The notes below the pieces were generated by a model. That model made no database searches, was not told the DNA's origin, and was given only the letters and a program-made list of their open reading frames with translations. The position numbers and the translations under genes were made by a program. Below, in pieces: positions 1 to 64,000 of a stretch of 64,000 bases of DNA; within the stretch, counting starts at the first letter, position 1, and every line of letters starts with the position of its first letter. The stretch comes from Chthoniobacteraceae bacterium (lineage in GTDB: Bacteria; Verrucomicrobiota; Verrucomicrobiia; Chthoniobacterales; Chthoniobacteraceae): contig CANIWM010000001.1 in NCBI GenBank assembly GCA_947471505.1, positions 124,001 through 188,000 of the forward strand, given 5' to 3'.

Positions 1-278
1 CGCATCAGCTCCGCGTCGTTGGTGATTTCGCCAGCAGAGTCGAAGGCTACAAAGTAGGTATAAGGTGCCCGCCTAAAGTAGGGCGGGGGAGTGGTGCGCT
101 CGCGGAGCTCCTGAACGCGTGTGTCGCAAGCACGTTTCTCTCTGCCGCGAAGGCCGGAGAGAGCACCCGTTGCGGCTTTCTCGATCGTTTCCGCGCCTTG
201 CTCCATGCCGCGATCCACTGTGGAGCACGCTGCAAAAGCGATTGTGAAAAGGATGAAAAGGAGCCGGAAAAGGTTCAT
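1..278 (-). CDS. Partial lipoprotein, C-terminus beyond the left edge
   Basis: An open frame of 92 codons runs from an ATG at 276-278 to the window edge with no stop, so the protein is truncated by the window. The N-terminus has a hydrophobic stretch (residues 4-17, FRLLFILFTIAFAA) ending in a lipobox FAAC with Cys18, followed by STVDRG, which is the layout of a signal-peptidase II lipoprotein. Residues 20-70 are charged and probably helical. No family is recognised. It is divergent from the histidine kinase to its right, so the kinase should not start inside it. Export and lipidation are inferred from the lipobox; the function is unknown. Confidence 0.62.
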   Translation of the reverse strand, partial: MNLFRLLFILFTIAFAACSTVDRGMEQGAETIEKAATGALSGLRGREKRACDTRVQELRERTTPPPYFRRAPYTYFVAFDSAGEITNDAELM

Positions 279-381
279 TGCGACAGCGCGGCTACAGGCC
301 TACAGGGAGGAAGTCGAGCGGGTTAAAGAAAAACCGAAGGAGCCCTCACTTGGGTACTCTGTCTGCTCTTTTGGACCCGAA

Positions 382-3099
382 GTGTCGAAACTAGCTCAAC
401 TAAATCCAAAGGAATCCCGGAAGCCCGCAAGAAATCTTGCGAGCGCCTCAGCCGACTCTTCGCAGGAGGCCCGGCCTGATCGGCGTGTTGCCAAACGCCC
501 TTCGGTATCGAATTTGCCGAGTAAACTGGCTTCAGGCTCGCGTAGCCTTCTTTTGCCGTGCTGCGTTTTGGCACTGGCTGCGATCCTGGCGGACATTAGC
601 GTGGTTCCGGGATATGTCCGGTGGACCTTAGTGGTGCTCGGAACATTCCTTGCCATACGTTCGATCAGGGTTGCGAAAGAGACCGTCGAATCCGTATCCG
701 CCCCACTCGCAGAATTGGTGGAAAAGACTCGCAAGCTCGCAGATGGCGACCCGGACCAACCGTTCGACCTCCCCGTGCGTGATGATGAACTGGGCGAGCT
801 CACCGAGGCGTTTCGCCGGGTGGTGGAGACGAGTCGCCGAGATCGCCAGCGCCTTTTACAGAACAATCGTGAGATGCAGGAGGCGAAGGAACGAGCGATG
901 ACCGCCAAGCTGGAGGTCGAGAGCTACGCTTTCAAAGCTGGCGAGGCAAACATCGCAAAACGCGAGTTCCTCGCGGTGATGAGCCACGAGATTCGCACGC
1001 CGGTCAACGGCATCATCGGCATGACGGAACTTGCGATGGGTACCGACCTAAGCGCCGGCCAACGGGACTACCTTGAGACGATCAACTCGTGTGCCGAATC
1101 GTTGCTCGCGCTGCTCAATAACATCCTCGATTTCTCAAAAATCGAAGCGAACAAACTCGACCTTGAGCAGACAGAGTTTTCCTTACGCGAACTGCTCGGG
1201 GAAGCTCTTACCACGTTGGCCCCCCGTGCTCACGGCAAAGGGCTCGAGTTGCTCCTTCATATCCGCCCAGAGGTTCCGGACATGCTCATTGGCGACCCAC
1301 ATCGTCTGCGGCAAATCGTCGTAAATCTTGTCGGCAATGCGCTGAAGTTTACCGAGCGCGGTGAGGTCCTCGTTCGTGTCGAAAACTCTCGCTGGATCGA
1401 CGGCGGTGCGGAGCTTGCCTTCGCGATTGCCGATACCGGCATTGGCATTCCTGCGGACCGGAAGGACTCGATATTTCAAGCGTTCAACCAAGCCGACTAC
1501 TCGACAACGCGGCGCTTCGGAGGGACGGGCCTTGGCCTCGCCATCACGCAGCAACTCGTCTCGTTGATGAAGGGCGAGATCAAATTGGAGAGCGAAGTCG
1601 GCAAGGGGACCGTATTCCGTTTCAACGCCCGCTTTGATTATCGCAAAGCCGAGGAACACGATTTCTCGATCGCTTCGTTCAAAGGGCTCCGGGTCCTCGT
1701 CCTCGACGCTCACCCCAACAGCCTTCGCATCACCACCGAGCTTCTCAGTACTTGGAGTATGAAGCCGGACCCTGTCCGGGATGTCGTCAGCGCTCTCAGT
1801 GAGCTTCGACGAGCGGCGGGCGAAGGGCGGCCCTACGATCTTTTCGTCGCAGATGCGGTTCGCCCCGAGAGTCCCGGAGTGAAGCTCGCTTCTACGATCG
1901 ACAGCTACCCGGAGCTCGTGAATACGAGGGTTGTGCTCCTTGTTTCCTCGCCGAGGCGCGGCGAAGTGGACCGCGTCAGCCACGCGGCCATCCGCGCCAC
2001 ACTCATCAAGCCCGTCACTTCGCGCTCGCTTCGCGTCGCCGTCTCCAAGGCGCTGGAGGACAACAAAAAGGACCGGGGAATGTGTGTGCCGAGGAGTTCG
2101 AATTTCCCCGCCATGCGCTGCCTCGAAATCCTCATCGCAGAGGACAACGCCGTAAACCAACGCCTCGTGAAGTTAAACCTAGAAGGCTGGGGCCACAAAG
2201 TTACCGTCGCGAACGACGGTCTGGAGGAGGTGGAAGCGTTTAAGACGCAAAAATTCGATCTCATTCTTACCGACTTGCAAATGCCGAACATGAGCGGCTT
2301 TGAGGCGGCGGTGGAGATTCGTAAAATAGAGACACAACGTTCTCTTTCCCGCACCCCCATCCTCGCCCTCAGCGCCAATGTGCTCAAAGGCGTCCGCGAA
2401 GAATGCGTGAAGGCCGGTATGGACGGTTACGTCGCCAAGCCCGTCCGCCAGCAGGAACTGCTTGACGGCATGGGCAGCGTTATCCCCGATCTTTTCCTGA
2501 CTGATGCCGCTGGTGATTCCGTCATTATAGAACAGCCGAGGGAGGCACGGGCGTTGAGCGGCGTATTCAAACCATCGCCAGAGCCAATCCCCACGCTGAA
2601 GATGACGCAGCAGATCCACCTGCCTTCGCCGACGCCGACAGTCCCTGCGGCGCATGTTGTGGCTGCACCCGCGCCTGTGGCGCGAAAGAAGAAAGCCCCA
2701 GCGCCAGCGCCAGCGCCGAAGGAGGCCGAGGGCATCACCTCGTTCGACGTGGATGCTCTGTTGGCGAACCTCGGCGGAGACATGAGTATCCTTGCCGAAG
2801 TCGTAAAGCTTTGCCGCGAAGGCGATGTGCCCCGATTGCTCAAAGATCTCGCCGATGCGCTCGCGAAAGGAGACTGCGCTGCCGCAGGGAAAGCCGCACA
2901 TGGGCTCAAAGGAATGGTCGGAGCGTTCAACGCAACTACCGCGTGGACCGCAGCGAAAACTCTGGAAACCAGCGCCCGCGAGGGGAAGGCCGATATTTTA
3001 CTCAAGGAAGCCGATACGCTTGTGGGGGAGCTACGCACTCTCGTCGAGGAGTTGGAGACGCTATCAGGTCTCGACCACCAGCATGTCGGCTGGATTTAG
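382..3099 (+). CDS. Hybrid sensor histidine kinase (HAMP-HisKA-HATPase-REC-REC-HPt)
   Basis: This is a membrane-anchored phosphorelay kinase. Numbering from GTG 382, a hydrophobic hairpin lies near residues 55-95, then a HAMP-like segment (about 96-153), a HisKA domain with MSHEIRTPVNGIIGM (His202), and an HATPase with ADTGIGIP (about 350) and FGGTGLGLAI (about 378). A first, divergent receiver spans about 435-553. A second, canonical receiver (about 580-695) has phospho-acceptor Asp631 in TDLQMP and Lys in AKP. A Pro/Ala linker leads to a C-terminal HPt domain with AAHGLKG (His840). The frame is open back to 121, but that part overlaps the divergent lipoprotein, so a later start is preferred; 382 is a guess and 253 or 514 are possible. 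No periplasmic sensor domain is visible and no response regulator is adjacent. Confidence 0.85.
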   Translation: MSKLAQLNPKESRKPARNLASASADSSQEARPDRRVAKRPSVSNLPSKLASGSRSLLLPCCVLALAAILADISVVPGYVRWTLVVLGTFLAIRSIRVAKETVESVSAPLAELVEKTRKLADGDPDQPFDLPVRDDELGELTEAFRRVVETSRRDRQRLLQNNREMQEAKERAMTAKLEVESYAFKAGEANIAKREFLAVMSHEIRTPVNGIIGMTELAMGTDLSAGQRDYLETINSCAESLLALLNNILDFSKIEANKLDLEQTEFSLRELLGEALTTLAPRAHGKGLELLLHIRPEVPDMLIGDPHRLRQIVVNLVGNALKFTERGEVLVRVENSRWIDGGAELAFAIADTGIGIPADRKDSIFQAFNQADYSTTRRFGGTGLGLAITQQLVSLMKGEIKLESEVGKGTVFRFNARFDYRKAEEHDFSIASFKGLRVLVLDAHPNSLRITTELLSTWSMKPDPVRDVVSALSELRRAAGEGRPYDLFVADAVRPESPGVKLASTIDSYPELVNTRVVLLVSSPRRGEVDRVSHAAIRATLIKPVTSRSLRVAVSKALEDNKKDRGMCVPRSSNFPAMRCLEILIAEDNAVNQRLVKLNLEGWGHKVTVANDGLEEVEAFKTQKFDLILTDLQMPNMSGFEAAVEIRKIETQRSLSRTPILALSANVLKGVREECVKAGMDGYVAKPVRQQELLDGMGSVIPDLFLTDAAGDSVIIEQPREARALSGVFKPSPEPIPTLKMTQQIHLPSPTPTVPAAHVVAAPAPVARKKKAPAPAPAPKEAEGITSFDVDALLANLGGDMSILAEVVKLCREGDVPRLLKDLADALAKGDCAAAGKAAHGLKGMVGAFNATTAWTAAKTLETSAREGKADILLKEADTLVGELRTLVEELETLSGLDHQHVGWI

Positions 3100-3223
3100 C
3101 CCGAACGCCGCGATTGAAGGGCTAAATACCATCGCCGCCGGGTAGAAACGAATCGGATTCGGGCGCTCTTGGCCTTGGCAAAAGCGGCGCGATTACGCCC
3201 GCCGCGGCCCTTGTATGCGGGAG

Positions 3224-4450
3224 CTATTTCCTAAACCGCGCGCAGAAGGCTCCATCTACGCCGTCGGCCCACGGGCGGATGTGGCGTTTTTCTTCGAGGA
3301 TGAGGCTGGGGATTTGTTGCTGGGCGGTGTCGCAGACTTGGTCGTTCTCTTCGTGCTCCAGGGAGCAGGTGGAATAGACGAGGGTGCCGCCGGGTTTTAG
3401 CAATGTGGCGCAGCGGCGGATGAGGGCGAGCTGTTGGGCGGGCATTCGGAGGAAGTCTTCGTCGGTGAGCCGCCAGCGGACGTCTATGCGGCGGCGGATG
3501 ACCCCGGTGTTGCTGCACGGGGCATCAATGAGGATGCGGTCGAAGCCGCCGGGGGGGAGTTCGGGGGATTCTTTCATGGTGTCTATGGCGACGGCTTTGG
3601 TGTTGGTGACGCCGAGGCGGGAGAGGTTTTCGCGGAGGCGCTGGACGCGGGTTTCCCAAAGGTCGCAGGCGATGATGCGGCCTTCGTTGCGCATGATGGC
3701 GGCGAGGTAGGTGGTCTTGCCGCCGGGGGCGGCGCAGGCGTCGAGGATGAGTTCGCCGGGCTGCGGGGCGAGCATGTCGGGGGCGGTGAGTGTGCTGGGG
3801 TCTTGGACGTAGCAGAGGCCGGCATCGATCCATTCGCGGGGGATGCGCGGGAGGCGGAGGATGAGGGGGTGAAAGGGGTGCGGCTCGGCTTCGGGGGCTT
3901 CGTTGCGGAGGGCTTCGACGGTGGTTTTGAGGGTGTTCACGCGCACGAAGACTTCGGCGGGGCGTTGGTTCCAGTCTGCGAGCGCTGTGGTGGCTTGGCT
4001 CCCGTGGGAGGCGGTCCATTTTTCTAAAAGGAATGCGGGGTGGCTGGTGCGGATGTGCTCGGGGGCGGCGGCGAGGGCGGCGGTGAGGGCATCCAGCTCG
4101 CGGAGGGCGCGGCGGAGGAGGGCGTTGACGAGGCCACCTGCGCGCCGGGAGAGGGCGACGGTTTCGTTGACTACGGCGTGTGCAGGGACGCGGAGGTGAA
4201 AGAGCTGGTAGAGCCCGAGCCGGAGGACTTGGCGGGTCTCGATGTCCAGCTCGCCGTCGCGGAGGCGGGCGATGAGGAAATCGAGCGAGGTGAGGTTGCG
4301 GAGGATGCCGTAGAAGCACTCGGTGACGAAGCCACGGTCGCGCGGTTCGAGAGGCGAGTCGTCGAGTGCCTCATGGAGCAGTTCGTCCGCGAACGGACGT
4401 TTCTTTTCCCAAGTGACGAGGAGCTTTAGGCAGACGGAGCGCGCAGACAT
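3224..4450 (-). CDS. rsmB: 16S rRNA (cytosine-C5) methyltransferase, RsmB family
   Basis: This protein methylates C5 of a cytosine in 16S rRNA (C967 in E. coli) using SAM, in the cytoplasm. At 408 aa it is close to the usual length. The N-terminal ~130 residues are the NusB-like RNA-binding helical domain. The Rossmann methyltransferase has SAM motif I DACAAPGGKTTYLA (237-250), motif IV with the essential cysteine DAPCSNTG (309-316) and motif VI YSTCSLEHEEN (359-369). Both cysteines of the two-cysteine mechanism are present. It stands alone, convergent with the upstream histidine kinase, and is followed on the same strand by the desaturase gene upstream of it with about 40 bp between. Confidence 0.93.
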   Translation of the reverse strand: MSARSVCLKLLVTWEKKRPFADELLHEALDDSPLEPRDRGFVTECFYGILRNLTSLDFLIARLRDGELDIETRQVLRLGLYQLFHLRVPAHAVVNETVALSRRAGGLVNALLRRALRELDALTAALAAAPEHIRTSHPAFLLEKWTASHGSQATTALADWNQRPAEVFVRVNTLKTTVEALRNEAPEAEPHPFHPLILRLPRIPREWIDAGLCYVQDPSTLTAPDMLAPQPGELILDACAAPGGKTTYLAAIMRNEGRIIACDLWETRVQRLRENLSRLGVTNTKAVAIDTMKESPELPPGGFDRILIDAPCSNTGVIRRRIDVRWRLTDEDFLRMPAQQLALIRRCATLLKPGGTLVYSTCSLEHEENDQVCDTAQQQIPSLILEEKRHIRPWADGVDGAFCARFRK

Positions 4451-4489
4451 TGATGATGCCTTGCCGAAAGTCCGGCTGGCGGAGGGAGT

Positions 4490-5551
4490 CTAGGCAGTCT
4501 GCTGGCTGTGCTGGCGCATGAATTCCCGGAGTCTCGCGTAGCCGACCATCTCTTGGCGCTCTTCGTCCCAGAAGCGGTAGCCGAGGGATTTAATGCTGCT
4601 GAGGAGGGTGATGGGTTTGACTTGCTGGAAGATCGGGATTTCGTTGTGGCAGCGCTCAAGGTTGTAGTTCGCGATGCGGGGGCTGAGGTGGTGGATGTGG
4701 TGGAAGCCGATGTTGCCGGTGAACCACTGGAGGATGCGCGGGAGCTTGTAAAAGGAGCTGCCTTGGAGTGCGGCGGCGGTGTAGTCCCACTCTTCGGCGC
4801 GTTCCCAATAGACGCCTTCGTATTGATGCTGGACGTAGAACATCCAGACGCCCGCGCCCCCGGCGACGAGCATGGTGCCGACGACGAGCAGAAGGTACGT
4901 CCAAAAGCCGAAGACGAAGCTCATAAGGACGGCCATGATGGCGATGCCGATGTTCATGAAGTGGGCGGAGTGTTTCTCTTTTACGCTGGCTTTCGGGGAG
5001 GGGAAGCGTTGCCAGATGAGGAAGAGATAAAGGGGCCCGACGATGAAGAGGATGATTGGGTTGCGGGCGAGGCGGTAGGAGAAGCGCTTCCAGCGGGAGG
5101 CTTCGAGGTATTCTTTGAGCGTCATCATCCAGACGTCGCCGGTGCCGCGTTTATCAAGGTGGCCGGAGCTGGCGTGGTGGACGTTGTGTTCCCAGCGCCA
5201 TTGGCCGTACGGAGTGAAGGCCAGCATCCCGGTGAGGTAGCCGACGATCTGGCAGGCGCGGGAGGACTCAAAAAAGGAGCCGTGGCAGCAGTCGTGAAAG
5301 ATGATGAACGTCCGCATGGTGAGCAGACCGAGGAGGACGACAAAGCCCGCCGTGGCCCAGTAGGAAAAGGAGAGGCTCCAGTAAATGGCGAACCAAGTGG
5401 CGATGTAAGGCACGAGCGTATTGACGAGTTGCCAGATGGCGCGCGGGAGGGACGGCTTTTGGTATTCAGCGATGAGCTTCTTCCAGACGGAAGGCGTGAG
5501 CGGCGTTTCGGCGGCAGGGGCTTCTGTGTTTGGATTCGGGCTTTGGTTCAA
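4490..5551 (-). CDS. Membrane fatty acid desaturase
   Basis: This is a di-iron integral-membrane desaturase that introduces a double bond into acyl chains, 353 aa. The three histidine boxes that ligate the iron pair are present: HDCCH (86-90), HNVHH (122-126) and HHIHH (284-288). Hydrophobic segments near 45-80, 165-180 and 200-240 fit the usual four-helix topology. Box spacing and the FHDCCHGSFF context resemble the omega-6/delta-12 group, but regiospecificity cannot be read from sequence. The first ~20 residues are Pro/Thr-rich and probably disordered. Likely role: membrane fluidity. Its stop lies about 40 bp from the rsmB start, same strand, so co-transcription is possible. Confidence 0.9.
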   Translation of the reverse strand: MNQSPNPNTEAPAAETPLTPSVWKKLIAEYQKPSLPRAIWQLVNTLVPYIATWFAIYWSLSFSYWATAGFVVLLGLLTMRTFIIFHDCCHGSFFESSRACQIVGYLTGMLAFTPYGQWRWEHNVHHASSGHLDKRGTGDVWMMTLKEYLEASRWKRFSYRLARNPIILFIVGPLYLFLIWQRFPSPKASVKEKHSAHFMNIGIAIMAVLMSFVFGFWTYLLLVVGTMLVAGGAGVWMFYVQHQYEGVYWERAEEWDYTAAALQGSSFYKLPRILQWFTGNIGFHHIHHLSPRIANYNLERCHNEIPIFQQVKPITLLSSIKSLGYRFWDEERQEMVGYARLREFMRQHSQQTA

Positions 5552-5672
5552 TGTAAAAGGCTGGTTTGCGTGGTCTATTTAGCTGGATTCGGGCCGCTCT
5601 CTTAGAGAAACGGCGGCGGATGAATACCCTAGCGCGGAAAAATAGCGAGCGACTATTTTCGATGAACCGGCG

Positions 5673-6260
5673 CTAGCTCGGACGGGGCTCCTGATTGTGT
5701 TTCAGGGTGAACCATGAGCGGATCAAGCTGTTCGCCCGAGCGGCCGTTCCTTCGAATTGCTCGGCGGAAGCCCGTGAGGTCATGAGGATTTGCGGCCCTT
5801 CAGCGAGAGTGACGTAGGTGACTCCAGAGCGGAGTTTCGCACCGTTGAGGGTGTATTCGCAGGTAAAGCTGAGGGATTTCCAGCCGTTGATGGGATGTGC
5901 GTCGGGGGTTTCTTCGACGATTTTTGCATCCCTGTTACCGACGGGGAGTTGGGCGAGCGCGGCTTTGCGGTATTCGGGGAGGTTTTCGGTGGCGATGGGC
6001 TTATCCTTCGAGACCGGGCTGGGGCGTAGCTCGACGATGGCGGTGCTGATTTTTTGAAATGTAAACCGGGTGCCGTCCGCGAGCTTTTCAATCGACGCAT
6101 CGGAGTCTATCGAGACGTGGTGGTCTTCCGCGGTGCCAGCGAATCTTACCCGTTGAGTCTCTGCACCGTCGGCAAAAAACGTGCGGATCTGGGCCACGAG
6201 GTTGATTTCCCCAGCGTGTGCGGAGATGGCGAAGAGTAGGGCGAGTGCGTAGGTTTTCAT
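5673..6260 (-). CDS. Secreted protein of unknown function
   Basis: This 195-aa protein has a short signal peptide (MKTYALALLFAISAHA with a probable AHA-G cleavage). The mature part is mixed beta, with VAQIRTFFADGAETQRVRF near the start and a later GWKSLSFTCEYTLNGAKL segment. No catalytic motif or known domain is recognised. It lies 9 bp downstream of the minor-pilin-like gene 6270-8108 on the same strand, so it is probably the last gene of that transcript and may act in the periplasm or at the surface alongside the pilus-like proteins. That link rests only on position. Confidence 0.75.
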   Translation of the reverse strand: MKTYALALLFAISAHAGEINLVAQIRTFFADGAETQRVRFAGTAEDHHVSIDSDASIEKLADGTRFTFQKISTAIVELRPSPVSKDKPIATENLPEYRKAALAQLPVGNRDAKIVEETPDAHPINGWKSLSFTCEYTLNGAKLRSGVTYVTLAEGPQILMTSRASAEQFEGTAARANSLIRSWFTLKHNQEPRPS

Positions 6261-6269
6261 CGGAAAGTT

Positions 6270-8108
6270 CTAGTAGCGAGCCATGCGACCTCGGGAGATT
6301 ACGACGGCGTCCACACTGCCCGGAGGTGGTGCTGCGTCGAAGTTTGTATCGTAGTTGAAGCAGCGAATAGGCGGGGAGTAGATGTTCCCGGTGTCCCATT
6401 TGCCAGTGAACTGTGTGCTGTTGAAGAGCTGCACCATCGAGCCGAAATAGGTGCAGTATTGGCCAGTCCAGTTTTCTAGGAAGCGGGGGTAGTTGTGCCC
6501 TCCACCTGACCATCCATATTGAGCAGCACTCCCGCCTGGTTGGTAGCCCGATGGCATGACGCCGGCGAGAAGCGCCGTGTTATATGTGGTATTGAGGGCG
6601 ATGCGGCTCCCGAGGACGGCACTGGCGTTTGCATCGTTCCACGCGTTTGAGAGCAGCATGACGGCATCGGCGATGACGGCTGAAGACTTGCGAACGTAGG
6701 TCGAGGTGTTGGGGGAATCTGTGTTGGTTGGGTTTCCGGCGGTGTTGGAAGGGACCGATGTGGCGGCTAAAGCGGGGGTGGTGGCTCCGGTATTGTAATC
6801 GCCTTGAATATAGACCCCATTTTGGCTGGCCACGGTGAGGCCGTTATTCGGCAAAATGCCGCCGTTTTTCAGCCGGATGGCGTTTGTGGGGAGGCCTGTT
6901 GTCGTCGGGGTGATGTCGTGGACGTATAAAACGCCGTTGAAATTTGTCGCCGCGTCCAGAGTCGTGCGTATTGCGCCAATATCCAGATTGCTGACGCGGA
7001 TGGTCTTTTGCTCGCGCTGGTCATACATGGAAGTCGCTGTCGCGATTGCGCCTTGGATGGTTGTGATTTGCGCTCCAGTGAGCGTCGTGCCGTTCTGAGC
7101 GGTCACGGTCTTTGTGGTGCCGTTGATTGTCACGATGATCCCGGCTTTGTTATAGAGGCGGCGGGTCGCGATGGGCGTGGGGTCTGGTTGTCCGGCGACA
7201 GGGGGCTCGATGAGTTCGCGGAAGCTGTCGTTATTCGGGTTGCCGTCACTGTCGCCATCGGGGCCGATCAGCTCGCCGCTTGGGGAGTATGGACCGGCGG
7301 GTGCAGCATCGAGAACCAAGCTTTGCTCGATGCCCAAGGGCTCGAGGCGCGAAACTGTATTAATGGAAGACAAATAGGTGGCGGCTTGGTTGTTGCCGGT
7401 TGCATAACCGCTCCATGTCGAAACTCTGTAAGGGTCTGCATTACTCCAGCCCAAGACGCTGGAGACAGGACTCTGAAAAGTCAGCGTGCCAGAGGAGAGC
7501 GTGTTGCTCACCATCGCGGCGCGGTTTGTGTGAGTCAGTCCGCTGACGTTCATTGTCGGCGGCCTGTAGATTGAGAAGTCGCCTTCGTAAAAATACGCCG
7601 TCTGAAAGAGCTGCACGGTGACATACTGAAAGAGCCGCTTGGTCTGGTAGATCAGCGGCGCACCGCCCACGGTTGAGCTACTTTTAACACCTACGTTGGC
7701 GAGGTAATTGTAGGTTCTGCCCTTCCATCCAGGAAAGCCGACGACATCCACGACTGCGGCAGTCGGATTTACCGCCGGTGCCCCGAATTCGTCGGCGGCG
7801 GAGATTGATAGCATCGTAATGAAAGTCGCTCCCGACAATGCGGGCGGGTTGAGGTTATCACCGCACTCGGTGGTCGTCAGTGTGCGTCCCAATTGTCCAG
7901 ACCTCTCCTTCCACACTCCGTAGGCGTATTCCAGAGTTCCCTCGGCTGCGGCGCGGACGACGGTAAGGTCCTGCCCGCGGTCCGCGAGGCGGGAGCTTTG
8001 GGCGGTGGTCGAGTAGCAGACGGCGACCGTCGTAACTACGAGCGCCAGTGCGCCTACGGTGGCGAGAAGGGTAAAACCGCCTCGTTGTTGGATGGAGATA
8101 GTTTTCAT
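6270..8108 (-). CDS. PilX-like minor pilin / pilus assembly protein with long C-terminal domain
   Basis: This 612-aa protein starts with a type IV-like leader: a short basic stretch, then GGFTLLATVGALALVVTTVAVCY, a single hydrophobic helix typical of PilX-like minor (pseudo)pilins. The usual Glu at +5 of prepilins is absent, as is common for PilX/GspK-like members. The remaining ~570 residues are Thr/Asn/Gly-rich and probably beta-rich, with no catalytic motif seen. The start overlaps the stop of the PilW-like gene by 4 bp (ATGA at 8105-8108), indicating translational coupling. Third gene of a minor-pilin set; likely located at the tip or base of a type IV pilus or type II pseudopilus. Confidence 0.78.
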   Translation of the reverse strand: MKTISIQQRGGFTLLATVGALALVVTTVAVCYSTTAQSSRLADRGQDLTVVRAAAEGTLEYAYGVWKERSGQLGRTLTTTECGDNLNPPALSGATFITMLSISAADEFGAPAVNPTAAVVDVVGFPGWKGRTYNYLANVGVKSSSTVGGAPLIYQTKRLFQYVTVQLFQTAYFYEGDFSIYRPPTMNVSGLTHTNRAAMVSNTLSSGTLTFQSPVSSVLGWSNADPYRVSTWSGYATGNNQAATYLSSINTVSRLEPLGIEQSLVLDAAPAGPYSPSGELIGPDGDSDGNPNNDSFRELIEPPVAGQPDPTPIATRRLYNKAGIIVTINGTTKTVTAQNGTTLTGAQITTIQGAIATATSMYDQREQKTIRVSNLDIGAIRTTLDAATNFNGVLYVHDITPTTTGLPTNAIRLKNGGILPNNGLTVASQNGVYIQGDYNTGATTPALAATSVPSNTAGNPTNTDSPNTSTYVRKSSAVIADAVMLLSNAWNDANASAVLGSRIALNTTYNTALLAGVMPSGYQPGGSAAQYGWSGGGHNYPRFLENWTGQYCTYFGSMVQLFNSTQFTGKWDTGNIYSPPIRCFNYDTNFDAAPPPGSVDAVVISRGRMARY

Positions 8109-8989
8109 GATCCCTTTGCTGCAAACGACACGTCGAGTTGCATGGTGGCGGATTGGTTACTCGTTTCTTTCGCGGAGAGTCGTTGGTCGAACTGCCGGTC
8201 CCGCACTCGCAGGGAGACGTTGAGCAGCCTCCGTGAGCCGTAGTCCGTATTTGTAGAGAGGGAAAACGGCGTGCTGTCGTTCGCTCCTACACCGATATTT
8301 TCACAAATTACCTCATAGTTCGTCGCAGTGCTAAAGTTTGTGCCGAATTCAGTATTGTCGAAAGAACGGAGTTGGTTCCGATTGCCGACGGGGATGACGA
8401 CGTATGCCTTTGGTCGGAAAATGTTTACCACTTTTGTGCTGGTCGCGCTCCAATCGACCGCAGAGCCGATCGCGCTGGTGAGGGTGATGACGTGCGATTG
8501 TCGGTTGCTGGCGTCTATCGCGCCGTTTGTGACAGACGCGATTTTCATGCGGGTGGTCAAACCATCAAAAATCACCACATCATTCACTCCCGGAGTCGGC
8601 GGCGATGCGAGAGCGTGGAGTGACCGCTTTACGGTGAAGGAGGTCGTGGTTGCGAGGAGTCCAGTCCCGCCGGGATGAACCACTACGTAGGGGCCGCCTC
8701 TAAATTGATCATATTGCACGCCCGCTGCGCTCCCGCTGGCGACTGCCGCCCCTGTCACGTTCCCCAGCCTCGGTTCGCCTGAGCAGGTATTGATGGAATT
8801 CCCGATGCGATCCATGACGATGCGGGTGGCGGTGTGTGAGGAGTTCACCGAGAGGTTTTTCGCAAATGAGAGCATCCCAAAATTTAGGAACGACATCACG
8901 CCGATGGCGACAAGGCCGAACGTGACGAGCGACATCAGTAACTCCGCCATCGTGAAGCCTGAATTGCGGTGTGAAGACGGTGTTTTCAT
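8105..8989 (-). CDS. PilW-like prepilin
   Basis: This 294-aa protein carries a prepilin peptidase site: NSGFTMAELLMSLVTFGLVA, cleaved after Gly, followed by F-T-x-x-E with the conserved Glu at +5 and one hydrophobic helix. The C-terminal domain is beta-rich and includes a DVVIFDGLT segment, as in PilW-type minor pilins. It sits between the PilV-like gene (3-bp gap) and the PilX-like gene (4-bp overlap), which is the usual PilV-PilW-PilX order. Inferred role: minor pilin that primes assembly of a type IV pilus or secretion pseudopilus. No pilus ATPase or secretin lies in the window. Confidence 0.83.
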   Translation of the reverse strand: MKTPSSHRNSGFTMAELLMSLVTFGLVAIGVMSFLNFGMLSFAKNLSVNSSHTATRIVMDRIGNSINTCSGEPRLGNVTGAAVASGSAAGVQYDQFRGGPYVVVHPGGTGLLATTTSFTVKRSLHALASPPTPGVNDVVIFDGLTTRMKIASVTNGAIDASNRQSHVITLTSAIGSAVDWSATSTKVVNIFRPKAYVVIPVGNRNQLRSFDNTEFGTNFSTATNYEVICENIGVGANDSTPFSLSTNTDYGSRRLLNVSLRVRDRQFDQRLSAKETSNQSATMQLDVSFAAKGS

Positions 8990-8992
8990 CGG

Positions 8993-9484
8993 CTAATCCC
9001 GCGCCCTCGCGGTCGAGGCGGCAAACGTGTAGTTTTTGGTCCGATAGGCGTAGGTCAGCGAGAACTGAACCAACCGAAGTCCTGTGACCGACGAGGTCGT
9101 CACGGTGCGCGTGAGGGTTCCGCGGACCGTGCTATTCGCGGTTCCATTTTCGGCGAGAACGGTAACGAGGCCATCTGTCCCTCCATCATCTTCCCACACC
9201 GCCCCGTTCGCAGGGGTCGTCGCTAAAATTGCGGGTAATATGTTCGGCGTGTATTTCTCCGACAACGCACGGTCGATGTTTCGCTGCACGATTGCGCGGG
9301 CGTTTGTCTGGATACGGGACAAGACTGCGCGCTGATTGAGGAGGAGCAAAGACTGCATCACCCCCAGAAAGGTCACTGTAATGACGAGACATGTGGCGAG
9401 AGTCTCGATCAGCGCAAAGCCGCGAGCACGGAAGAACCGTGATTTACCAGCAGCAGTAGAAAAGTGTGATTGTGCGCGCAACAT
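8993..9484 (-). CDS. PilV-like prepilin
   Basis: This 163-aa protein has the leader RARGFALIETLATCLVITV: Gly-Phe cleavage site with Glu at +5, then a hydrophobic helix. The ATG at 9482-9484 is preferred because GGGGAG lies just upstream; an in-frame GTG at 9517 would add 11 residues. The C-terminal part is short and beta-rich, including the pattern TRTVTTSSVTGLRLVQFSL common in small minor pilins. It is the first gene of the PilV-W-X-like run and the likely site of the transcript's start. The 46 bp between it and the DUF1501 stop leave little room for a promoter, so the promoter may overlap that gene's 3' end. Confidence 0.8.
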   Translation of the reverse strand: MLRAQSHFSTAAGKSRFFRARGFALIETLATCLVITVTFLGVMQSLLLLNQRAVLSRIQTNARAIVQRNIDRALSEKYTPNILPAILATTPANGAVWEDDGGTDGLVTVLAENGTANSTVRGTLTRTVTTSSVTGLRLVQFSLTYAYRTKNYTFAASTARARD

Positions 9485-9530
9485 TGCTCCCCTTTTAAGC
9501 ACGGAGCGTGCCGCCACCTGCGCTGATTCC

Positions 9531-10940
9531 TTACCCTTGAAGGATGTCTTTCACCACATGCCCGTACACGTCCGTCAGCCGGTAATTGCGCCCGTCGTGC
9601 TTGTAGGTCAGCCGTTCGTGGTCGAGGCCGAGCTGGTTCAGGATGGTCGCGTGTAAGTCGTGCATGTGAACTTTATCCACGATGGCGTGATGGCCAAATT
9701 CATCGGTCTCCCCGTACGCGATGCCCGGCTTCACCCCGCCGCCCGCCAGCCACACGGAGAAGCCGCCGGGGTTGTGGTCGCGGCCTGTGCCGTTCTTCTC
9801 GGCGTAGGGCGTGCGCCCAAATTCGCCGCCCCACCAGACGAGCGTGTCGTCGAGCAATCCGCGCGCGGCGAGGTCAGCGAGGAGGCCGGCGACGGGCTTA
9901 TCCACCGCGCGAGCGTGCTCGCCGTGTTTGGGTAAATTGCTGTGCTGGTCCCACGCGGGGTTGTTCGAGTTATCGCCGTAGTTCACTTGGATAAAGCGGA
10001 CGCCGGATTCCGCCAGCCTGCGGGCCATGAGGCACTGGCGGCCAAAGTTATCCGTCGGTTGTTCGTTGATCCCGTAAAGCGCCAGCGTCGCGGCGGATTC
10101 GCGGCTGAGGTCCACCACGTCCGGCGCGTGCGACTGCATCCGCCAAGCGAGTTCGTAGCTCTGGATGACGGCCTCCAGCTCGCTGTCGCCTGGCTTGGCG
10201 GCGAGCTGCTCGGCGTTGATCTCGCGGAGCAGGTCCATCTGCCGCTGCGCCGCCTCCGGCGAACGGGCCGACGTGATATTGCGAAAAGCCGTCTCTTTTG
10301 CCGAGAGCCCACTGCGCCCGAGCGCCGTGCCCTGATACACAGCGGGCAGGAACGCATTGCCGTAATTACGCGGCCCGCCATTGCCCAGACTCGGCGAGAT
10401 GCTCACGAAGCCCGGCAGATTTTCATTCGCCGAGCCCAGCCCGTACGTCACCCACGAGCCCATGGACGGGCGGATGAAGTTCGTCGTCCCCGTGTGTAAA
10501 AAGAGCGTCGCCGGGCCATGCGCGACTCCTTCCGTGTGCATGGAGCGGATCACGCACAGCTTATCCGCGTGCGCCGCCATCTCGGGGAAAAGCTCGCTCA
10601 CCCACGTCCCACACTGCCCGCGTTGCTTGAAGTCCCACATCGGCTTCATCACCCGCTGCTCTGCGCCCTTCCCCGTCTTTGCCAACGCGCGCGCATCGTC
10701 GAAGTGCATCATCTTCCCATCGTCGGCAAAGAGCCGCGCCTTGTGGTCGAACGAATCCACCTGCGACACCCCGCCCTGCATAAAAAGAAAGATCACCCGC
10801 TTTGCACGAGGCGTGTGGTGCGGCGCACGAGGCGCGAGCGGATTAGCCCCCTCCGCCAAAAGCCCTGCCAGCGCCATAGAGCCAAAGCCGCAAGCGAGCC
10901 GCTGAAGTGCCGAACGTCGGGTAAAGAGCGTGGAGTTCAT
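9531..10940 (-). CDS. DUF1501 family protein (Tat-exported)
   Basis: This 469-aa DUF1501 protein belongs to a sulfatase/alkaline-phosphatase-fold family abundant in Planctomycetes and Verrucomicrobia, whose biochemical role is unproven. The start at 10940 gives a twin-arginine type signal (FTRRSALQRLACGFGSMALAG). Family motifs follow: FLFMQGGVSQVDSFDHK, WVTYGLGS, PGFVSISPSLGNGGPRNYG, and near the C-terminus WWGGEFGRTPYAEK, GRDHNPGGFSVWLAGGG and VHMHDLHATILNQLGLDH. In these genomes DUF1501 is usually paired with a PSD1-type cytochrome; here no partner is adjacent, so this copy is an orphan. It diverges from the CPBP protease across about 20 bp. Confidence 0.9.
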   Translation of the reverse strand: MNSTLFTRRSALQRLACGFGSMALAGLLAEGANPLAPRAPHHTPRAKRVIFLFMQGGVSQVDSFDHKARLFADDGKMMHFDDARALAKTGKGAEQRVMKPMWDFKQRGQCGTWVSELFPEMAAHADKLCVIRSMHTEGVAHGPATLFLHTGTTNFIRPSMGSWVTYGLGSANENLPGFVSISPSLGNGGPRNYGNAFLPAVYQGTALGRSGLSAKETAFRNITSARSPEAAQRQMDLLREINAEQLAAKPGDSELEAVIQSYELAWRMQSHAPDVVDLSRESAATLALYGINEQPTDNFGRQCLMARRLAESGVRFIQVNYGDNSNNPAWDQHSNLPKHGEHARAVDKPVAGLLADLAARGLLDDTLVWWGGEFGRTPYAEKNGTGRDHNPGGFSVWLAGGGVKPGIAYGETDEFGHHAIVDKVHMHDLHATILNQLGLDHERLTYKHDGRNYRLTDVYGHVVKDILQG

Positions 10941-10960
10941 GCCCGCTATCGTACCTCTGC

Positions 10961-11881
10961 ATGGCGGCAGCGGCAAGATTGGTTCGAGTATTTCGTGGAC
11001 AATACGGCCGTTTTTTACCGAAGACGGGAGCTGTGTTTTTCATCGCTTCCGCAACCGACATACCGACTGTGCCCCCGGAGTATGTTTCGATCTCGTCTGC
11101 GGTGCTTGTGTGGGCGACGCTGGGAGGCTTGATCGTTTACTATCGGGCGCTCGTGCGAATGGTGGACCGCGGTGGGCGCTTGCGGCGCGACATGCTCGGG
11201 ATTCCGGACCTTCCGGTGCTCGCGGTGTTGCTCTTCCTTCTCGGACTCATCGCCGTGTACACATGGCTCCCAAAAGGACCGCCCGTCCCGATGAACTCAG
11301 CGCATATCATCCCCGGCGCGCTTGAGTTCGCCGTGTTTCCTCTGGGCATCTTGGTCTTCCTCAATGCTCGCAACATTAGCATTATCGAACTCTTCGGCTT
11401 GCGCAAAGTGCCCGTCGTGACTGCGCTGGGATACGGCTTCGGATTCCTCGTCGCGCTCCTGCCGATATTCATTGCCGCCTCGGAGTTTGCCGCCCGCAAG
11501 CTCGGGAGCGAGGCGAAGCTCCAGCCGCTCGTCGAGCTCTACCAAGCCGCCGTCCGCAACCGCGACTGGACGGTCATCTGGCACACCTGCCTTGCCGCCG
11601 CCGTCATCGCGCCCATCTCGGAAGAGATCCTTTTTCGCGGCTACCTTTACCAAGCACTCAAGCGCTTCATCGGCCCGATCCCCAGCGCCATCCTCGGCGC
11701 CGTCCTCTTCGCCGCCATCCACCCTACCGCGGCTGGGCTCCCAGGGCTCACGCTCCTCGCGCTCGCTCTCACCATCGCCTTCGAGTGGTCCGGTTCGCTT
11801 CTCGTGCCGATCGTGATGCACGCGCTCTTCAACAGCCTCAGCCTCGCATGGGGCGCGTGGACGACTTCGCAACTCCCATGA
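10961..11881 (+). CDS. CPBP family intramembrane metalloprotease
   Basis: This 306-aa polytopic membrane protein has the CPBP (CAAX protease, Abi) motifs: SEEILFRGYLY with Glu221-Glu222 and Arg226, a histidine motif AAIHPT (His254) and a second histidine motif VMHALFNSLS (His287, Asn291), the residues that hold water or a metal in Rce1-like proteases. Hydrophobic segments lie around 45-65, 85-105, 120-135 and 155-175. The first ~25 residues are basic and overlap the divergent DUF1501 promoter region, so GTG 11033 or later may be the true start. The stop overlaps the thiL start (ATGA), so the two are probably translated together. The substrate is unknown. Confidence 0.86.
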   Translation: MAAAARLVRVFRGQYGRFLPKTGAVFFIASATDIPTVPPEYVSISSAVLVWATLGGLIVYYRALVRMVDRGGRLRRDMLGIPDLPVLAVLLFLLGLIAVYTWLPKGPPVPMNSAHIIPGALEFAVFPLGILVFLNARNISIIELFGLRKVPVVTALGYGFGFLVALLPIFIAASEFAARKLGSEAKLQPLVELYQAAVRNRDWTVIWHTCLAAAVIAPISEEILFRGYLYQALKRFIGPIPSAILGAVLFAAIHPTAAGLPGLTLLALALTIAFEWSGSLLVPIVMHALFNSLSLAWGAWTTSQLP

Positions 11882-12777
11882 AGCTCTCCTCTCTGGGCGA
11901 AGACGCCGTCGTCCGCGAACTCATTCGCGGCCTCCCGCTGGGCGAAAACGTCATCGTCGGCGCTGGCGACGACTGCGCTGTGCTCGGGCAAAAAAACGAC
12001 GGTTGGTGGCGCTTGGTAAAAACCGACGCTGTCATCGCAGGCGTCCATTTTCTCCCCGAGGAAAAAGCCGCCCGCATCGGCTGGAAAGCCCTCTGCCGCG
12101 CCATCAGCGACATCGCTGCCATGGGCGGAATCCCCGAGCACGCGCTCATCACCCTCGGCGTCTCCGGCGACACCGACCTCGCTTGGCTACGCGGGCTCTA
12201 TACCGGTCTGCGCAAGGCTGCACGCCGCTTCGGCGTTGGCATCGTCGGCGGCGAGACATGCCGATCGCCCGGCGCGACCTTCATCAATATCGCCCTCAGC
12301 GGGCGCGTCGAAAGGAACCTCTGCGTCCTTCGCTCCGGCGGAAAAGTGGACGATGCAATCTACGTCACCGGCACCCTCGGCGGCTCGCTCGCGGGCAAAC
12401 ACCTCGACTTCATCCCCCGCCTCGCCGAAGCCCGCTGGCTCGTCGCCCACCACCGCCCCAGCGCCATGATGGACCTCAGCGACGGCCTTGGATCCGACCT
12501 CCCGCGCCTCGCTGCCGCCAGCAAATGCGGCCACGAACTCTGGCCACTCTCGCTCCCCTGCACGCCGGGTTCCACGCCCGTCAATGCCATGAACGACGGC
12601 GAAGATTTCGAGCTGCTCTTCACCATCGCCCCCCCCGCCGCCGCCGCGCTGGAGCGAGCTTGGCGTAAGCAATTCCCCAAGCTCCCGCTCACCTGCATCG
12701 GCCGCCTCACACGCAAAACTCCACGTCCCCGAGGAAGCTCCCGCTCGACTGGATACGACCACTTCAAAGCGCAGTGA
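11878..12777 (+). CDS. thiL: Thiamine-monophosphate kinase
   Basis: ThiL phosphorylates thiamine monophosphate to the active cofactor thiamine diphosphate using ATP, in the cytoplasm. The 299-aa protein shows GAGDDCAVL (about 22-30), the Asp-rich metal site region KTDAVIAGVHFL, CRAISDIAAMGG, GIVGGETC, and MMDLSDGLGSDLPRL, all typical of the PurM/ThiL fold. The start at 11878 is fixed by a 4-bp ATGA overlap with the CPBP protease and by homology at SLGEDAVV; longer in-frame starts lie inside the upstream gene and are rejected. No other thiamine biosynthesis gene is adjacent, although a YjbQ-family gene occurs 19 kb away. Confidence 0.93.
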   Translation: MKLSSLGEDAVVRELIRGLPLGENVIVGAGDDCAVLGQKNDGWWRLVKTDAVIAGVHFLPEEKAARIGWKALCRAISDIAAMGGIPEHALITLGVSGDTDLAWLRGLYTGLRKAARRFGVGIVGGETCRSPGATFINIALSGRVERNLCVLRSGGKVDDAIYVTGTLGGSLAGKHLDFIPRLAEARWLVAHHRPSAMMDLSDGLGSDLPRLAAASKCGHELWPLSLPCTPGSTPVNAMNDGEDFELLFTIAPPAAAALERAWRKQFPKLPLTCIGRLTRKTPRPRGSSRSTGYDHFKAQ

Positions 12778-12828
12778 ACCGCGAGAGCACAGCGCTCGCC
12801 ACTATTTCAAAAGCGAACGACGAAGCTG

Positions 12829-13455
12829 CTATCGGAGAAACGGGTTTGTCCGCTTCTCGATACCGATCTTTGTAGCGGGGCCGTGGCCGGGCAGCACGGT
12901 GACGTTATCATCTAGGAGCCACAGCTTTTCGCGGATGCCGCTCAGGAGCAGCGCGTGGTCGCCGCCGGGGAGATCGGTGCGTCCGATGCCGCCAGCAAAG
13001 AGGACGTCGCCGCCGAAAAGGACGCCGCTTTCTTTCTCCAAAAAGCACAGACTGCCAGGGCAGTGGCCGGGCACGAGGAGCACTTGGAAGTCAACGCCGG
13101 TGAGAAGATCGGAGTCGGTTTCCTCCATGAAGTGATCGGGCTCTACGGGCTCGATCTCCCAGTTCATGCCGAACTGTTTGTAGAAGTTGCGGTCGGTGAT
13201 GATGGGCATGGTATCGCGGTGGCAGACGACGCGGCAGCCGTGCTCGGCCTTGATGCGTGCCGCGTCCCAAACGTGGTCGATGTGTCCGTGCGTGAGCAGC
13301 AGCCATTGCACGCGGTGGCCGCTTTCTGCGAGCCAGTCGGCGGCTCCTTGTGGGGCATCAATGAGGATGCCGCTATCGGGCAGGAAGAAGGTGTTGGTGT
13401 CGAAGATGCCTCCGGTGAATACGTCGATTTTCATAGATGCCGAATTTATGTCCAT
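12829..13455 (-). CDS. MBL-fold metallo-hydrolase, glyoxalase II-like
   Basis: This 208-aa metallo-beta-lactamase-fold hydrolase has the metal motif THGHIDH (55-61), a later VPGHCPGS, the bridging-Asp region FGGDVLFAGGIGRTD and C-terminal LPGHGP, all five ligand motifs of the glyoxalase II-like branch. The N-terminus follows the usual pattern of one short beta-hairpin (DVFTGGIFDTNTFFL). The second Met (13434) is an equally plausible start. The substrate may be a thioester such as a glutathione or bacillithiol adduct, but the family is promiscuous. It is flanked by convergent thiL and divergent SGNH hydrolase genes, so it is monocistronic. Confidence 0.87.
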   Translation of the reverse strand: MDINSASMKIDVFTGGIFDTNTFFLPDSGILIDAPQGAADWLAESGHRVQWLLLTHGHIDHVWDAARIKAEHGCRVVCHRDTMPIITDRNFYKQFGMNWEIEPVEPDHFMEETDSDLLTGVDFQVLLVPGHCPGSLCFLEKESGVLFGGDVLFAGGIGRTDLPGGDHALLLSGIREKLWLLDDNVTVLPGHGPATKIGIEKRTNPFLR

Positions 13456-13533
13456 GGTCGATCCCGAATGACACGGAAAATCCCGTCAAGATTCCGGCTC
13501 GCCAGCGACGGAGTTCCACAAGACTCTCATGAA

Positions 13534-14196
13534 ATGCGAACTCCAGCTTTCATACTCGTCATAGCCCTCTTCCATTTCATCACCACCGGCCACGCGGAGC
13601 CGAAGGTTGCCAACCGATTCGAGAAAGAGATCGCGACCTACGAGGCGGCGGATAAGACCAACCCGCCTCCGCAGAGTGCCGTTTTGTTCACCGGCGCATC
13701 GGGCATCCGGATGTGGAAAACGCTCGCGGAGGACTTCCCAGGGGTGACCGTCGTCAACAGGGGCTTCGGAGGGTCGCAGCTCTCGGATTCGGTGGAGTTC
13801 GTGGACCGCATCGTCGTCCCGTATCACCCCAAGACAATCGTCATCCAGGCCGGCGGAAACGACATCAACTCCGGAAAGTCACCGGAACAAGTGCTGGCAG
13901 ATTTCCAGACATGGGTCGCCAAGGTGCGGGCAGCGCTGCCCAAAGTGCGCCTCATCTATCTCAGTCAGGGCCCGAGCCCGCTGCGATGGGCGCAACGCGA
14001 GAAGCAGCAGCAGGCGAATCAACTCGTCCGCGACTTCATCGCGGGGGGCGAGAACATGGCGTTTGTGGACATCTGGGCTCCATGTATCGGAGCCGACGGC
14101 CAGCCGCGCCCGGAGTTGTTCATCGCCGACCGGCTGCACCCAAGCGCCGAGCAATATCAGATCCGCGCCAAACTCATCCGCGCGGCATTGGAGTAA
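13534..14196 (+). CDS. Secreted SGNH/GDSL hydrolase
   Basis: This 220-aa secreted esterase-type protein has a signal peptide (MRTPAFILVIALFHFITTGHA). SGNH blocks are visible: block I VLFTGASGIRMW with nucleophile Ser56, block II NRGFGGSQL with oxyanion Gly, block III IQAGGNDIN with Asn, and block V DRLHPSAEQY with the Asp-His pair. The whole resembles the platelet-activating-factor acetylhydrolase-like GDSL group common in Planctomycetes and Verrucomicrobia. It probably removes acyl or acetyl groups from carbohydrates in the periplasm; the substrate is not known. ATG 13534 gives the signal peptide directly; upstream in-frame codons lie in the control region of the divergent hydrolase. Confidence 0.88.
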   Translation: MRTPAFILVIALFHFITTGHAEPKVANRFEKEIATYEAADKTNPPPQSAVLFTGASGIRMWKTLAEDFPGVTVVNRGFGGSQLSDSVEFVDRIVVPYHPKTIVIQAGGNDINSGKSPEQVLADFQTWVAKVRAALPKVRLIYLSQGPSPLRWAQREKQQQANQLVRDFIAGGENMAFVDIWAPCIGADGQPRPELFIADRLHPSAEQYQIRAKLIRAALE

Positions 14197-14197
14197 A

Positions 14198-14548
14198 TCA
14201 GGCCGGTTTGTGCTCGCAGAGCGCGTTCCGTGCGACCACCCACTCCTCCACCGGAAGCCCGCCAATGAGATGCTCCGAGAGCACGCGCTCGAAGCGGTCC
14301 TTCGTCATATCGCCGTACCACACGCCTTCCGGATAAACGACAATCCACGGCCCACCGATGCAAATGCGGAAGCACTGCGCCTTCGTCCGCATCGCCTGCA
14401 CGCCCGTTTCGCGGACCCGTTGCTTGATATGCTCCCAAAGCACTTCGGCGTCGGCAGGCACGCAGCAGTCCGGGCCCATGCACAAAAAGAGATGCCGTTG
14501 AGCGGTGGCGATTGTGGCTTTCTTCAGCCCGGCGGAAAGAGCGTCCAT
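14198..14548 (-). CDS. Thioredoxin-like [2Fe-2S] ferredoxin
   Basis: This 116-aa protein is a (2Fe-2S) ferredoxin of the thioredoxin-like fold. The cluster cysteines follow the family spacing: FLCMGPDCC (Cys23 and Cys28/29) and CFRICIGGPW (Cys59, Cys63). The C-terminal VYPEGVWYGDM is also typical of this family. ATG 14548 is chosen because it fits the family length; a longer frame upstream has no matching features. Role: cytoplasmic electron transfer, partner unknown. The stop is one base beyond the end of the convergent SGNH gene. The SRPBCC gene upstream on the same strand is 67 bp away and might be co-transcribed. Confidence 0.85.
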   Translation of the reverse strand: MDALSAGLKKATIATAQRHLFLCMGPDCCVPADAEVLWEHIKQRVRETGVQAMRTKAQCFRICIGGPWIVVYPEGVWYGDMTKDRFERVLSEHLIGGLPVEEWVVARNALCEHKPA

Positions 14549-14615
14549 GATGGGACCACGAATGACCAAGCGGGACCCGGGGCGCAAGCGCGGGGATTCA
14601 CTATGCACCGGTCCT

Positions 14616-15152
14616 CTACTTGGGCGCTGCGGAAGACGCGATTTTCCCGAGGTCGGCGAGCCCTTTCTCAAACTGCGGGCCGCACATCTTTTCGCAGTCC
14701 ATAAACAAGCTGAACGCCTTGCCCATGAACGTCTGCGGACCATACATGGCCCACGTCACCACCGTCTTGTCGCCGTCGGGTTTGAAAGTGAAATCCACTG
14801 TGCTCGTGCCTTCCATCGGCTTCTTCCAGTCCATGCGCATCCGCACGAGTTCACCAGGCTTGCTCTCGGTGATGGTCGCGGAGCCCGTGCCAACTTCCTC
14901 GCCCTCCCAACTCGCCACCGCGCCGACGCCGGATTGCGGCCCGCTGTAAGTATTCTTCGCGGCGGGATCGAGTTTGAGCCACGGGTTCCACTCGTTGAAT
15001 TTCCGGTGGTCATTCACATGCTCGAAAAGCGCGATCGGTGAGGCCGCGAGCGTTGCGCGTCGTTCGACACGGAAGTTGTTCGGCTGCATCGCTGCGATGA
15101 TGAGAAAGATGACAATGATGGCCGCGAGGCCGATGAGGATTTTCTTGAACAT
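14616..15152 (-). CDS. SRPBCC family protein with N-terminal membrane anchor
   Basis: This 178-aa protein has an N-terminal hydrophobic anchor (MFKKILIGLAAIIVIFLIIA) followed by a START/Bet v1-like SRPBCC domain. The order FRVERRATLAAS, FEHVNDHRKFNEWNPWLKLD, TYSGPQSGVGAVASWEG and later MDWKKPMEGTSTV, then TFKPDGDKTVVTWAM, matches polyketide cyclase/dehydrase-type SRPBCC proteins. ATG 15152 is chosen because it begins the anchor; the longer frame adds a basic, unrelated leader. The domain binds hydrophobic ligands in a cavity; the ligand is unknown. It probably sits on the outer leaflet of the inner membrane. Confidence 0.82.
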   Translation of the reverse strand: MFKKILIGLAAIIVIFLIIAAMQPNNFRVERRATLAASPIALFEHVNDHRKFNEWNPWLKLDPAAKNTYSGPQSGVGAVASWEGEEVGTGSATITESKPGELVRMRMDWKKPMEGTSTVDFTFKPDGDKTVVTWAMYGPQTFMGKAFSLFMDCEKMCGPQFEKGLADLGKIASSAAPK

Positions 15153-15325
15153 GGTGTTTTGATGGTTGGTTAGAGTTTTGCCGCGAGTGATGAGAGCCGA
15201 TCTGTGCATTGGCCTCAGCCGGGATAAAAGCCGATTTTCTCTGCATACTCGGCGCCCGCCCACGCTAGGTCGCCGGGACGCTCACGCCGCATCAACTCCA
15301 GATGAGCCCCGGTTTCTGCCTTCTG

Positions 15326-16510
15326 CTATTTCATCGCATCCCGGCACCACTTCAGGGACATCAGCGCGTAACCGGTGCCGTAAGACTGGCCATAGTCGTA
15401 GAGCGGATAGTCCCACCACGACCCGTCTTTTTCCTGACGGGTGAGAAGTATTCGCGCGAGTGCCGGAGCGAGTTCGCGCTGTTTTTCCTTCGCCAAATAC
15501 TGCGCGGAGACCGTGAAATAATAGACCCCGTAGTAGTAAAAATATCCGGCGATCTTGAACGTGGATTCGTGCGGAACGGGCTTCTTGCGCCCGTAGTCGA
15601 GCCAGTGCTCGAACTCGATGAAATTGTCCGCCCACGTGGAGAGCACCGAGTCGCTCATCTTCGAATCGCCAAAGGCCCGGAGGGTCGCGTTGCACGCTTG
15701 TGAACGGCCGAGCGACCCATTGCGGCGGTTGATTTCATTCTGCGGCGCAAAGCGATGACTATGGGAATACGCGTAGGTAAAATCCGGGAACTGCTGGCGG
15801 CGAATCGACTCCAGCGAGGTATCCACCACCTTTTGATCGAGCGTGATCCCCATCGTCTCCCGCGCCTCGTGCATCGCGAGCAGCACACTCGCAGTGGTGA
15901 ACGAAGTCGTGATACCGGTCGGCTTTTGAGTGTGTAACTCTTCGAACACATGCAGGTAGCCCCAGCCGCCGTTCAAGTATTCGTAACGGTCGGCCAGCCC
16001 CACCTGCTGTTGCGCGAGCGCCTTGAGCGATGCCTGCCGCGCAGGGTCTCCAGCGGCGGATTGGTAGAGGCGCGAAATCGCACGCAGACCGTAAGCATGA
16101 CCCCAAGCATTATAAGTCGTCGTGGGATCCGCACGGCGCAGTTCCGGGAATTTCTTAAACGCCCATTTCTCGGCCTTCTCGATCGCCGCTTTGACTTCGG
16201 GGCGCGAGTCGTGCGCATCCACCAGTCCGGAAATCGCGAGTCCACTCGTGCCAATCAAGTAAGCGTCCTGCGCGCCGGGAAGTGGCGCGTAAATATTCAG
16301 CCCTTTCGTGCGGGTGGGGCCGCCGAACGAACCGTCCGGGTTTTGTTTCCCCACCAGAAAGTCCACCCCCTTGGTGATCGCCGCCTCCACCGCTGCGGGC
16401 GTGACCTGCTCCTTGGGGATGAGCACGCGGCTATCGACAACGGCGGGCTTGTCCTCCGCGCCGAGCGGCACACAGAGCGCGACCAGGGATGCAATGACTG
16501 CGGACCTCAT
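15326..16510 (-). CDS. Secreted protein with prenyltransferase/squalene-oxidase-type repeats
   Basis: This 394-aa exported protein (signal MRSAVIASLVALCVPLGA) consists of alpha/alpha-toroid repeats of the squalene-hopene cyclase/prenyltransferase kind: AAITKGVDFLVGKQNPDGSF, AIEKAEKWAFKKFPEL, and near the C-terminus ARILLTRQEKDGSWWDYPLY with the QxxDGSW signature. The acidic DxDD catalytic motif of true cyclases is not seen, and the protein is exported, so a structural or binding role is more likely than terpene cyclisation. Its start overlaps the stop of the membrane fusion protein gene by 4 bp (ATGA), so the two are translated as a unit. Proteins of this type are common in Verrucomicrobiota and Planctomycetes; function unknown. 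Confidence 0.82.
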   Translation of the reverse strand: MRSAVIASLVALCVPLGAEDKPAVVDSRVLIPKEQVTPAAVEAAITKGVDFLVGKQNPDGSFGGPTRTKGLNIYAPLPGAQDAYLIGTSGLAISGLVDAHDSRPEVKAAIEKAEKWAFKKFPELRRADPTTTYNAWGHAYGLRAISRLYQSAAGDPARQASLKALAQQQVGLADRYEYLNGGWGYLHVFEELHTQKPTGITTSFTTASVLLAMHEARETMGITLDQKVVDTSLESIRRQQFPDFTYAYSHSHRFAPQNEINRRNGSLGRSQACNATLRAFGDSKMSDSVLSTWADNFIEFEHWLDYGRKKPVPHESTFKIAGYFYYYGVYYFTVSAQYLAKEKQRELAPALARILLTRQEKDGSWWDYPLYDYGQSYGTGYALMSLKWCRDAMK

Positions 16511-17904
16511 GCGCCGGGAACGACCACCTGCATGTCTTTTGTGAGCCCCGAGAGAATCTCCACTTTCTCCCCGGACGTCATGCCGCGCTTTACCGGCACG
16601 TGCTTGATCACTCCATCCGATTCCTCGACATCGACTTCCCAGCCTCCTTCGTTTGTCGCATTCAAAGCTTTCGCAGAAACGGTCAGTGCATCGGCCTTGT
16701 GATATGCAATCACTTGGGCCGTCGCAGTCATGCCCGCGACCAGCGGAATGTCCGCAGGATACTGGCCGCTCATTGTGACCCGATAGCGCCCGTCAATCCC
16801 GGGAGTCCCAGAAACGCTGGACACTTTCACCGGAAAGGAAACGTCCGCGCGGCCGGTAAAGTTCGCGAAACCGGCGAGCTCGGATTTTAGGGAACGCGCG
16901 GTCGCTTCATCCACGGTTGACTCCAGAACCATCGCGGCATTGCCCGGAACTACCACCGCAAACGGGCGGCGGGTTGCTACTGGCGCGAGGACTGTGAGCG
17001 CCTTCGCCGGGTCGCCTGGTGCCCAGCGTCCATCCTGGATGTTTCCGTAGTAAAAATAGCCGTCCGCAGGCGCTGTGAGGACGAACAGGTTTTTCTCCGA
17101 CTGAAGTTTCGCGAGATTCTCCGCGCTGCGTTTCGCATTCACGCGTGCGTCCTCAAGCGCAATACGCTTGAGCTCCAAAGCGCGCGGGATGTTCTGCTCC
17201 TGTTCCTTGATCGCGACCGACGCGGTGAGTGCGTCACGCTCCAAAGTCACGGCCTCACGCGGCATCGTTACCTCCATCTGCCGTTTGTGGCCGAGCTTCG
17301 CGAGTGAAAGCCCGATCTCCGCAGCCTTCACGCTTTCGCGCTGGCGCCTCATCACGATTTCCTCGGTGTTTTCCGTGAGGTCGTCGGCCTTGTACATTTT
17401 TTCCAACTGCTTCATTTCCTCACGTTCTCCATCAAGCCGGAGTTCCGCCTGCTTTAACGCGAGATTGGCCCGCGTGATGTCCGCCTCGCGCCGGACGCTC
17501 TTGAAGTATTCCCACGCCTCCGCGGCTTCCTCCGCTTTGATCTTCGCGGCTTGTAATTGCAGAGGCAGGCTCTTTTCCGCCGTGACGAATTCCGCCTCCG
17601 CATTTGCCTGCGCCAGCTTACCTGCGGCGGCGGCGGACTCCGCATCGCGAAGCTTTTTCAAATAGTCCTCGTCATCGAACCGAACAAGCACCTGATCTTT
17701 TTTCACCAGACTGCCGTGCGGGACAATCTCCGCGATTGTGAAAACGCCCCATTGCCGCGCATCGACCGTGATCGGCAACGCTGCAGCAGGAAGCACCGTT
17801 GCAGAGAGCGTCGGGCGGATTGTGAATGGTTCGCTTTTGACGGGCGCTTTGGCCGCTAGAACAGCGGAACAAGCACAGAGCAATGACAGGGCGATGTGTT
17901 TCAT
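16507..17904 (-). CDS. HlyD/RND-type periplasmic adaptor (membrane fusion protein)
   Basis: This 465-aa adaptor has a signal peptide (MKHIALSLLCACSAVLAA). The lipoyl half-motif (WGVFTIAEIVPHGSLVKKDQVLVRFDDEDY, spans about 53-82) is followed by a long alpha-hairpin coiled coil (about 85-260, rich in Glu/Ala/Lys) and then the second lipoyl and beta-barrel parts (FVLTAPADGYFYYG). The C-terminal domain ends in VEILSGLTKDMQVVVPG, typical of RND adaptors. It normally links an inner-membrane pump to an outer-membrane channel. No pump gene is adjacent; upstream is a truncated outer-membrane protein whose stop overlaps this start, downstream a terpene-cyclase-repeat protein. Partners are therefore uncertain. 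Confidence 0.85.
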   Translation of the reverse strand: MKHIALSLLCACSAVLAAKAPVKSEPFTIRPTLSATVLPAAALPITVDARQWGVFTIAEIVPHGSLVKKDQVLVRFDDEDYLKKLRDAESAAAAGKLAQANAEAEFVTAEKSLPLQLQAAKIKAEEAAEAWEYFKSVRREADITRANLALKQAELRLDGEREEMKQLEKMYKADDLTENTEEIVMRRQRESVKAAEIGLSLAKLGHKRQMEVTMPREAVTLERDALTASVAIKEQEQNIPRALELKRIALEDARVNAKRSAENLAKLQSEKNLFVLTAPADGYFYYGNIQDGRWAPGDPAKALTVLAPVATRRPFAVVVPGNAAMVLESTVDEATARSLKSELAGFANFTGRADVSFPVKVSSVSGTPGIDGRYRVTMSGQYPADIPLVAGMTATAQVIAYHKADALTVSAKALNATNEGGWEVDVEESDGVIKHVPVKRGMTSGEKVEILSGLTKDMQVVVPGA

Positions 17905-18176
17905 AGTGTAGAAAAATCCAGGAAAGCAGGATTAGGTTCGCGTGAAAACGAAAGGTTAATCCTCTGGGTGATCTGCACGGTGAATTGTGCGCCGACCGTG
18001 TGGCTGAAATCGCGGGGGCCGGCTTCGTGTTCGAGGCTGTATTGAGGTTTGCGCCGGGTATGGGGGATGAAGCGGTAGCTGAGGGCGGCGTCCGGCCGCC
18101 AAAGGTTGCGGCCCCAGGATTTGGTGCCGCCGGTGCCGTCGGGGACTGCGGAGAAGAACTGCTGGTTCCAGCGAAG
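17901..18176 (-). pseudogene. C-terminal stump of an outer-membrane beta-barrel-like protein
   Basis: A 91-codon open frame ends at 17901 with a TGA that overlaps the ATG of the adaptor gene (ATGA), the hallmark of a translated upstream gene. The frame is closed on its left by an in-frame TAA at 18177-18179 and contains no convincing start codon. The residues look like the last strands of a barrel: FFSAVPDGTGGTKSWGRNLW, RPDAALSYRFIPHTRRKPQY and HTVGAQFTVQITQRINLSFS, alternating and aromatic-rich. I read it as the remaining 3' end of a gene whose 5' part was lost where the repeat boxes at 18203-18309 now lie. Alternatives: a chance open frame (unlikely given the coupled stop). Confidence 0.55.
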
Positions 18177-18202
18177 TTAGTCGAGCAACGGGCGAATGGC
18201 CG

Positions 18203-18309
18203 GATGGATGGTCGATTTACCGCGAGAGGACTCGGAGACTGGGAGACGGGGAGACGGCGCTCCTCTTCTCCAAGTCCCCAAGTCCCCAAGTCCCCAAGTC
18301 CCCAAGTCC
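18203..18309. repeat. Short dispersed repeat boxes and 8-bp tandem repeat
   Basis: Three elements lie between the outer-membrane stump and the W-DDP protein. Box 1 is at 18203-18223 (starts GATGGATGGTCG) and matches 25498-25518 at 20 of 21 positions. Box 2, GGAGACTGGGAGAC at 18234-18247, recurs exactly at 25629-25642 and, inverted, at 45359-45372. The octamer CCAAGTCC is repeated five times in tandem at 18270-18309 and ends 3 bp before the stop codon of the neighbouring gene. The tandem octamer may vary in copy number by slippage. Confidence 0.75.
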
Positions 18310-18312
18310 GCG

Positions 18313-19344
18313 TCAGGCAATCACCGCCTGCGCCTCCGGGCACGGCGCGGCGTTGCCTCCGTCGTTTGCGGCTACGACTCGGACCTTCACGGTCTGTCCG
18401 GCGGTGAATCCTTTTAGGATCACGGTGAGGTCTTTCGAGTTCGCGCCGGTGCGCCAGTCGGTGTCCACGCCCACCACGAATATCTCGATGATGTATCGCG
18501 TCGCGCGGACTGCGTACGGCCAGGTCACTTCCAGACGATTCGCGCTTGCGGGGGCGAGCGTGACGGATGCCACGGACTCGGGCGCGCTTGGGTTGGCGGG
18601 GATGTTTAGCCCGAAGTCTTCCCACCTCGCATCGTCGTCGGAGATCAGCCCTTCCAGCTCGTTAATCAGACCGCGGACCCGCTTGCGCAGGGCTCCCTCG
18701 GCGGTGGTGCGATTGGCAAATGCCGTCGTCTGCGCCGACTCCGAATTCGCCACCGCCTGCCGCGCGTTCGAGAGCGTCGTCCACGCCGCGAGACAGATCG
18801 CCGCCGTCGCGCCCATGTCCACGCTCTCGTTGGCCGGCACGGCGGTGAAGTAATCCTTCAGGCTGTCGAGCAACGTAAAGCGCGGGTCCATCGTGGTGGG
18901 GACGGCTGTGGATTGGCCGGGGAAGCCCGTCGGCTCCCACGCCGCGCTCCAGCGCTGGCCGAGTTTTTGTGCGAGGCGCAGCTTGCAGTTGGTCAGCACC
19001 GTCTCGCCAGCGGCATTTGCGACGGCGAGTGCGGCGAAGGCATCGCTCAGGGCGGATTTTTTCAAGCCCACTTGCAGTTCGGATTGTGCGAGCCCGGTGA
19101 TGGCGGCGCGGATGACTGCTTCCGTGTTTTGTTTAATGCCGATGGGCCCTTCGTGTGTATGGCAGCCGTCCGCGATCCGGTCGGCCAGCGCGCGTAGGAT
19201 GTCGTTGTTATCAGGTGTTGCGTTGCTACTCATGGTTCGTCTGTTTGTTTTTTTGGTTTTTGGGGGAGAAAGCGGCGGCGGCGCGGATGGCGAATCCCAT
19301 GTCCCTTGGTCCCAAAATGCGGACGGGTCATCCCAATTTGGCAT
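18313..19344 (-). CDS. W-DDP leader protein with fibronectin-like C-terminus (copy A)
   Basis: This 343-aa protein of unknown function begins with a Trp/Pro-rich leader (MPNWDDPSAFWDQGTWDSPS, then PPPLSPPKTKKTN), then a helical middle (about 40-250; ALADRIADGCHTHEGPIG, RKRVRGLINELEGLISDDD) and a C-terminal fibronectin type III-like sandwich (about 260-343) with LTVILKGFTAGQTVKVRVVA. An internal ATG at 19233 (MSSNATPD) could be the start, but the leader resembles that of the protein at 45375-46241 (WDDP...W, Lys-rich linker, Thr-Met), which argues that it is translated. Both genes sit downstream of a hairpin array and end near box 2. No signal peptide is visible. It may be phage-tail- or surface-related; this is open. 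Confidence 0.72.
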   Translation of the reverse strand: MPNWDDPSAFWDQGTWDSPSAPPPLSPPKTKKTNRRTMSSNATPDNNDILRALADRIADGCHTHEGPIGIKQNTEAVIRAAITGLAQSELQVGLKKSALSDAFAALAVANAAGETVLTNCKLRLAQKLGQRWSAAWEPTGFPGQSTAVPTTMDPRFTLLDSLKDYFTAVPANESVDMGATAAICLAAWTTLSNARQAVANSESAQTTAFANRTTAEGALRKRVRGLINELEGLISDDDARWEDFGLNIPANPSAPESVASVTLAPASANRLEVTWPYAVRATRYIIEIFVVGVDTDWRTGANSKDLTVILKGFTAGQTVKVRVVAANDGGNAAPCPEAQAVIA

Positions 19345-19374
19345 GGCGGAAATGAGCTGCGGATTGGCGGGCGG

Positions 19375-19512
19375 CGAAAGTAGTCAGCGACTTTAGTCGG
19401 CGCGGTGTGGCGCCTTCGAAAACTGCGGATGTTGTCGGGCGATGACTTCTTGCGAAGCGTTCCCGGCCCGAAAGCACGGCGGTGTGCCGACTGAAGTCGT
19501 GGACTACTTTCG
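19375..19512. repeat. Imperfect inverted repeat, ~27-bp arms
   Basis: The left arm at 19375-19401 (begins CGAAAGTAGTC, ends AGTCGGC) is the near-exact reverse complement of the right arm at 19486-19512 (begins GCCGACT, ends GACTACTTTCG), with three mismatches by eye. The 84-bp centre holds shorter GC-rich palindromic pieces. The arms lie 30 bp upstream of the copy-A start codon, so the element forms part of its leader. It looks like a REP/BIME-type element or a miniature inverted-repeat element rather than a terminator. Confidence 0.65.
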
Positions 19513-19579
19513 CGTCCCGTCCCTCGTGCCGTCTGCTGCGATTCGCGGTGCTTTTAGTAAGGCCAAGCTGCTTCTCCCC

Positions 19580-19974
19580 AGCCGAGAATCTCGGCTGACG
19601 TGCCGGAGCCTCGGAAGTCCCAGCCAAGAATCTCGGCTGACGTGCCGGAGCCTCGGAGGTCCCAGCCGAGAATCTCGGCTGACGTGTCGGAGCCTCGGAG
19701 GTGCCAGCCGAGAATCTCGGCTGACGTGTCGGAGCCTCGGAGGTGCTGGCCGAGAATCTCGGCTGACGTGCCGGAGCCTCGGAGATGCCAGCCGAGAATC
19801 TCGGCTGACGTGCCGGAGCCTCGGAGGTGCCAGCCGAGAATCTCGGCTGGTGTGTCGGAGCCTCGGAGGTCCCAGCCGAGAATCTCGGCTGACGCGCCGG
19901 AGCCTCGGAGGTGCCAGCCGAGAATCTCGGCTGACGTGTCGGAGCCTCGGAAGTCCCAGCCGAGAATCTCGGCT
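19580..19974. repeat. 42-bp tandem hairpin array, 10 palindromes
   Basis: Ten copies of a palindrome with 7-bp arms, AGCCGAG-AAT-CTCGGCT, recur every 42 bp with a conserved 25-bp link (GACGTGCCGGAGCCTCGG and variants). Copies differ at one to three bases, for example AGCCAAG in the second and GGCCGAG in the fifth. Because 42 is a multiple of three, the array is open in several frames on both strands and creates spurious ORFs. It is not a CRISPR array: the links are as conserved as the palindromes. The array ends about 180 bp before the XRE regulator's stop and begins about 235 bp upstream of the copy-A start. Confidence 0.9.
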
Positions 19975-20168
19975 GACGTAGTCCCGTCTCTGAGCCATCA
20001 GAGACGAACAAATCCCCGCACCACCGCGCCGGTTTCCCGCCATTTCCCAACCCCTGCCCGCCCCGACCAGACGCCCCGACCGCGATTCCGCGGACAGTTT
20101 GAAGTGCGATGGCGAAGCGTTTGTGCATGGGGAAAGAAAGCCACAATCGCCGTTCGCGGTCACTGACT

Positions 20169-20543
20169 CTAAAGTTGGCACTTTTTCCTCTGTAACCGCC
20201 CGCACCGCCGCGCCGCCCCGAGCACCGCCGCGATGGGATCCAGCCCCATCGCCTCACAAATCCGCGCCGCCACATCGAACGAAAACCACGACCGCCCCGA
20301 AACCAATTTGCGCAAGGCCTCGCGCGAGAGCTGCGCCCGCTTCACCACCCCCGCCGCCTTCAGTCGATGCTTCTGCAGCCACTTCCGCATCTCCGCCGCC
20401 AGCGCCGGCGCGAGCGGATGCAAATAATCCGCCGAAGGCGAACACCGCACCTTCACCCCCAGCGTCGCCAGCACCGCCAAATCCCTATCCCGCCGCCGCT
20501 TAGTTTTCGTGCCCGATGGATGCTCTGGAGTCTTCGTTTTCAT
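20169..20543 (-). CDS. XRE/Cro-like helix-turn-helix regulator
   Basis: This 124-aa protein has a basic N-terminus (MKTKTPEHPSGTKTKRRRDR) and a helical C-terminal DNA-binding domain: KAAGVVKRAQLSREALRKLV, then SGRSWFSFDVAARICEAMGL, which reads as a five-helix XRE-type fold with the recognition helix at SREALRKLV. The C-terminus is basic. ATG 20543 is the start: the longer frame to 20813 runs through the nested inverted repeat and encodes no recognisable protein. It stands alone; nearby are a hairpin array and repeats. It could regulate itself or a lost neighbour. Confidence 0.7.
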   Translation of the reverse strand: MKTKTPEHPSGTKTKRRRDRDLAVLATLGVKVRCSPSADYLHPLAPALAAEMRKWLQKHRLKAAGVVKRAQLSREALRKLVSGRSWFSFDVAARICEAMGLDPIAAVLGAARRCGRLQRKKCQL

Positions 20544-20920
20544 GGAGGTAATACGCGAGCGAGCGCGCAATCTTTCAGAAAACCCGCGCAAGTTCTGGAT
20601 GGAAAGCAACGCATACCACCAACCCTTAGCTCCCCATCGCCGGGTGGCAAATGAAACGGCTGTGAGGAACGCGCACCGTTCACGAATCGCCCAAGGAAGG
20701 ACACCAACCGAGGGCCAAAGGCCCGAACCCATCCCAGCCTCGCGCAGCGCCCGAGGTGAGCGCCATGGAATTATAGGAAGGGCTGAAGGCCCGGCATAAT
20801 CGCGGGTCGCCATTGGCAGGAATAGGTCGGGCCTTCAGCCCTAAATGTTTGGACGGACCGGATCCTTGGGCGTTGCCCAAGGCTGGGATGGAGCGCGCCG
20901 TTGGCGCAGGCCTTCGGGTT
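20544..20920. repeat. Repeat region with nested inverted repeat 20729-20891
   Basis: No gene is supported here. Outer arms CCATCCCAGCCT (20729-20740) and AGGCTGGGATGG (20880-20891) are exact reverse complements. So are inner arms GGGCTGAAGGCCCG (20780-20793) and CGGGCCTTCAGCCC (20828-20841). A GC-rich inner region such as TTGGGCGTTGCCCAA (20866-20880) can pair with itself. The layout resembles a REP-like or miniature non-coding element between the XRE gene and the McrBC island. Frames running through it (for example on the minus strand to 20813) are open only because of repeat composition. Confidence 0.65.
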
Positions 20921-21055
20921 TCACTTCGCCCCGATGTACGACGCATTCGGCAAGATAACGCGCAAGTCGCTGGCGAAGGTGTAGGACATCTCGCCGGTCT
21001 TCACATTCACCTTGCCTCCGAACCCATACCGACTGCGGTGCGCTTTTTCGCCCAT
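20921..21055 (-). CDS. Possible 44-aa protein after mcrC
   Basis: A small frame from ATG 21053-21055 to TGA at 20921 encodes a basic, glycine-rich 44-aa peptide (MGEKAHRSRYGFGGKVNVKT, then GEMSYTFASDLRVILPNASY). It starts 14 bp after the mcrC stop on the same strand, so it could be the last gene of that operon. The composition looks protein-like (alternating hydrophobic and polar residues, few rare residues) and unlike the repeat DNA on its left. It may instead be the C-terminal fragment of a lost gene, since the repeat region begins at its stop. No family is recognised. Confidence 0.38.
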   Translation of the reverse strand: MGEKAHRSRYGFGGKVNVKTGEMSYTFASDLRVILPNASYIGAK

Positions 21056-21069
21056 CAAATTGCAGCAGG

Positions 21070-22222
21070 CTAGACGGAATGAGGCATGGATGAAATGGCC
21101 GGATCAGTGGCGACAATTTGCATGAGGGCAACGTGGATCTCCTGCCACGTCTGAGCGAGGTCGAGGGACAGTGCGCGAATGCGATGGCCGTGCGTGGTGA
21201 ATTCGACAGCGAAGTCGCGAGTTGTGCGCGGGTAAAGGAGGACGCCTTCAGCCTGCTCCCAACCGGGTTCACAGGACTGCTGTCGCAGGTAGGTGAAGAG
21301 CTGATAGAGATTGGCTGATGGAAGCCTTGCTGTCCCGTAAGCGCCGACCTTGAGCGCCTGAGCGTAAAACTTTGTGTCGAGGATGATTCGCGCGACCCGG
21401 GCCGCGGAGGCATACGTCGGTCTCCATACGCGGCACCAGTGCCTGTGCGTCCGCGTTCCGGGCGGTAATCTGCCATTGGATAACCGGAGCGCTGACCCTC
21501 CACTCGGCTGGAAGTTCGTGCCGGTAAAAATTGCGGACGAAGTTTTCGAAAAGCCCCGGAAGCCCGTCCCGGACGAAGTCGCGGAAGCGGCGGGTGCCAC
21601 CGTGTTCAGCAGGGAGCCAGTGTTCGTGGACGAACTCGCAGATATGGAGTAGGAAGACGTAGATGCGGTTGTTGCGGTGGAGTTGGACGCGCCGAAAGTG
21701 CTCCGTGCGTAGCTCGACGTTCTGCACCGGTGTGAGCCAGCGAAGCAAGTCATGCACGTCGGTGCGCGTCGTTGCATCAAGTTCCTCCGCTTCGTGGAGC
21801 CGCTGAAGTGTGGTCTTCAGGATGCGATTCGGAAGGGTGTCGTATTCTAGTTCATCCCATGCGCAGGCTGCACGACCTTGGCGGAGTAGATTGCGCCGCA
21901 GGGTCTGGGTGACGAGGAGCTTGCCACGCACGCCTGGGATTTCGTCTTCGCGCGATAGGTAGCCACGGTCCAAACCGCGCCGGAGCAAGCGACGCGTGCC
22001 GTTCACCAACACCCGGGCAAATAGATTGAGAAGATCGGTTGAATCCAATGCGTCCACATCAGCGAGGGTGTCCTTTTCCTCCAACACGTCCCATGCGTAG
22101 CACAGGAGGTAATATATGTTCGCGATGGGGATGTCGCCAGCACCGGAGGAAACAGGACTAGAGGCTGTGCCCGGCCCGACAGGAGCGCCTACTGATTCAG
22201 CCATTGTGAGAACTGAGGACAT
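21070..22222 (-). pseudogene. mcrC: McrC-like subunit, disrupted by a frameshift near 21390-21400
   Basis: McrC partners the McrB GTPase and carries the nuclease. The frame starting at 22222 encodes a typical N-terminus and middle (IPIANIYYLLCYAWDVLEEK, GVRGKLLVTQTLRRNLLRQG, LPNRILKTTL, FVRNFYRHEL), reaching the nuclease motif VPRMETDVCLRGPGR and then leaving the family. The expected continuation, RIILDTKFYAQALK and the rest of the PD-(D/E)xK domain to PHSV, is in the next frame, which ends at 21070. Skipping one base within about 21388-21402 (CGCGCGACCCGGG on the + strand) restores a ~380-aa McrC. Start 22222 is the first ATG, 16 bp after mcrB. This is a real mutation, an assembly error or, less likely, programmed frameshifting. 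Confidence 0.82.
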
Positions 22223-22238
22223 GGGTCGTTGCGCTCCC

Positions 22239-25163
22239 TCACTCGGCGAGCAACTCAGCCACTAGTTTTTCCACGCGCTCGCGGGAATCGAAGTATTCCT
22301 CCAGAAGCGGCTGGATTTCTCCTGCGATTACTTCGCGATACCAAGCCTCATCCGGCGGATGGCCCTCTTGTGGGCAGAAAAAGCTGTGGCCGATGCGGAA
22401 CCCCGGACCGAGGTCTCGCTCCTTCTCAATCACCGCGTTCAAGGTTCCGACTTTCGCGCGAATCCGTGCGATCAACTCGTCGGACGCGCTGCGCTCCCTG
22501 AGCCACGCGGCAAACGCCGGGGAATCAAGTGCGGGTTCGAGCGTTACGAAGGCAAAGCGCCGTCGCAACGCGTAGTCAACCATGGCGAGGGAACGGTCGG
22601 CGGTGTTCATGGTTCCGATGAAGTGGAGATTCGCCGGGAGGTGAAACGTTTCATCGGGCCCTTCAGAGTAAGTAAGCGGAATGGCGTGAGCAGGTCCGCG
22701 CTTGTCGGATTCGATCAGCATCAGTAGTTCGCCGAAGATCTTGGCGAGATTGCCGCGATTGATTTCATCGATGATGAAGAACCAATCTCGATCTGGGTCA
22801 TTCCGGGCAAGACGAGCGAACTGATGAAAAACGCCATCCCGACGCTCCAAACCCGTCCGGGTCGGACGGAATCCTTGCACGAAATCCTCGTAACCGTAAC
22901 TCGGATGGAACTGAACCATGGCGACGCGTCGCTCATCGCGCTTCCCCATCAAGGCAAAGGCCAGTCGGCGGGCAATGAATGTTTTGCCGACCCCAGGTGG
23001 CCCCTGAAGGATGAGAGCTTTCTTCCGTTTGAGGCGCGAGAGAATGGTATCAAGTTCATCGGGCGACATGAACAGGCCTGCGAGTGCGTCGTCTTTTGTG
23101 AACGGAGCGATTTGCGGAGGCTGAATGCCAACGTTTCGCGCATCAATGAGCGCGCGGATAGCTTCGTATTCGTCTGCGGTGACTGCAAACAGGCTCCCCT
23201 GATTGCTCACGATCGGCTCGCACTGCGCAAGGGCCGGTATCGCCTGCAACTCGTCCCACGTCACGGGCTCGGCGAATTGTTCGGTCTTGCGAAACTCAAT
23301 CTTCTCCTGTCCGGGAGGCCCATGAAGCGCCTTCGTGATTTCACAGACCGCGACAATTTCTTTGTCTGGAGTGGTGACGTAGCCGATGAGGATGTCGCCG
23401 GGTTTGACAGCGGAGAAGTATTTGAATCTCTGCCGCTTGTTCCCTGCTTCGTTGTGTGACGAGTATGTTTGAACCGAACCGACCGGGGCGGTTCGGAAAT
23501 CCCAGATCTTGGGGTTCGCATTTAGCCACCAATATGCGATGCCAGGCGAAGTCGTAACGGTCGCGGATTTTGAAGGCTCCGGCCCAAGTTCGAGTCCGAC
23601 TTTCCCGGCGATGAGTTTTACGAAATCCTCATACGGCGTGATGTCCGTGAGGGTCTTCATCGCCATCTTGCTCTCTTGCGGCATCTCCCATTCGCCCTTT
23701 CCCAGCCACTTCACTTTGCGGACGTGCTTATAGTGCGTCCTCTTCTCATCAAACTCGTATTCGCCCTCGACCACGCCGTAGCCAAGCAGTTTGGTGAAGC
23801 CCTGCTTGGCGAAAATGACGTCGCCTATTTCGACGTCATGGACGAACTGCCAGCAGGTATGAGCATCGTTTTTCTTTGATGAATCGGCCGGCCACAGTTC
23901 TAGTAGTTTCTCGCGAATCTCGTCCTTGTTCTTGAACTCGCGGAGGTCGGGCGTCCCATCCCATCCGATCGCTGCGATGCCATTTTTGTAAAACTCGTCC
24001 CAGTGCTCACCGCCCGCCCCCGCAGACCACGTCCAATACTTGCCGGATGCCGTAGTTCCGTCCGGCATCTGAACTTCAGCGCCTTCCAGAGTCTCCGGTG
24101 ATTCTTCGTCCATCTTCTCCTGAACCCGCTGAAAGATTTCGAGTGCTTCCGGCATCGACGGTTTTGCTTTCTGCCCCTCGGGTGTAAGCACCCAAACGCC
24201 TCGCTTCACTGAACCGATGAGACCGGCTTTGCTGAGATAGAACCGTGCCCAATCGACATGATTCTTAAATCGAGAGGCGCCGGACGACATCGTCTCGTTT
24301 CTCTTCTCCTCGGTCACACCCGTGTGGCTAGCGACCCACTCCAACACGGCCTTTGGTGTTCCAGTTCCACCCAAGTCGCGCAAAGCGTCGAGGACAGGAC
24401 CAAAGAAGCGGACGAAGCGCGGACCTGATGGGGAATCCTCCCGGAGAACCATCCCCGTCGTTTCCTCTTCGCTCTCCGCCTCTTCCGCCACCAGACCTGA
24501 TTCGTAAGCGTCGAGCGAGATTTGCGGAAAGTTCTCCCCAGCGCTTGCGACCGCTTTCTCCAGCCAAGAGAAGTAGCCTGCCGCCGTCTTGCTTTCCCAG
24601 ACAATGCCGCGCTGTTTGAAATATCCTTGAGTGTGCTTATCGCACGGGAGGAAACCCTGCGGGTTGATCCAAAAAAGGCTCATGGTCAACTTGGCGAGGC
24701 CCATTTGGCCGACGCCCAGAGCCTCATCAAAAAGAGCCCGGTCGAATGTTCGCCATTTGTTTTCGACTCCAGCTCGCGCTGTTCGCCAAAGAGTTGAGAT
24801 GTCGTCCGCCTCTCGATTTGCGAGGTATGCAAACGCCCAACTGTTCTGGGCGTTCGCGATGGGTATTCCATCGAAGTCATCCGGCACAGGTGAGGATAGA
24901 TTCCACGTGGTCTTTATCTTTCCGAGGATCGCCTGCCGACCGCTGACCGAACTCGTGCGATTGAAGCTGGCGAAGAAGGTAAACGGATCGATTTCAGCGA
25001 GCGGGACGACTTTTCCTCCAGCATCTCGGTCGTTGAGAAGGATGACCTTCATTCCATCCAACCGCATCTGTCCGAGTAGGCCGAGCAGTTCGCCTTGCCG
25101 GTTTTCAAACTCCAACACCTTGTGGGCAATTTCGGAGTAGATGGGAATCCAGGTGAAGCTCAT
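22239..25163 (-). CDS. mcrB: Composite McrB-like AAA+ GTPase/ATPase with Mrr_N and EVE domains
   Basis: This 974-aa motor subunit of a modification-dependent restriction system has an N-terminal domain of unclear kind (1-230, ending in an acidic linker), a winged helix of the Mrr N-terminal type (about 250-335; HVDWARFYLSKAGLIGSVKR), an EVE-like/PUA-like domain (about 375-520; FYKNGIAAIGWDGTPDLREF) and a classical EVE domain (543-675; YWWLNANPKIWDF). The McrB AAA+ module (about 700-974) has Walker A GPPGVGKT (721-728), Walker B FFIIDE (795-800), sensor GTMNTADRS (850-858) and Arg-rich YALRRRFAF. EVE domains bind modified cytosines, so it probably cuts DNA with modified bases. mcrC follows at 16 bp; the HsdR relic precedes at 5 bp. 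Confidence 0.9.
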   Translation of the reverse strand: MSFTWIPIYSEIAHKVLEFENRQGELLGLLGQMRLDGMKVILLNDRDAGGKVVPLAEIDPFTFFASFNRTSSVSGRQAILGKIKTTWNLSSPVPDDFDGIPIANAQNSWAFAYLANREADDISTLWRTARAGVENKWRTFDRALFDEALGVGQMGLAKLTMSLFWINPQGFLPCDKHTQGYFKQRGIVWESKTAAGYFSWLEKAVASAGENFPQISLDAYESGLVAEEAESEEETTGMVLREDSPSGPRFVRFFGPVLDALRDLGGTGTPKAVLEWVASHTGVTEEKRNETMSSGASRFKNHVDWARFYLSKAGLIGSVKRGVWVLTPEGQKAKPSMPEALEIFQRVQEKMDEESPETLEGAEVQMPDGTTASGKYWTWSAGAGGEHWDEFYKNGIAAIGWDGTPDLREFKNKDEIREKLLELWPADSSKKNDAHTCWQFVHDVEIGDVIFAKQGFTKLLGYGVVEGEYEFDEKRTHYKHVRKVKWLGKGEWEMPQESKMAMKTLTDITPYEDFVKLIAGKVGLELGPEPSKSATVTTSPGIAYWWLNANPKIWDFRTAPVGSVQTYSSHNEAGNKRQRFKYFSAVKPGDILIGYVTTPDKEIVAVCEITKALHGPPGQEKIEFRKTEQFAEPVTWDELQAIPALAQCEPIVSNQGSLFAVTADEYEAIRALIDARNVGIQPPQIAPFTKDDALAGLFMSPDELDTILSRLKRKKALILQGPPGVGKTFIARRLAFALMGKRDERRVAMVQFHPSYGYEDFVQGFRPTRTGLERRDGVFHQFARLARNDPDRDWFFIIDEINRGNLAKIFGELLMLIESDKRGPAHAIPLTYSEGPDETFHLPANLHFIGTMNTADRSLAMVDYALRRRFAFVTLEPALDSPAFAAWLRERSASDELIARIRAKVGTLNAVIEKERDLGPGFRIGHSFFCPQEGHPPDEAWYREVIAGEIQPLLEEYFDSRERVEKLVAELLAE

Positions 25164-25168
25164 AAATT

Positions 25169-25459
25169 TCAGAGGTGTTGTTCAGACTTCTGCCAGCGCA
25201 CGTCGCTGCCCTTGCCAAGGACCTCGCGGCAGAGGTGGACGATGTCCTCGGCGTGGGAGTCGTCCTTGGCGAAGATGAGCGTCTTGGGCACGAGCGTGCG
25301 GTCAGGGAACAGCTCGGCCTGCACGATGTCGCGGTAGGTGCGCAGGATGGTGCGGATCTGGTCGGGCACTACGACGGAGCGGTCGAGGTCGGCGGGCGTG
25401 TAATACAGTTGCGCGTCGATTTGCTGACGGGCGCGTTGTTCGGGATTTAGCTCAGACAT
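25169..25459 (-). pseudogene. HsdR relic: type I restriction subunit with large internal deletion
   Basis: A 96-aa frame joins a segment like the first residues of type I HsdR (MSELNPEQRARQQIDAQL) directly to a segment from the middle of HsdR near the helicase C-terminal half: LDRSVVVPDQIRTILRTYRD, then FPDRTLVPKTLIFAKDDSHA and EDIVHLCREVLGKGSD. In intact HsdR (roughly 750-1000 aa) the two segments are hundreds of residues apart and the nuclease plus helicase core lies between and after them. None of those motifs is present, so the product cannot restrict. It lies 5 bp from mcrB, so it may still be translated and provide the leader for the McrBC genes. Confidence 0.72.
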
Positions 25460-25661
25460 GCGGCGGAGGGTCTAAGGCTGCTGCGCCGCGATGGCAAGAT
25501 GGATGGTCGTTTTACCGCCCTGACCGCCGAACTGATTGCTGGGAACGTGGGAGCCCTTTTTCGATTGCGCGAAGAAGACCAGGGTTTCGTGTGGTTGTAT
25601 AGTTCGGGGAAGTACGGACGCCAGTTTGGGAGACTGGGAGACAGGGGACAGGCATTGACGC
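25460..25661. repeat. Intergenic region with box 1 and box 2 copies
   Basis: Between the HsdR relic and the P-type ATPase, box 1 (25498-25518, GATGGATGGTCG at its left end) and box 2 (25629-25642, GGAGACTGGGAGAC) occur in the same order and orientation as at 18203-18247, but 110 bp apart rather than 10 bp. A plus-strand frame crosses the region (about 86 codons), but it has no known domain and runs into the antisense of the ATPase gene; I do not call it. The pairing of the boxes with a truncated gene parallels the stump at 17901-18176. Confidence 0.6.
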
Positions 25662-27521
25662 TCAAGCGGCGGCCAAAATTCGAGGGCTGCCCTCTATCTC
25701 CACGGCGGGGCGTTTGGGCTTTGCCCAGAGCAGCAGCATCGAACTCAGCACTACGCTGATGCATCCGGCTTCCTGGAAGATGATGGCCACGATTGGGGTC
25801 AGCATTCCGAATGCACCGAGCGCGAGGCCGATCACGTTGTAGATGATGGACAGGAAGATGTTCAGCTTGATGCGCCGGAGCACGGCCCGCGACATGAGGA
25901 TGAAATCAACGATGCGCGACAGGTTGTCGTTCATGAGGGTGACATCGGCGGTCTCGATGGCGACATCCGTCCCCGTCGCGCCCATCGCAATGCCCACGTC
26001 GGCCAGGGCGAGCGCCGGGGCGTCGTTGATTCCGTCGCCGATCATTCCGACGGTGTGTCCGGCGGCCTGCAGCTTTCTCACGAATTCCTGCTTCTGCTCT
26101 GGAAGCAGGCCTGCCTGGAAATGCTCCACGCCGATCGCCTTTGCCACCGCAGCGGCCACGAGTGGATTGTCGCCCGTGAGCATGGTGATGTTCGTATTGC
26201 CCATGACCTGATGCAGCGCGGCGATGGCGGCCTTTGTCTCCGGGCGAATCTCATCGGCGATCGCGATAACCCCCACCGCTTGCGAACCCCGCGCGACGAG
26301 CACTGCCGTGCGCCCTTGCTGGGTCTGGCTGAGGATTACGGCCTCCATTTCAGCGGAAAACGGGATGCCTTTGTCTTTCAGGAAATCCACCTGCCCGACC
26401 GCGATCTGCTGGCCTTTCCATTGTGCGACCACGCCTTTGCCAATCTCGACTTTGAACTCATCGGGTTCCGGAGTTTTCACTCCTGCGTCGCGCGCGCAGC
26501 TCATCACCGCCTTGGCCAGTGGATGCTCGGAATATTTTTCCGCCACCGCCGCCATTTGTACGATGTCATTCCGGGCCGTCCCGTCGAACGCGACCACATC
26601 GAGCACTTTGGGTCGTCCGAGGGTGAATGTGCCGGTCTTGTCCATCACGAGCGCGTCGAGCTTTCCTGCCAGTTCGAAAAATGCGCCGCCTTTTACCAGC
26701 ACGCCGCGCCGCGCCATGTTTGAGATGCCCGCCGTGACGGCGGTCGGTGTGGCGATTGCGAACGCGCATGGACACGCGACCAGCAGGATCGAAATGGCGG
26801 TCTTGATGTTTCCGCTCGAAGCGTAAACGACAATCGCCAGCAGCAACACCACGGGCAGAAACCACACGGTGAAACGGTCCGCGAGATTCTGAATGGGTGC
26901 CTTGGTCTCTTGCGCCTCCTCCACGAGATGCACAATGCGCGAGAGCATCGTGTCCTTGCCCACCTTGGTCGCCCGAGCTTCCACACGGCCGGTCAAATTC
27001 AGCGTGCCGCCAAACAGTTCGCCGCCTTTGCATTTCTCCACCGGCATGGATTCGCCGGTGATCGCCGCCTGATCCACGCTTGTGGCACCTTCCAGAATCA
27101 CGGCATCCACCGGCACGCGTTCGCCGGGTTTCACAATCACCACCGTCCCCACCGCGATCTCCTCCAGCGGAACGACGGCTTCCTCGTCATCGCGCAGCAC
27201 TGTGGCGGTCCGGGGCGTCAGGTCCAGCAGGTTGCGGATGCTCTGCCGGTTCTTGTCCATCGTGTAGGACTCCAGCGCTCCCACCACGACCATGATGAAG
27301 ATGATCACGGCCGCAGGACGGAACTCCCCGACGGCAAGCGTCGCGGTCAGTGCCACCACGACGAAGACGTTCACCGTGATCTTCCTCCGGAACAGATCCT
27401 GGAACCCGCCAAGGAATCGCTGCCACCCGCCGAAAAATGTGGCCGCCAGTGCGAGTCCGCCATTTAGCCACGCGGGACCGATGTGCCAAAGGGACCGATG
27501 TGCCAAAGGGACAGCCCCCAA
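25662..27521 (-). CDS. Heavy-metal P1B-type ATPase, 5' end disrupted
   Basis: This inner-membrane pump expels or takes up transition metal ions using ATP. Motifs in order: TGES (155-158), the metal-site CPC (250-252), the phosphorylation site DKTGT (294-298), the SEHPLAKA HP motif, MLTGDNP and GDGINDAPALALADVGIAMG. The TM7 YN (IIYNVIGLALGAFG) is present, while TM8 reads IFQEAGCISVVLSSML, so the ion cannot be assigned. No N-terminal CxxC metal-binding domain exists. An in-frame start at GTG 27601 once encoded a further N-terminal helix (MNHQSKLREFVVLALVPVVV, then GLSLWHIGP), but a 17-bp duplication at 27478-27511 breaks that frame. Expression may now begin inside it, without the first helix. 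Confidence 0.85.
   Translation of the reverse strand: MGAVPLAHRSLWHIGPAWLNGGLALAATFFGGWQRFLGGFQDLFRRKITVNVFVVVALTATLAVGEFRPAAVIIFIMVVVGALESYTMDKNRQSIRNLLDLTPRTATVLRDDEEAVVPLEEIAVGTVVIVKPGERVPVDAVILEGATSVDQAAITGESMPVEKCKGGELFGGTLNLTGRVEARATKVGKDTMLSRIVHLVEEAQETKAPIQNLADRFTVWFLPVVLLLAIVVYASSGNIKTAISILLVACPCAFAIATPTAVTAGISNMARRGVLVKGGAFFELAGKLDALVMDKTGTFTLGRPKVLDVVAFDGTARNDIVQMAAVAEKYSEHPLAKAVMSCARDAGVKTPEPDEFKVEIGKGVVAQWKGQQIAVGQVDFLKDKGIPFSAEMEAVILSQTQQGRTAVLVARGSQAVGVIAIADEIRPETKAAIAALHQVMGNTNITMLTGDNPLVAAAVAKAIGVEHFQAGLLPEQKQEFVRKLQAAGHTVGMIGDGINDAPALALADVGIAMGATGTDVAIETADVTLMNDNLSRIVDFILMSRAVLRRIKLNIFLSIIYNVIGLALGAFGMLTPIVAIIFQEAGCISVVLSSMLLLWAKPKRPAVEIEGSPRILAAA
27478..27511. repeat. 17-bp tandem duplication breaking the ATPase frame
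   Basis: CCGATGTGCCAAAGGGA occurs twice, back to back, at 27478-27494 and 27495-27511. Deleting one copy on paper joins an open frame beginning at GTG 27601 to the ATPase frame and gives a continuous N-terminal hydrophobic helix (VVLALVPVVVGVLILASWGL, then SLWHIGPAWLNG). With both copies the upstream frame stops soon after and the downstream frame starts with an unlikely MGAVPLAHRS leader. Since 17 is not a multiple of three, this is a loss-of-frame mutation or a slippage site. Confidence 0.9.
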
Positions 27522-27645
27522 CTGGCAAGAATCAGCACACCGACGACGACCGGGACCAGCGCCAATACGACGAATTCGCGGAGTTTGGATTGATGGTTCA
27601 CAATGGAATCGTTGGATTATGCGAGGCGACTCGGGGTCGCTCGCA

Positions 27646-27825
27646 TCATTGCCCGGCGGGCTTGTCGGCTTCTTTCGCCTTTGGGATTTCCTTGGGCTGC
27701 TCTTTGGCCGTCTCTTTCGACGGGGTGCCGCATGTCTGGCCTGCGCCGCAGCAGCCGCCCGATTTTGTGAACGCTTCCTTGAGGATTGCGATGAACCCCT
27801 TTTTGTCTGGTTTCTCGGTTTTCAT
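27646..27825 (-). CDS. Small Cys-rich protein, possible metal-binding partner of the ATPase
   Basis: A 59-aa frame from ATG 27823-27825 to TGA at 27646 encodes a charged peptide with a central cysteine cluster: FIAILKEAFTKSGGCCGAGQ then TCGTPSKE. The rest is Lys/Glu/Pro-rich and probably disordered. A CC-x5-C spacing suits soft-metal binding. It lies 45 bp upstream of the original ATPase start (27601) on the same strand, so the pair is probably one operon, with the peptide perhaps delivering or buffering the metal for a pump that lacks its own CxxC domain. That role is inferred. The 160 bp upstream would hold the promoter; an AT-rich stretch with TACTTTATTAA occurs there on the minus strand. 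Confidence 0.68.
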   Translation of the reverse strand: MKTEKPDKKGFIAILKEAFTKSGGCCGAGQTCGTPSKETAKEQPKEIPKAKEADKPAGQ

Positions 27826-27984
27826 TTTCAGTTTCGTTTGTTGGTTCTTGGTGATCGGTTAATAAAGTATCGTATCTGCACCCACGTGAGGCCGTAAGCG
27901 ATCTTGGCGGGACAAAAATGGGCGCGGTGGGTTTCAGTTTCCTGTGGGAGGAGGCGCAGCTACCTCGGGCGTGTCAAATTCTCC

Positions 27985-28836
27985 CTACACCCCGAGTCGT
28001 GCGCGGGCTTCGGCGAGGTAGGTTTCGTCGATGTCGAAGCCGATGACTTTTCCAACGCCGCAATTGCGCGCGCCCTCCGCGGCGTGGGCGAGGCCGAGGA
28101 ATGGGTCGAGCACTACCAGGTCGTCGCGGACTCCGTGGAGGCGCACGCACCATTCGGCGAGTTGCGCGGGGAATGTGGCGGGGTGCGGGCGGTCGTTGTT
28201 GCGGCTCGTGATGGTCTTGTAGGGGATGAACCAGTTGTTGCCGCGGCAGCGTTTGTCGTCGCCGCCGGTGTGGCCCCAGCGGGCGATGTTGCTTTTGTCC
28301 ATGTAGGCGACGCCTACGGCTTTGCGGTCGAGCTTGGTGGTCCCAGCTTTGGTGAGGTGGAAGATGTATTCGTGGCAGTCGTTGATGTAGCGCTCGCTGT
28401 TGAGGGGCTTGAAGTGGCCGGCGGAAATCTCGGGTTCGCCCTTTGGCTGGATGGTAATGCTTTTCACCCAATGGAGCGTGTTTTGCAGCGTGAAGAGCGG
28501 GCGCAGTCGCAGGACGAGTTCGTGGGGGAGATACGGGTTTTTTGACGACGCGCCGACGTTGAGGAAAAAGGAGCCGTCGTCGCGCAGGACGCGTTTCAGC
28601 TCGGTGGCCCATTTGACGCACCAGTTGAGGAACTCCTCGCGCTCAAGGTCGTCGCGGTATTTGCCGTAGGCGATGTCGAGGTTGTAGGGCGGGGACGTGA
28701 CGACGACATCGACACTTCCGGCGTCCATCGCGGCCATTCCCGCGACGCAATCGCCGTGGCGGAAGTCGAGGATGGTGCGGTTGGGTAAAAATAGATCGGG
28801 CATGTGCTGCGAACACTCTTCACTCACGTGGAGCAC
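27985..28836 (-). CDS. Site-specific DNA methyltransferase (N4-C/N6-A, beta-like)
   Basis: This 283-aa DNA amino-methyltransferase has catalytic motif IV near the N-terminus, TSPPYNLDIAYGKYRDD, and SAM motif I near the C-terminus, VVLDPFLGLAHAAEGA followed by VIGFDID, an order characteristic of the beta/N4-cytosine class. SPPY favours N4-cytosine, though adenine methylation cannot be excluded. An internal ATG at 28803 (MPDLFLPNRTILDF) would give a shorter and more typical start; both are possible. No cognate restriction enzyme is recognisable beside it, so it may be an orphan or the surviving half of a type II system. It lies 5 kb from the McrBC island, which would target modified DNA. Confidence 0.87.
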   Translation of the reverse strand: MLHVSEECSQHMPDLFLPNRTILDFRHGDCVAGMAAMDAGSVDVVVTSPPYNLDIAYGKYRDDLEREEFLNWCVKWATELKRVLRDDGSFFLNVGASSKNPYLPHELVLRLRPLFTLQNTLHWVKSITIQPKGEPEISAGHFKPLNSERYINDCHEYIFHLTKAGTTKLDRKAVGVAYMDKSNIARWGHTGGDDKRCRGNNWFIPYKTITSRNNDRPHPATFPAQLAEWCVRLHGVRDDLVVLDPFLGLAHAAEGARNCGVGKVIGFDIDETYLAEARARLGV

Positions 28837-29248
28837 GTCAATCGGAACGCTCCCGGGCGCTGTCGGTCATGCAGCTTGTGGAATCTCGGAAGCTCAAGGT
28901 TTGAGCCCAGTGGTGGGAGAAAAGGGCTCGTGACGTTTCAGATACTTTTGGGTGAACGGAAAAAAACCCGTTGACGGATCGAGGAGCGTCCGGCACAGAG
29001 GGGATGTTCGGTCGCGTCATCGACGCAGGCTTCTAAGTCTCGGTAGGCTCATTCTCCACCCGCAAAGACCTCACGTTTCAAAGGCACGACCATCATTCAT
29101 CAACGAAATCATTATTTTCTGGTCCGAAGGCCCGTAATCAAATCGGGAACCGGCTCGCGCTTAGCGAGTGGACCTTAATCCTCATCAACAGACAGATCGG
29201 CAAGAAAGCCGGATCTCCCGCGACTCACAAGCCGCACACAAAATCATT
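28837..29248. other. Intergenic region before rho
   Basis: This 412-bp gap between the divergent methyltransferase and rho holds no gene I can support. An imperfect inverted pair, GTGAACGG and CCGTTGAC, flanks an A-run at about 28952-28975. TTGACG at 28971-28976 could be a -35 element, but the hexamer 17 bp downstream (CACAGA) is poor. No SRP RNA, tRNA or riboswitch pattern was recognised. The leader of rho is often regulated by attenuation, so a long untranslated region would not be surprising. Confidence 0.35.
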
Positions 29249-31330
29249 ATGGCAAAGAAAGCAGTAAAGGTCTCCGAAGAAGCGGAGGCTCCAAAACCAA
29301 CCAAGAAGGCACCCGCCGCGGCGAAGAAGAAACCCGCCGCGCCCAAGGCCGCGCCTATCGAGACACCAGCGAAACCCGCAACGGTCGCTAAAGTCGTGAA
29401 AGTGACAAAAGCCAAAAAGGCGGCCCCCGTTAAGGCTCCTGCGCCGGAACCTAAGCCCGTGCCCGCAAAGCCCGCAGCGAAGAAAAAGCCCGCCGCCAAG
29501 AAAGCTGCGGCAGCGCCGGAAACACCGGAGCTTTTCGAGACACCACCCGCCGAGTCGCCCAAGGAGCCCGAAAAGCCCAAGCGCGCTCCTGTAAAAAAGA
29601 AGCCAGCAAAAGCCGCCGAGCCTGCTCCTGCGCCCGCGCCGTCGCCAGTCGCCGAAGCACCAGCGCCCCCACCAGAACCGCCTCCCGCGCCAGTCGCTCC
29701 CGCGCCAGTCGCTCCCGCACCCGTGCTGCCTCCTCCGTCGGTTCTTCCGCCAGCATCCGTCGCCGCGCAAGGTGGCGAACAGAAGCCGCGTCCACTTTAC
29801 ATCCCACGCGACGTTGAGGCATTCCTCCGCGCTGCGGGCTTGCCCGTCCCGACGGAGAAACCGCAACTCGACGCCATCATGGCTGCGATGCAGGGAGCGA
29901 AAATCGCCGCGCAGCAAGCGACAGCAGCCATCGCCCGGCAGCAAGGCCCACAGCAAAACCAGCAGCCACGGCAGAATCCTCAGCCTCAGCAGCAAGGCGG
30001 GCAACAGCCTCAGCAGCAGCAAGGGAATCAACAGCCGCGCCCATCCCGCGAAGAGCGTCGCCAAGCACACATGCAACTGCGCCAGCAGCAGCGCGACCAG
30101 CGCCGCCAGCAAAACCAAGGCAACCAGCAGCCCCAACAGCAAAGCAGACCGGACGAAGGCCAACAACAGCCGCAGCAGCCGCAGCAGCAGCAAGAGCCTA
30201 GGGCGCCCAAAGTCGAGGAACCCACGGAGCTCGTCGAGACTGAGGGATACTGCGAGATTTCTGGCAAAGGCTTCGGCTTTCTTCGCGATGCGAAGCGGCT
30301 CTTTCAGGTGAATCCGATGGACGTTTTCATCACGCCCGAGATCGTCAAACGCTACGGGGTGAAAGACGGGCATTGGCTCAAAGTGGAGGCCAAAAAGAAC
30401 AGTCGCGGGATGCAGATCAACAGGCTCCTCGCCGTCAACGGCCAGCCGCCGGAGAACGTGAAAATGTGGCCTTCGTTTGAAGACCTCACGACCATCAGCC
30501 CCATCGAGCACATCAAGCTGGAGACCGTGCCGGACCGCACCACCACGCGCATCATGGACTTGCTGACGCCCATCGGCAAAGGCCAGCGCGGCCTCATCGT
30601 CGCGCCACCGCGCACGGGGAAGACGACCCTCCTTCATCATATCGCCGACGCCGTGGTGAAGAACCACCCCGAGATGCACCTCATGATTTTGCTCGTGGAT
30701 GAGCGCCCGGAGGAAGTCACCGACTTCAAGTGCAGCATCCCGCAGGCAGAACTCTGGGCCAGCTCGAACGACATGGACATCAAGTCCCACACGCGCATCG
30801 CCACCCTCGCCATCGAGCGCGCACGGCGACTCGTCGAGAGCGGGAACGATGTGTTCCTTCTGCTCGACTCCATCACGCGATTGGGCCGCGCATTTAATAA
30901 CTCCATCGCCGGCGGAGGCCGCACGATGTCCGGCGGCGTGGACAGCCGCGCACTGGAAGCACCGCGTAAGTTTTTCGCAGCCGCGCGCAACACCGAGGAA
31001 GCAGGCTCGCTCACCATCGTCGCCACCGCGCTCATTGATACGGGGAGCCGGATGGACGAGCTGATCTTCCAGGAGTTCAAAGGCACCGGGAACAGCGAAA
31101 TCGTGCTCGACCGCAAAATCAGCGACCAGCGCATCTATCCAGCCATAGATATTTTCCAAAGCGGAACGCGGCGCGAGGAACTCATCCTCCCCGCCGACCA
31201 GCTCTCGAAAATCAACGTCATCCGCCGTGGCCTCGCCGGGCACAAGCCGACGGAAGCCATTGAGCGGATGCTCAGCTTCGTGAAGCGCTTCCCGACCAAC
31301 GGGCAGCTCCTGCGCGAAATCCCGGGGTAG
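29249..31330 (+). CDS. rho: Transcription termination factor Rho with long disordered N-terminal extension
   Basis: Rho is the hexameric RNA helicase that ends transcription. The C-terminal ~370 residues are canonical: an RNA-binding cold-shock-like domain beginning EGYCEISGKGFGFLRD (about 332), the P-loop VAPPRTGKTTLL (Lys458), DERPEEVTDF, and the Q/R loops GGVDSRALEAPRKFF and TGSSRMDELIF-type region. The first ~330 residues are not: a Lys/Ala/Pro-rich histone-H1-like stretch (1-190), then a Gln/Asn/Pro-rich stretch (about 225-325, many QQ runs). The ATG 29249 (MAKKAVKVSEEAEAPKPTKK) is preferred to the upstream in-frame GTG at 29168. The extension is likely an intrinsically disordered, RNA- or condensate-forming domain. 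A YjbQ-family gene follows at 18 bp. Confidence 0.94.
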   Translation: MAKKAVKVSEEAEAPKPTKKAPAAAKKKPAAPKAAPIETPAKPATVAKVVKVTKAKKAAPVKAPAPEPKPVPAKPAAKKKPAAKKAAAAPETPELFETPPAESPKEPEKPKRAPVKKKPAKAAEPAPAPAPSPVAEAPAPPPEPPPAPVAPAPVAPAPVLPPPSVLPPASVAAQGGEQKPRPLYIPRDVEAFLRAAGLPVPTEKPQLDAIMAAMQGAKIAAQQATAAIARQQGPQQNQQPRQNPQPQQQGGQQPQQQQGNQQPRPSREERRQAHMQLRQQQRDQRRQQNQGNQQPQQQSRPDEGQQQPQQPQQQQEPRAPKVEEPTELVETEGYCEISGKGFGFLRDAKRLFQVNPMDVFITPEIVKRYGVKDGHWLKVEAKKNSRGMQINRLLAVNGQPPENVKMWPSFEDLTTISPIEHIKLETVPDRTTTRIMDLLTPIGKGQRGLIVAPPRTGKTTLLHHIADAVVKNHPEMHLMILLVDERPEEVTDFKCSIPQAELWASSNDMDIKSHTRIATLAIERARRLVESGNDVFLLLDSITRLGRAFNNSIAGGGRTMSGGVDSRALEAPRKFFAAARNTEEAGSLTIVATALIDTGSRMDELIFQEFKGTGNSEIVLDRKISDQRIYPAIDIFQSGTRREELILPADQLSKINVIRRGLAGHKPTEAIERMLSFVKRFPTNGQLLREIPG

Positions 31331-31348
31331 TTGTCGGGAGGTGGAAAG

Positions 31349-31768
31349 ATGCACGCACACACCGCTACTTTTTCCATCCCGACGCGAGGCAAAGGCACCT
31401 ACGAAATCACCGCAGCCGTCGAGCGCATCGTCCGTGAAAGCGGCATCCGCACGGGCACGGCGACGGTCTTCATTCAGCACACCAGCGCGTCGCTCATCAT
31501 CTACGAAAACGCCGACCGCTCCGCGCGGACGGACCTGCATGAGTTCTTCGAGCGACTCGTGCCGGAAGACAGCGATTACTTTATCCACACGGCGGAAGGC
31601 CCCGACGACATGCCCTCGCATATCCGTATGGTCCTCACGCGTACGTCCGAGACGATCCCCATCGCCAGCGGCCAGCTCGCGCTGGGAACTTGGCAGGGCA
31701 TCTTCGTTTTCGAGCACCGCACCGCGCCGCACACCCGGAGTATCGTTGTCGCGGTAACGGGCGTCTAA
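31349..31768 (+). CDS. YjbQ family protein (UPF0047)
   Basis: This 139-aa protein matches the YjbQ/UPF0047 family, cupin-like trimers to which thiamine-phosphate synthase activity has been ascribed in a secondary, low-activity sense. Typical motifs are present: GTATVFIQHTSASLIIYEN, DYFIHTAEGPDDMPSHIRM and GQLALGTWQGIFVFEHR, including the conserved histidines and the Glu/Asp that would bind a metal or phosphate. The start at ATG 31349 is clear: GGGAGGTGGAAAG lies immediately upstream and family homology begins at the first residues; the in-frame TTG 31331 is rejected. It follows rho by 18 bp, so it is probably read from rho's promoter. The physiological role is unsettled. Confidence 0.9.
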   Translation: MHAHTATFSIPTRGKGTYEITAAVERIVRESGIRTGTATVFIQHTSASLIIYENADRSARTDLHEFFERLVPEDSDYFIHTAEGPDDMPSHIRMVLTRTSETIPIASGQLALGTWQGIFVFEHRTAPHTRSIVVAVTGV

Positions 31769-31808
31769 GGTGGACACGCCCGCCGCTTTTCTCGACAACT
31801 CGCGCCGC

Positions 31809-32882
31809 ATGTCCGAACCGTCGCCGACTACTGTGAAACGCCCGAAGCTCCTCGTGCTGGAGCTTTGGGGGCTGGGCGACTTGACGTTTTCCACTCCGCT
31901 CCTGCGGGCGGCGGTGGAGCGGTATGATGTGACGCTCGTGGGCAAGCCTCACGCGCGGCCTTTGTTGGAGGCTTCGTTCCCGCAGATTCGGTTCATTTCT
32001 TACGATGCGCCGTGGAGTGCGTACCGTGGCAAGTATCGGCTCTGGGCTTGGCGCTGGCCGATGCTCGTGGGGCTCATTAGTCGGCTGCGCAGCGAGCGGT
32101 TCGATGCGGCGGTCTCCGTGCGCAATGACCCGCGCGATCACTTGCTCATGTGGCTGGTGAACGCGCAGCGGCGTTATGGCTTTCCGCTGAAAGGGAGTCA
32201 GCGGTTTTTGTCGCATCCGGTGAGCCGCTCGCAGGCAAAGCAGCATCGTGTAGAAGATTGGCGCGACCTCGGAGCGGCGCTCGATTTCCCCGATATGGCA
32301 AACGCCGGGCCGCTGCTGAAGCACGCGGCGTATCGCTCGGCGCGGGTGGATGCGCTGTTCGCGGGCATCGCGAAGCCTGTCGTAGTGCTGCATCCCGGCG
32401 CACGCATCGCGGTGCGGCGATGGCCGGAGGCTTACTTCGCGGAGATCGTGCGGCGGTTGCGCGAGACGTTCGATTTTCACCTCGCGCTCATCGCCGACCC
32501 GGACGGCTACGGCATGGGCCTCGCGCCGCTGGCGGATAGTGTGGTGCCCGCGCTGACGGTGAATGAACTCGTGGATGTGCTGGGCCGCGTGGACCTCCTG
32601 CTGTGCAACGACTCCGGCCCCGGCCATCTCGCGGCGAGCTGCGGGCGGCCTGCGATCGTCGTCTTCGGGCCGACGGACCCAGACTGGTTTCGCCCGTGGG
32701 GTGACATGCACCACCTCGTCATCCGCGACATCTGCCCGTGGCGTCCGTGCTTCGACTACTGCAAATTTCGCGAGCCCTACTGCATGACGAAACTCCTGCC
32801 AGAAGCCGCGTGGCCCGAGATCCGCGAGCACATCGATACGCTCGGGCGGCGCGGCGTCTCCAAGCTTTCGCAACTCCCGTGA
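31809..32882 (+). CDS. Glycosyltransferase family 9 (heptosyltransferase-like)
   Basis: This protein of about 357 aa has the GT9 heptosyltransferase layout: KLLVLELWGLGDLTFSTPLL at the N-terminus with the glycine-rich sugar-phosphate loop, VVLHPGARIAVRRWPEAYFA in the middle, and LLCNDSGPGHLAASCGRPAI followed by VFGPTDPDWFRPWG in the nucleotide-sugar domain. ATG 31809 is a plausible start; an in-frame GTG at 31770 adds 13 residues and lies one base after the YjbQ stop. The 3' end overlaps the GT2 gene start by 4 bp (GTGA). Role: probably transfer of a heptose-like sugar in outer-membrane glycolipid or surface-glycan assembly, at the cytoplasmic face of the inner membrane. Confidence 0.86.
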   Translation: MSEPSPTTVKRPKLLVLELWGLGDLTFSTPLLRAAVERYDVTLVGKPHARPLLEASFPQIRFISYDAPWSAYRGKYRLWAWRWPMLVGLISRLRSERFDAAVSVRNDPRDHLLMWLVNAQRRYGFPLKGSQRFLSHPVSRSQAKQHRVEDWRDLGAALDFPDMANAGPLLKHAAYRSARVDALFAGIAKPVVVLHPGARIAVRRWPEAYFAEIVRRLRETFDFHLALIADPDGYGMGLAPLADSVVPALTVNELVDVLGRVDLLLCNDSGPGHLAASCGRPAIVVFGPTDPDWFRPWGDMHHLVIRDICPWRPCFDYCKFREPYCMTKLLPEAAWPEIREHIDTLGRRGVSKLSQLP

Positions 32883-33781
32883 AGGTAGTCACCGTTACCG
32901 CCACGTATCGCCGCCCTGCGGAGTTGCAGCGCCTCCTCGACTCGCTGGGGAAAAGCACCGTCGCTCTGCATGGCATCGTCATCACCGATAATGCGGACGA
33001 CGCACCGACGCGCACATTCGTCGAGAAAGCGGGCGCGCGCTACGTCGCAGCGCCCGGTAATCCCGGCTGCGGCGCAGGGCTGGCGCTGGCAGAAGCAGCC
33101 GCGCTGGCAGCGTTCCCCGAGCTGACGCATGTGTGGGTGCTCGACGACGATGTGGTGGTGGAGCCCGAGACGCTCGGCACGTTGCTGGCAGCGGGCGCAG
33201 GCTCCGCGTGCCCACAAGCGGCGGATGCTCGCGGCGGGCTGAACTGGTTCCCCGGCCTGCTCGACCGCGCGAAGTTCGACATCCTCCGCCGCGCTGCGAC
33301 GCCCGACGATTACTTGCGAATCTGCGGACCATCGCCCGAGCCGTTCTCGTGGGCGACGGGTGTGGCGCTGCTCGTGACGCGTAGCACTTTGGAAAGAGCA
33401 GGGCTGCATCGAGGCGACTTCTGGGTGCGTGGGGAAGACCTCGATTTCTCCCTGCGCTGCACGCAAGCAGCGCCCGGCGTCTATGTGCCCACAGCCCGCG
33501 TCGCGCACCTACCGCCCGGCGGCGGGCTGGTAGTGGATGATTTCCCCGAGCGCATGAAGCACGCCGCCATGCTGCAAAACGCCGCCTTTTTATCCGCCCG
33601 CACCTCGCATGGTCGGCGGCTCATACGCCACGTTCCCGGCAACTCCTTCCGCCACCTCCGTCGCTTCGGGCTCGCGGCCTTCGCCGACGTGGTGCGCGCG
33701 ACTTGGCTCGGTGCCGTGCGTGGCCTCCCAGCAGGAGCGCAGGGCGGGACATACTTCCGCGAGCGGCTGCTCAAGCGATGA
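32879..33781 (+). CDS. Glycosyltransferase family 2
   Basis: This 300-aa GT-A glycosyltransferase starts VKVVTVTATYRRPAELQRLL (GTG start), the canonical nucleotide-sugar binding strand. The DxD-like metal motif is HVWVLDDDVVVEP. Later blocks are ICGPSPEPFSWATGVALLVT and GLHRGDFWVRGEDLDFSLRC, with the GED(L)D motif that resembles the acceptor/catalytic region of GlfT-like (galactofuranosyl) and rhamnosyl GT2 enzymes. The start is set by the 4-bp GTGA overlap with the preceding GT9 gene. Together the pair likely extends one surface glycan. Its 3' end overlaps the convergent DUF1501 stop by 11 bp. Confidence 0.87.
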   Translation: MKVVTVTATYRRPAELQRLLDSLGKSTVALHGIVITDNADDAPTRTFVEKAGARYVAAPGNPGCGAGLALAEAAALAAFPELTHVWVLDDDVVVEPETLGTLLAAGAGSACPQAADARGGLNWFPGLLDRAKFDILRRAATPDDYLRICGPSPEPFSWATGVALLVTRSTLERAGLHRGDFWVRGEDLDFSLRCTQAAPGVYVPTARVAHLPPGGGLVVDDFPERMKHAAMLQNAAFLSARTSHGRRLIRHVPGNSFRHLRRFGLAAFADVVRATWLGAVRGLPAGAQGGTYFRERLLKR

Positions 33782-35186
33782 TGTCTTTCACCACGTTCCC
33801 GTACACGTCGGTGAGGCGGAAATCGCGGCCTGCGTAGCGGTAGGTGAGCTTCTCGTGGTCGAGCCCGAGGAGGTGCAGCGTCGTTGCGTGGAGGTCGTGG
33901 ACGTGGACGGGATTCTCTACCGCTTTGTAGCCGTAGTCGTCCGTCGAGCCATAGCTGGTGCCGCCGCGCACGCCGCCGCCTGCCATCCACATCGTGTAGC
34001 CTTTCGCGTTGTGGTCGCGTCCGTCGTCGCGGCGACTGTCGGGCGTGCGGCCAAATTCTCCGCCCCAAATAATCAGCGTGTCCTTGAGCAAGCCGCTCAC
34101 TTTCAGATCGTGGATGAGGGCGGCGATGGGCTTGTCGATGGCTGTGCAGTTCGTGCGCAGTTTCGCGGCGAGGCCTTGGTGCTGGTCCCAGCCGGGATGG
34201 CAGACTTCGATAAAGCGGACGCCCGCTTCCGCGCACCGTCGGGCCATGAGGCACTGGCGTCCAAAGTTATCCGTCACGCCCTCGCCGATGCCGTACATTT
34301 TGAGCGTCTCGGGCGATTCCTTGGCGAGGCTCATCACTTTCGGAACCTCCGTCTGCATTCGGAACGCCAGCTCGAAAGACTGGATGACGCCCTCGACTTC
34401 CTGGTTGCCGGAAGTCTGCGCGAGGAAGTCGCGGTTCATCGATTGCACGAGGTCGAGCTGCTGGCGCTGAAGGGCAGAGGAGAGGTCCGAGTTGCGGAGG
34501 TTGGGGATTTCCGCTGGCGACGACGGCGTGTCGCTTTCGCCTTTTTCCCTCGCCGCGCCGACGCGTGTGCCTTGGTAAAATGCGGGGAGAAACGAGCTGC
34601 CGTAGTTTTGCGCGCCGCCCTGCGCGAGCGGCGGAGCGATGGTGATAAAGCCGGGCAGATTCTCGTTTTCCGAGCCCAGCCCGTAGAGCACCCACGCGCC
34701 CATGCTCGGACGGACAAACTGCGAGTTTCCCGTGTGAAGCTGCACGAACGCCTGCGGGTGATTTGGGATGTCCGTGTGCATCGAGCGGAGCAGGCACAGC
34801 TCATCCGCGTGCTGGCTGAGCGCGGGGAAAAGCTCGCTGATCCACAGCCCGCTCTGCCCTTGCTGGGCAAACTGAAACGGCGAACCGACGAGCTTATTGC
34901 CGCCCCGCAGCCCGCTCGGTTTCCCGTGGTCCTCCTTGAGCTTCGGCTTGTAGTCGAACGTGTCCTGATGCGCCGGCCCGCCCTGCATCGCGAGAAAGAT
35001 GACGCGCTTTGCCCGAGCGGGGAAATGCGGTGCCTTGGGAGCCAGCGGCGAGCGCTCTGCGGCCTGCGAGGACAGCGCGGAAAACGCCATCCAGCCGAAG
35101 CCTGCGGAGACGGATTTCAAAAGGTCGCGGCGATTCATCGCTCGCGGAGCAACGCCGTTGCACTCGAATGGACGAAAAGAGTTCAT
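33771..35186 (-). CDS. DUF1501 family protein
   Basis: This is a second DUF1501 protein (471 aa from ATG 35186). It has a twin-arginine-like N-terminus, MNRRDLLKSVSAGFGWMAFS, about residue 17 of this frame, and family motifs FLAMQGGPAHQDTFDYK, WVLYGLGSENENLPGFITI, GGAQNYGSSFLP, VRFIEVCHPGWDQHQGL, IIWGGEFGRTPDSR, DHNAKGYTMWMAGGGV and HVHDLHATTLHLLGLDHEKL. It lacks a PSD1 neighbour, like the copy at 9531-10940, and is preceded by ffh on the opposite strand. Biochemical role unknown; export via Tat is inferred from the RR motif. The choice among ATGs at 35213, 35186 and 35138 is uncertain. Confidence 0.9.
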   Translation of the reverse strand: MNSFRPFECNGVAPRAMNRRDLLKSVSAGFGWMAFSALSSQAAERSPLAPKAPHFPARAKRVIFLAMQGGPAHQDTFDYKPKLKEDHGKPSGLRGGNKLVGSPFQFAQQGQSGLWISELFPALSQHADELCLLRSMHTDIPNHPQAFVQLHTGNSQFVRPSMGAWVLYGLGSENENLPGFITIAPPLAQGGAQNYGSSFLPAFYQGTRVGAAREKGESDTPSSPAEIPNLRNSDLSSALQRQQLDLVQSMNRDFLAQTSGNQEVEGVIQSFELAFRMQTEVPKVMSLAKESPETLKMYGIGEGVTDNFGRQCLMARRCAEAGVRFIEVCHPGWDQHQGLAAKLRTNCTAIDKPIAALIHDLKVSGLLKDTLIIWGGEFGRTPDSRRDDGRDHNAKGYTMWMAGGGVRGGTSYGSTDDYGYKAVENPVHVHDLHATTLHLLGLDHEKLTYRYAGRDFRLTDVYGNVVKDIIA

Positions 35187-35298
35187 GGTGGTGTTCTTCC
35201 ATTGAGATAGCACGGCGGCGCACGGTTTGGACAGCGGAGAAAGGGGCGTTGGATTTCGTCATTCCCATCTTGCGCCGTGCGGCTAGTGTCCGCGCCTC

Positions 35299-36630
35299 AT
35301 GTTTAGTCTGCTTGCCGATAAATTACAGGGCGTCTTCCGCAACCTTTCCGGGAAGGGAAAAATCTCCGAATCCAACATCACCGATGCGCTCCGCGAAGTG
35401 CGGATGGCGCTGCTGGAGGCGGATGTGCACTTCCAAGTGGCGAAAGATTTCATCGCTCGGGTGAAGGAGCAGGCGATGGGCGAGGCCGTGCTGAAGAGCG
35501 TCTCGCCGGGGCAGCAGATCGTCAAAATTTTCCACGACGAACTCACGCGCGTCCTCGGTGGCGAGGCTTCGGAGCTCAACCTTACACCGCCCGCTCGCTT
35601 GCTCATCGTCGGCCTGAATGGCGCGGGAAAAACGACGACGTGCGGGAAGCTGGCGAACTTTTTGCGCAAGCAGGGCAAAGCGCCCGCGCTCATCGCGTGC
35701 GACCTTTACCGGCCCGCCGCTATTGAGCAATTGGCGACGCTCGGCAGGCAGTTGAACGTCCCCGTTTTCACCCCGCCGCCGGGCGAGACGAACGTGCTCG
35801 TCGCCGCGAAACTCGCGCTGCAATGGCTCGCGGAGACACCGCACAACGTCGCGATTTTCGACACGGCGGGGCGGCAGGAAATTGACGAGGCGCTGGTGAA
35901 AGAAGTGCAGCAGCTCAAAGAAATGCTGCAACCGCAGGAAGTGCTGCTCGTCGCCGACGCAGCCACCGGACAGCAGGCAGTGAGCGTCGCGACGCACTTC
36001 CACGAAGCGCTGCAAATCACCGGACTCATCCTGACTAAACTCGACGGCGATGCCCGCGGCGGCGCGGCGCTCTCGATGCGCGAGGTGACGAAACAGCCGA
36101 TCAAATTTGCCGGCCACGGCGAAAAGATGGACGCCTTCGAAGTCTTCCACCCGGACCGGCTCGCGGGCCGAATCCTCGGCATGGGCGACATCGTCTCCCT
36201 CGTGGAAAACGCCGCCGCCGCCATCAACGAAGACGACGCGAAGCGCATGGAACAGCGCATGATGCGGGCGGAGTTTGACTTCAACGACTTCCTCGAAATG
36301 TTCGCGATGATGAAGAAGATGGGCCCCCTTGACAAAATCCTAGGGATGCTCCCCGGCATGGGCAAAGTCGCCGACATGAACATTGACGAGAAGCAGATGT
36401 CGCGGCCCAAAGCCATCGTGCAATCCATGACGCACGAAGAGCGTTCAAAGCCCGACATCCTCAATGCTCGCCGCCGCCAACGCATCGCGCGCGGCAGCGG
36501 AACGACCGTCACGGAAGTGAACGAAATCATCTCCCGCTTCGGCGAGATGCGAAAGATGATGAAGCAGATGCCCATGATGCAAAAGATGATGGGCAAGAAA
36601 AAACGCGGGCAAGGGATGTTCGCCCGGTAG
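35299..36630 (+). CDS. ffh: Signal recognition particle protein Ffh
   Basis: Ffh is the SRP GTPase that binds signal sequences of nascent membrane proteins together with 4.5S RNA and delivers them to FtsY. At 443 aa it is standard length. The N-terminal four-helix bundle (1-98) is followed by the G domain with G1 GLNGAGKTTT (105-114), G3 DTAGRQEIDE, G4 TKLDGDARGG, then the methionine-rich M domain (about 295-443), ending KMMKQMPMMQKMMGKKKRGQ. The Met-rich tail is the signal-sequence groove. It stands alone between a DUF1501 gene and the LRR gene. The 4.5S RNA gene was looked for nearby and not recognised. Confidence 0.95.
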   Translation: MFSLLADKLQGVFRNLSGKGKISESNITDALREVRMALLEADVHFQVAKDFIARVKEQAMGEAVLKSVSPGQQIVKIFHDELTRVLGGEASELNLTPPARLLIVGLNGAGKTTTCGKLANFLRKQGKAPALIACDLYRPAAIEQLATLGRQLNVPVFTPPPGETNVLVAAKLALQWLAETPHNVAIFDTAGRQEIDEALVKEVQQLKEMLQPQEVLLVADAATGQQAVSVATHFHEALQITGLILTKLDGDARGGAALSMREVTKQPIKFAGHGEKMDAFEVFHPDRLAGRILGMGDIVSLVENAAAAINEDDAKRMEQRMMRAEFDFNDFLEMFAMMKKMGPLDKILGMLPGMGKVADMNIDEKQMSRPKAIVQSMTHEERSKPDILNARRRQRIARGSGTTVTEVNEIISRFGEMRKMMKQMPMMQKMMGKKKRGQGMFAR

Positions 36631-36656
36631 AAGCAGAGGGTTTTAGCCTGCCGCTT

Positions 36657-38600
36657 TCATCGCGGAAGTGGGCGGCTTTCCGGCGGGAGCGGGAGGTCGT
36701 GCCAGTTCTCAAATGCGACGCTGAGCACTGCGAGCGCTTCATCAAGCTGGTGTTCCACGACGAAGACCCCTTGCTCGGAGACGTGCATGGAAAAGGAGAG
36801 TTCTTCGCTGAGGGACGCTGTGCCCGGTGGTGGTGGTGGCGGCTCGGCGATGCCTCCACCTTCTTCTTCGTCTTCGTCGCCTTCATTGGTGTCGAACCCG
36901 GCGCTGGCGGCACCGGCGGGGGCGTCGTCCTCGGGCTCGTCGGGCAGTGGCTCGGGTGCGCCGAGGCCGTCGATGCCGGTGGGCGGGGAGAAATCTTTTG
37001 GGTCAATCGGGTGGCCTTGTTGGCGTAGTATCTCGTGGCGGTGCTCGCGTTCGAGGCGGCGGAGGTGTTCCTCGCGGTGGCGGCGGTGTTCCTCGCGTTC
37101 CTGGATCTCTTCGTCGAGGGTGGTTCCGTGGTCGAGCCAGTCGAGGCTGCCGGGCTCGCGTTTGCGGCGGCGGCCCCAGCCGTCTTTGGGGATGTCGCCG
37201 TGCGGTTCGACGCTGACGAAGTAGCGGAGCGGGTCGAGGCAGGCGGCGGAGAAGTGGCGCAGGCACTCGACGATCTCGGGCAGTCGCTGCACATCCTGAA
37301 AGCGTTGGATAATGAGGTTATAGATGGAGGGGGAAGTATTCCATCCCTCGCCAAGGAGGGCGTCGAGTCTGCGCCTGATTTCGGCAGATATCCAGCGGGA
37401 CTCAGCGGAGCGAAGTGCGGGGTCTCCGGCATAGCGTTTCTCGCGCGGATTCGAGTCCGCCATGTTGCCGTGGATGAGATTGGATTCGTCGTTCTTCGCA
37501 TCGTAGCGAAACCATCGCAACGGCGGGAGCGGGCGCGGCTCGGGGGCGAGGAAGTCTTCGCTCCACGGAGGGAGGCCAGCGTGCAGCGCGCCCAGCTCGG
37601 TTTCGAGGATGAGGCAGCGAGGGAGCGAGACTTCCCGCAGCGCGGGTGCTGCGGCGAGCGGCTCAATGTCGAGCGGGCGCTCGCGGATGAGCGTGATCTC
37701 ACGCAAGCACGGCAGTGTGGCGAGCGGACGTAGGTCCGTGCAAAGCTCGCTCGCTAGGGAGAGGTAGGTGAGTTCGCGGAGGGCCTCCAGCGGGCGCAAG
37801 TCGCGAAACACTCCGGAGATGGTGAGATTCACGAGGTGTGGGAAACGCTCGACTCCATCGAGCGTCGTGGTGCCGGTAAGGTTGATACAGCTATTTTTGC
37901 CGACCCAGAGCTGGCGCACGCACGGCATGGCGGGCAGCCCGTGCAGATCGCGCAAGGGCGTCGTCCAGTATTGGCCGCAGTCAAACCCGGCCGTCTCCAC
38001 GGCTGGCAGGGAATGCACTGCGGCGAGGGCCAGAAGGTTTCCAGTGAAGTTCAGCTCGCGCAACGCGGGCAGCGTGGCGAGTGCGGAGAGATCGGGCCAC
38101 GGAGAATCGAGGTTCAATTTCACCTCGGCGAGCTGGGGCATCCCGGCGATGGGCGAAAGATCGACGAGCGCGTGACCGACCGGCGAGATGTATTCGGCGA
38201 GGTTGAGTCTGCGCAGCGAGCGGAGGCCGACAATGGGGGAAAGGTCGGCGACTTCGCAGCAGTGGATGGAGATTTCCTCGATGTGAGGAAAGAAGCGCAG
38301 CGCGCTGAGGTCGCGGATTGGGCGCTCCGACCCGCACGCGTCCGGCATCACTTTAATGTCCGCCCACATCTCCACGGTGCCTTCGAGGTGTGCGCGGGCG
38401 ATGCGCGAGCGGTAGGCGGGGTTTTCGTCCCGCTCGCGCCGGAGCCGGTGGATGGCGTCCCAATTAAACTCAAACGGGTGCTTGTGCTTGTGCCGGTAAA
38501 GCCTCCAGCCGTGCTCGATGAGCAATTCGGCGGTGTAAAGTTCGTCGCTGGTGCGGGCGGGGTCTATGGTCCACTGGTAAAAGTCGTCGGCAAGGCTCAT
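36657..38600 (-). CDS. Leucine-rich repeat protein with acidic disordered C-terminal half
   Basis: This 647-aa protein has no signal peptide, so it is probably cytoplasmic. Residues 1-75 form a helical, Trp/His/Arg-rich domain (EHGWRLYRHKHKHPFEFNWD). Residues about 100-340 are a run of LRRs of the short cysteine-like type, for example EISIHCCEVADLSPIVGLRS, LRRLNLAEYISPV, LSPIAGMPQLAEVKLNLDS, LREITLIRERPLDIEPL. The rest carries Arg/Glu/His-rich coiled stretches (EEHRRHREEHLRRLEREHRH) and an acidic, Pro-rich segment (EGDEDEEEGGGIAEPPPPPP). LRRs bind other proteins. ATG 38600 (MSLADDFYQWTIDP) is preferred over 38696. No nuclease or kinase domain is seen. Confidence 0.8.
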   Translation of the reverse strand: MSLADDFYQWTIDPARTSDELYTAELLIEHGWRLYRHKHKHPFEFNWDAIHRLRRERDENPAYRSRIARAHLEGTVEMWADIKVMPDACGSERPIRDLSALRFFPHIEEISIHCCEVADLSPIVGLRSLRRLNLAEYISPVGHALVDLSPIAGMPQLAEVKLNLDSPWPDLSALATLPALRELNFTGNLLALAAVHSLPAVETAGFDCGQYWTTPLRDLHGLPAMPCVRQLWVGKNSCINLTGTTTLDGVERFPHLVNLTISGVFRDLRPLEALRELTYLSLASELCTDLRPLATLPCLREITLIRERPLDIEPLAAAPALREVSLPRCLILETELGALHAGLPPWSEDFLAPEPRPLPPLRWFRYDAKNDESNLIHGNMADSNPREKRYAGDPALRSAESRWISAEIRRRLDALLGEGWNTSPSIYNLIIQRFQDVQRLPEIVECLRHFSAACLDPLRYFVSVEPHGDIPKDGWGRRRKREPGSLDWLDHGTTLDEEIQEREEHRRHREEHLRRLEREHRHEILRQQGHPIDPKDFSPPTGIDGLGAPEPLPDEPEDDAPAGAASAGFDTNEGDEDEEEGGGIAEPPPPPPGTASLSEELSFSMHVSEQGVFVVEHQLDEALAVLSVAFENWHDLPLPPESRPLPR

Positions 38601-38717
38601 GGGAAAAATTGGTGCGGAGACGGAAGCACAATCAACGCATAAGGCGAGCGCGGAAATGTTCCGCCGAACGGGCTCAGTAGTCCGCGTTGCCCTCACCCGC
38701 CCATAGGCGACGGTTAC

Positions 38718-39623
38718 CTACGGCTTGCTCACGTTCACGCGGTAGAATTTCTGCGCGCCGCCGCCTGCGGTGTCGGTGACGGTGCGTTCGTTGCCTGCGT
38801 CGCTTTGCGTGAAGGTAGTCAGCGGTGCCCAGTTCCCGCTCGTGAGCGAGGTGCGAAACTCCACGGTGTAGGTGCGCCCGGCGACGATGGGGGAAAAGAC
38901 GATGAGCTTCTTGATTGCCGAGGCGGGGGCGGGGTCCACGCGCATGGCGAAACGCGAGCCGTTGCTCGTCGGCACGAGGCCGGCAGTGAACTCGAAGAGG
39001 TTGTTGTTTCCGTCGGCGTCCGCGTCCACGGCGGGGGCGGCGAGGGGGTTGTTTTCGCCGAAGTATTGCACCTGCCAGTCGTCGCCGAGACCGTCGGCGG
39101 CGTAGGTGCCGAAGTTGTCGGCGATGGTGTCGAGCACGGTGAGGCCGAGGGTGCCGGTGAAGCCGAGGTGGATGCCCTGCGCGGTGGCGGCGGTGTTTTG
39201 ATAAACGACGCCGCCCGTCGCGATGCCGGTGCCCGCGAGGGTGAGCGGGCCGCTGACGGTGCTCCACGCGACGCTCCCGGCGGGGATGGCGGTGAAAGTA
39301 TCGTCGTCGAGCGTGAGGAATGCGCCGAGCTGGCGGGTGGCGGTTTCATTCACCGTGAGCGGTGCGGCGTTGAGCGCGAGGCCGGTCGGCTCGGTGAGCT
39401 GCGCGATGAAGCCCGCCTTTGCCGTCTCCGCCGGGGCGGCGACGGTGGAAGTGCCCGCGATGCCGCCTGCGCTGCCGGTGTTTGTGTAGGCGGCGCTGGT
39501 GGTGCGTTTGCCGCCGGTGCCGGTGGTGTCGGTGAGGACGGTGTAGTTCGCGGAAGTGCGCGGCCCGGCGAAGGTCGGCACGGCCACCAGCAAAGTGGCG
39601 AGGAAAATGGGTAGTGGTTTCAT
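38718..39623 (-). CDS. Secreted protein with DxDxDG motif
   Basis: This 301-aa exported protein (signal MKPLPIFLATLLVAVPTFAG) has a Thr/Gly/Ala-rich beta region, then GLGDDWQVQYFGENNPLAAP and DADADGNNNLFEFTAGLVPT, a calcium-binding DxDxDG-type motif that is very common at the C-terminal side of Verrucomicrobiota and Planctomycetes surface proteins. The last ~80 residues resemble a small beta-sandwich domain (RTYTVEFRTSLTSGNWAPLT) that often closes such proteins. It is transcribed with the larger repeat protein 39639-41939 (15-bp gap). Localisation is inferred as the cell surface or outside; function unknown. Confidence 0.76.
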   Translation of the reverse strand: MKPLPIFLATLLVAVPTFAGPRTSANYTVLTDTTGTGGKRTTSAAYTNTGSAGGIAGTSTVAAPAETAKAGFIAQLTEPTGLALNAAPLTVNETATRQLGAFLTLDDDTFTAIPAGSVAWSTVSGPLTLAGTGIATGGVVYQNTAATAQGIHLGFTGTLGLTVLDTIADNFGTYAADGLGDDWQVQYFGENNPLAAPAVDADADGNNNLFEFTAGLVPTSNGSRFAMRVDPAPASAIKKLIVFSPIVAGRTYTVEFRTSLTSGNWAPLTTFTQSDAGNERTVTDTAGGGAQKFYRVNVSKP

Positions 39624-39638
39624 GAGTCGGTGCGCGGG

Positions 39639-41939
39639 TTATTGGTTGTGTGTGGAGGTGACAAATCCGGCCCAATAGGAATCGCCAGATTTCCGGGAGA
39701 GCGAAACTTCCGTTTGCTTGCCATTCATGTCGAAGGTGTCGCCAAACTGGCAGCGGAAATACACGACATCCTGCGCGTTGGTGAATAGTTGGACAGTGCC
39801 AGCGGTGCTGGGGTTATCTATGAATTGGTAACTGTTCACGTTCGCACCGCTGCTGTTTATGCCCATGACCACGATGGTGATGCGTCCGGGATTCGCGATG
39901 TAGCGGAGGAGAAAGCCACCGTTCGTTGCGTCGCGCTCCAGAGTCCCCCTGTCATAGCGGGCGACGACGTGGTTTGCCGCTGGGCTGCGCGATTGAATGC
40001 GCCGGGCGACAGTGCCGCCATCCGGAGGTTCGGTAGTGCCGGTCGCGCTTCCATTGAGGATGGTGCCGTTGATCGTGGCGTTGCCGGTGAAGGTATTGGT
40101 GGAGGCGTTGAGCTTCGGGATATTGGCAGAGAGCAGGGCGTCGGAGACGGTGCCGGTGTCGAGGTTCGTCGCGCTCAGGCCGGTAAGCGCCGCGCCGCTG
40201 CCGCTGAAGGTGCCGACCGTCGTTCCGCCGAGCGTGAGGCCGCTGGCGAGTTTCGTCGAATCCACGGCATTGTTGTTGAGCTTGGCGGTGCTCACGGCGC
40301 CGTCGGCGAGTTTCGGGCCGGTGATGGCGGCCCCGGCGATTTGGGAAGTGCCGATGGTCTGGTTGGCGATTTTTGCTGAGGTTACAGCACCGTCGTTGAG
40401 CTTGAGGGTCGTCACAGCCCCGTCGTTGATTTTCGCGACGGTGACAGCGCCATCCGCGAGCTTGGCGGTGGTCACGCCGGCGTCGGCGATTTGGGACGTG
40501 CCGATGGCTTGGTTGGCGATTTTTTCAGCAGTGACACTGCCCGCAGTGAGGCCGGCTCCGTTGAGATTGGTGAGCGCTGCGCCGTCGCCGCTGAAAGCAG
40601 TGGCGGCGACAGTCCCGTCCACTTCCAGCTTGCTGGCAGGCGTGGTGATGCCGATGCCGACGTTGCCACCCAAGATCGCGATTTCCGAGGCGGTGAGGGT
40701 GAGCGACGCATTGAGCGTATTCGCGTCATTCACACTCTGAATCCCGACTCCTTGCACATTGCCGATTTGGGATCCGGGGCGGACCAGCAAGTTTTCGTCC
40801 GCACCGGTGTGGACATGGAATTTGTTTAACGGCGTAGTGCCGATGCCGACGTTGCCGGCGAACGTATTCGTGGCACCGGTGAAGCTCTGGGTAGCGCGGT
40901 TTAAAAGGGCGACGTTTGCGGAGAGGCGCAAGTCGGCGACGGTGCCGGTGGAGAGGTTCGTCGCGTTCAGCGCGGTGAGTGCTGCGCCGCTGCCGCTAAA
41001 GGTGCCGCTTGTCGTGCCGGCGAGCGTGAGGCCGCTGGCGAGTTGCGTGCTGCCGATGGAGGCTGCCGTGATATTTCCGCCGCTGAGATTTGTGAGCGCG
41101 GAGGCATTCAAAGCGGGCAGTGCGCCGGTGAGGTTTGCCGCAGAAAGCGCGGTGAGTGCTGCGCCGCTGCCGCTAAAGGTGCCGCTCGTCGTGCCGCTGA
41201 GCGTGAGGCCGCTGGCGAGTTGTGTGCTGCCGATGGAGGCTGCGGTGATATTTCCGCCGCTGAGATTGGTGAGCGCGGAGGCATTCAAAGCGGGCAGTGC
41301 GCCGGAGAGGTTTGCCGCTGAAAGCGCGGTGAGCGCCGCGCCGCTGCCGCTAAAGGTGCCGCTCGTCGTGCCGCCGAGGGTGAGGTTGTTGGCGAGCTTT
41401 GCGCTCGTCACCGCGTTGCCGGCGATTTTTGCAGAAGTAACGGCGCTCGCCGCGAGTTGCGAGGAGTCCACGGCTAGGTCGGCGATCTTCGCGGAGGTGA
41501 CGCTGCCATCCGCGAGGTAGCCGCTTGGCGCGAGGCGCTGGTCCGGGGTGAGGAGTTGGTTGCCGTTCACGCCGTCATTAAACCAAACGCGGAGGCGGAC
41601 ATCGCCATTGGCCCAGACGCTGGCGGGGATGGCGGCCATATTGGCCACGCTCGTGTCGCCGAGCAGGACGGAGTAGAGGCCCTTCGTCACCGTGAGGGAG
41701 ACGGCGGTGTCCGGCACGCCGTCGGCGGGCGCGACGTCTGCGGAGCTGCCCCAATAAGTCGTAGTGCCCGCCGTATTCACGAGGGCAAAGCGGAACGAGC
41801 CAGCGCCCTCAAAGTTCACCGTGCTGACGGCGACGCGGCCTTGGTAGTTGACGAGGGATGGAGTCTGCGCCGAAGCGAGCTGCGGGAGCAGGAGCGTGGA
41901 GATGAGGCCGGCGAGGATGAAGCGATTGCGAGTTTTCAT
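39639..41939 (-). CDS. Secreted tail-fibre-like repeat protein
   Basis: This 766-aa secreted protein (signal MKTRNRFILAGLISTLLLPQ, LASAQ) starts with a conserved module (LVNYQGRVAVSTVNFEGAGS, RLRVWFNDGVNG, LLTPDQRLAPSGY) seen in Verrucomicrobiota cell-surface proteins. It then has long runs of short units such as SAKIADLAVDSSQLAASAVT and LADGAVTVAKINDGAVTTLK, a trimeric tail-fibre-like pattern. A 177-bp (59-aa) unit beginning LSAANL repeats between 40960 and 41375. The C-terminal ~100 residues resemble a globular domain. It could be an adhesive fibre on the cell or sheath. Gene order with the 38718-39623 and 41982-42476 genes suggests one operon, all exported. Confidence 0.75.
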   Translation of the reverse strand: MKTRNRFILAGLISTLLLPQLASAQTPSLVNYQGRVAVSTVNFEGAGSFRFALVNTAGTTTYWGSSADVAPADGVPDTAVSLTVTKGLYSVLLGDTSVANMAAIPASVWANGDVRLRVWFNDGVNGNQLLTPDQRLAPSGYLADGSVTSAKIADLAVDSSQLAASAVTSAKIAGNAVTSAKLANNLTLGGTTSGTFSGSGAALTALSAANLSGALPALNASALTNLSGGNITAASIGSTQLASGLTLSGTTSGTFSGSGAALTALSAANLTGALPALNASALTNLSGGNITAASIGSTQLASGLTLAGTTSGTFSGSGAALTALNATNLSTGTVADLRLSANVALLNRATQSFTGATNTFAGNVGIGTTPLNKFHVHTGADENLLVRPGSQIGNVQGVGIQSVNDANTLNASLTLTASEIAILGGNVGIGITTPASKLEVDGTVAATAFSGDGAALTNLNGAGLTAGSVTAEKIANQAIGTSQIADAGVTTAKLADGAVTVAKINDGAVTTLKLNDGAVTSAKIANQTIGTSQIAGAAITGPKLADGAVSTAKLNNNAVDSTKLASGLTLGGTTVGTFSGSGAALTGLSATNLDTGTVSDALLSANIPKLNASTNTFTGNATINGTILNGSATGTTEPPDGGTVARRIQSRSPAANHVVARYDRGTLERDATNGGFLLRYIANPGRITIVVMGINSSGANVNSYQFIDNPSTAGTVQLFTNAQDVVYFRCQFGDTFDMNGKQTEVSLSRKSGDSYWAGFVTSTHNQ

Positions 41940-41981
41940 TGTGATAGGATGGTTGGCGGTGAAGGTCTTGTGCGTGCGGGC

Positions 41982-42476
41982 TTACTTCTGTTTGTGGCCC
42001 TTTTTCTCGAGCGGGCGGGCGGACTCGGCCTGTTGGGAAAAGCTGGCGGTGCTTTCCGCCTTCACCACCTCGGCTCCGGCGCGGCGGACGATGACTTGGT
42101 ATTCCATGTCCTGCCTGTGGTTGCCGATGTCCTGCACGGGCACGGCACCGACATTGAACGTGGCGACCTCTGCGGTCTTCAGCGCCTTGAGCGTTTCTTT
42201 CCCCGCGCTGAGCAACGCGCGTTGATCGCTGGGCCGCTCGACGAGGATCGACCATTCGACCTCGCCTTCGGCCAGTGGCTTGGTGGTGGTATTTTTTACG
42301 GTGATGCGAAGGCCGCGCGTGAGTTCCTCGGCGTTCTGCCTTGGCTTGGCGAGTTTGTCCTGCCGGTCGAGTGTGCGGCGTTCGACTTTGAGTTCCGTGT
42401 CCCGCAATTGCGCGAAGGCGGGCGCTGCGGTGATGATGGCGAGAATGGCGGTGAGTGAGAGAAGAATGGTTTTCAT
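41982..42476 (-). CDS. Small secreted protein
   Basis: This 164-aa exported protein has a signal peptide (MKTILLSLTAILAIITAAPA, FAQ). The mature part starts with an Arg/Asp/Lys-rich helix (RDTELKVERRTLDRQDKLAK), then a beta-domain (GLRITVKNTTTKPLAEGEVE, WSILVERPSD) that looks like a small immunoglobulin-like or FixG-like sandwich, and ends in a Lys-rich tail (PLEKKGHKQK). No family is recognised. It lies 42 bp upstream of the 766-aa fibre protein on the same strand, and 93 bp after the Ser/Thr kinase stop, so it may be in the same surface-protein operon. Confidence 0.74.
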   Translation of the reverse strand: MKTILLSLTAILAIITAAPAFAQLRDTELKVERRTLDRQDKLAKPRQNAEELTRGLRITVKNTTTKPLAEGEVEWSILVERPSDQRALLSAGKETLKALKTAEVATFNVGAVPVQDIGNHRQDMEYQVIVRRAGAEVVKAESTASFSQQAESARPLEKKGHKQK

Positions 42477-42569
42477 GTTGAATGTTGAGGAGCGAAACGC
42501 CCCGTCAATTTGTCCATGCCCCGTCTGCGGATGATTCCGGCAAACTTTCCCAAAAAAACTTTCCGCGCC

Positions 42570-44555
<1,986 letters not shown>

Positions 44556-44561
44556 CCCTAC

Positions 44562-45116
44562 CTATGCCCCATCCGCGCCCGAAACCGGCGAGATTTCCGC
44601 CTTCAACCAAGCCCGGGCGAACGCCCACTGGCGATTCAGCTCCCGCTCCGAAAGCCCCGTCACCTGCGAAATCTCCGGCCACGTCATGCCCGCAAAGAAC
44701 CGCAGACTCACAATCTCCGCCCCCAGCGGGTCCGCGCCCGCCAGCTTTCCCAGCGCTTCATCCACCGCGAGCAACTCATCATCCGGCGCAGGCATCACGA
44801 TCATATCGTCCTCCAGCTCCACGCGCTCCTGCACGCCGCCGCGCTTCAACCGCTGGCGGTCCCGCACGCGATTCATCAAAATCCGCCGCATCGCCTGCGC
44901 CGCCGCGCCGAAGAAATGCCGCCTATTTTCCCAAACGCTCTCGCCCCCGACGCGCAACCAAGCCTCATGCACCAGCGCCGTAGCCGTCAGCGTCTGCGGC
45001 CCGGACTCGGAAGACATCATCCCGCGAGCCAGCCGCCGCAGTTCATCATAAACGCCGGGCAACAAGTCCGCGGAATTTGCGGGAGCTGTCGATGGATTCG
45101 GCGTCAATTCTTCCAT
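44562..45116 (-). CDS. ECF-family RNA polymerase sigma factor
   Basis: This 184-aa sigma factor belongs to the ECF type widespread in Planctomycetes and Verrucomicrobia near Ser/Thr kinases. The region 2 motifs are present (VYDELRRLARGMM, LTATALVHEAWLRV, FFGAAAQAMRRILMNRVRDR), followed by a short linker and region 4 (GAEIVSLRFFAGMTWPEISQ, VTGLSERELNRQWAFARAWL). ATG 45116 gives the usual length; a longer frame to 45233 enters repeat DNA. It is transcribed with the kinase and its target promoters cannot be deduced from one window. Confidence 0.88.
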   Translation of the reverse strand: MEELTPNPSTAPANSADLLPGVYDELRRLARGMMSSESGPQTLTATALVHEAWLRVGGESVWENRRHFFGAAAQAMRRILMNRVRDRQRLKRGGVQERVELEDDMIVMPAPDDELLAVDEALGKLAGADPLGAEIVSLRFFAGMTWPEISQVTGLSERELNRQWAFARAWLKAEISPVSGADGA

Positions 45117-45172
45117 GCGGCGACAAGAGCCGTATGGCCGGAGAGAGTCAATCACCGGGGAATGGCGGCCAC

Positions 45173-45333
45173 GGGTGTGGTTAAAAGTGGCACAGCGCAA
45201 AGCGCATAGTAGCCCGCGAGTCCCTCGCGGCACAACCCCACTCGCGGAGCGACACTTCTGTTTCGTGCGGCTTCGCCGTTTGGTTTTTGCCGCGAAGAGA
45301 CTCTCGGGCTACTTTCCACTTTTAATCACACCC
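45173..45333. repeat. REP-type palindromic element (solitary third copy)
   Basis: An inverted repeat whose outer arms are GGTGTGGTTAAAAGTGG-like (45173-45190) and CCACTTTTAATCACACC-like (45316-45333). Inside lie GTAGCCCGCGAGTCC...CGCGG (45208-45230) and CGCGAAGAGACTCTCGGGCTAC (about 45290-45313). The inner pair matches the elements flanking the RAYT transposase at 57283-57390 and 58141-58249 (shared CGCGAGTCCC and CGGGCTACTTT), with several substitutions in the right arm. It sits between the ECF sigma factor start and the stop of the W-DDP protein copy B. It is the only third copy I found in the window. Confidence 0.78.
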
Positions 45334-45374
45334 GGCGGCCTCAGCCCGCCACTCCCCGGTCTCCCAGTCTCCCC

Positions 45375-46241
45375 CTACACCCACTTCACCGGAATATCGA
45401 TCACCTGGCTTTTGTTGCCGAAGGGCTCGTTTTGGTAGCGGTATTGGACTTGCACCTGCCACGTCTCGAATTGCCCTTGCGCGGGGAGCGGGAGGTTGAT
45501 TTCGTATTCGCGGTTGGTGGAAAAGCCGATCTCGGTCATCGCACCTGCGCCGCGGGCGACGGAGACGGTGTAGCCTTGGAAGTCCATCTTTTTGACGATG
45601 AGGATGGGGCGTCCGCTGGGGGAGTATTTGAATTTGACTTCGGGCACGATGTCTTCATCGGGCGGGCCGATTTCGGGACCAACGATTTGGAGCAGCAGGC
45701 CGTCTGTTTCTTCCCAGTTGTCGTGGTTTTTGATGCTCTGCGCGAGGCGACCGAAGAAGTCCATAAAGCCCGGCTCGTATTGGGCGGTGACGGCGGGGGT
45801 GTTAAAAGTCGGCACCGCTGGAAGAAGCGGCAGACCGGGCAGGGCGGTGAGCACGTCGGGCGCGCCATCGCTCATGGAGGCGTGGGCGTCGGTGAGGCTC
45901 TTGCACCATTGGCGGGCGATGTTGTTGGCACCCATGAACCACTCGTAGGAGTAGCGCCCGTGGCGGAGGCGGAGCAGTTGCGGTGCGGTGATGTCATACT
46001 TGGTCGCGAGCGCACCGGGCAGGTTGGTATCGACTGCGATAAGGACGGCGAGGACCCCGGCGTCGTCGTCGGGCAGGAATGGTTTGCGTTTCATGTGTGT
46101 TTTGTTTTTTCTTGGTTTTCTTGGACTCGAAAATGGCGGGACGTAGCCGGGGTCTCCCGGCTCAAGGAGGTAGCTCGGGTCCCCCCAGCGTAAATTAGGG
46201 TCATCCCAGGTAAGGCCTTCATCATAATGAGCGATTCTCAT
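45375..46241 (-). CDS. W-DDP leader protein (copy B), Pro-rich surface-like
   Basis: This 288-aa protein has a Trp/Pro-rich leader (MRIAHYDEGLTWDDPNLRWG, then DPSYLLEPGDPGYVPP) and a Lys-rich linker ending THM, like that of the 18313-19344 protein (WDDPSAF, KTKKTNRRTM). The middle is helical (residues about 60-170) and the C-terminus is beta-rich (FQGYTVSVARGAGAMTEIGF, TWQVQVQYRYQNEPFG). The ATG at 46094 (MKRKPFLPDDD) is an alternative start. Box 2 ends 3 bp after its stop (45375). No signal peptide is visible. The shared leader and matching surroundings make it the functional sister of copy A. It may be a structural or anti-phage component; no known family. Confidence 0.72.
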   Translation of the reverse strand: MRIAHYDEGLTWDDPNLRWGDPSYLLEPGDPGYVPPFSSPRKPRKNKTHMKRKPFLPDDDAGVLAVLIAVDTNLPGALATKYDITAPQLLRLRHGRYSYEWFMGANNIARQWCKSLTDAHASMSDGAPDVLTALPGLPLLPAVPTFNTPAVTAQYEPGFMDFFGRLAQSIKNHDNWEETDGLLLQIVGPEIGPPDEDIVPEVKFKYSPSGRPILIVKKMDFQGYTVSVARGAGAMTEIGFSTNREYEINLPLPAQGQFETWQVQVQYRYQNEPFGNKSQVIDIPVKWV

Positions 46242-46355
46242 GGCGTGGATGGGCTAAAACTGGCGGGCGCTGGCGACGAAGGCCCGTCCCCGAGACGGCC
46301 TTGCGCGGGCGGTAAAATGAGCGACTTCTCTATAGAGCGGGCAAAAACCGGCGCT

Positions 46356-46607
46356 GGGCTGACCCGGCCCACCGCTGGGCTGACCCGGCCCACCACTGGG
46401 CTGACCCGGCCCACCGCTGGGCTGACCCGGCCCACCGCTGGGCTGACCCGGCCCACCGCTGGGCTGACCCGGCCCACCGCTGGGCTGACCCGGCCCACCA
46501 CTGGGCTGACCCGGCCCACCACTGGGCTGACCCGGCCCACCGCTGGGCTGACCCGGCCCACCACTGGGCTGACCCGGCCCACCGCTGGTATGACCCGGCC
46601 CACTGCG
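46356..46607. repeat. 21-bp tandem hairpin array, 12 units
   Basis: Twelve near-identical units of 21 bp (GCTGGGCTGACCCGGCCCAC and variants such as ACTGGGC). Each contains a short hairpin TGGGC-TGACCCG-GCCCA. The unit length is a multiple of three, so GLTRPTA-type and VGRVSP-type ORFs appear on both strands; these are artefacts. The array lies about 115 bp upstream of the copy-B start, matching the position of the 42-bp array relative to copy A. Variants occur at one or two positions per unit, and the last unit (GGTATG) is diverged. Confidence 0.9.
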
Positions 46608-46998
46608 GGTCGCGCCTAGCCCCGCTATGGCGCGGGCCGGGCAAATGTGCGGATGGACGGTTCGATTTCACACCGCATAGAAAAGCACAGCGGGCCGAAT
46701 CGCGGTATCGGGGTTCCACCCCTATTTTTGGGTAGGGGATTTCCCCCGATACGGCCCCCGATACGGGTAGGGGTCCGTCCAGCCCGGCAACCGAAGCCGC
46801 TCGCAGACCCTGATTCCGCTTTGTCTTTCGCGTCCTTTGGGCGGCTCGAAAAGACCCTCGGGACACCACCAAAACAAACGACAAACAGCGACCGAAATCC
46901 CCGATAAAAACCGCCCCTCCCGCTCCATGTTTCGATTTGCCATCCGCCCCCTCGCAGGCTAAAATGCGCCGACCAGACAAAACTCAAACTCTGCACTT
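46608..46998. promoter_or_regulatory. Leader of the LuxR-type gene with nested palindrome 46705-46773
   Basis: In a 390-bp gap without genes, GTATCGGGG (46705-46713) pairs exactly with CCCCGATAC (46744-46752), and inside it CCCCTA (46719-46724) pairs with TAGGGG (46733-46738). The left outer arm and inner arms are separated by 5-8 bp. A second CCCCGATAC (46756-46764) and another TAGGGG (46768-46773) follow. The result is a nested, partly repeated palindrome about 230 bp before the response-regulator start. It could be an operator for that regulator (autoregulation) or a transcript hairpin. The region from 46890 to 46998 is less GC-rich and may hold the promoter; no hexamers are convincing. 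Confidence 0.55.
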
Positions 46999-47655
46999 AT
47001 GGCAACCTCCTGCAAAATGCGCGTGTTGGTGGTAGATGGGGATCCTCTCACTCTACTCGGGCTCGCCGCGTCTTTGGCCGACGTGAAGGGCTGCCATGTC
47101 TGCGGCGCGGTGGGGTCGGCGCGGTCGGCGCGGGTGCTTTTTGGAAAAGAGCGCGTGCAGTTTTTAGTCATGGAATATCCCCTGCCCGGCGACGACGGGC
47201 TGGGGCTGATGCACGATTTTCTGCACGCGCAACCGGCGGCGCACATCGTGGTGATCGTAAATTTTGACGACCGCCCGATGCTGGAGCGTCTGCTTACCGC
47301 CGGGGCGCAGGCCGTCGTGCATCGCTCGGACGCACCGGGGGCGCTGGCGTCGGCGTTTGCGTCGGCGATGGACGGCGCACGTTTCCTCAGTCCCCACGCA
47401 ACCCAGTCGATGCTCGCAAGCATGGCGCGCAAGTCGGGCGGCAAGCGCATCGGCGACGCCGCGCTGCTGAGCGAGCGGGAGTTCGAGGTCTTCTTCGCCA
47501 TCGCCCACAAGCTAGGCCCCAAGGCCATCGCCGAGCGTCTCAGCATCTCGATAAAAACGGTGGAGACGCACAAGAAATCGATCAAAGAAAAGCTGGGTAT
47601 TGTGACGGCGGCGGAGTTGCAAAAGCGGGCGGACCGGTGGCTGGCGGCGGGGTAA
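46999..47655 (+). CDS. LuxR-type regulator with degenerate receiver domain
   Basis: This 218-aa regulator has an N-terminal receiver-like domain (about 1-130) and a C-terminal LuxR HTH (about 155-215; LSEREFEVFFAIAHKLGPKA, LSISIKTVETHKKSIKEKLG). The receiver lacks the usual chemistry: the acidic pair reads VVDGD (second acid replaced by Gly), the acceptor Asp is Glu59 in VMEYPLPGDDG, the switch Thr is Asn in VIVNFDD, and the conserved Lys is replaced in AVVHRSD. Phosphorylation is therefore unlikely; the Glu may mimic the active state. There is no adjacent kinase. The gene lies downstream of the nested palindrome, which may be its own operator. Confidence 0.88.
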   Translation: MATSCKMRVLVVDGDPLTLLGLAASLADVKGCHVCGAVGSARSARVLFGKERVQFLVMEYPLPGDDGLGLMHDFLHAQPAAHIVVIVNFDDRPMLERLLTAGAQAVVHRSDAPGALASAFASAMDGARFLSPHATQSMLASMARKSGGKRIGDAALLSEREFEVFFAIAHKLGPKAIAERLSISIKTVETHKKSIKEKLGIVTAAELQKRADRWLAAG

Positions 47656-47780
47656 ATTGTGCGGTCGATATAGGGTGTGGAAGGGAGAATCTTCGCACAG
47701 TGAAACTACGCTGGCATACGGTAAACAATCGCCCTAGCAAGGTAACGCGATTTCCACGGTAATACCACTTTCGGTTGAAT

Positions 47781-50226
47781 CTACGGCTGCGATTGCAGGC
47801 GGAAAAACGCTGCGTTGTCCGGAACGCTGAAGGTGAACTCAAGCTTACCCGCCGCGTTAATGAAAGTTTGCGACCCCGCCATCGGGAAGTTTGTGAAAGG
47901 AAGGCTGAGATCGGTAGTTTTCTGCACTCCGATGCTGAGGGTGAACAGCCCAGTTTCGGCATTACGCGCGATGAGCGGCGTGCCGACATTGAGTGTCTGA
48001 ACTTGCGACGGCGTATAAAGGCCGGCCCCGTTGGCACTGGCGAAGAGCGTGTTCACCCGCGAGGCCTGGTTCACCTGCCAGTTGAAGCCCAATGTCGCCA
48101 TCTGGAATTCCGACGCATCATTCAGTCCGTCACCATCAGTATCCTGAGAAAACGACAGAACCCGTAAATTGAAAGACGAACTAGCGCTATTCCCGGCGGC
48201 GTCCAGAGCCGTGACTGTGACACTGGTGAGCCCGGCGGTTGTCAGCGTGCCGGGCGCGGGTAATTGCGTCACACTCGTCACCCCGAAAGCGTCGGAGGTC
48301 ACTGCCTGAGCCGCATAGTTTGGAAGTGCGGTGGGCGCAATGATCGTCAACGGGGTGAATCCGCCGGTTGGCGCTGCGATTGTGGGCGCAGTAGCGTCGA
48401 TGCGGAAGTTCGTGGAAGTAGTGGTCGATGCCGGATTGAACGAAGCGTTTTGGTAACTCAGTGTAACGGTATAGAGCCCGTCTGGGATCGCATCACCGAC
48501 GGATACCTCTGCGCTTGCAGTCGGATTCGAAGATAAAAACGAGAAACTATGGGCTCCGCTCGTCGCCTGCGAAGCGGCCAGCGTCAGCACCTTCGTCACT
48601 GAGCCTGTAAAAGTAAGGGTCACAGATTCATCCAGCGCCGTCTCCGGCAGGTCGAAGGACACACTTATGGGGCTAGATGTAATTCCATTCGTGGCGGGAG
48701 CCGTAAGGGTTGGCGCAAGTGTTAGTCGATCGAGGTTAAAAATCGTCAACTTCTCGATCTGGCCAGAACTCGAGTTGTAGTTTCCTCCGTGCGTTTCCCC
48801 ACGAGCCCGTAGCGCACCGTTTGGTGGGAGGGATAGACCGACTCTTTGCCAATTTGCGGTGGCACCAATACGGGTGCCTGAGCCAAGCGATGTCCAGTTG
48901 TCGCCTCCGTCGGTACTCACATCAAACGTGACGTTGAAAACCTCCGGTGCGGAACCTCTCCGCGCCCACACGACTTGTGTGCTGTCCGGCGCGGAGAGCG
49001 TTTGTGGCGCGGGGTAGTTTTGAAGCCGCGCGAATAGATTGCGAGGGGTTGATACCGCCGCGCCGTTGGGCTGAAGTGTCGAGAAGACGCCACCAAAGAG
49101 GACTTTGCCGTCCGCTTGCCCGACGACGCTATACCCGACGCCATTTGCATTCGGGTTAAAGCTCGTATCTAGCGTTCCGTTGGCGTTTACACGCGCGATT
49201 CGGTTTCGGACTGTGGCGGAGGTCGCGCCGTTAGGCTGAAGCGACAGGAAACTGCCCCCAATTACTACCTTCCCGTCGGCTTGTAACGCAATGCTCTGGA
49301 CGACGCTGCTCGGCGTTGGCGCAAACCCCGAATCGAGCGTCCCATCGTTGTTGACCCGCGCGAGGTAACGGCGAGAGGTGGCATTGGATGCGCCGTTGGG
49401 CTGCAGCGTTGTTAGGACGCCCCCGATGAGTATTTTATCGTCAGGTTGCACCACGACGCAATAGACGGGGCTGCTCGCTTTCGGATCAAACCCTGAGTCC
49501 AGCGTTCCATCGCCGTTCACCCGCGCGATATAGCTGCGAGCGGTGGTTGCGGGAGCACCGTTGGGTTGGAGTGTCCCGAAAGCGCCCCCGATCACAACTT
49601 TCCCATCCCCTTGTACCGCTATCCCGTAAACATGGCTGTTTGTATTGGGATCGAATCCAGTGTCCAGCGTTCCATTTGGGTTCAGCCGTGCGATGTAGTT
49701 ACGTCCAGATGCCGTTGGCGCACCATTGGGCTGCAAGGTCGTGAAGAGGCCTCCAAGTAACACCTTTCCGTCTGGTTGCAGAGTGACGTTCATGACGTAG
49801 TTGTTCGCTTTAGGATCGAATCCTTCATCCAATGTTCCATTCGAGTTTAGTCGGGCGACGTATTGACGGGTGGTAGCGGACGGAGCGCCATTTGGCTGAA
49901 GCGTGGGGAATAGGCCACCAATGATCACCTTGCCATCCGGCTGAATTGCGATCGTATAGACTGTGGCCAATGCGGATGGGTCGAAGTTCATATCCAGCGT
50001 TCCATCGGCATTAAGCCGGGCAATATTGTTGCGGGGCACCCCAAGGACCGAGGTGAACGCTCCGCCAATTATGAATTTGCCATCTGGTTGTAGAGCTGTG
50101 GCGAACACGATATTTCCGCCAACGATTATTGGCATCCAACGGGTCGAGATCCCCGGGAGCAGCGTCCGCTTTGAAGAAATTCGCACTGAGGATGGCGAGG
50201 AAAGCGAAGAGTCGAATGGTTCTCAT
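47781..50226 (-). CDS. Secreted delta-60 repeat (DUF5122) protein, frameshifted near its N-terminus
   Basis: A beta-propeller-like surface protein of about 810 aa built from delta-60 units: IAIQPDGKVIIGGLFPTLQP, VTLQPDGKVLLGGLFTTLQP, IALQADGKVVIGGSFLSLQP and others, nine or so, followed by a Fn3/invasin-like part and a C-terminal domain. The signal peptide MRTIRLFAFLAILSANFFKA (ATG 50226) is in a different frame from the repeats, which are open only from 50186. The two parts meet at APGDLDPLDAN and IVGGNIVFATALQPDGK. Removing one base within about 50130-50140 (GATTATTGG) joins them. The gene is therefore damaged, or the base is an error. It is probably exported and surface-exposed. Confidence 0.82.
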
Positions 50227-50367
50227 GGCGGGATGTAGGTAAGTAATTCCGGCGGCCTGAGCTAGCAAAAAGGTGCTTTAGATTTTGCAATGAGGTCCGC
50301 AGGCCTTGCCTACTTCCCCTCTAATAATCCCCTCGCCCATGAAATGTCTGCTACCGTGACTTTTACC

Positions 50368-53300
50368 ATGCCGAAGACCCTTTCCATTTTCCCGCTGCTC
50401 GCGCTGCCTTTTGCGGCGGTTGCTGCCGAGGTTGATTTTGCCCGCGATATTCGCCCGATTCTTTCGGAGACTTGTTTTACGTGTCATGGGCCGGACTCGG
50501 GGAAGCGCAAGGGGGAGTTGCGGCTGGATTTGAAGGAGTCGGCTTTTGGCAAGGCGGAGTCGGGGGCGGTGGCGGTGGTGCCGGGCGATTTGACGAAGAG
50601 CGAGTTGGTGCGCCGCATTTTGACGGACGACAAGGACGATGTGATGCCGCCGCCGAAGGAGCTCAAGAGGCTGAAGCCGGAGCAGAAGGAACTGCTCAAG
50701 CGCTGGGTGGCCGAGGGGGCGAAGTGGACGGGGCATTGGGCGTTTGAGCCGGTGAAGCCGGTGGCTGTGCCGCAGGTGGCGGGGGCGAAGAATGCGGTGG
50801 ATGCGTTTGTGCAGACGCGGCTGGCGAAGGAGGCTCTAAAATTTGCGCCGGAGGAGGAGCCGGCGCGGTTGCTGCGGCGGGTGTCGCTGGATTTGACGGG
50901 GCTGCCGCCGTCGGTGGCGGACGTGGATGCGTTTCTCGCTGCGCCGGACCGCGAGGCTGCCTACTCGGCGGCGGTGGATAAGCTGCTGGGATCGCCGCAT
51001 TTTGGCGAGCGGCTGGCGATTCCGTGGCTGGACCTGGCGCGCTACGGGGACACGAGCGGGTATCACAATGATTCGCTGCGCGACATGTGGCTGTGGCGGG
51101 AGTGGGTGATCAAATCGTTCAATGCGGGGATGCCGTTTGACCAATTCACCATCGAACAAATCGCGGGCGACATGCTGCCGAATGCGACGATCGACCAGCA
51201 GGTGGCGTCGGGCTTTCATCGCAATGTGATGACGAGCGACGAGGGCGGGCTGATCGAATCGGAGTATCTGAATCTCTACGTCGTGGACCGCGTGGCGACG
51301 ACGGGCGTGACTTGGATGGGGCTGACGATTGCTTGCGCGCAGTGTCACGACCACAAATACGATCCGACTTCGCAGAAGGATTTTTACCAAGTGTACGCGT
51401 TCTTTCACAACGTGCCGGAGAACGGCAAGGACGGCGTGCGCGACCGGAATCCGAAGCCTTTTCTGCAAGTGCCCACGGCGGAGCAGTCCGCGGAGCAGAA
51501 GCGGCTCGATGGTGAAATCGCCGCTGCCGACAAGGCCGCACAGGAGATCGGGAAGTCGCTGGATGGCAAGCAGGCGGAGTGGGAGAAGGCGCGCGTGGCC
51601 AGCGGTGAGGCGGTGGAGCCCAAAGGCCCGGTGGTGAAGATTCCCTTGGATACGGATGGCAATGGCGCGAGCGACGACGGGAAAAAAGTGGAGGGCTCGG
51701 TGAAGGGCACGGGCACTTTCGTGGAGGGCTCGGTGGGGAATAGTTTCCGCGTGGAGAAGAACGGGTGGATCGAATACGGCGACAAGTTCGGCTTTGAACG
51801 CGATCAGCCGTTTTCGGTGTCGGCATGGCTGCGACTGAAGCCGGGTGGCGGCTCGCCTTTTGGCAAGATGGAGGCGGCGGGAAATGTGCGCGGCTGGGAT
51901 GTGGAGTTTCACGGCACGAAGCCGAGCTTTCATCTCATCAACAAGTTCCCGGCAAATGCGATTCATGTGCAAGGGCAGCGGGATTTGCCGGCGGATACGT
52001 TCCTTCATCTCACGGTCACCTACGACGGCTCCGGCAAAGGTGCGGGCGTGAAGATGTATGTGAACGGGCAACTGGAGAAGACGGCGGTCGTCGTGGATAC
52101 GCTCACGGAGACGATCAAAACGCCGGAGCCTTTCAGCATCGGACGGCGCGGCGCAGCCGGCCCGCTGTTCACGGGACGCGTGGATGATTTCCGAGTGTAT
52201 GGCCGCACGCTCGCTGGCGGAGAAGTCGCATCGCTGGGCGCGGGCGCGACGATGGCGATCGCGGCAATCCCTGCGGACAAGCGGACTCCGGAGCAGAAGG
52301 CGCAATTGCAAAAACTGTTCCGCGAGACGCAGGCACCGGAATACGCCGACGCGCAGAAGAAGGTCGCCGATTTGAAAAAGGCGAAGGAAGGCGTGGAGAA
52401 GGCAATCCCGAATACGATGGTGATGTCGGAGATGGCGAAGCCGCGCGATACGTTCATTAAAGTCCGCGGCGCATACGACCAGAACGGCGAGAAAGTCACC
52501 GCAGCCGCTCCCGCTTTTCTCCCGCAAATCCCTCCGCGCGCCGACGGCAAGCCGCTGAACCGGATCGACTTTGCAAAATGGCTCGTCTCCAAAGACCAGC
52601 CGCTCACCGCCCGCGTGACGGTGAACCGCTGGTGGTCGATGCTGTTCGGCACGGGGCTCGTGAAGACGGTCAATGATTTCGGCTCGCAAGGCGAATGGCC
52701 GAGCCACCCCGAGCTGCTCGACTGGCTCGCGGGCGACTTCATGACCGACTGGAACACGAAGCGCGTGATCAAGCAGATGGTGATGAGCGCGACTTACCGA
52801 CAGTCCGCCCGCGTCGCGCCGGAACTGCTCGCCCGCGACAGCGAAAACCGTCTGCTCGCCCGCGGCCCGCGTCAGCGGCTCGATGCGGAAATCATCCGCG
52901 ACAACGCGCTGACCATCGCCGGAATCCTCAACCCGAAACTCGGCGGCAAAAGCATCAAGCCCGAGCAACCGCCCGGCACATGGGAGATCAACGAAATGGG
53001 CGGCTACAACTACGACAAGTCGAAAGGCGCCGACCTTTACCGCCGCGGCATCTACGTCTATTGGCGGCGCTCGACGGTCTATCCGTCGTTCATCACGCTC
53101 GACGCCCCGACGCGCGAATTCTGCAACGCCCAGCGTGCCAAAACGAGCACGCCACTGCAATCGCTCGTCCTGATGAACGACCCCGTCTTCGTGGAAGCCG
53201 CGCGCGGTTTCGCCCAGCGAATCCTCAAAGAAGGCGGCCCCGACAACGCCGCAAAACTCCGCTTCGCCTGGCGCACCGCGCTAGGCCGCATCCCGACGGA

Positions 53301-53493
53301 AAAAGAGACCGCCATCCTCGCCAAAACGCTCGACGCGCAACTGCTCACCTACAATCAGGACAAAACCGCCGCCGCCGCGCTGGTAAAAATCGGCGACCTA
53401 CCCAAGCCCGAAGGCATCAACGAAAGCGAACTCGCCGCCTGGACCGCGCTCGGAAATGTCCTGCTGAATTTGAACGAGACGATTACGAATTGA
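50368..53493 (+). CDS. PSD1/DUF1549-DUF1553 multidomain cytochrome with LamG domain
   Basis: This 1041-aa exported protein of the PVC type has an N-terminal signal (MPKTLSIFPLLALPFAAVAA) and a c-type haem site CFTCHG (Cys36-His40; family Planctomycete cytochrome C). The DUF1549 domain (about 170-330) contains WLDLARYGDTSGYHND, GEQMLP-like segments and CAQCHDHKYD (323-332). A LamG/concanavalin-like domain lies at about 440-600 (IEYGDKFGFERDQPFSVSAW, LTVTYDGSGKGAGVKMYVNG). DUF1553 is at about 730-1040 (VNRWWSMLFGTGLVKTVNDF). It probably binds or cleaves saccharides at the surface, with electron transfer; the function is not established. The stop overlaps the next start (TTGA), and an esterase, a DUF1501 and an oxidoreductase follow. 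Confidence 0.92.
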   Translation: MPKTLSIFPLLALPFAAVAAEVDFARDIRPILSETCFTCHGPDSGKRKGELRLDLKESAFGKAESGAVAVVPGDLTKSELVRRILTDDKDDVMPPPKELKRLKPEQKELLKRWVAEGAKWTGHWAFEPVKPVAVPQVAGAKNAVDAFVQTRLAKEALKFAPEEEPARLLRRVSLDLTGLPPSVADVDAFLAAPDREAAYSAAVDKLLGSPHFGERLAIPWLDLARYGDTSGYHNDSLRDMWLWREWVIKSFNAGMPFDQFTIEQIAGDMLPNATIDQQVASGFHRNVMTSDEGGLIESEYLNLYVVDRVATTGVTWMGLTIACAQCHDHKYDPTSQKDFYQVYAFFHNVPENGKDGVRDRNPKPFLQVPTAEQSAEQKRLDGEIAAADKAAQEIGKSLDGKQAEWEKARVASGEAVEPKGPVVKIPLDTDGNGASDDGKKVEGSVKGTGTFVEGSVGNSFRVEKNGWIEYGDKFGFERDQPFSVSAWLRLKPGGGSPFGKMEAAGNVRGWDVEFHGTKPSFHLINKFPANAIHVQGQRDLPADTFLHLTVTYDGSGKGAGVKMYVNGQLEKTAVVVDTLTETIKTPEPFSIGRRGAAGPLFTGRVDDFRVYGRTLAGGEVASLGAGATMAIAAIPADKRTPEQKAQLQKLFRETQAPEYADAQKKVADLKKAKEGVEKAIPNTMVMSEMAKPRDTFIKVRGAYDQNGEKVTAAAPAFLPQIPPRADGKPLNRIDFAKWLVSKDQPLTARVTVNRWWSMLFGTGLVKTVNDFGSQGEWPSHPELLDWLAGDFMTDWNTKRVIKQMVMSATYRQSARVAPELLARDSENRLLARGPRQRLDAEIIRDNALTIAGILNPKLGGKSIKPEQPPGTWEINEMGGYNYDKSKGADLYRRGIYVYWRRSTVYPSFITLDAPTREFCNAQRAKTSTPLQSLVLMNDPVFVEAARGFAQRILKEGGPDNAAKLRFAWRTALGRIPTEKETAILAKTLDAQLLTYNQDKTAAAALVKIGDLPKPEGINESELAAWTALGNVLLNLNETITN

Positions 53494-54704
53494 AAACCAT
53501 CCACTTCCTTCTCCTACTCATCGCCAGCGCATTCGCTGGCTCGCCGCAACCGCTGCCTGCCACGACTCCGTGGGACATCGCGGCGCTCGCTCGCGTCCCT
53601 GCGGTCGAGTGGCGCGATGAGGGGAAACCGGTGCGCTCTTTGTTCTACGAGGGCGAGCCGTTTGAGGGGAAAAAGACAAAGGTTTTCGCCTACTACGTAT
53701 CGCCCGCGACGCTCGGCACCGACAAGACGCTGGGGAAGAAATTCCCCGCCGTAGTCCTCGTCCACGGCGGCGGCGGCAACGCGTTTGAGCAATGGGTGAA
53801 CGTTTATGCAAAGCGCGGCTACGCGGCGATCTCGATGGACCTCGCGGGCAACTGGAAGCCTGAGCCGGGTAAGAAACCCGAGCGTCACGCCGACGGTGGC
53901 CCCGACCAAGACGACGGCACGAAATTCCGCGAGACGCCGCTGCCTCATCATGACCAGTGGACGTATCATGCTGTCGCCGACGTGCTGCTCGCGCACTCGC
54001 TTCTCCGCTCGCTGCCGGAGGTCGATGTGGAGCGCACGGGAGTCACTGGCATTAGCTGGGGCGGCTATTTGACGTGTATCGTCGCGGGCGTTGATGCGCG
54101 GTTCAAAGTCGCTGTGCCGCAATACGGCTGCGGGTTTCTGAACGAGAACAGCGCATGGGCGAAAAACCACTTCGACCCGAAGAAGCCCGCATGGCCGTGG
54201 ATGCAAAAGTGGACGCAACTCTGGGACCCAAGCAGCTACGCGGGCTCCGCGACGATGCCGATGTTGTTCGTGAACGGCTCGAACGATTTCGCCTACCCGC
54301 TCGACAGTTACATGAAGACTTACGCGCTCGTGCAGAGCCCGAAGAACATTGCCATCAAGCCCGCGATGCCGCACGGGCATATCTTCGACGTGCCGGAGGT
54401 ATTCAGGGCTATCGACTCCGTGCTGAACGCTGGAGTGCCTCTCGCGAAGGTGACGCGCTGCGTCATTGACGGCGGGAAAGTGAACGCGGAAGTGGAGTCG
54501 AAAATCGCAATCGTTGCCGCCGAGTTGCACTTCACCACCGCGCCCCACGTCGAAAACCAGAAGCGCACATGGACCGCCCAACCGCTCACCATCGACGGCA
54601 AAAAAATCACCGGTAACGCCCCGCCCGCCGAGGCGACCGCGTGGTATCTTTCGGTCAAAGACGAGTCCGGCGCGCTGGTAAGCAGCGAAGTCACCATTCA
54701 CTAA
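53490..54704 (+). CDS. Secreted alpha/beta-hydrolase, acetyl-esterase-like
   Basis: This 404-aa secreted hydrolase has a TTG start in a 4-bp TTGA overlap with the PSD1 gene and a signal peptide (LKTIHFLLLLIASAFAG). The alpha/beta-hydrolase fold is clear: oxyanion/strand VVLVHGGGGNAFEQWV, nucleophile elbow GISWGGY (Ser189), the Asp region MLFVNGSNDFAYP and the His of PHGHIFDVPE. It resembles acetylxylan esterases and dienelactone-hydrolase-like proteins. Role: deacylation of polysaccharide substrates outside the cytoplasm, consistent with neighbouring PSD1 and DUF1501 genes. An ORF reading further upstream (to 52695) is a shadow inside the PSD1 gene. Confidence 0.85.
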   Translation: MKTIHFLLLLIASAFAGSPQPLPATTPWDIAALARVPAVEWRDEGKPVRSLFYEGEPFEGKKTKVFAYYVSPATLGTDKTLGKKFPAVVLVHGGGGNAFEQWVNVYAKRGYAAISMDLAGNWKPEPGKKPERHADGGPDQDDGTKFRETPLPHHDQWTYHAVADVLLAHSLLRSLPEVDVERTGVTGISWGGYLTCIVAGVDARFKVAVPQYGCGFLNENSAWAKNHFDPKKPAWPWMQKWTQLWDPSSYAGSATMPMLFVNGSNDFAYPLDSYMKTYALVQSPKNIAIKPAMPHGHIFDVPEVFRAIDSVLNAGVPLAKVTRCVIDGGKVNAEVESKIAIVAAELHFTTAPHVENQKRTWTAQPLTIDGKKITGNAPPAEATAWYLSVKDESGALVSSEVTIH

Positions 54705-54711
54705 AAACAAC

Positions 54712-56160
54712 ATGAACTTGCCAGACGAAATCCAACGAGCCCTCTCACGCCGCACTTTTCTCAAGCAGAGCACGACAGGGATCGGCGCGCTGGCGCTCAC
54801 ATCGCTGATGAATCCGCACATTTTCGGAATGGAGCCGGGCGATGGTCCTGCGGTGCCGGGGGCGCTGAAGCGGCTGCATTTTGCGCCGAAGGCGAAACGG
54901 ATCATCTACCTGTTTATGTCGGGTGCTCCGTCGCATCTCGACCTCTTCGACCCGAAGCAAAAGCTCATCGAGATGACGGGCAAGGACCTGCCGGACAGCG
55001 TGCGCAAAGGGCAGCGCATTACGACGATGACGAGCGGGCAGAAGAATCTGCTGTGCGTGGGTTCGCCGTTCAAATTCGAGAAGTATGGCAAGGCGCAGAT
55101 GGACCTCTCCGAGCTCCTGCCGAATCTCTCGAAGGTCGTGGATGAATGCACGTTTGTGCGCTCGATTCACACGGACCCGATCAATCACGATCCAGCGGTG
55201 ACTTTCTTTGCGACCGGTCACCAGCAGCCGGGGCGTCCGGTGATGGGCGCGTGGCTTGCATACGGGCTCGGCAGCGACAATCGCGACTTGCCTTCGTTCG
55301 TGGTGATGACCAGCGGCGGCGGTGGGCAGACGTTGCAAACGCGGTATTGGGGCAACGGCTTTCTCCCCGCGCAATACGGCGGAGTGCAGTTTCGCAATGC
55401 GGGCGATCCGGTGCTCTACGTATCGAACCCCAAGGGCATCAGCGGCGGCACGCGGCGCGAGTTGCTCGATGCGACGAACGAGCTCAACCGCATGGCACTT
55501 GGCGAACTCGGCGACCCGGCGATCAACGCGCAGATCGAGAACTACGAGCTCGCATTCCGAATGCAGACGAGCGTCCCCGAACTCACTGACCTTTCCAAGG
55601 AGCCGAAAGACGTCCTCGACCTCTACGGCGCAACGCCCGGCCAGCCGAGCTTTGCGAACAACTGCCTGCTCGCGCGCCGACTCGCCGAACGCGGCGTCCG
55701 CTTTATCCAGCTCTGCCACCGCGATTGGGATCACCACGGCGGTCTGCCCGCTGGCCTGCGCCAAAAATGCAAGGAGACCGACCAAGGCGCGGCGGCCCTC
55801 GTCGCGGACCTCAAACAGCGCGGTCTGCTCGACGACACGCTCGTCGTGTGGGGCGGCGAGTTTGGCCGCACAGCCTACAGTCAGGGCAATATCGCGAAGG
55901 ACAATTTCGGGCGCGACCATCACCCGCGCTGCTTCACGATGTGGATGGCGGGCGGCGGCATTCAAAAGGGAATGGTCTATGGCGAGACGGACGAATTCGG
56001 CTACAACATCGTGCGCGACCCCGTCCACGTCCACGACCTGCACGCCACGCTCTTGCACGCGATGGGCGTCGATCACAAGCGCCTCACCTTCCGCCACGAA
56101 GGCCGCGACTATCGCCTCACGGACATTGCGGGGAATGTGGTGAAGCCGCTGCTGGCGTAG
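54712..56160 (+). CDS. DUF1501 family protein (operonic copy)
   Basis: This 482-aa DUF1501 protein is the one that sits in the classical PSD1 neighbourhood. It has a Tat-type N-terminus (LSRRTFLKQSTTGIGALALT) and motifs YLFMSGAPSHLDLFDPK, SIHTDPINHDPAVTFFATG, WLAYGLGSDNRDLPSFVVMT, FIQLCHRDWDHHGGLPAGL, VVWGGEFGRTAYSQGN, RDHHPRCFTMWMAGGG and VHVHDLHATLLHAMGVDHK. It is closer in context than the orphans at 9531-10940 and 33771-35186 and likely partners the PSD1 protein, to which it might be bound on the surface. Substrate unknown. Confidence 0.92.
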   Translation: MNLPDEIQRALSRRTFLKQSTTGIGALALTSLMNPHIFGMEPGDGPAVPGALKRLHFAPKAKRIIYLFMSGAPSHLDLFDPKQKLIEMTGKDLPDSVRKGQRITTMTSGQKNLLCVGSPFKFEKYGKAQMDLSELLPNLSKVVDECTFVRSIHTDPINHDPAVTFFATGHQQPGRPVMGAWLAYGLGSDNRDLPSFVVMTSGGGGQTLQTRYWGNGFLPAQYGGVQFRNAGDPVLYVSNPKGISGGTRRELLDATNELNRMALGELGDPAINAQIENYELAFRMQTSVPELTDLSKEPKDVLDLYGATPGQPSFANNCLLARRLAERGVRFIQLCHRDWDHHGGLPAGLRQKCKETDQGAAALVADLKQRGLLDDTLVVWGGEFGRTAYSQGNIAKDNFGRDHHPRCFTMWMAGGGIQKGMVYGETDEFGYNIVRDPVHVHDLHATLLHAMGVDHKRLTFRHEGRDYRLTDIAGNVVKPLLA

Positions 56161-56202
56161 CGGGTCTTGTATTCCCCCTTGTTGCCCGCTAACGCCTCCC
56201 GC

Positions 56203-57282
56203 ATGGCACATCAAAAATCTGACGGAATGAACTACGCCCCCGTGGGCAAACCTGCACCAGTCGTCGCGCCCGGCGAATTTGTCTTCGCCGCCGCCGCGCT
56301 CGATCACGGACACATCTACGGACAAACCCAAGGCCTCGTCGAAGCCGGTGGCGAATGCCGCTACGTGTGGGACACCGACCCCGCGCGCGTCGCGAAGTTC
56401 ATCGAAAAACACCCCGGCGCACAGCCCGTCGCCACGCTCGACGAACTGCTCGACAAAAAGGACGTCCACCTTGTCACCGCCGCCGCCATCCCGTCCGACC
56501 GCGGGCCGCTCGGCTGCCGCGTCATGGCCGCCGGCAAAGACTACTTCACCGACAAGACGCCCTTCACCACCCTCGACCAACTCGCCGAAGCCCGCCGCGT
56601 CGTCGCCGAGACCGGGCGCAAATACATGGTCTATTACTCCGAGCGCCTCCACGTCGAAGCCAGCGTCCGCGCCGGACAACTCATCGACCAGGGAGCCATC
56701 GGCCGCGTCGTCCAAGTCATGGGCATGGGCCCCCACCGCAGCAACCCCGGCACCCGCCCCGCGTGGTTCTGGAGCCGCGAAAAATGCGGCGGCATCCTCA
56801 CCGACATCGGCAGCCACCAGTTCGAGCAATTCCTCACCTACACCGGAGCCAAAAGCGCCACCATCACCCACGCCGCCGTCGCCAACTACCACCACAAACA
56901 ATTCCCCGAATTCGAAGATTGGGGCGAATGCAACCTCCTCGCCGACAACGGAGCCACCAACTACGTCCGCGTCGATTGGCTGAACCCGCAAGGCCTCCGC
57001 ACCTGGGGCGACGGCCGCACCTTCATCCTCGGCACCAAAGGCTACATCGAAGTCCGCAAATACCTCAACGTCGGAGCCGAAGCCGAAGGCGACCACCTCT
57101 TCCTCGTCGATGACGCCGGCGAGCACCACATGCGCTGCCACGGCGAAGTCGGCTTCCCCTACTTCGGCCAGCTCATCCTCGACAGCCTCAACCGCACCGA
57201 AACCGCCATGACCCAACACCACGCCTTCCTCGCCGCCGAGCTGGCCCTGCAAGCGCAGGCGATGGCGATGCGGGTGGAGTAA
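56203..57282 (+). CDS. Gfo/Idh/MocA family oxidoreductase
   Basis: This 359-aa NAD(P)-dependent oxidoreductase has a Rossmann region (FVFAAAALDHGHIYGQTQG, CRYVWDTDPARVAKF, DVHLVTAAAIPSDRG), the conserved EKP-like motif is KTPFTTLDQ (Asp-Lys-Thr-Pro), and the C-terminal domain has GGILTDIGSHQFEQFL with the catalytic-region Asp and His. Such enzymes oxidise or reduce sugars and inositols. No signal peptide is visible, so it acts in the cytoplasm on products taken up from the secreted steps. ATG 56203 (MAHQKSDG) and 56227 (MNYAPVG) are alternatives. The REP element begins right at its stop codon. Confidence 0.89.
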   Translation: MAHQKSDGMNYAPVGKPAPVVAPGEFVFAAAALDHGHIYGQTQGLVEAGGECRYVWDTDPARVAKFIEKHPGAQPVATLDELLDKKDVHLVTAAAIPSDRGPLGCRVMAAGKDYFTDKTPFTTLDQLAEARRVVAETGRKYMVYYSERLHVEASVRAGQLIDQGAIGRVVQVMGMGPHRSNPGTRPAWFWSREKCGGILTDIGSHQFEQFLTYTGAKSATITHAAVANYHHKQFPEFEDWGECNLLADNGATNYVRVDWLNPQGLRTWGDGRTFILGTKGYIEVRKYLNVGAEAEGDHLFLVDDAGEHHMRCHGEVGFPYFGQLILDSLNRTETAMTQHHAFLAAELALQAQAMAMRVE

Positions 57283-57390
57283 AGTAGCTCGCGAGTCCCT
57301 TCGCGGCTTTGCGACTCCCGCGAAGCGGCACGAATTTATAAGTGTCGCTTCGCGAGTCGTGTAGTGCCGCGAAGGGACTCGCGGGCTACT
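57283..57390. repeat. REP/BIME palindrome upstream of the RAYT gene
   Basis: A ~108-bp inverted repeat: left arm CTCGCGAGTCCCTTCGCGG (in 57283-57307), right arm CCGCGAAGGGACTCGCGGG (in 57366-57390), with an inner hairpin of CGCGAAGCGGCAC and GTGTCGCTTCGCG around AATTTATAA. It starts at the Gfo/Idh stop codon. It is the same element as 58141-58249, so RAYT is flanked by two copies in the same orientation-symmetric layout. Confidence 0.88.
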
Positions 57391-57453
57391 TTCTTTTTTG
57401 CGGGCTACATTTTTCTCGCTCCCGCTCCGCTGCCGAATTATCGAAATCAAACT

Positions 57454-58125
57454 ATGCCGCACGGATTCTCCTTCATCCGCAAAGACATCGCCGTGGAAAA
57501 AAGCCAGCGTTTCCTCCCTCACTGGGAACAGCCGGATGTCTGCTACTTCCTCACCTTTCGCACGGCGGATTCCATCCCGGCGGGCATCCTCAGCGAGTGG
57601 AAAAGCGAACGCGATGCGTGGCTGCGCGCTCACGGCATAGACCCCGGCATCGACGACTGGCACTCGCGCATCGCCAGCCTGCGGGACGACGAATCCGCCA
57701 TTTACCACGCCCGCTTTTCCCGCCAGATGCAGGAGTTTCTTGATGATTGCCACGGCGACTGTCTCTTGCGCCGTGCGGACCTCCGCGAGATCGTCGTCCG
57801 TGCGCTGCGGCATTTCGACGGCGAGCGTTACCGACTCGGCGGCTTCGTCGTCATGCCGAACCACGCGCACATCCTCGTCCAACTCATCGGCGAGATGCGG
57901 CTGAAAGGCGTGGGCTTTTCGTGGAAACACTTCACCGCCCGCGAAATCAACAAAGTGCTCGGCGAGGAAAAGTGCGAGCGCTTCTGGCAGGCGGAGACTT
58001 ACGACCACATCGTGCGCAGCGAAGCGCAGTTTCATCACTACCGAAAATACATTGCTGAGAATCCGCTCAAGGCTCGGCTACGGGAGAATGAGGCGAGCGT
58101 GTACCTGCCGGAATTGGAAAAGTAG
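57454..58125 (+). CDS. REP-associated tyrosine transposase (RAYT)
   Basis: This 223-aa transposase belongs to the Y1 family related to IS200/IS605 TnpA. It has the HUH-type motif VVMPNHAHILVQL (His137-Ala-His139) and the C-terminal helix with the probable nucleophile: SEAQFHHYRKYIAENP (Tyr199 preferred). RAYTs bind and move or shape REP palindromes. Its flanks, 57283-57390 and 58141-58249, are such palindromes, with short spacing (63 bp upstream, 15 bp downstream), making a natural BIME-RAYT-BIME cassette. ATG 57454 begins MPHGFSFIRKDIAVEKS; upstream in-frame codons lie in the repeat and are excluded. A single further element at 45173-45333 may be a past product. Confidence 0.92.
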   Translation: MPHGFSFIRKDIAVEKSQRFLPHWEQPDVCYFLTFRTADSIPAGILSEWKSERDAWLRAHGIDPGIDDWHSRIASLRDDESAIYHARFSRQMQEFLDDCHGDCLLRRADLREIVVRALRHFDGERYRLGGFVVMPNHAHILVQLIGEMRLKGVGFSWKHFTAREINKVLGEEKCERFWQAETYDHIVRSEAQFHHYRKYIAENPLKARLRENEASVYLPELEK

Positions 58126-58140
58126 CTCGCGAAAAAACAA

Positions 58141-58249
58141 AGTAGCCCGCGAGTCCCTTCGCGGCTGAACCCCACTCGCGAAGCGACACGAATTTAAAAA
58201 GTGCCGCTTCGCGGAAGTCATAAAGCCGCGAAGGGACTCGCGGGCTACT
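58141..58249. repeat. REP/BIME palindrome downstream of the RAYT gene
   Basis: The second flanking palindrome: left arm GCCCGCGAGTCCCTTCGCGG (58145-58164), right arm CCGCGAAGGGACTCGCGGG (in 58225-58249), inner hairpin around AATTTAAAAA. It is 15 bp past the RAYT stop codon, and a half-unit CGAAAAAACAAAGTAG lies between. Its arms match the upstream element almost base for base; only the loops and a few inner bases differ. Confidence 0.88.
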
Positions 58250-58579
58250 TTCTCGCTCGCTGGTTGCTGTGTCTGGGATGGTTCCGAGTGTGTTTCACGC
58301 ATGGGTTGTCGCGCTTTTCTTAAAGGAAATGCAGTCTGGATGAACGGGGAACGGTACCGAAGAAAATTGGTGTGCGATGGAAGGAAGGTGTAGGAGACTG
58401 GGTGAAAGGGGATATGGAAACGAACGTAAGGTTTACACATTAGGGCAATGGGATGGCTTGATGGGAGGGCGATGCTGGCAAAGGTTTTATCGTAATACAG
58501 GGGAAGTTCGTCCAGATTGGGATGCGAACGAGATTTAGTGACAAGGGAGGTTTCGTGTATATCTATGGAGTGAGTCGGA
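58250..58579. other. Intergenic region without recognised gene
   Basis: These 330 bp between the REP element and the winged-helix gene hold no frame I would call and no promoter I can support. A box-2-like GGAGACTGGG occurs near 58391-58400 (10 of 14 bases). A GGAG ribosome-site-like sequence near 58566-58569 precedes the next start. The lower GC of 58320-58570 suggests regulatory or anciently acquired DNA. Confidence 0.4.
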
Positions 58580-59044
58580 ATGCTAAAAATGCTTCCAATA
58601 GGCTACTTTTTATGCTCGTATCGGTATATGAAGTCACCGTTTCTGCCTGCTCCTTTGCCCACGCTGTGGGCGGCTCCATCCATGCCGCTTCCGTTGCCGG
58701 TGGAGCCGCCTCCCCCGGCGCGGGTGGGCGGGCCGAAGGCAGGGTGGTTGAATCCGGTGCGGGTTTGGGGGGCGTTGAGTCTTCCTTTGCGGTGGCGGCT
58801 GGTGCTGAGGATGGCTGCCGGTGAGGAGGTTACGGCGACGATTGCGGCCCGGGGCGCAAAGCTGAGACTCGGCTCGGTGCGGAAGAATCTGGCTGTGCTG
58901 AAAGCGGCGGGTGTGGTGGAGTCGAGAGCGGGGTTGGACCGGCGGTCGGAGGTGTTTTTCATCCCGCCAGAACGCCGCCCGGAGCCCGGAGTGCTGGATT
59001 TTGGCTCGTGCCGGATCACGCTGGCGGAGAAGTTGGGAGAATAA
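58580..59044 (+). CDS. Winged-helix (ArsR-like) protein
   Basis: This 154-aa protein has a Pro-rich N-terminal half (LPLPVEPPPPARVGGPKAGW) and a C-terminal winged-helix domain: VWGALSLPLRWRLVLRMAAG, EEVTATIAARGAKLRLGSVR, KNLAVLKAAGVVESRAGLDR and RSEVFFIPPERR. The order matches ArsR/MarR-type regulators, with the recognition helix at GSVRKNLAVLKAAG. No metal-binding cysteine pair is present, so the effector is unknown. The last residues (PGVLDFGSCRITL) are conserved-looking. GGAG lies 11 bp before ATG 58580. The gene is followed at 6 bp by the DUF2809 gene. Confidence 0.62.
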   Translation: MLKMLPIGYFLCSYRYMKSPFLPAPLPTLWAAPSMPLPLPVEPPPPARVGGPKAGWLNPVRVWGALSLPLRWRLVLRMAAGEEVTATIAARGAKLRLGSVRKNLAVLKAAGVVESRAGLDRRSEVFFIPPERRPEPGVLDFGSCRITLAEKLGE

Positions 59045-59050
59045 ACCCGG

Positions 59051-59488
59051 ATGCCAGCTCAATCCGCCGAACTCCGCACGAAGCCCTACCGCATTGCCCT
59101 CCTCGTCGGTATCGTGTGCATCATCCCGCTTGGGTATGGCGTGCGGTTTTCCAGCGCGCTGAATGCGCCGTTGTTGCAGGACATCGCCGGGGCTGTTTGC
59201 TATCAAATGCTTTGGATGATGATCGTCGCATTCATCCGCCCGAAGCTCTCGCTGGCAAAATGCGCCGTGGGAGTGTTCATCGCCTCCTCCGCCATCGAAT
59301 TCCTGCAACTCTGCAAATTGCCCTTCCTCCTCGCACTCCGCGCGACCTGGCTGGGGCGGGTCATTCTCGGCACCACATTCCTATGGGCGGATTTTCCACC
59401 CTATGCGCTCGGCTGCGTGTTTGGCTGGGTAACGTTGAGCGCACTTCGGAAAAGATTCACGCGCCCGCTTGCCGCGACAGGGCGATGA
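59051..59488 (+). CDS. DUF2809 family membrane protein
   Basis: This 145-aa integral-membrane protein has four hydrophobic segments (about 12-32, 42-62, 70-90, 110-130). Family features are LGYGVRFSSALNAP near the start and AGAVCYQMLWMMIVAFIRPK, IASSAIEFLQLCKLPFL, LRATWLGRVILGTTFLWADF, PPYALGCVFGW. The DUF2809 family is of unknown function and often sits beside VanZ-like proteins; its short PYALG-type motif is conserved. It follows the winged-helix gene by 6 bp and probably shares its transcript. Confidence 0.85.
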   Translation: MPAQSAELRTKPYRIALLVGIVCIIPLGYGVRFSSALNAPLLQDIAGAVCYQMLWMMIVAFIRPKLSLAKCAVGVFIASSAIEFLQLCKLPFLLALRATWLGRVILGTTFLWADFPPYALGCVFGWVTLSALRKRFTRPLAATGR

Positions 59489-59492
59489 GTCA

Positions 59493-60752
59493 TCACTGCT
59501 CGACGCGGTAGATGGCGGTCTTGGTGCGGAGGATGAGCGATTTGCCGGACACGGCGGGGGAGGCCATGAAGCCGTCGTCGAACTTGCCTTCGCCGAGCTT
59601 TTGGAAGGTGTCGCCGGCAGCGAGGACGGTGACTTTTCCCTCTTCGCTGAAGAAATAGATGCGGCCTTCGGCGAGGAGCGGGGAGGCGGAATAGTTGCCG
59701 CCGATGCGCTCGCGCCAGAGGTCCGCGCCGGTCTTTGCGTTCACGGCTCCGGCCATGCCGTTGTCGTCCACGAGGAAGACGCGGGTGCCGTCGAAGAGGA
59801 CGGAGGGCTTGTTCGGGGCGCTCTTGGTGGAGCGCCAGGCGATGGCGGATTCTTCGAGCAGGCCGCTGCCGCCGAGCTTGATGGCGATGACTTGTTTTTT
59901 GCCAAAGCCGACGGGGATAAACGCCATGCCGTCGCCGACGACGGGGCGCGAGGCGGCGCTGTGTGCGCCGCGTTCTTCAAAGCGCCAAAGCTCTTTGCCG
60001 GTCGCGGGCTCGTAGCCGTAGTGGGCCTTCGCGCCGCTGGAGATGAGCATCGGTTTGCCTGCAAACTCGGTGACTTGCGCGGTGGCGAAACCTTTGCGCC
60101 AGTCGCCGTCGGCCTCGGGTTTGCCGTCGGGCTGGATGTCTTTGTAGTCAATGGAGCGGTCCACTTTCCACACGGTTTTCCCGGTCGCTTTATCCAGCGC
60201 GACGATGAACTGCGCGTCGCTGCCGTCGAAGGGGAGGATGAGCAAGTTCTTCCACAAGATCGGCGAGCTTCCTGCGCCTCGGAAATGGTTGCAGACAAAG
60301 TCCCGCCGCTCCCACAGCACCTTGCCGCTCGCGGTGTCCAGCGCGGCGATCCCCGGCGAGCCGAAGCTCACGTAGATGCGCCCTTCTTCGATGGCGGGAG
60401 TGGGCGAGCCGTAGCTGTTGAACTTGTGGCAAAATTGCGGCGTGGCGACATCGAACAGTTTCTTTTCGAGCGTGATTTTCCCCGTCCCTAGATCGAGCTG
60501 CACGACGCCGAGCTGCTTGCCGTCTTCCGTCGCCGTCGTCGCCCACACGCTGCTGCCCCACACGACGGGCGAGGACCATGCTTTGCCGGCGATGGGCGTT
60601 TTCCACTTCACGTTTTTCCCCTCGCCCATCTCGATGGCGAGCCCTTTGGAGTCCGACGACCCGTCGCCGCGCGGGCCGCGAAATTCGGGCCAATTCGTAT
60701 CGGCAAAGGTGAGTGTGACGGCGGTAAGCGATAGAAGTGCGATGAGTCTCAT
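59493..60752 (-). CDS. Secreted PQQ-like beta-propeller protein
   Basis: This 419-aa exported protein (signal MRLIALLSLTAVTLTFA) is a beta-propeller of the PQQ-dependent dehydrogenase/BamB-like kind. Blades show the WRGPRGDGSS-type start (NWPEFRGPRGDGSS), then the repeated GKxxWE/GKxLW elements: LDLGTGKITLEKKLF, LDTASGKVLWERRD, LDKATGKTVWKVDR, YEPATGKELWRFEE and VNAKTGADLWRERI. Such proteins in Verrucomicrobiota lack a confirmed redox cofactor. It is convergent with the DUF2809 gene (4-bp gap) and divergent from the flavodoxin-like gene. The longer reading to 61046 is a shadow. Confidence 0.88.
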   Translation of the reverse strand: MRLIALLSLTAVTLTFADTNWPEFRGPRGDGSSDSKGLAIEMGEGKNVKWKTPIAGKAWSSPVVWGSSVWATTATEDGKQLGVVQLDLGTGKITLEKKLFDVATPQFCHKFNSYGSPTPAIEEGRIYVSFGSPGIAALDTASGKVLWERRDFVCNHFRGAGSSPILWKNLLILPFDGSDAQFIVALDKATGKTVWKVDRSIDYKDIQPDGKPEADGDWRKGFATAQVTEFAGKPMLISSGAKAHYGYEPATGKELWRFEERGAHSAASRPVVGDGMAFIPVGFGKKQVIAIKLGGSGLLEESAIAWRSTKSAPNKPSVLFDGTRVFLVDDNGMAGAVNAKTGADLWRERIGGNYSASPLLAEGRIYFFSEEGKVTVLAAGDTFQKLGEGKFDDGFMASPAVSGKSLILRTKTAIYRVEQ

Positions 60753-60858
60753 GGGTCGGAAAATAGGGCGCGAGATTCGCCAGCGCGCGCTAGGATGCAA
60801 TGCGAAAGAACGCGGCTCCTTGCGTTTCGCGCCGTCCATCCGCCATCCTCGCCGCCGC

Positions 60859-61416
60859 ATGAACAAAATCCTCGTCCTTTTCGACTCCGCCTCCGGCAAC
60901 ACGCGCAGCATGGCCGCGCTCATCGCCGAAGGCGCGCAGACCATCGGCGATACGGAGGTCCGCCTCCGCCATATTGACGAGGCCAGCGCGGACGATGTCG
61001 TCTGGTGCGATGGCCTCGCCGTCGGCAGTCCCACGAACATGGGCATCCTATCGTGGAAAATGAAACGCTTTTGGGACGAGACGATGCGCGCTCATTGGAT
61101 GAAGGTGGATGGCAAGATCGCCTGCGCATTTTCCAGCGCTGGGGGCTTTGGCGGCGGGCAGGAGATGGCGTGCCTCAGCATCCTCACCGTGCTGATGAAC
61201 TTCGGCTTTCTCGTCTTCGGCGTCACCGACTACGCGGGTAAACTCACCACCGCCCACTACGGGGCTATTGCAGTCCGTGAGCCCCGGGACGAAGAAATCA
61301 AAGCCGCCTGCCGCAAACTCGGCCGTCGCCTCGCCGAGTGGACCGCCACCTACATCCATGCCCGCCCCGAAGAGCACCCGGCGCGCAAAATGGCCGAGCG
61401 GGCGATGCCGGGATAA
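60859..61416 (+). CDS. Flavodoxin-like / NAD(P)H:quinone oxidoreductase-type protein
   Basis: This 185-aa flavoprotein-fold protein has the FMN phosphate loop VLFDSASGNTRSMAALIAEG (close to the T/SxTGNT motif), followed by DGLAVGSPTNMGILSWKMKR and FSSAGGFGGGQEMACLSILT, the FMN-ring loops of the WrbA/NQO-like family. ATG 60859 (MNKILVLFDSASGN) fits the family N-terminus. Likely role: two-electron reduction of quinones with NAD(P)H in the cytoplasm or a redox partner protein. It stands alone with no apparent operon partner. Confidence 0.9.
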   Translation: MNKILVLFDSASGNTRSMAALIAEGAQTIGDTEVRLRHIDEASADDVVWCDGLAVGSPTNMGILSWKMKRFWDETMRAHWMKVDGKIACAFSSAGGFGGGQEMACLSILTVLMNFGFLVFGVTDYAGKLTTAHYGAIAVREPRDEEIKAACRKLGRRLAEWTATYIHARPEEHPARKMAERAMPG

Positions 61417-61829
61417 GGGGTGAACGGACCCCGATCCTCGGTGTCGGTCGGTCGGAATTTCCCCCAAATTCGCAGCGCTTTCCAAAATGTCACAGAATAC
61501 CGGTTGAAATGCCGGGAAATCCTTTCAGGTTAAGGTCCAGACATTTATTCTACGTGGGAACTCTATCGTGGACGGGAAAACCGTTGACTTTCCTGAGGCA
61601 CCGACCTGATAAAAACGTTACTGAACTCTAGCTCCTAAAACACCTGATACCGATTAACTTCCGAATGAGACCCACATACTCTCTCGCTGCCCTTGCGCTT
61701 TCCTCTGTACCAGCCCATTGCATCAGAGAAGATCGCGTGTCTGCCCGCACAATAATTGCTCCCCGTTAAAAGTCATTTTCCACCAAACAACCTTTCAACT
61801 AAAAGCCCAAAGCCCAGTCCACAAATTTT
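61417..61829. promoter_or_regulatory. Leader region of the giant surface protein; candidate promoter at 61584-61613
   Basis: This 413-bp gap is much lower in GC than its surroundings and contains no gene. A sigma-70-like promoter is visible: TTGACT (61584-61589), an 18-bp spacer, GATAAA (61608-61613), which would start transcripts near 61620 and leave a leader of about 210 bases before the ATG at 61830. No riboswitch fold was recognised. The A/T-rich stretch 61780-61829 immediately before the start codon should be unstructured and favour initiation. The pairing is by eye only. Confidence 0.5.
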
Positions 61830-64000
61830 ATGAAGCCGATCAATCTCAAACCCTCATCATGGCAACAATTCCTTAAGTCTCTCAAAAAGCGCGAAGTCGC
61901 CGCTTTGCCGCTGGGGAAAAAACCGACCATTCAGCCGGAGGTGCTGGAGAACCGTATCGCGCCTGCGTCGCTGGCGTCGCTTTCGAGCGGTAGCATCACG
62001 GTGAGCGGCGATCAGGGTGCGGCGGGGGAGGTGGAGACGCTCGTTTTTACGATCGTTTCGGGGGATCTTTACATCACGGATGCGACGCATTCCATCACGG
62101 CGGGCTCGGGCTTTACCCAGAATGGCGGGAATGAAGTGTACATCGCCCTTTCGTCGCTGACCGATGACTTTACGGTGAACACAGGCACCGGCTCAGATAC
62201 GGTGACTTTTTCGGACGCGCTGAGCCTTCCGGGCCATGCGGATATTACGAGCGGCGGGACGGTGACTTTTGGCAATACGCTGACGCTTGCAGCGACGAAA
62301 AATCTGACGGTTTCTTCGAGTGGTCTGATCTCGGCGAGCGGTGCGCTCACGGTGCCTGGGACGGCGACGTTTGCGGCAGGTTCAGCGAACGACATCACGC
62401 TGGGCGCGGCGAATGATTTTTCGACGGTGCTCATCACGAGCGGCAACAACGTCTCGGTGACGGATAGTAATGCGCTGGTGCTTGGCGCCTCGACGGTGAG
62501 CGGCACCTTGGGCGTGACGACGAGCGGGGCGCTGACGCAAAGCGGCGTGCTAAGTGTGACTGGCGCGGCGACGCTGGCGGTGGGCTCGGGGAACAACCTC
62601 ACGCTGGCAAATCCGGCGAATACTTTCAGCACGGTGACAATCACCAGCGCGAACAACGTCTCGCTCGCGGATGCGGATGGGCTCATCCTCGGAACCTCGA
62701 CCGTGAGCGGCACGCTCGACGTGGCGACGAGCGGGGCGATCACGCAAAGCGGGGTGGTGACGGTGACGGGCGCGACGACGCTGGCGGCGGGCTCGGGGAA
62801 CAACATCACGCTGAACTCGGCGAATGATTTCTCCACGCTCGCCATCACGAGCGGCAACAACGTCTCGGTGACGGACAGCAACGCGCTGGTCCTCGGGGCA
62901 TCGACGGTGAGCGGGACGTTGGGCGTGACGACGAGCGGTGCGATCACGCAGAGCGGGGCGTTGACGGTGACGGGTACGGCGACGTTTGCGGCGGGCTCGG
63001 GCAACAACATCACGCTGAATTCCGCAAACGATTTCTCGACCTTTGCTGTGACGAGCGGAAACAGCGTCGCGGTGACTGATGCCGACGCGCTGATTTTGGG
63101 CGCTTCGGCGGTGAGTGGAACATTGGCCGTCACGACGAGCGGCGCATTGACTCAGAGTGGCGCGGTAGCTGTCACCTCGACATCGGCGCTCGACTCGGGC
63201 GAGGCGTTGATTACGCTCACGAATGTCGGCAATAACTTTGGCGGGGCGGTCGCGTTGACGAATAGCGCCGCGAACAATGTTTCCTTGGTGAACAGCGTGG
63301 CGCTCAGCATCGCGACGAGCAGCGTCGGCACGGGAACACTCTCGCTGACAGGTGCAGGGATTTCGCAGACGGGAACCATCACGCAGGCTGCGTCCGCTGG
63401 AGCGGTGACGCTCACGGGCGGTAGCGCGGCGATCAGTCTGGCGCTGGGTAATGATTTTACTGGAGCAGTTACGGCCTCCACGTCGGGCGCGGGTGCTGCA
63501 ATTACCATCAACGACGCGACGGGCGGACTGGACGCGGTCTCGGTGACGACGACAGACGGCGCGATTACGCTCAGTGCGACATCGGGCGACTTGACTGCGA
63601 CGACGGTTACGGCTGGCGGATCGAGCCGCAACGTTTCGCTCACCACCACGACAAGCGGAAACGTGCTCGTGGATAGTGTGACCGCCTCGGGCGACACGGT
63701 GACGATCAGCTCGGCGGAAAGCATTGAGGAGTCGGGCGCGGATGTGGGTGCGGATGTCACGGCGAGCACGCTTTCGCTGACAGCGGCGACCGGCATCGGC
63801 GCGGCTGAGGTAATCGAGACTGCGCTGAGCAACCTCTCGGCGACTTCGACGAATGGCGGCATTGATCTCGTAAATGCGGGGGCGCTGAGCATCACGAGCT
63901 TGGCGGCTTCGACTTCGGGAAATATCACGCTGACGAACACGGGCAGCATTGCGCTCGCCGGTAACGTCTCGGCGGCCAGCGGAACTGTTTCGTTCACTAC
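61830..64000 (+). CDS. Giant repetitive surface protein (filamentous-haemagglutinin-like), partial
   Basis: A continuous frame from ATG 61830 runs to the right edge (723 codons) with no stop, so the protein is longer than the window shows. The N-terminus MKPINLKPSSWQQFLKSLKK, then KREVAALPL and VLENRIAPAS, has the LE-R-AP motif of giant Verrucomicrobiota/Planctomycetes surface proteins and no classical signal peptide. From about residue 50 it is a Ser/Thr/Gly-rich beta-helix of the haemagglutinin/autotransporter sort. Units near-identical over 68-69 residues begin STVSGTLGV at about 62490, 62697, 62901 and 63105 (STVSGTLDV, SAVSGTLAV). Later parts (LTAATGIGAAEVIETALSNL) resemble FhaB repeats. 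It is probably an adhesin or sheath protein. Confidence 0.85.
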   Translation, partial: MKPINLKPSSWQQFLKSLKKREVAALPLGKKPTIQPEVLENRIAPASLASLSSGSITVSGDQGAAGEVETLVFTIVSGDLYITDATHSITAGSGFTQNGGNEVYIALSSLTDDFTVNTGTGSDTVTFSDALSLPGHADITSGGTVTFGNTLTLAATKNLTVSSSGLISASGALTVPGTATFAAGSANDITLGAANDFSTVLITSGNNVSVTDSNALVLGASTVSGTLGVTTSGALTQSGVLSVTGAATLAVGSGNNLTLANPANTFSTVTITSANNVSLADADGLILGTSTVSGTLDVATSGAITQSGVVTVTGATTLAAGSGNNITLNSANDFSTLAITSGNNVSVTDSNALVLGASTVSGTLGVTTSGAITQSGALTVTGTATFAAGSGNNITLNSANDFSTFAVTSGNSVAVTDADALILGASAVSGTLAVTTSGALTQSGAVAVTSTSALDSGEALITLTNVGNNFGGAVALTNSAANNVSLVNSVALSIATSSVGTGTLSLTGAGISQTGTITQAASAGAVTLTGGSAAISLALGNDFTGAVTASTSGAGAAITINDATGGLDAVSVTTTDGAITLSATSGDLTATTVTAGGSSRNVSLTTTTSGNVLVDSVTASGDTVTISSAESIEESGADVGADVTASTLSLTAATGIGAAEVIETALSNLSATSTNGGIDLVNAGALSITSLAASTSGNITLTNTGSIALAGNVSAASGTVSFT
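62490..63308 (+). repeat. Four ~204-207-bp coding repeats in the surface protein
   Basis: Repeats begin at about 62490, 62697, 62901 and 63105, each coding for the order TVSGTLGVTTSGALTQSG, LTVTGTATFAAGSGNN, NDFSTLAITSGNNVSVTD, NALVLGA with a few substitutions. The DNA copies share most bases, so they were duplicated recently or are kept alike by gene conversion. The fourth copy diverges after ALTQSGAVAVTSTSALDSGE. Confidence 0.8.

Follow-up and report, generated by a model that had tools for sequence, protein, structure and literature searches.

An N-terminal motif and a C-terminal domain with matching distributions in large proteins of the Chthoniobacteraceae point to an uncharacterised route of surface-protein sorting

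How giant repeat proteins that carry no signal peptide reach the cell surface in Verrucomicrobiota and their relatives is an open question, and it is raised directly by a gene at the edge of a contig from a Chthoniobacteraceae bacterium. The window, by which is meant the whole stretch of 64,000 nucleotides that was analysed (G000:C1:124001-188000, from the host genome G000 of 6.07 Mb in 153 contigs), contains on its forward strand an open reading frame at 61830..64000 which runs without a stop codon to the window edge, giving 723 residues. In the sequence-only reading this frame was taken to be the edge of a giant surface protein, open over 2.1 kb and bearing an N-terminal LE-R-AP motif (hereafter the tag), with a stop codon soon past the edge named as the refuting result. 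No such stop occurs in the 794 further bases that lead to the end of contig C1 at 188794; in other words, the frame crosses the edge and reaches 988 residues in total. The contig ends within the gene, so that the 3' end is absent from the assembly and extension of the contig does not give the C-terminus. Nor was a second contig carrying this 3' end recognised in G000, the nine matches there to the C-terminal domain described below being in other tagged genes. The counterpart in a congeneric species (G006, locus L095) likewise stops at a contig end, and truncation of both genes in this way is expected for repeat-rich genes in short-read assemblies. The features of the locus are as follows.

61830..64000, + strand: start of the gene for a giant tagged surface protein, with no stop before the window edge or the contig end
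61830..61937, + strand: 36-residue leader ahead of the tag (MKPINLKPSSWQQFLKSLKKREVAALPLGKKPTIQP), rich in lysine and without a hydrophobic signal core
61938..61967, + strand: N-terminal tag, here EVLENRIAPA (consensus in the family: [IV]E(P)LExRIAPA)
62289..62492, + strand: repeat unit 0, 68 codons
62493..62699, + strand: repeat unit 1, 69 codons
62700..62903, + strand: repeat unit 2, 68 codons
62904..63107, + strand: repeat unit 3, 68 codons
63108..63311, + strand: degenerate fifth repeat unit
62289..63194, + strand: DUF5649 stretch, beta-solenoid model of 302 residues, pLDDT 96.1

That the complete product is a giant surface protein is well supported by a full-length paralog with the same N-terminus, which has 5772 residues and contains DUF5649, PATR, LamG and FG-GAP domains; the leader of the window frame is common to this paralog and to the orthologs. 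Searches with the window protein against solved structures, and further searches of a plasmid collection and of Rfam, gave no match, and a scan for promoters and terminators stayed at chance level.

The repeats begin some way behind the tag. TRF places a tandem repeat at 62337-63142 (period 204, 3.9 copies, 76% matches), and a repeat search returns four 290-nt copies at spacings of 207, 204 and 204. In the best register, four units span 62289-63107 with identities of 63-80% in DNA and 51-79% in protein. The earlier description of ~68-residue units alike at the DNA level is borne out, the unit near 63105 being a degenerate fifth copy of 34-35% protein identity. The repeats are those of Pfam DUF5649 (PF18886), matched in six stretches with a score of 231 bits, the cut-off being 25 (E 1.1e-69). 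A survey of fibrillar adhesins counts this domain among the stalk domains (PMC8286594). AlphaFold2 predicts an all-beta solenoid for 302 repeat residues (pLDDT 96.1, pTM 0.90). With this model Foldseek gave no match at E <= 0.001, and VIA-align returned solenoid and S-layer proteins with Z up to 16.6, matches which reflect shared repeat architecture only.

As to the age of the array, the synonymous divergence Ks between units is 0.43-0.94, as against ~0.16 between the window frame and its G006 ortholog over 760 aligned codons, the latter figure being an average over a mosaic, with 0.40-0.61 across the repeat blocks and zero after them. The array is therefore not recent, and the repeats cannot be called young as had been proposed. 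The first 55 residues are kept in the G006 ortholog (71% amino acid identity), after which comes an unrelated segment, ~380 residues longer, before the repeats resume; the tag region thus behaves as a separate module. The identity of the two genes in DNA is patchy. From 62940 to at least 64481 (1.54 kb) the window gene is 100% identical to the G006 gene at the end of its contig, the DNA of leader and tag is 84% identical, and at the other loci compared between these genomes identity ranges from 86% to 99.7%, a pattern which would fit either recombination or shared assembly sequence.

Other repeats lie elsewhere in the window. There are clean tandem arrays of 42 bp at 19577-19979 (9.6 copies, 93%) and of 21 bp at 46352-46603 (12 copies, 96%), and a 177-bp tandem repeat at 40969-41396 (2.4 copies, 94%), the low-complexity, GC-rich unit of which looks like that of a further gene of beta-strand repeats, encoded on the minus strand. 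The frame at 57364-58125 looks like a transposase of the REP-associated (Y1-type) kind, and the frames that flank it on either side contain similar short sequences (RRDSRAT).

The tag is by far the more general feature. In the window frame, VLENRIAP occupies residues 38-45 (61941-61964) and no hydrophobic N-terminal stretch precedes it; the observation of a LE-R-AP motif without a classical signal peptide is borne out here and extends to 22 proteins in G000 and to 15 genomes. The pattern LE-x-R-[IVL]-A-P-A has these 22 matches in G000 and none in the reversed control, and every one is N-terminal, at 4-44 residues from the protein start, in proteins which span 422-5772 residues when the truncated window frame is left out. 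In a set of 85 distinct tagged proteins, drawn from eight genomes, the consensus is [IV]E(P)LExRIAPA, in which E at -2, L, E, R, A, P and A never vary (85/85) and I hardly does. Since the E at -2 lies outside the search pattern, its conservation was not selected for. Across genera the tag is conserved at the protein level and its codons vary. The tagged proteins are, moreover, poor in cysteine, at 0.10% as against 1.00% in neighbouring frames. Their composition, the FG-GAP, PATR, LamG and Calx-beta domains among them and the exported isomerase encoded beside some of them (see below) together suggest an extracytoplasmic location.

Of the 21 tagged proteins of G000 that are full-length, nine share a domain of ~155 residues at the other end, a tenth being doubtful; in leave-one-out searches, run with HMMER --max, nine of the ten were recovered at E 8e-20 to 2e-50. 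Scans of four proteins with the domain gave no Pfam match over it, and comparison with solved structures gave chance-level matches only, to enoyl-CoA hydratases at E about 0.4. The domain is new, in the sense of previously unmodelled. Over all loci compared it ends a median of three residues from the C-terminus, and the tag is carried by 50 of the 54 5'-complete frames with the domain, a proportion which carries some bias, since the tag itself was used to fetch many of the loci, those of G014 having been fetched by the domain. The sequence-only reading had expected a C-terminal sorting signal or autotransporter domain; many relatives do end in a shared domain, albeit this new one, and no barrel or sorting model matched in those scanned. 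Going by its paralog only, the window gene presumably ends in the same way.

The distributions of the two elements are the same. Among 40 genomes of the family the tag occurs in 15 (G000, G001, G005, G006, G007, G008, G009, G011, G012, G014, G016, G018, G022, G026 and G028) and the C-domain in exactly these 15, with neither in the other 25. The split falls inside one genus, G002-G004 being without tag and C-domain, and the single matches to the tag pattern in G002 and G024 encode FE, not LE. With the genomes taken as independent, such agreement would have a probability of 2.5e-11, a value which is a yardstick only, as the genomes are related and do not represent 40 independent events. In a scan of 387 genomes of the phylum, the C-domain was present in G000 alone and in none of the 386 others, and outside the family the exact tag pattern has 0-2 matches per genome, near the reversed control. 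The matching distributions point to an uncharacterised export or anchoring of surface proteins.

Two gene neighbourhoods recur across genera. In seven genomes a gene for an exported cyclophilin-type prolyl isomerase (PF00160) lies directly upstream of a tagged gene with the C-domain, overlapping or abutting it. In G000, G001, G007, G008, G014, G016 and G018 a tagged gene lies directly upstream of genes for a beta-barrel porin (BBP2) and a Wzc-like protein, usually with a Wza-like protein as well; G009 apparently has the same arrangement of tagged gene, porin and Wzc, the 5' end being cut by a contig end. In tag-free genomes where this slot is readable, the same porin-Wzc-Wza set occurs without the tagged gene. 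The polysaccharide operon is therefore a partner of some tagged proteins and not the tag machinery, and the Wzc of the adjoining operon was rejected as a candidate for the latter because its orthologs are also present in tag-free genomes. Short tandem repeats which encode peptides also lie close to these polysaccharide operons in G000 and G014 (L220 167-598, LGESPVTQPDSWAD; L223 11942-12256, ANRKERSAIGDPET).

The reading preferred here, at a probability of roughly one half, is that the window frame begins one gene of a class found throughout the genome, whose products are large surface proteins, poor in cysteine and rich in beta structure, with the tag in place of the Sec signal. The tag, behind its short leader, would be a sorting signal read by dedicated machinery, which would export the tagged proteins to the outer surface or anchor them there. 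Within the exopolysaccharide layer or close to it, the solenoid may then serve as a stalk or matrix, and the co-encoded exported prolyl isomerase may aid folding. More tentative is a family-specific form with two ends, in which tag and C-domain together would deliver large beta-rich proteins, ~8 to 25 of them in each genome, to the surface, neither by Sec and autotransport nor by canonical type I secretion, and of which the LEPR-XLL tags and the ME-x-R-xx-PA tag of another bacterium would be relatives. Against the preferred reading, the C-domain is present in just nine or ten of the 21 tagged proteins of G000 that are full-length, and among the family genomes no transporter, peptidase or anchor was found which follows the 15/25 pattern.

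The main rival, itself unlikely, is type I secretion, in which a divergent ABC-HlyD-TolC system would read the C-terminus and the tag would be a retention or maturation element of the LEPR-XLL kind. It would account for the missing N-terminal signal peptide and for acidic, nearly cysteine-free and beta-rich proteins, at least three RTX-like GGxGxD motifs occur in 16/85 tagged proteins, the C-terminal domain is conserved, and LEPR-XLL-type proteins are encoded in the same genome. Against this, the HlyD profile TIGR01843 is over its cut-off in 3/15 tag genomes versus 6/25 tag-free ones (G000 itself being below the cut-off at 1.4e-28), and 11/15 tag genomes have no match even at 1e-20. Canonical type I secretion, in other words, does not track the tag, and the HlyD distribution, taken from a profile of canonical adaptors, makes the type I route less probable. 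The earlier suggestion of an unusual export route gains circumstantial support from this absence of canonical HlyD in most tag genomes, together with the lack of a Sec signal.

That the tag is instead a cleavage or attachment site, used after Sec export through an unrecognised signal, is improbable. Its strict APA ending does resemble a processing site and beta-rich sequence starts directly after it; however, 34 of the 85 tagged proteins have fewer than 15 residues before the tag, so that a Sec signal peptide would not fit there, and a hydrophobic core is missing in 79/84, any hydrophobic stretch being present in only 5/84. By comparison, all 12 of the prolyl-isomerase and porin neighbours checked have a hydrophobic N-terminal core. 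A further possibility, that the frame belongs to an ordinary repeat gene of the cytoplasm, has no function or arises from misassembly, might be supposed from a contig that ends inside the gene and from the 1.54 kb shared with another species' contig end. It is largely refuted by an ortholog and a paralog with the same N-terminus, by a tag conserved across genera with varied codons and by the Pfam match.

For the preferred reading of a tag that directs proteins to dedicated machinery, the invariant motif, the matching C-domain and the clean split among close relatives provide a phylogenetic profile with which the machinery may be sought, just as PEP-CTERM led to EpsH (PMC1569441). The two recurrent neighbourhoods, of prolyl isomerase and of porin-Wzc-Wza, are the first leads in this regard. 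At about 420-600 residues, the smallest of the tagged proteins are short enough for direct localisation.

With respect to known systems, the window repeats belong with the DUF5649 proteins (PF18886), and the tag and C-domain lie outside the definition of that stalk-repeat family. From classical autotransporters the tagged proteins differ in that no hydrophobic core, and hence no Sec signal, precedes the tag, and no C-terminal beta-barrel was matched in the 5772-residue paralog. PEP-CTERM/EpsH is alike in that a short terminal motif is there too found on many otherwise unrelated surface proteins, is present many times per genome or not at all, and is linked to exopolysaccharide genes (PMC1569441). 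In PEP-CTERM, however, the motif sits at the C-terminus, on proteins of which nearly all possess a Sec signal peptide (PMC1569441), whereas here it sits at the N-terminus of proteins that lack a Sec signal; the combination of PEP motif, helix and basic tail is absent from the C-termini of the 21 relatives read.

Of the Pfam and NCBIfam models for such tags, neither PF07595 nor NF012209 matches. Planc_extracel (PF07595), which its name marks as a short motif from the extracellular proteins of planctomycetes, has no match in G000 even at E 10, nor to the tag peptides tested, and NF012209, a model of 24 positions, matched none of seven tag peptides. Its matches in G000 are to two other genes with LEPR-XLL-like N-terminal tags and no signal peptide, L037 (G000:C22:67152; LQPLEDRLLFSA, over the cut-off) and L038 (G000:C17:20533; ESLEPRITFST, below it). 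A related tag, LLLEQMEDRTTPANF, also starts a DUF5649 frame of 4267 residues in a MAG labelled Kuenenia (L096, frame from 974). The LEPR-XLL family marks very large proteins. LEPR-XLL/LEPR-8K (NF012209) shares with the present tag a LE-x-R motif near the N-terminus without a signal peptide before it, and differs in that the tag here ends in IAPA rather than in an LLS-type sequence, is limited to one family and is paired with a new C-domain. Most likely, the N-terminal tag and the C-domain constitute a surface-protein sorting system which is, in form, related to the LEPR-XLL tags.
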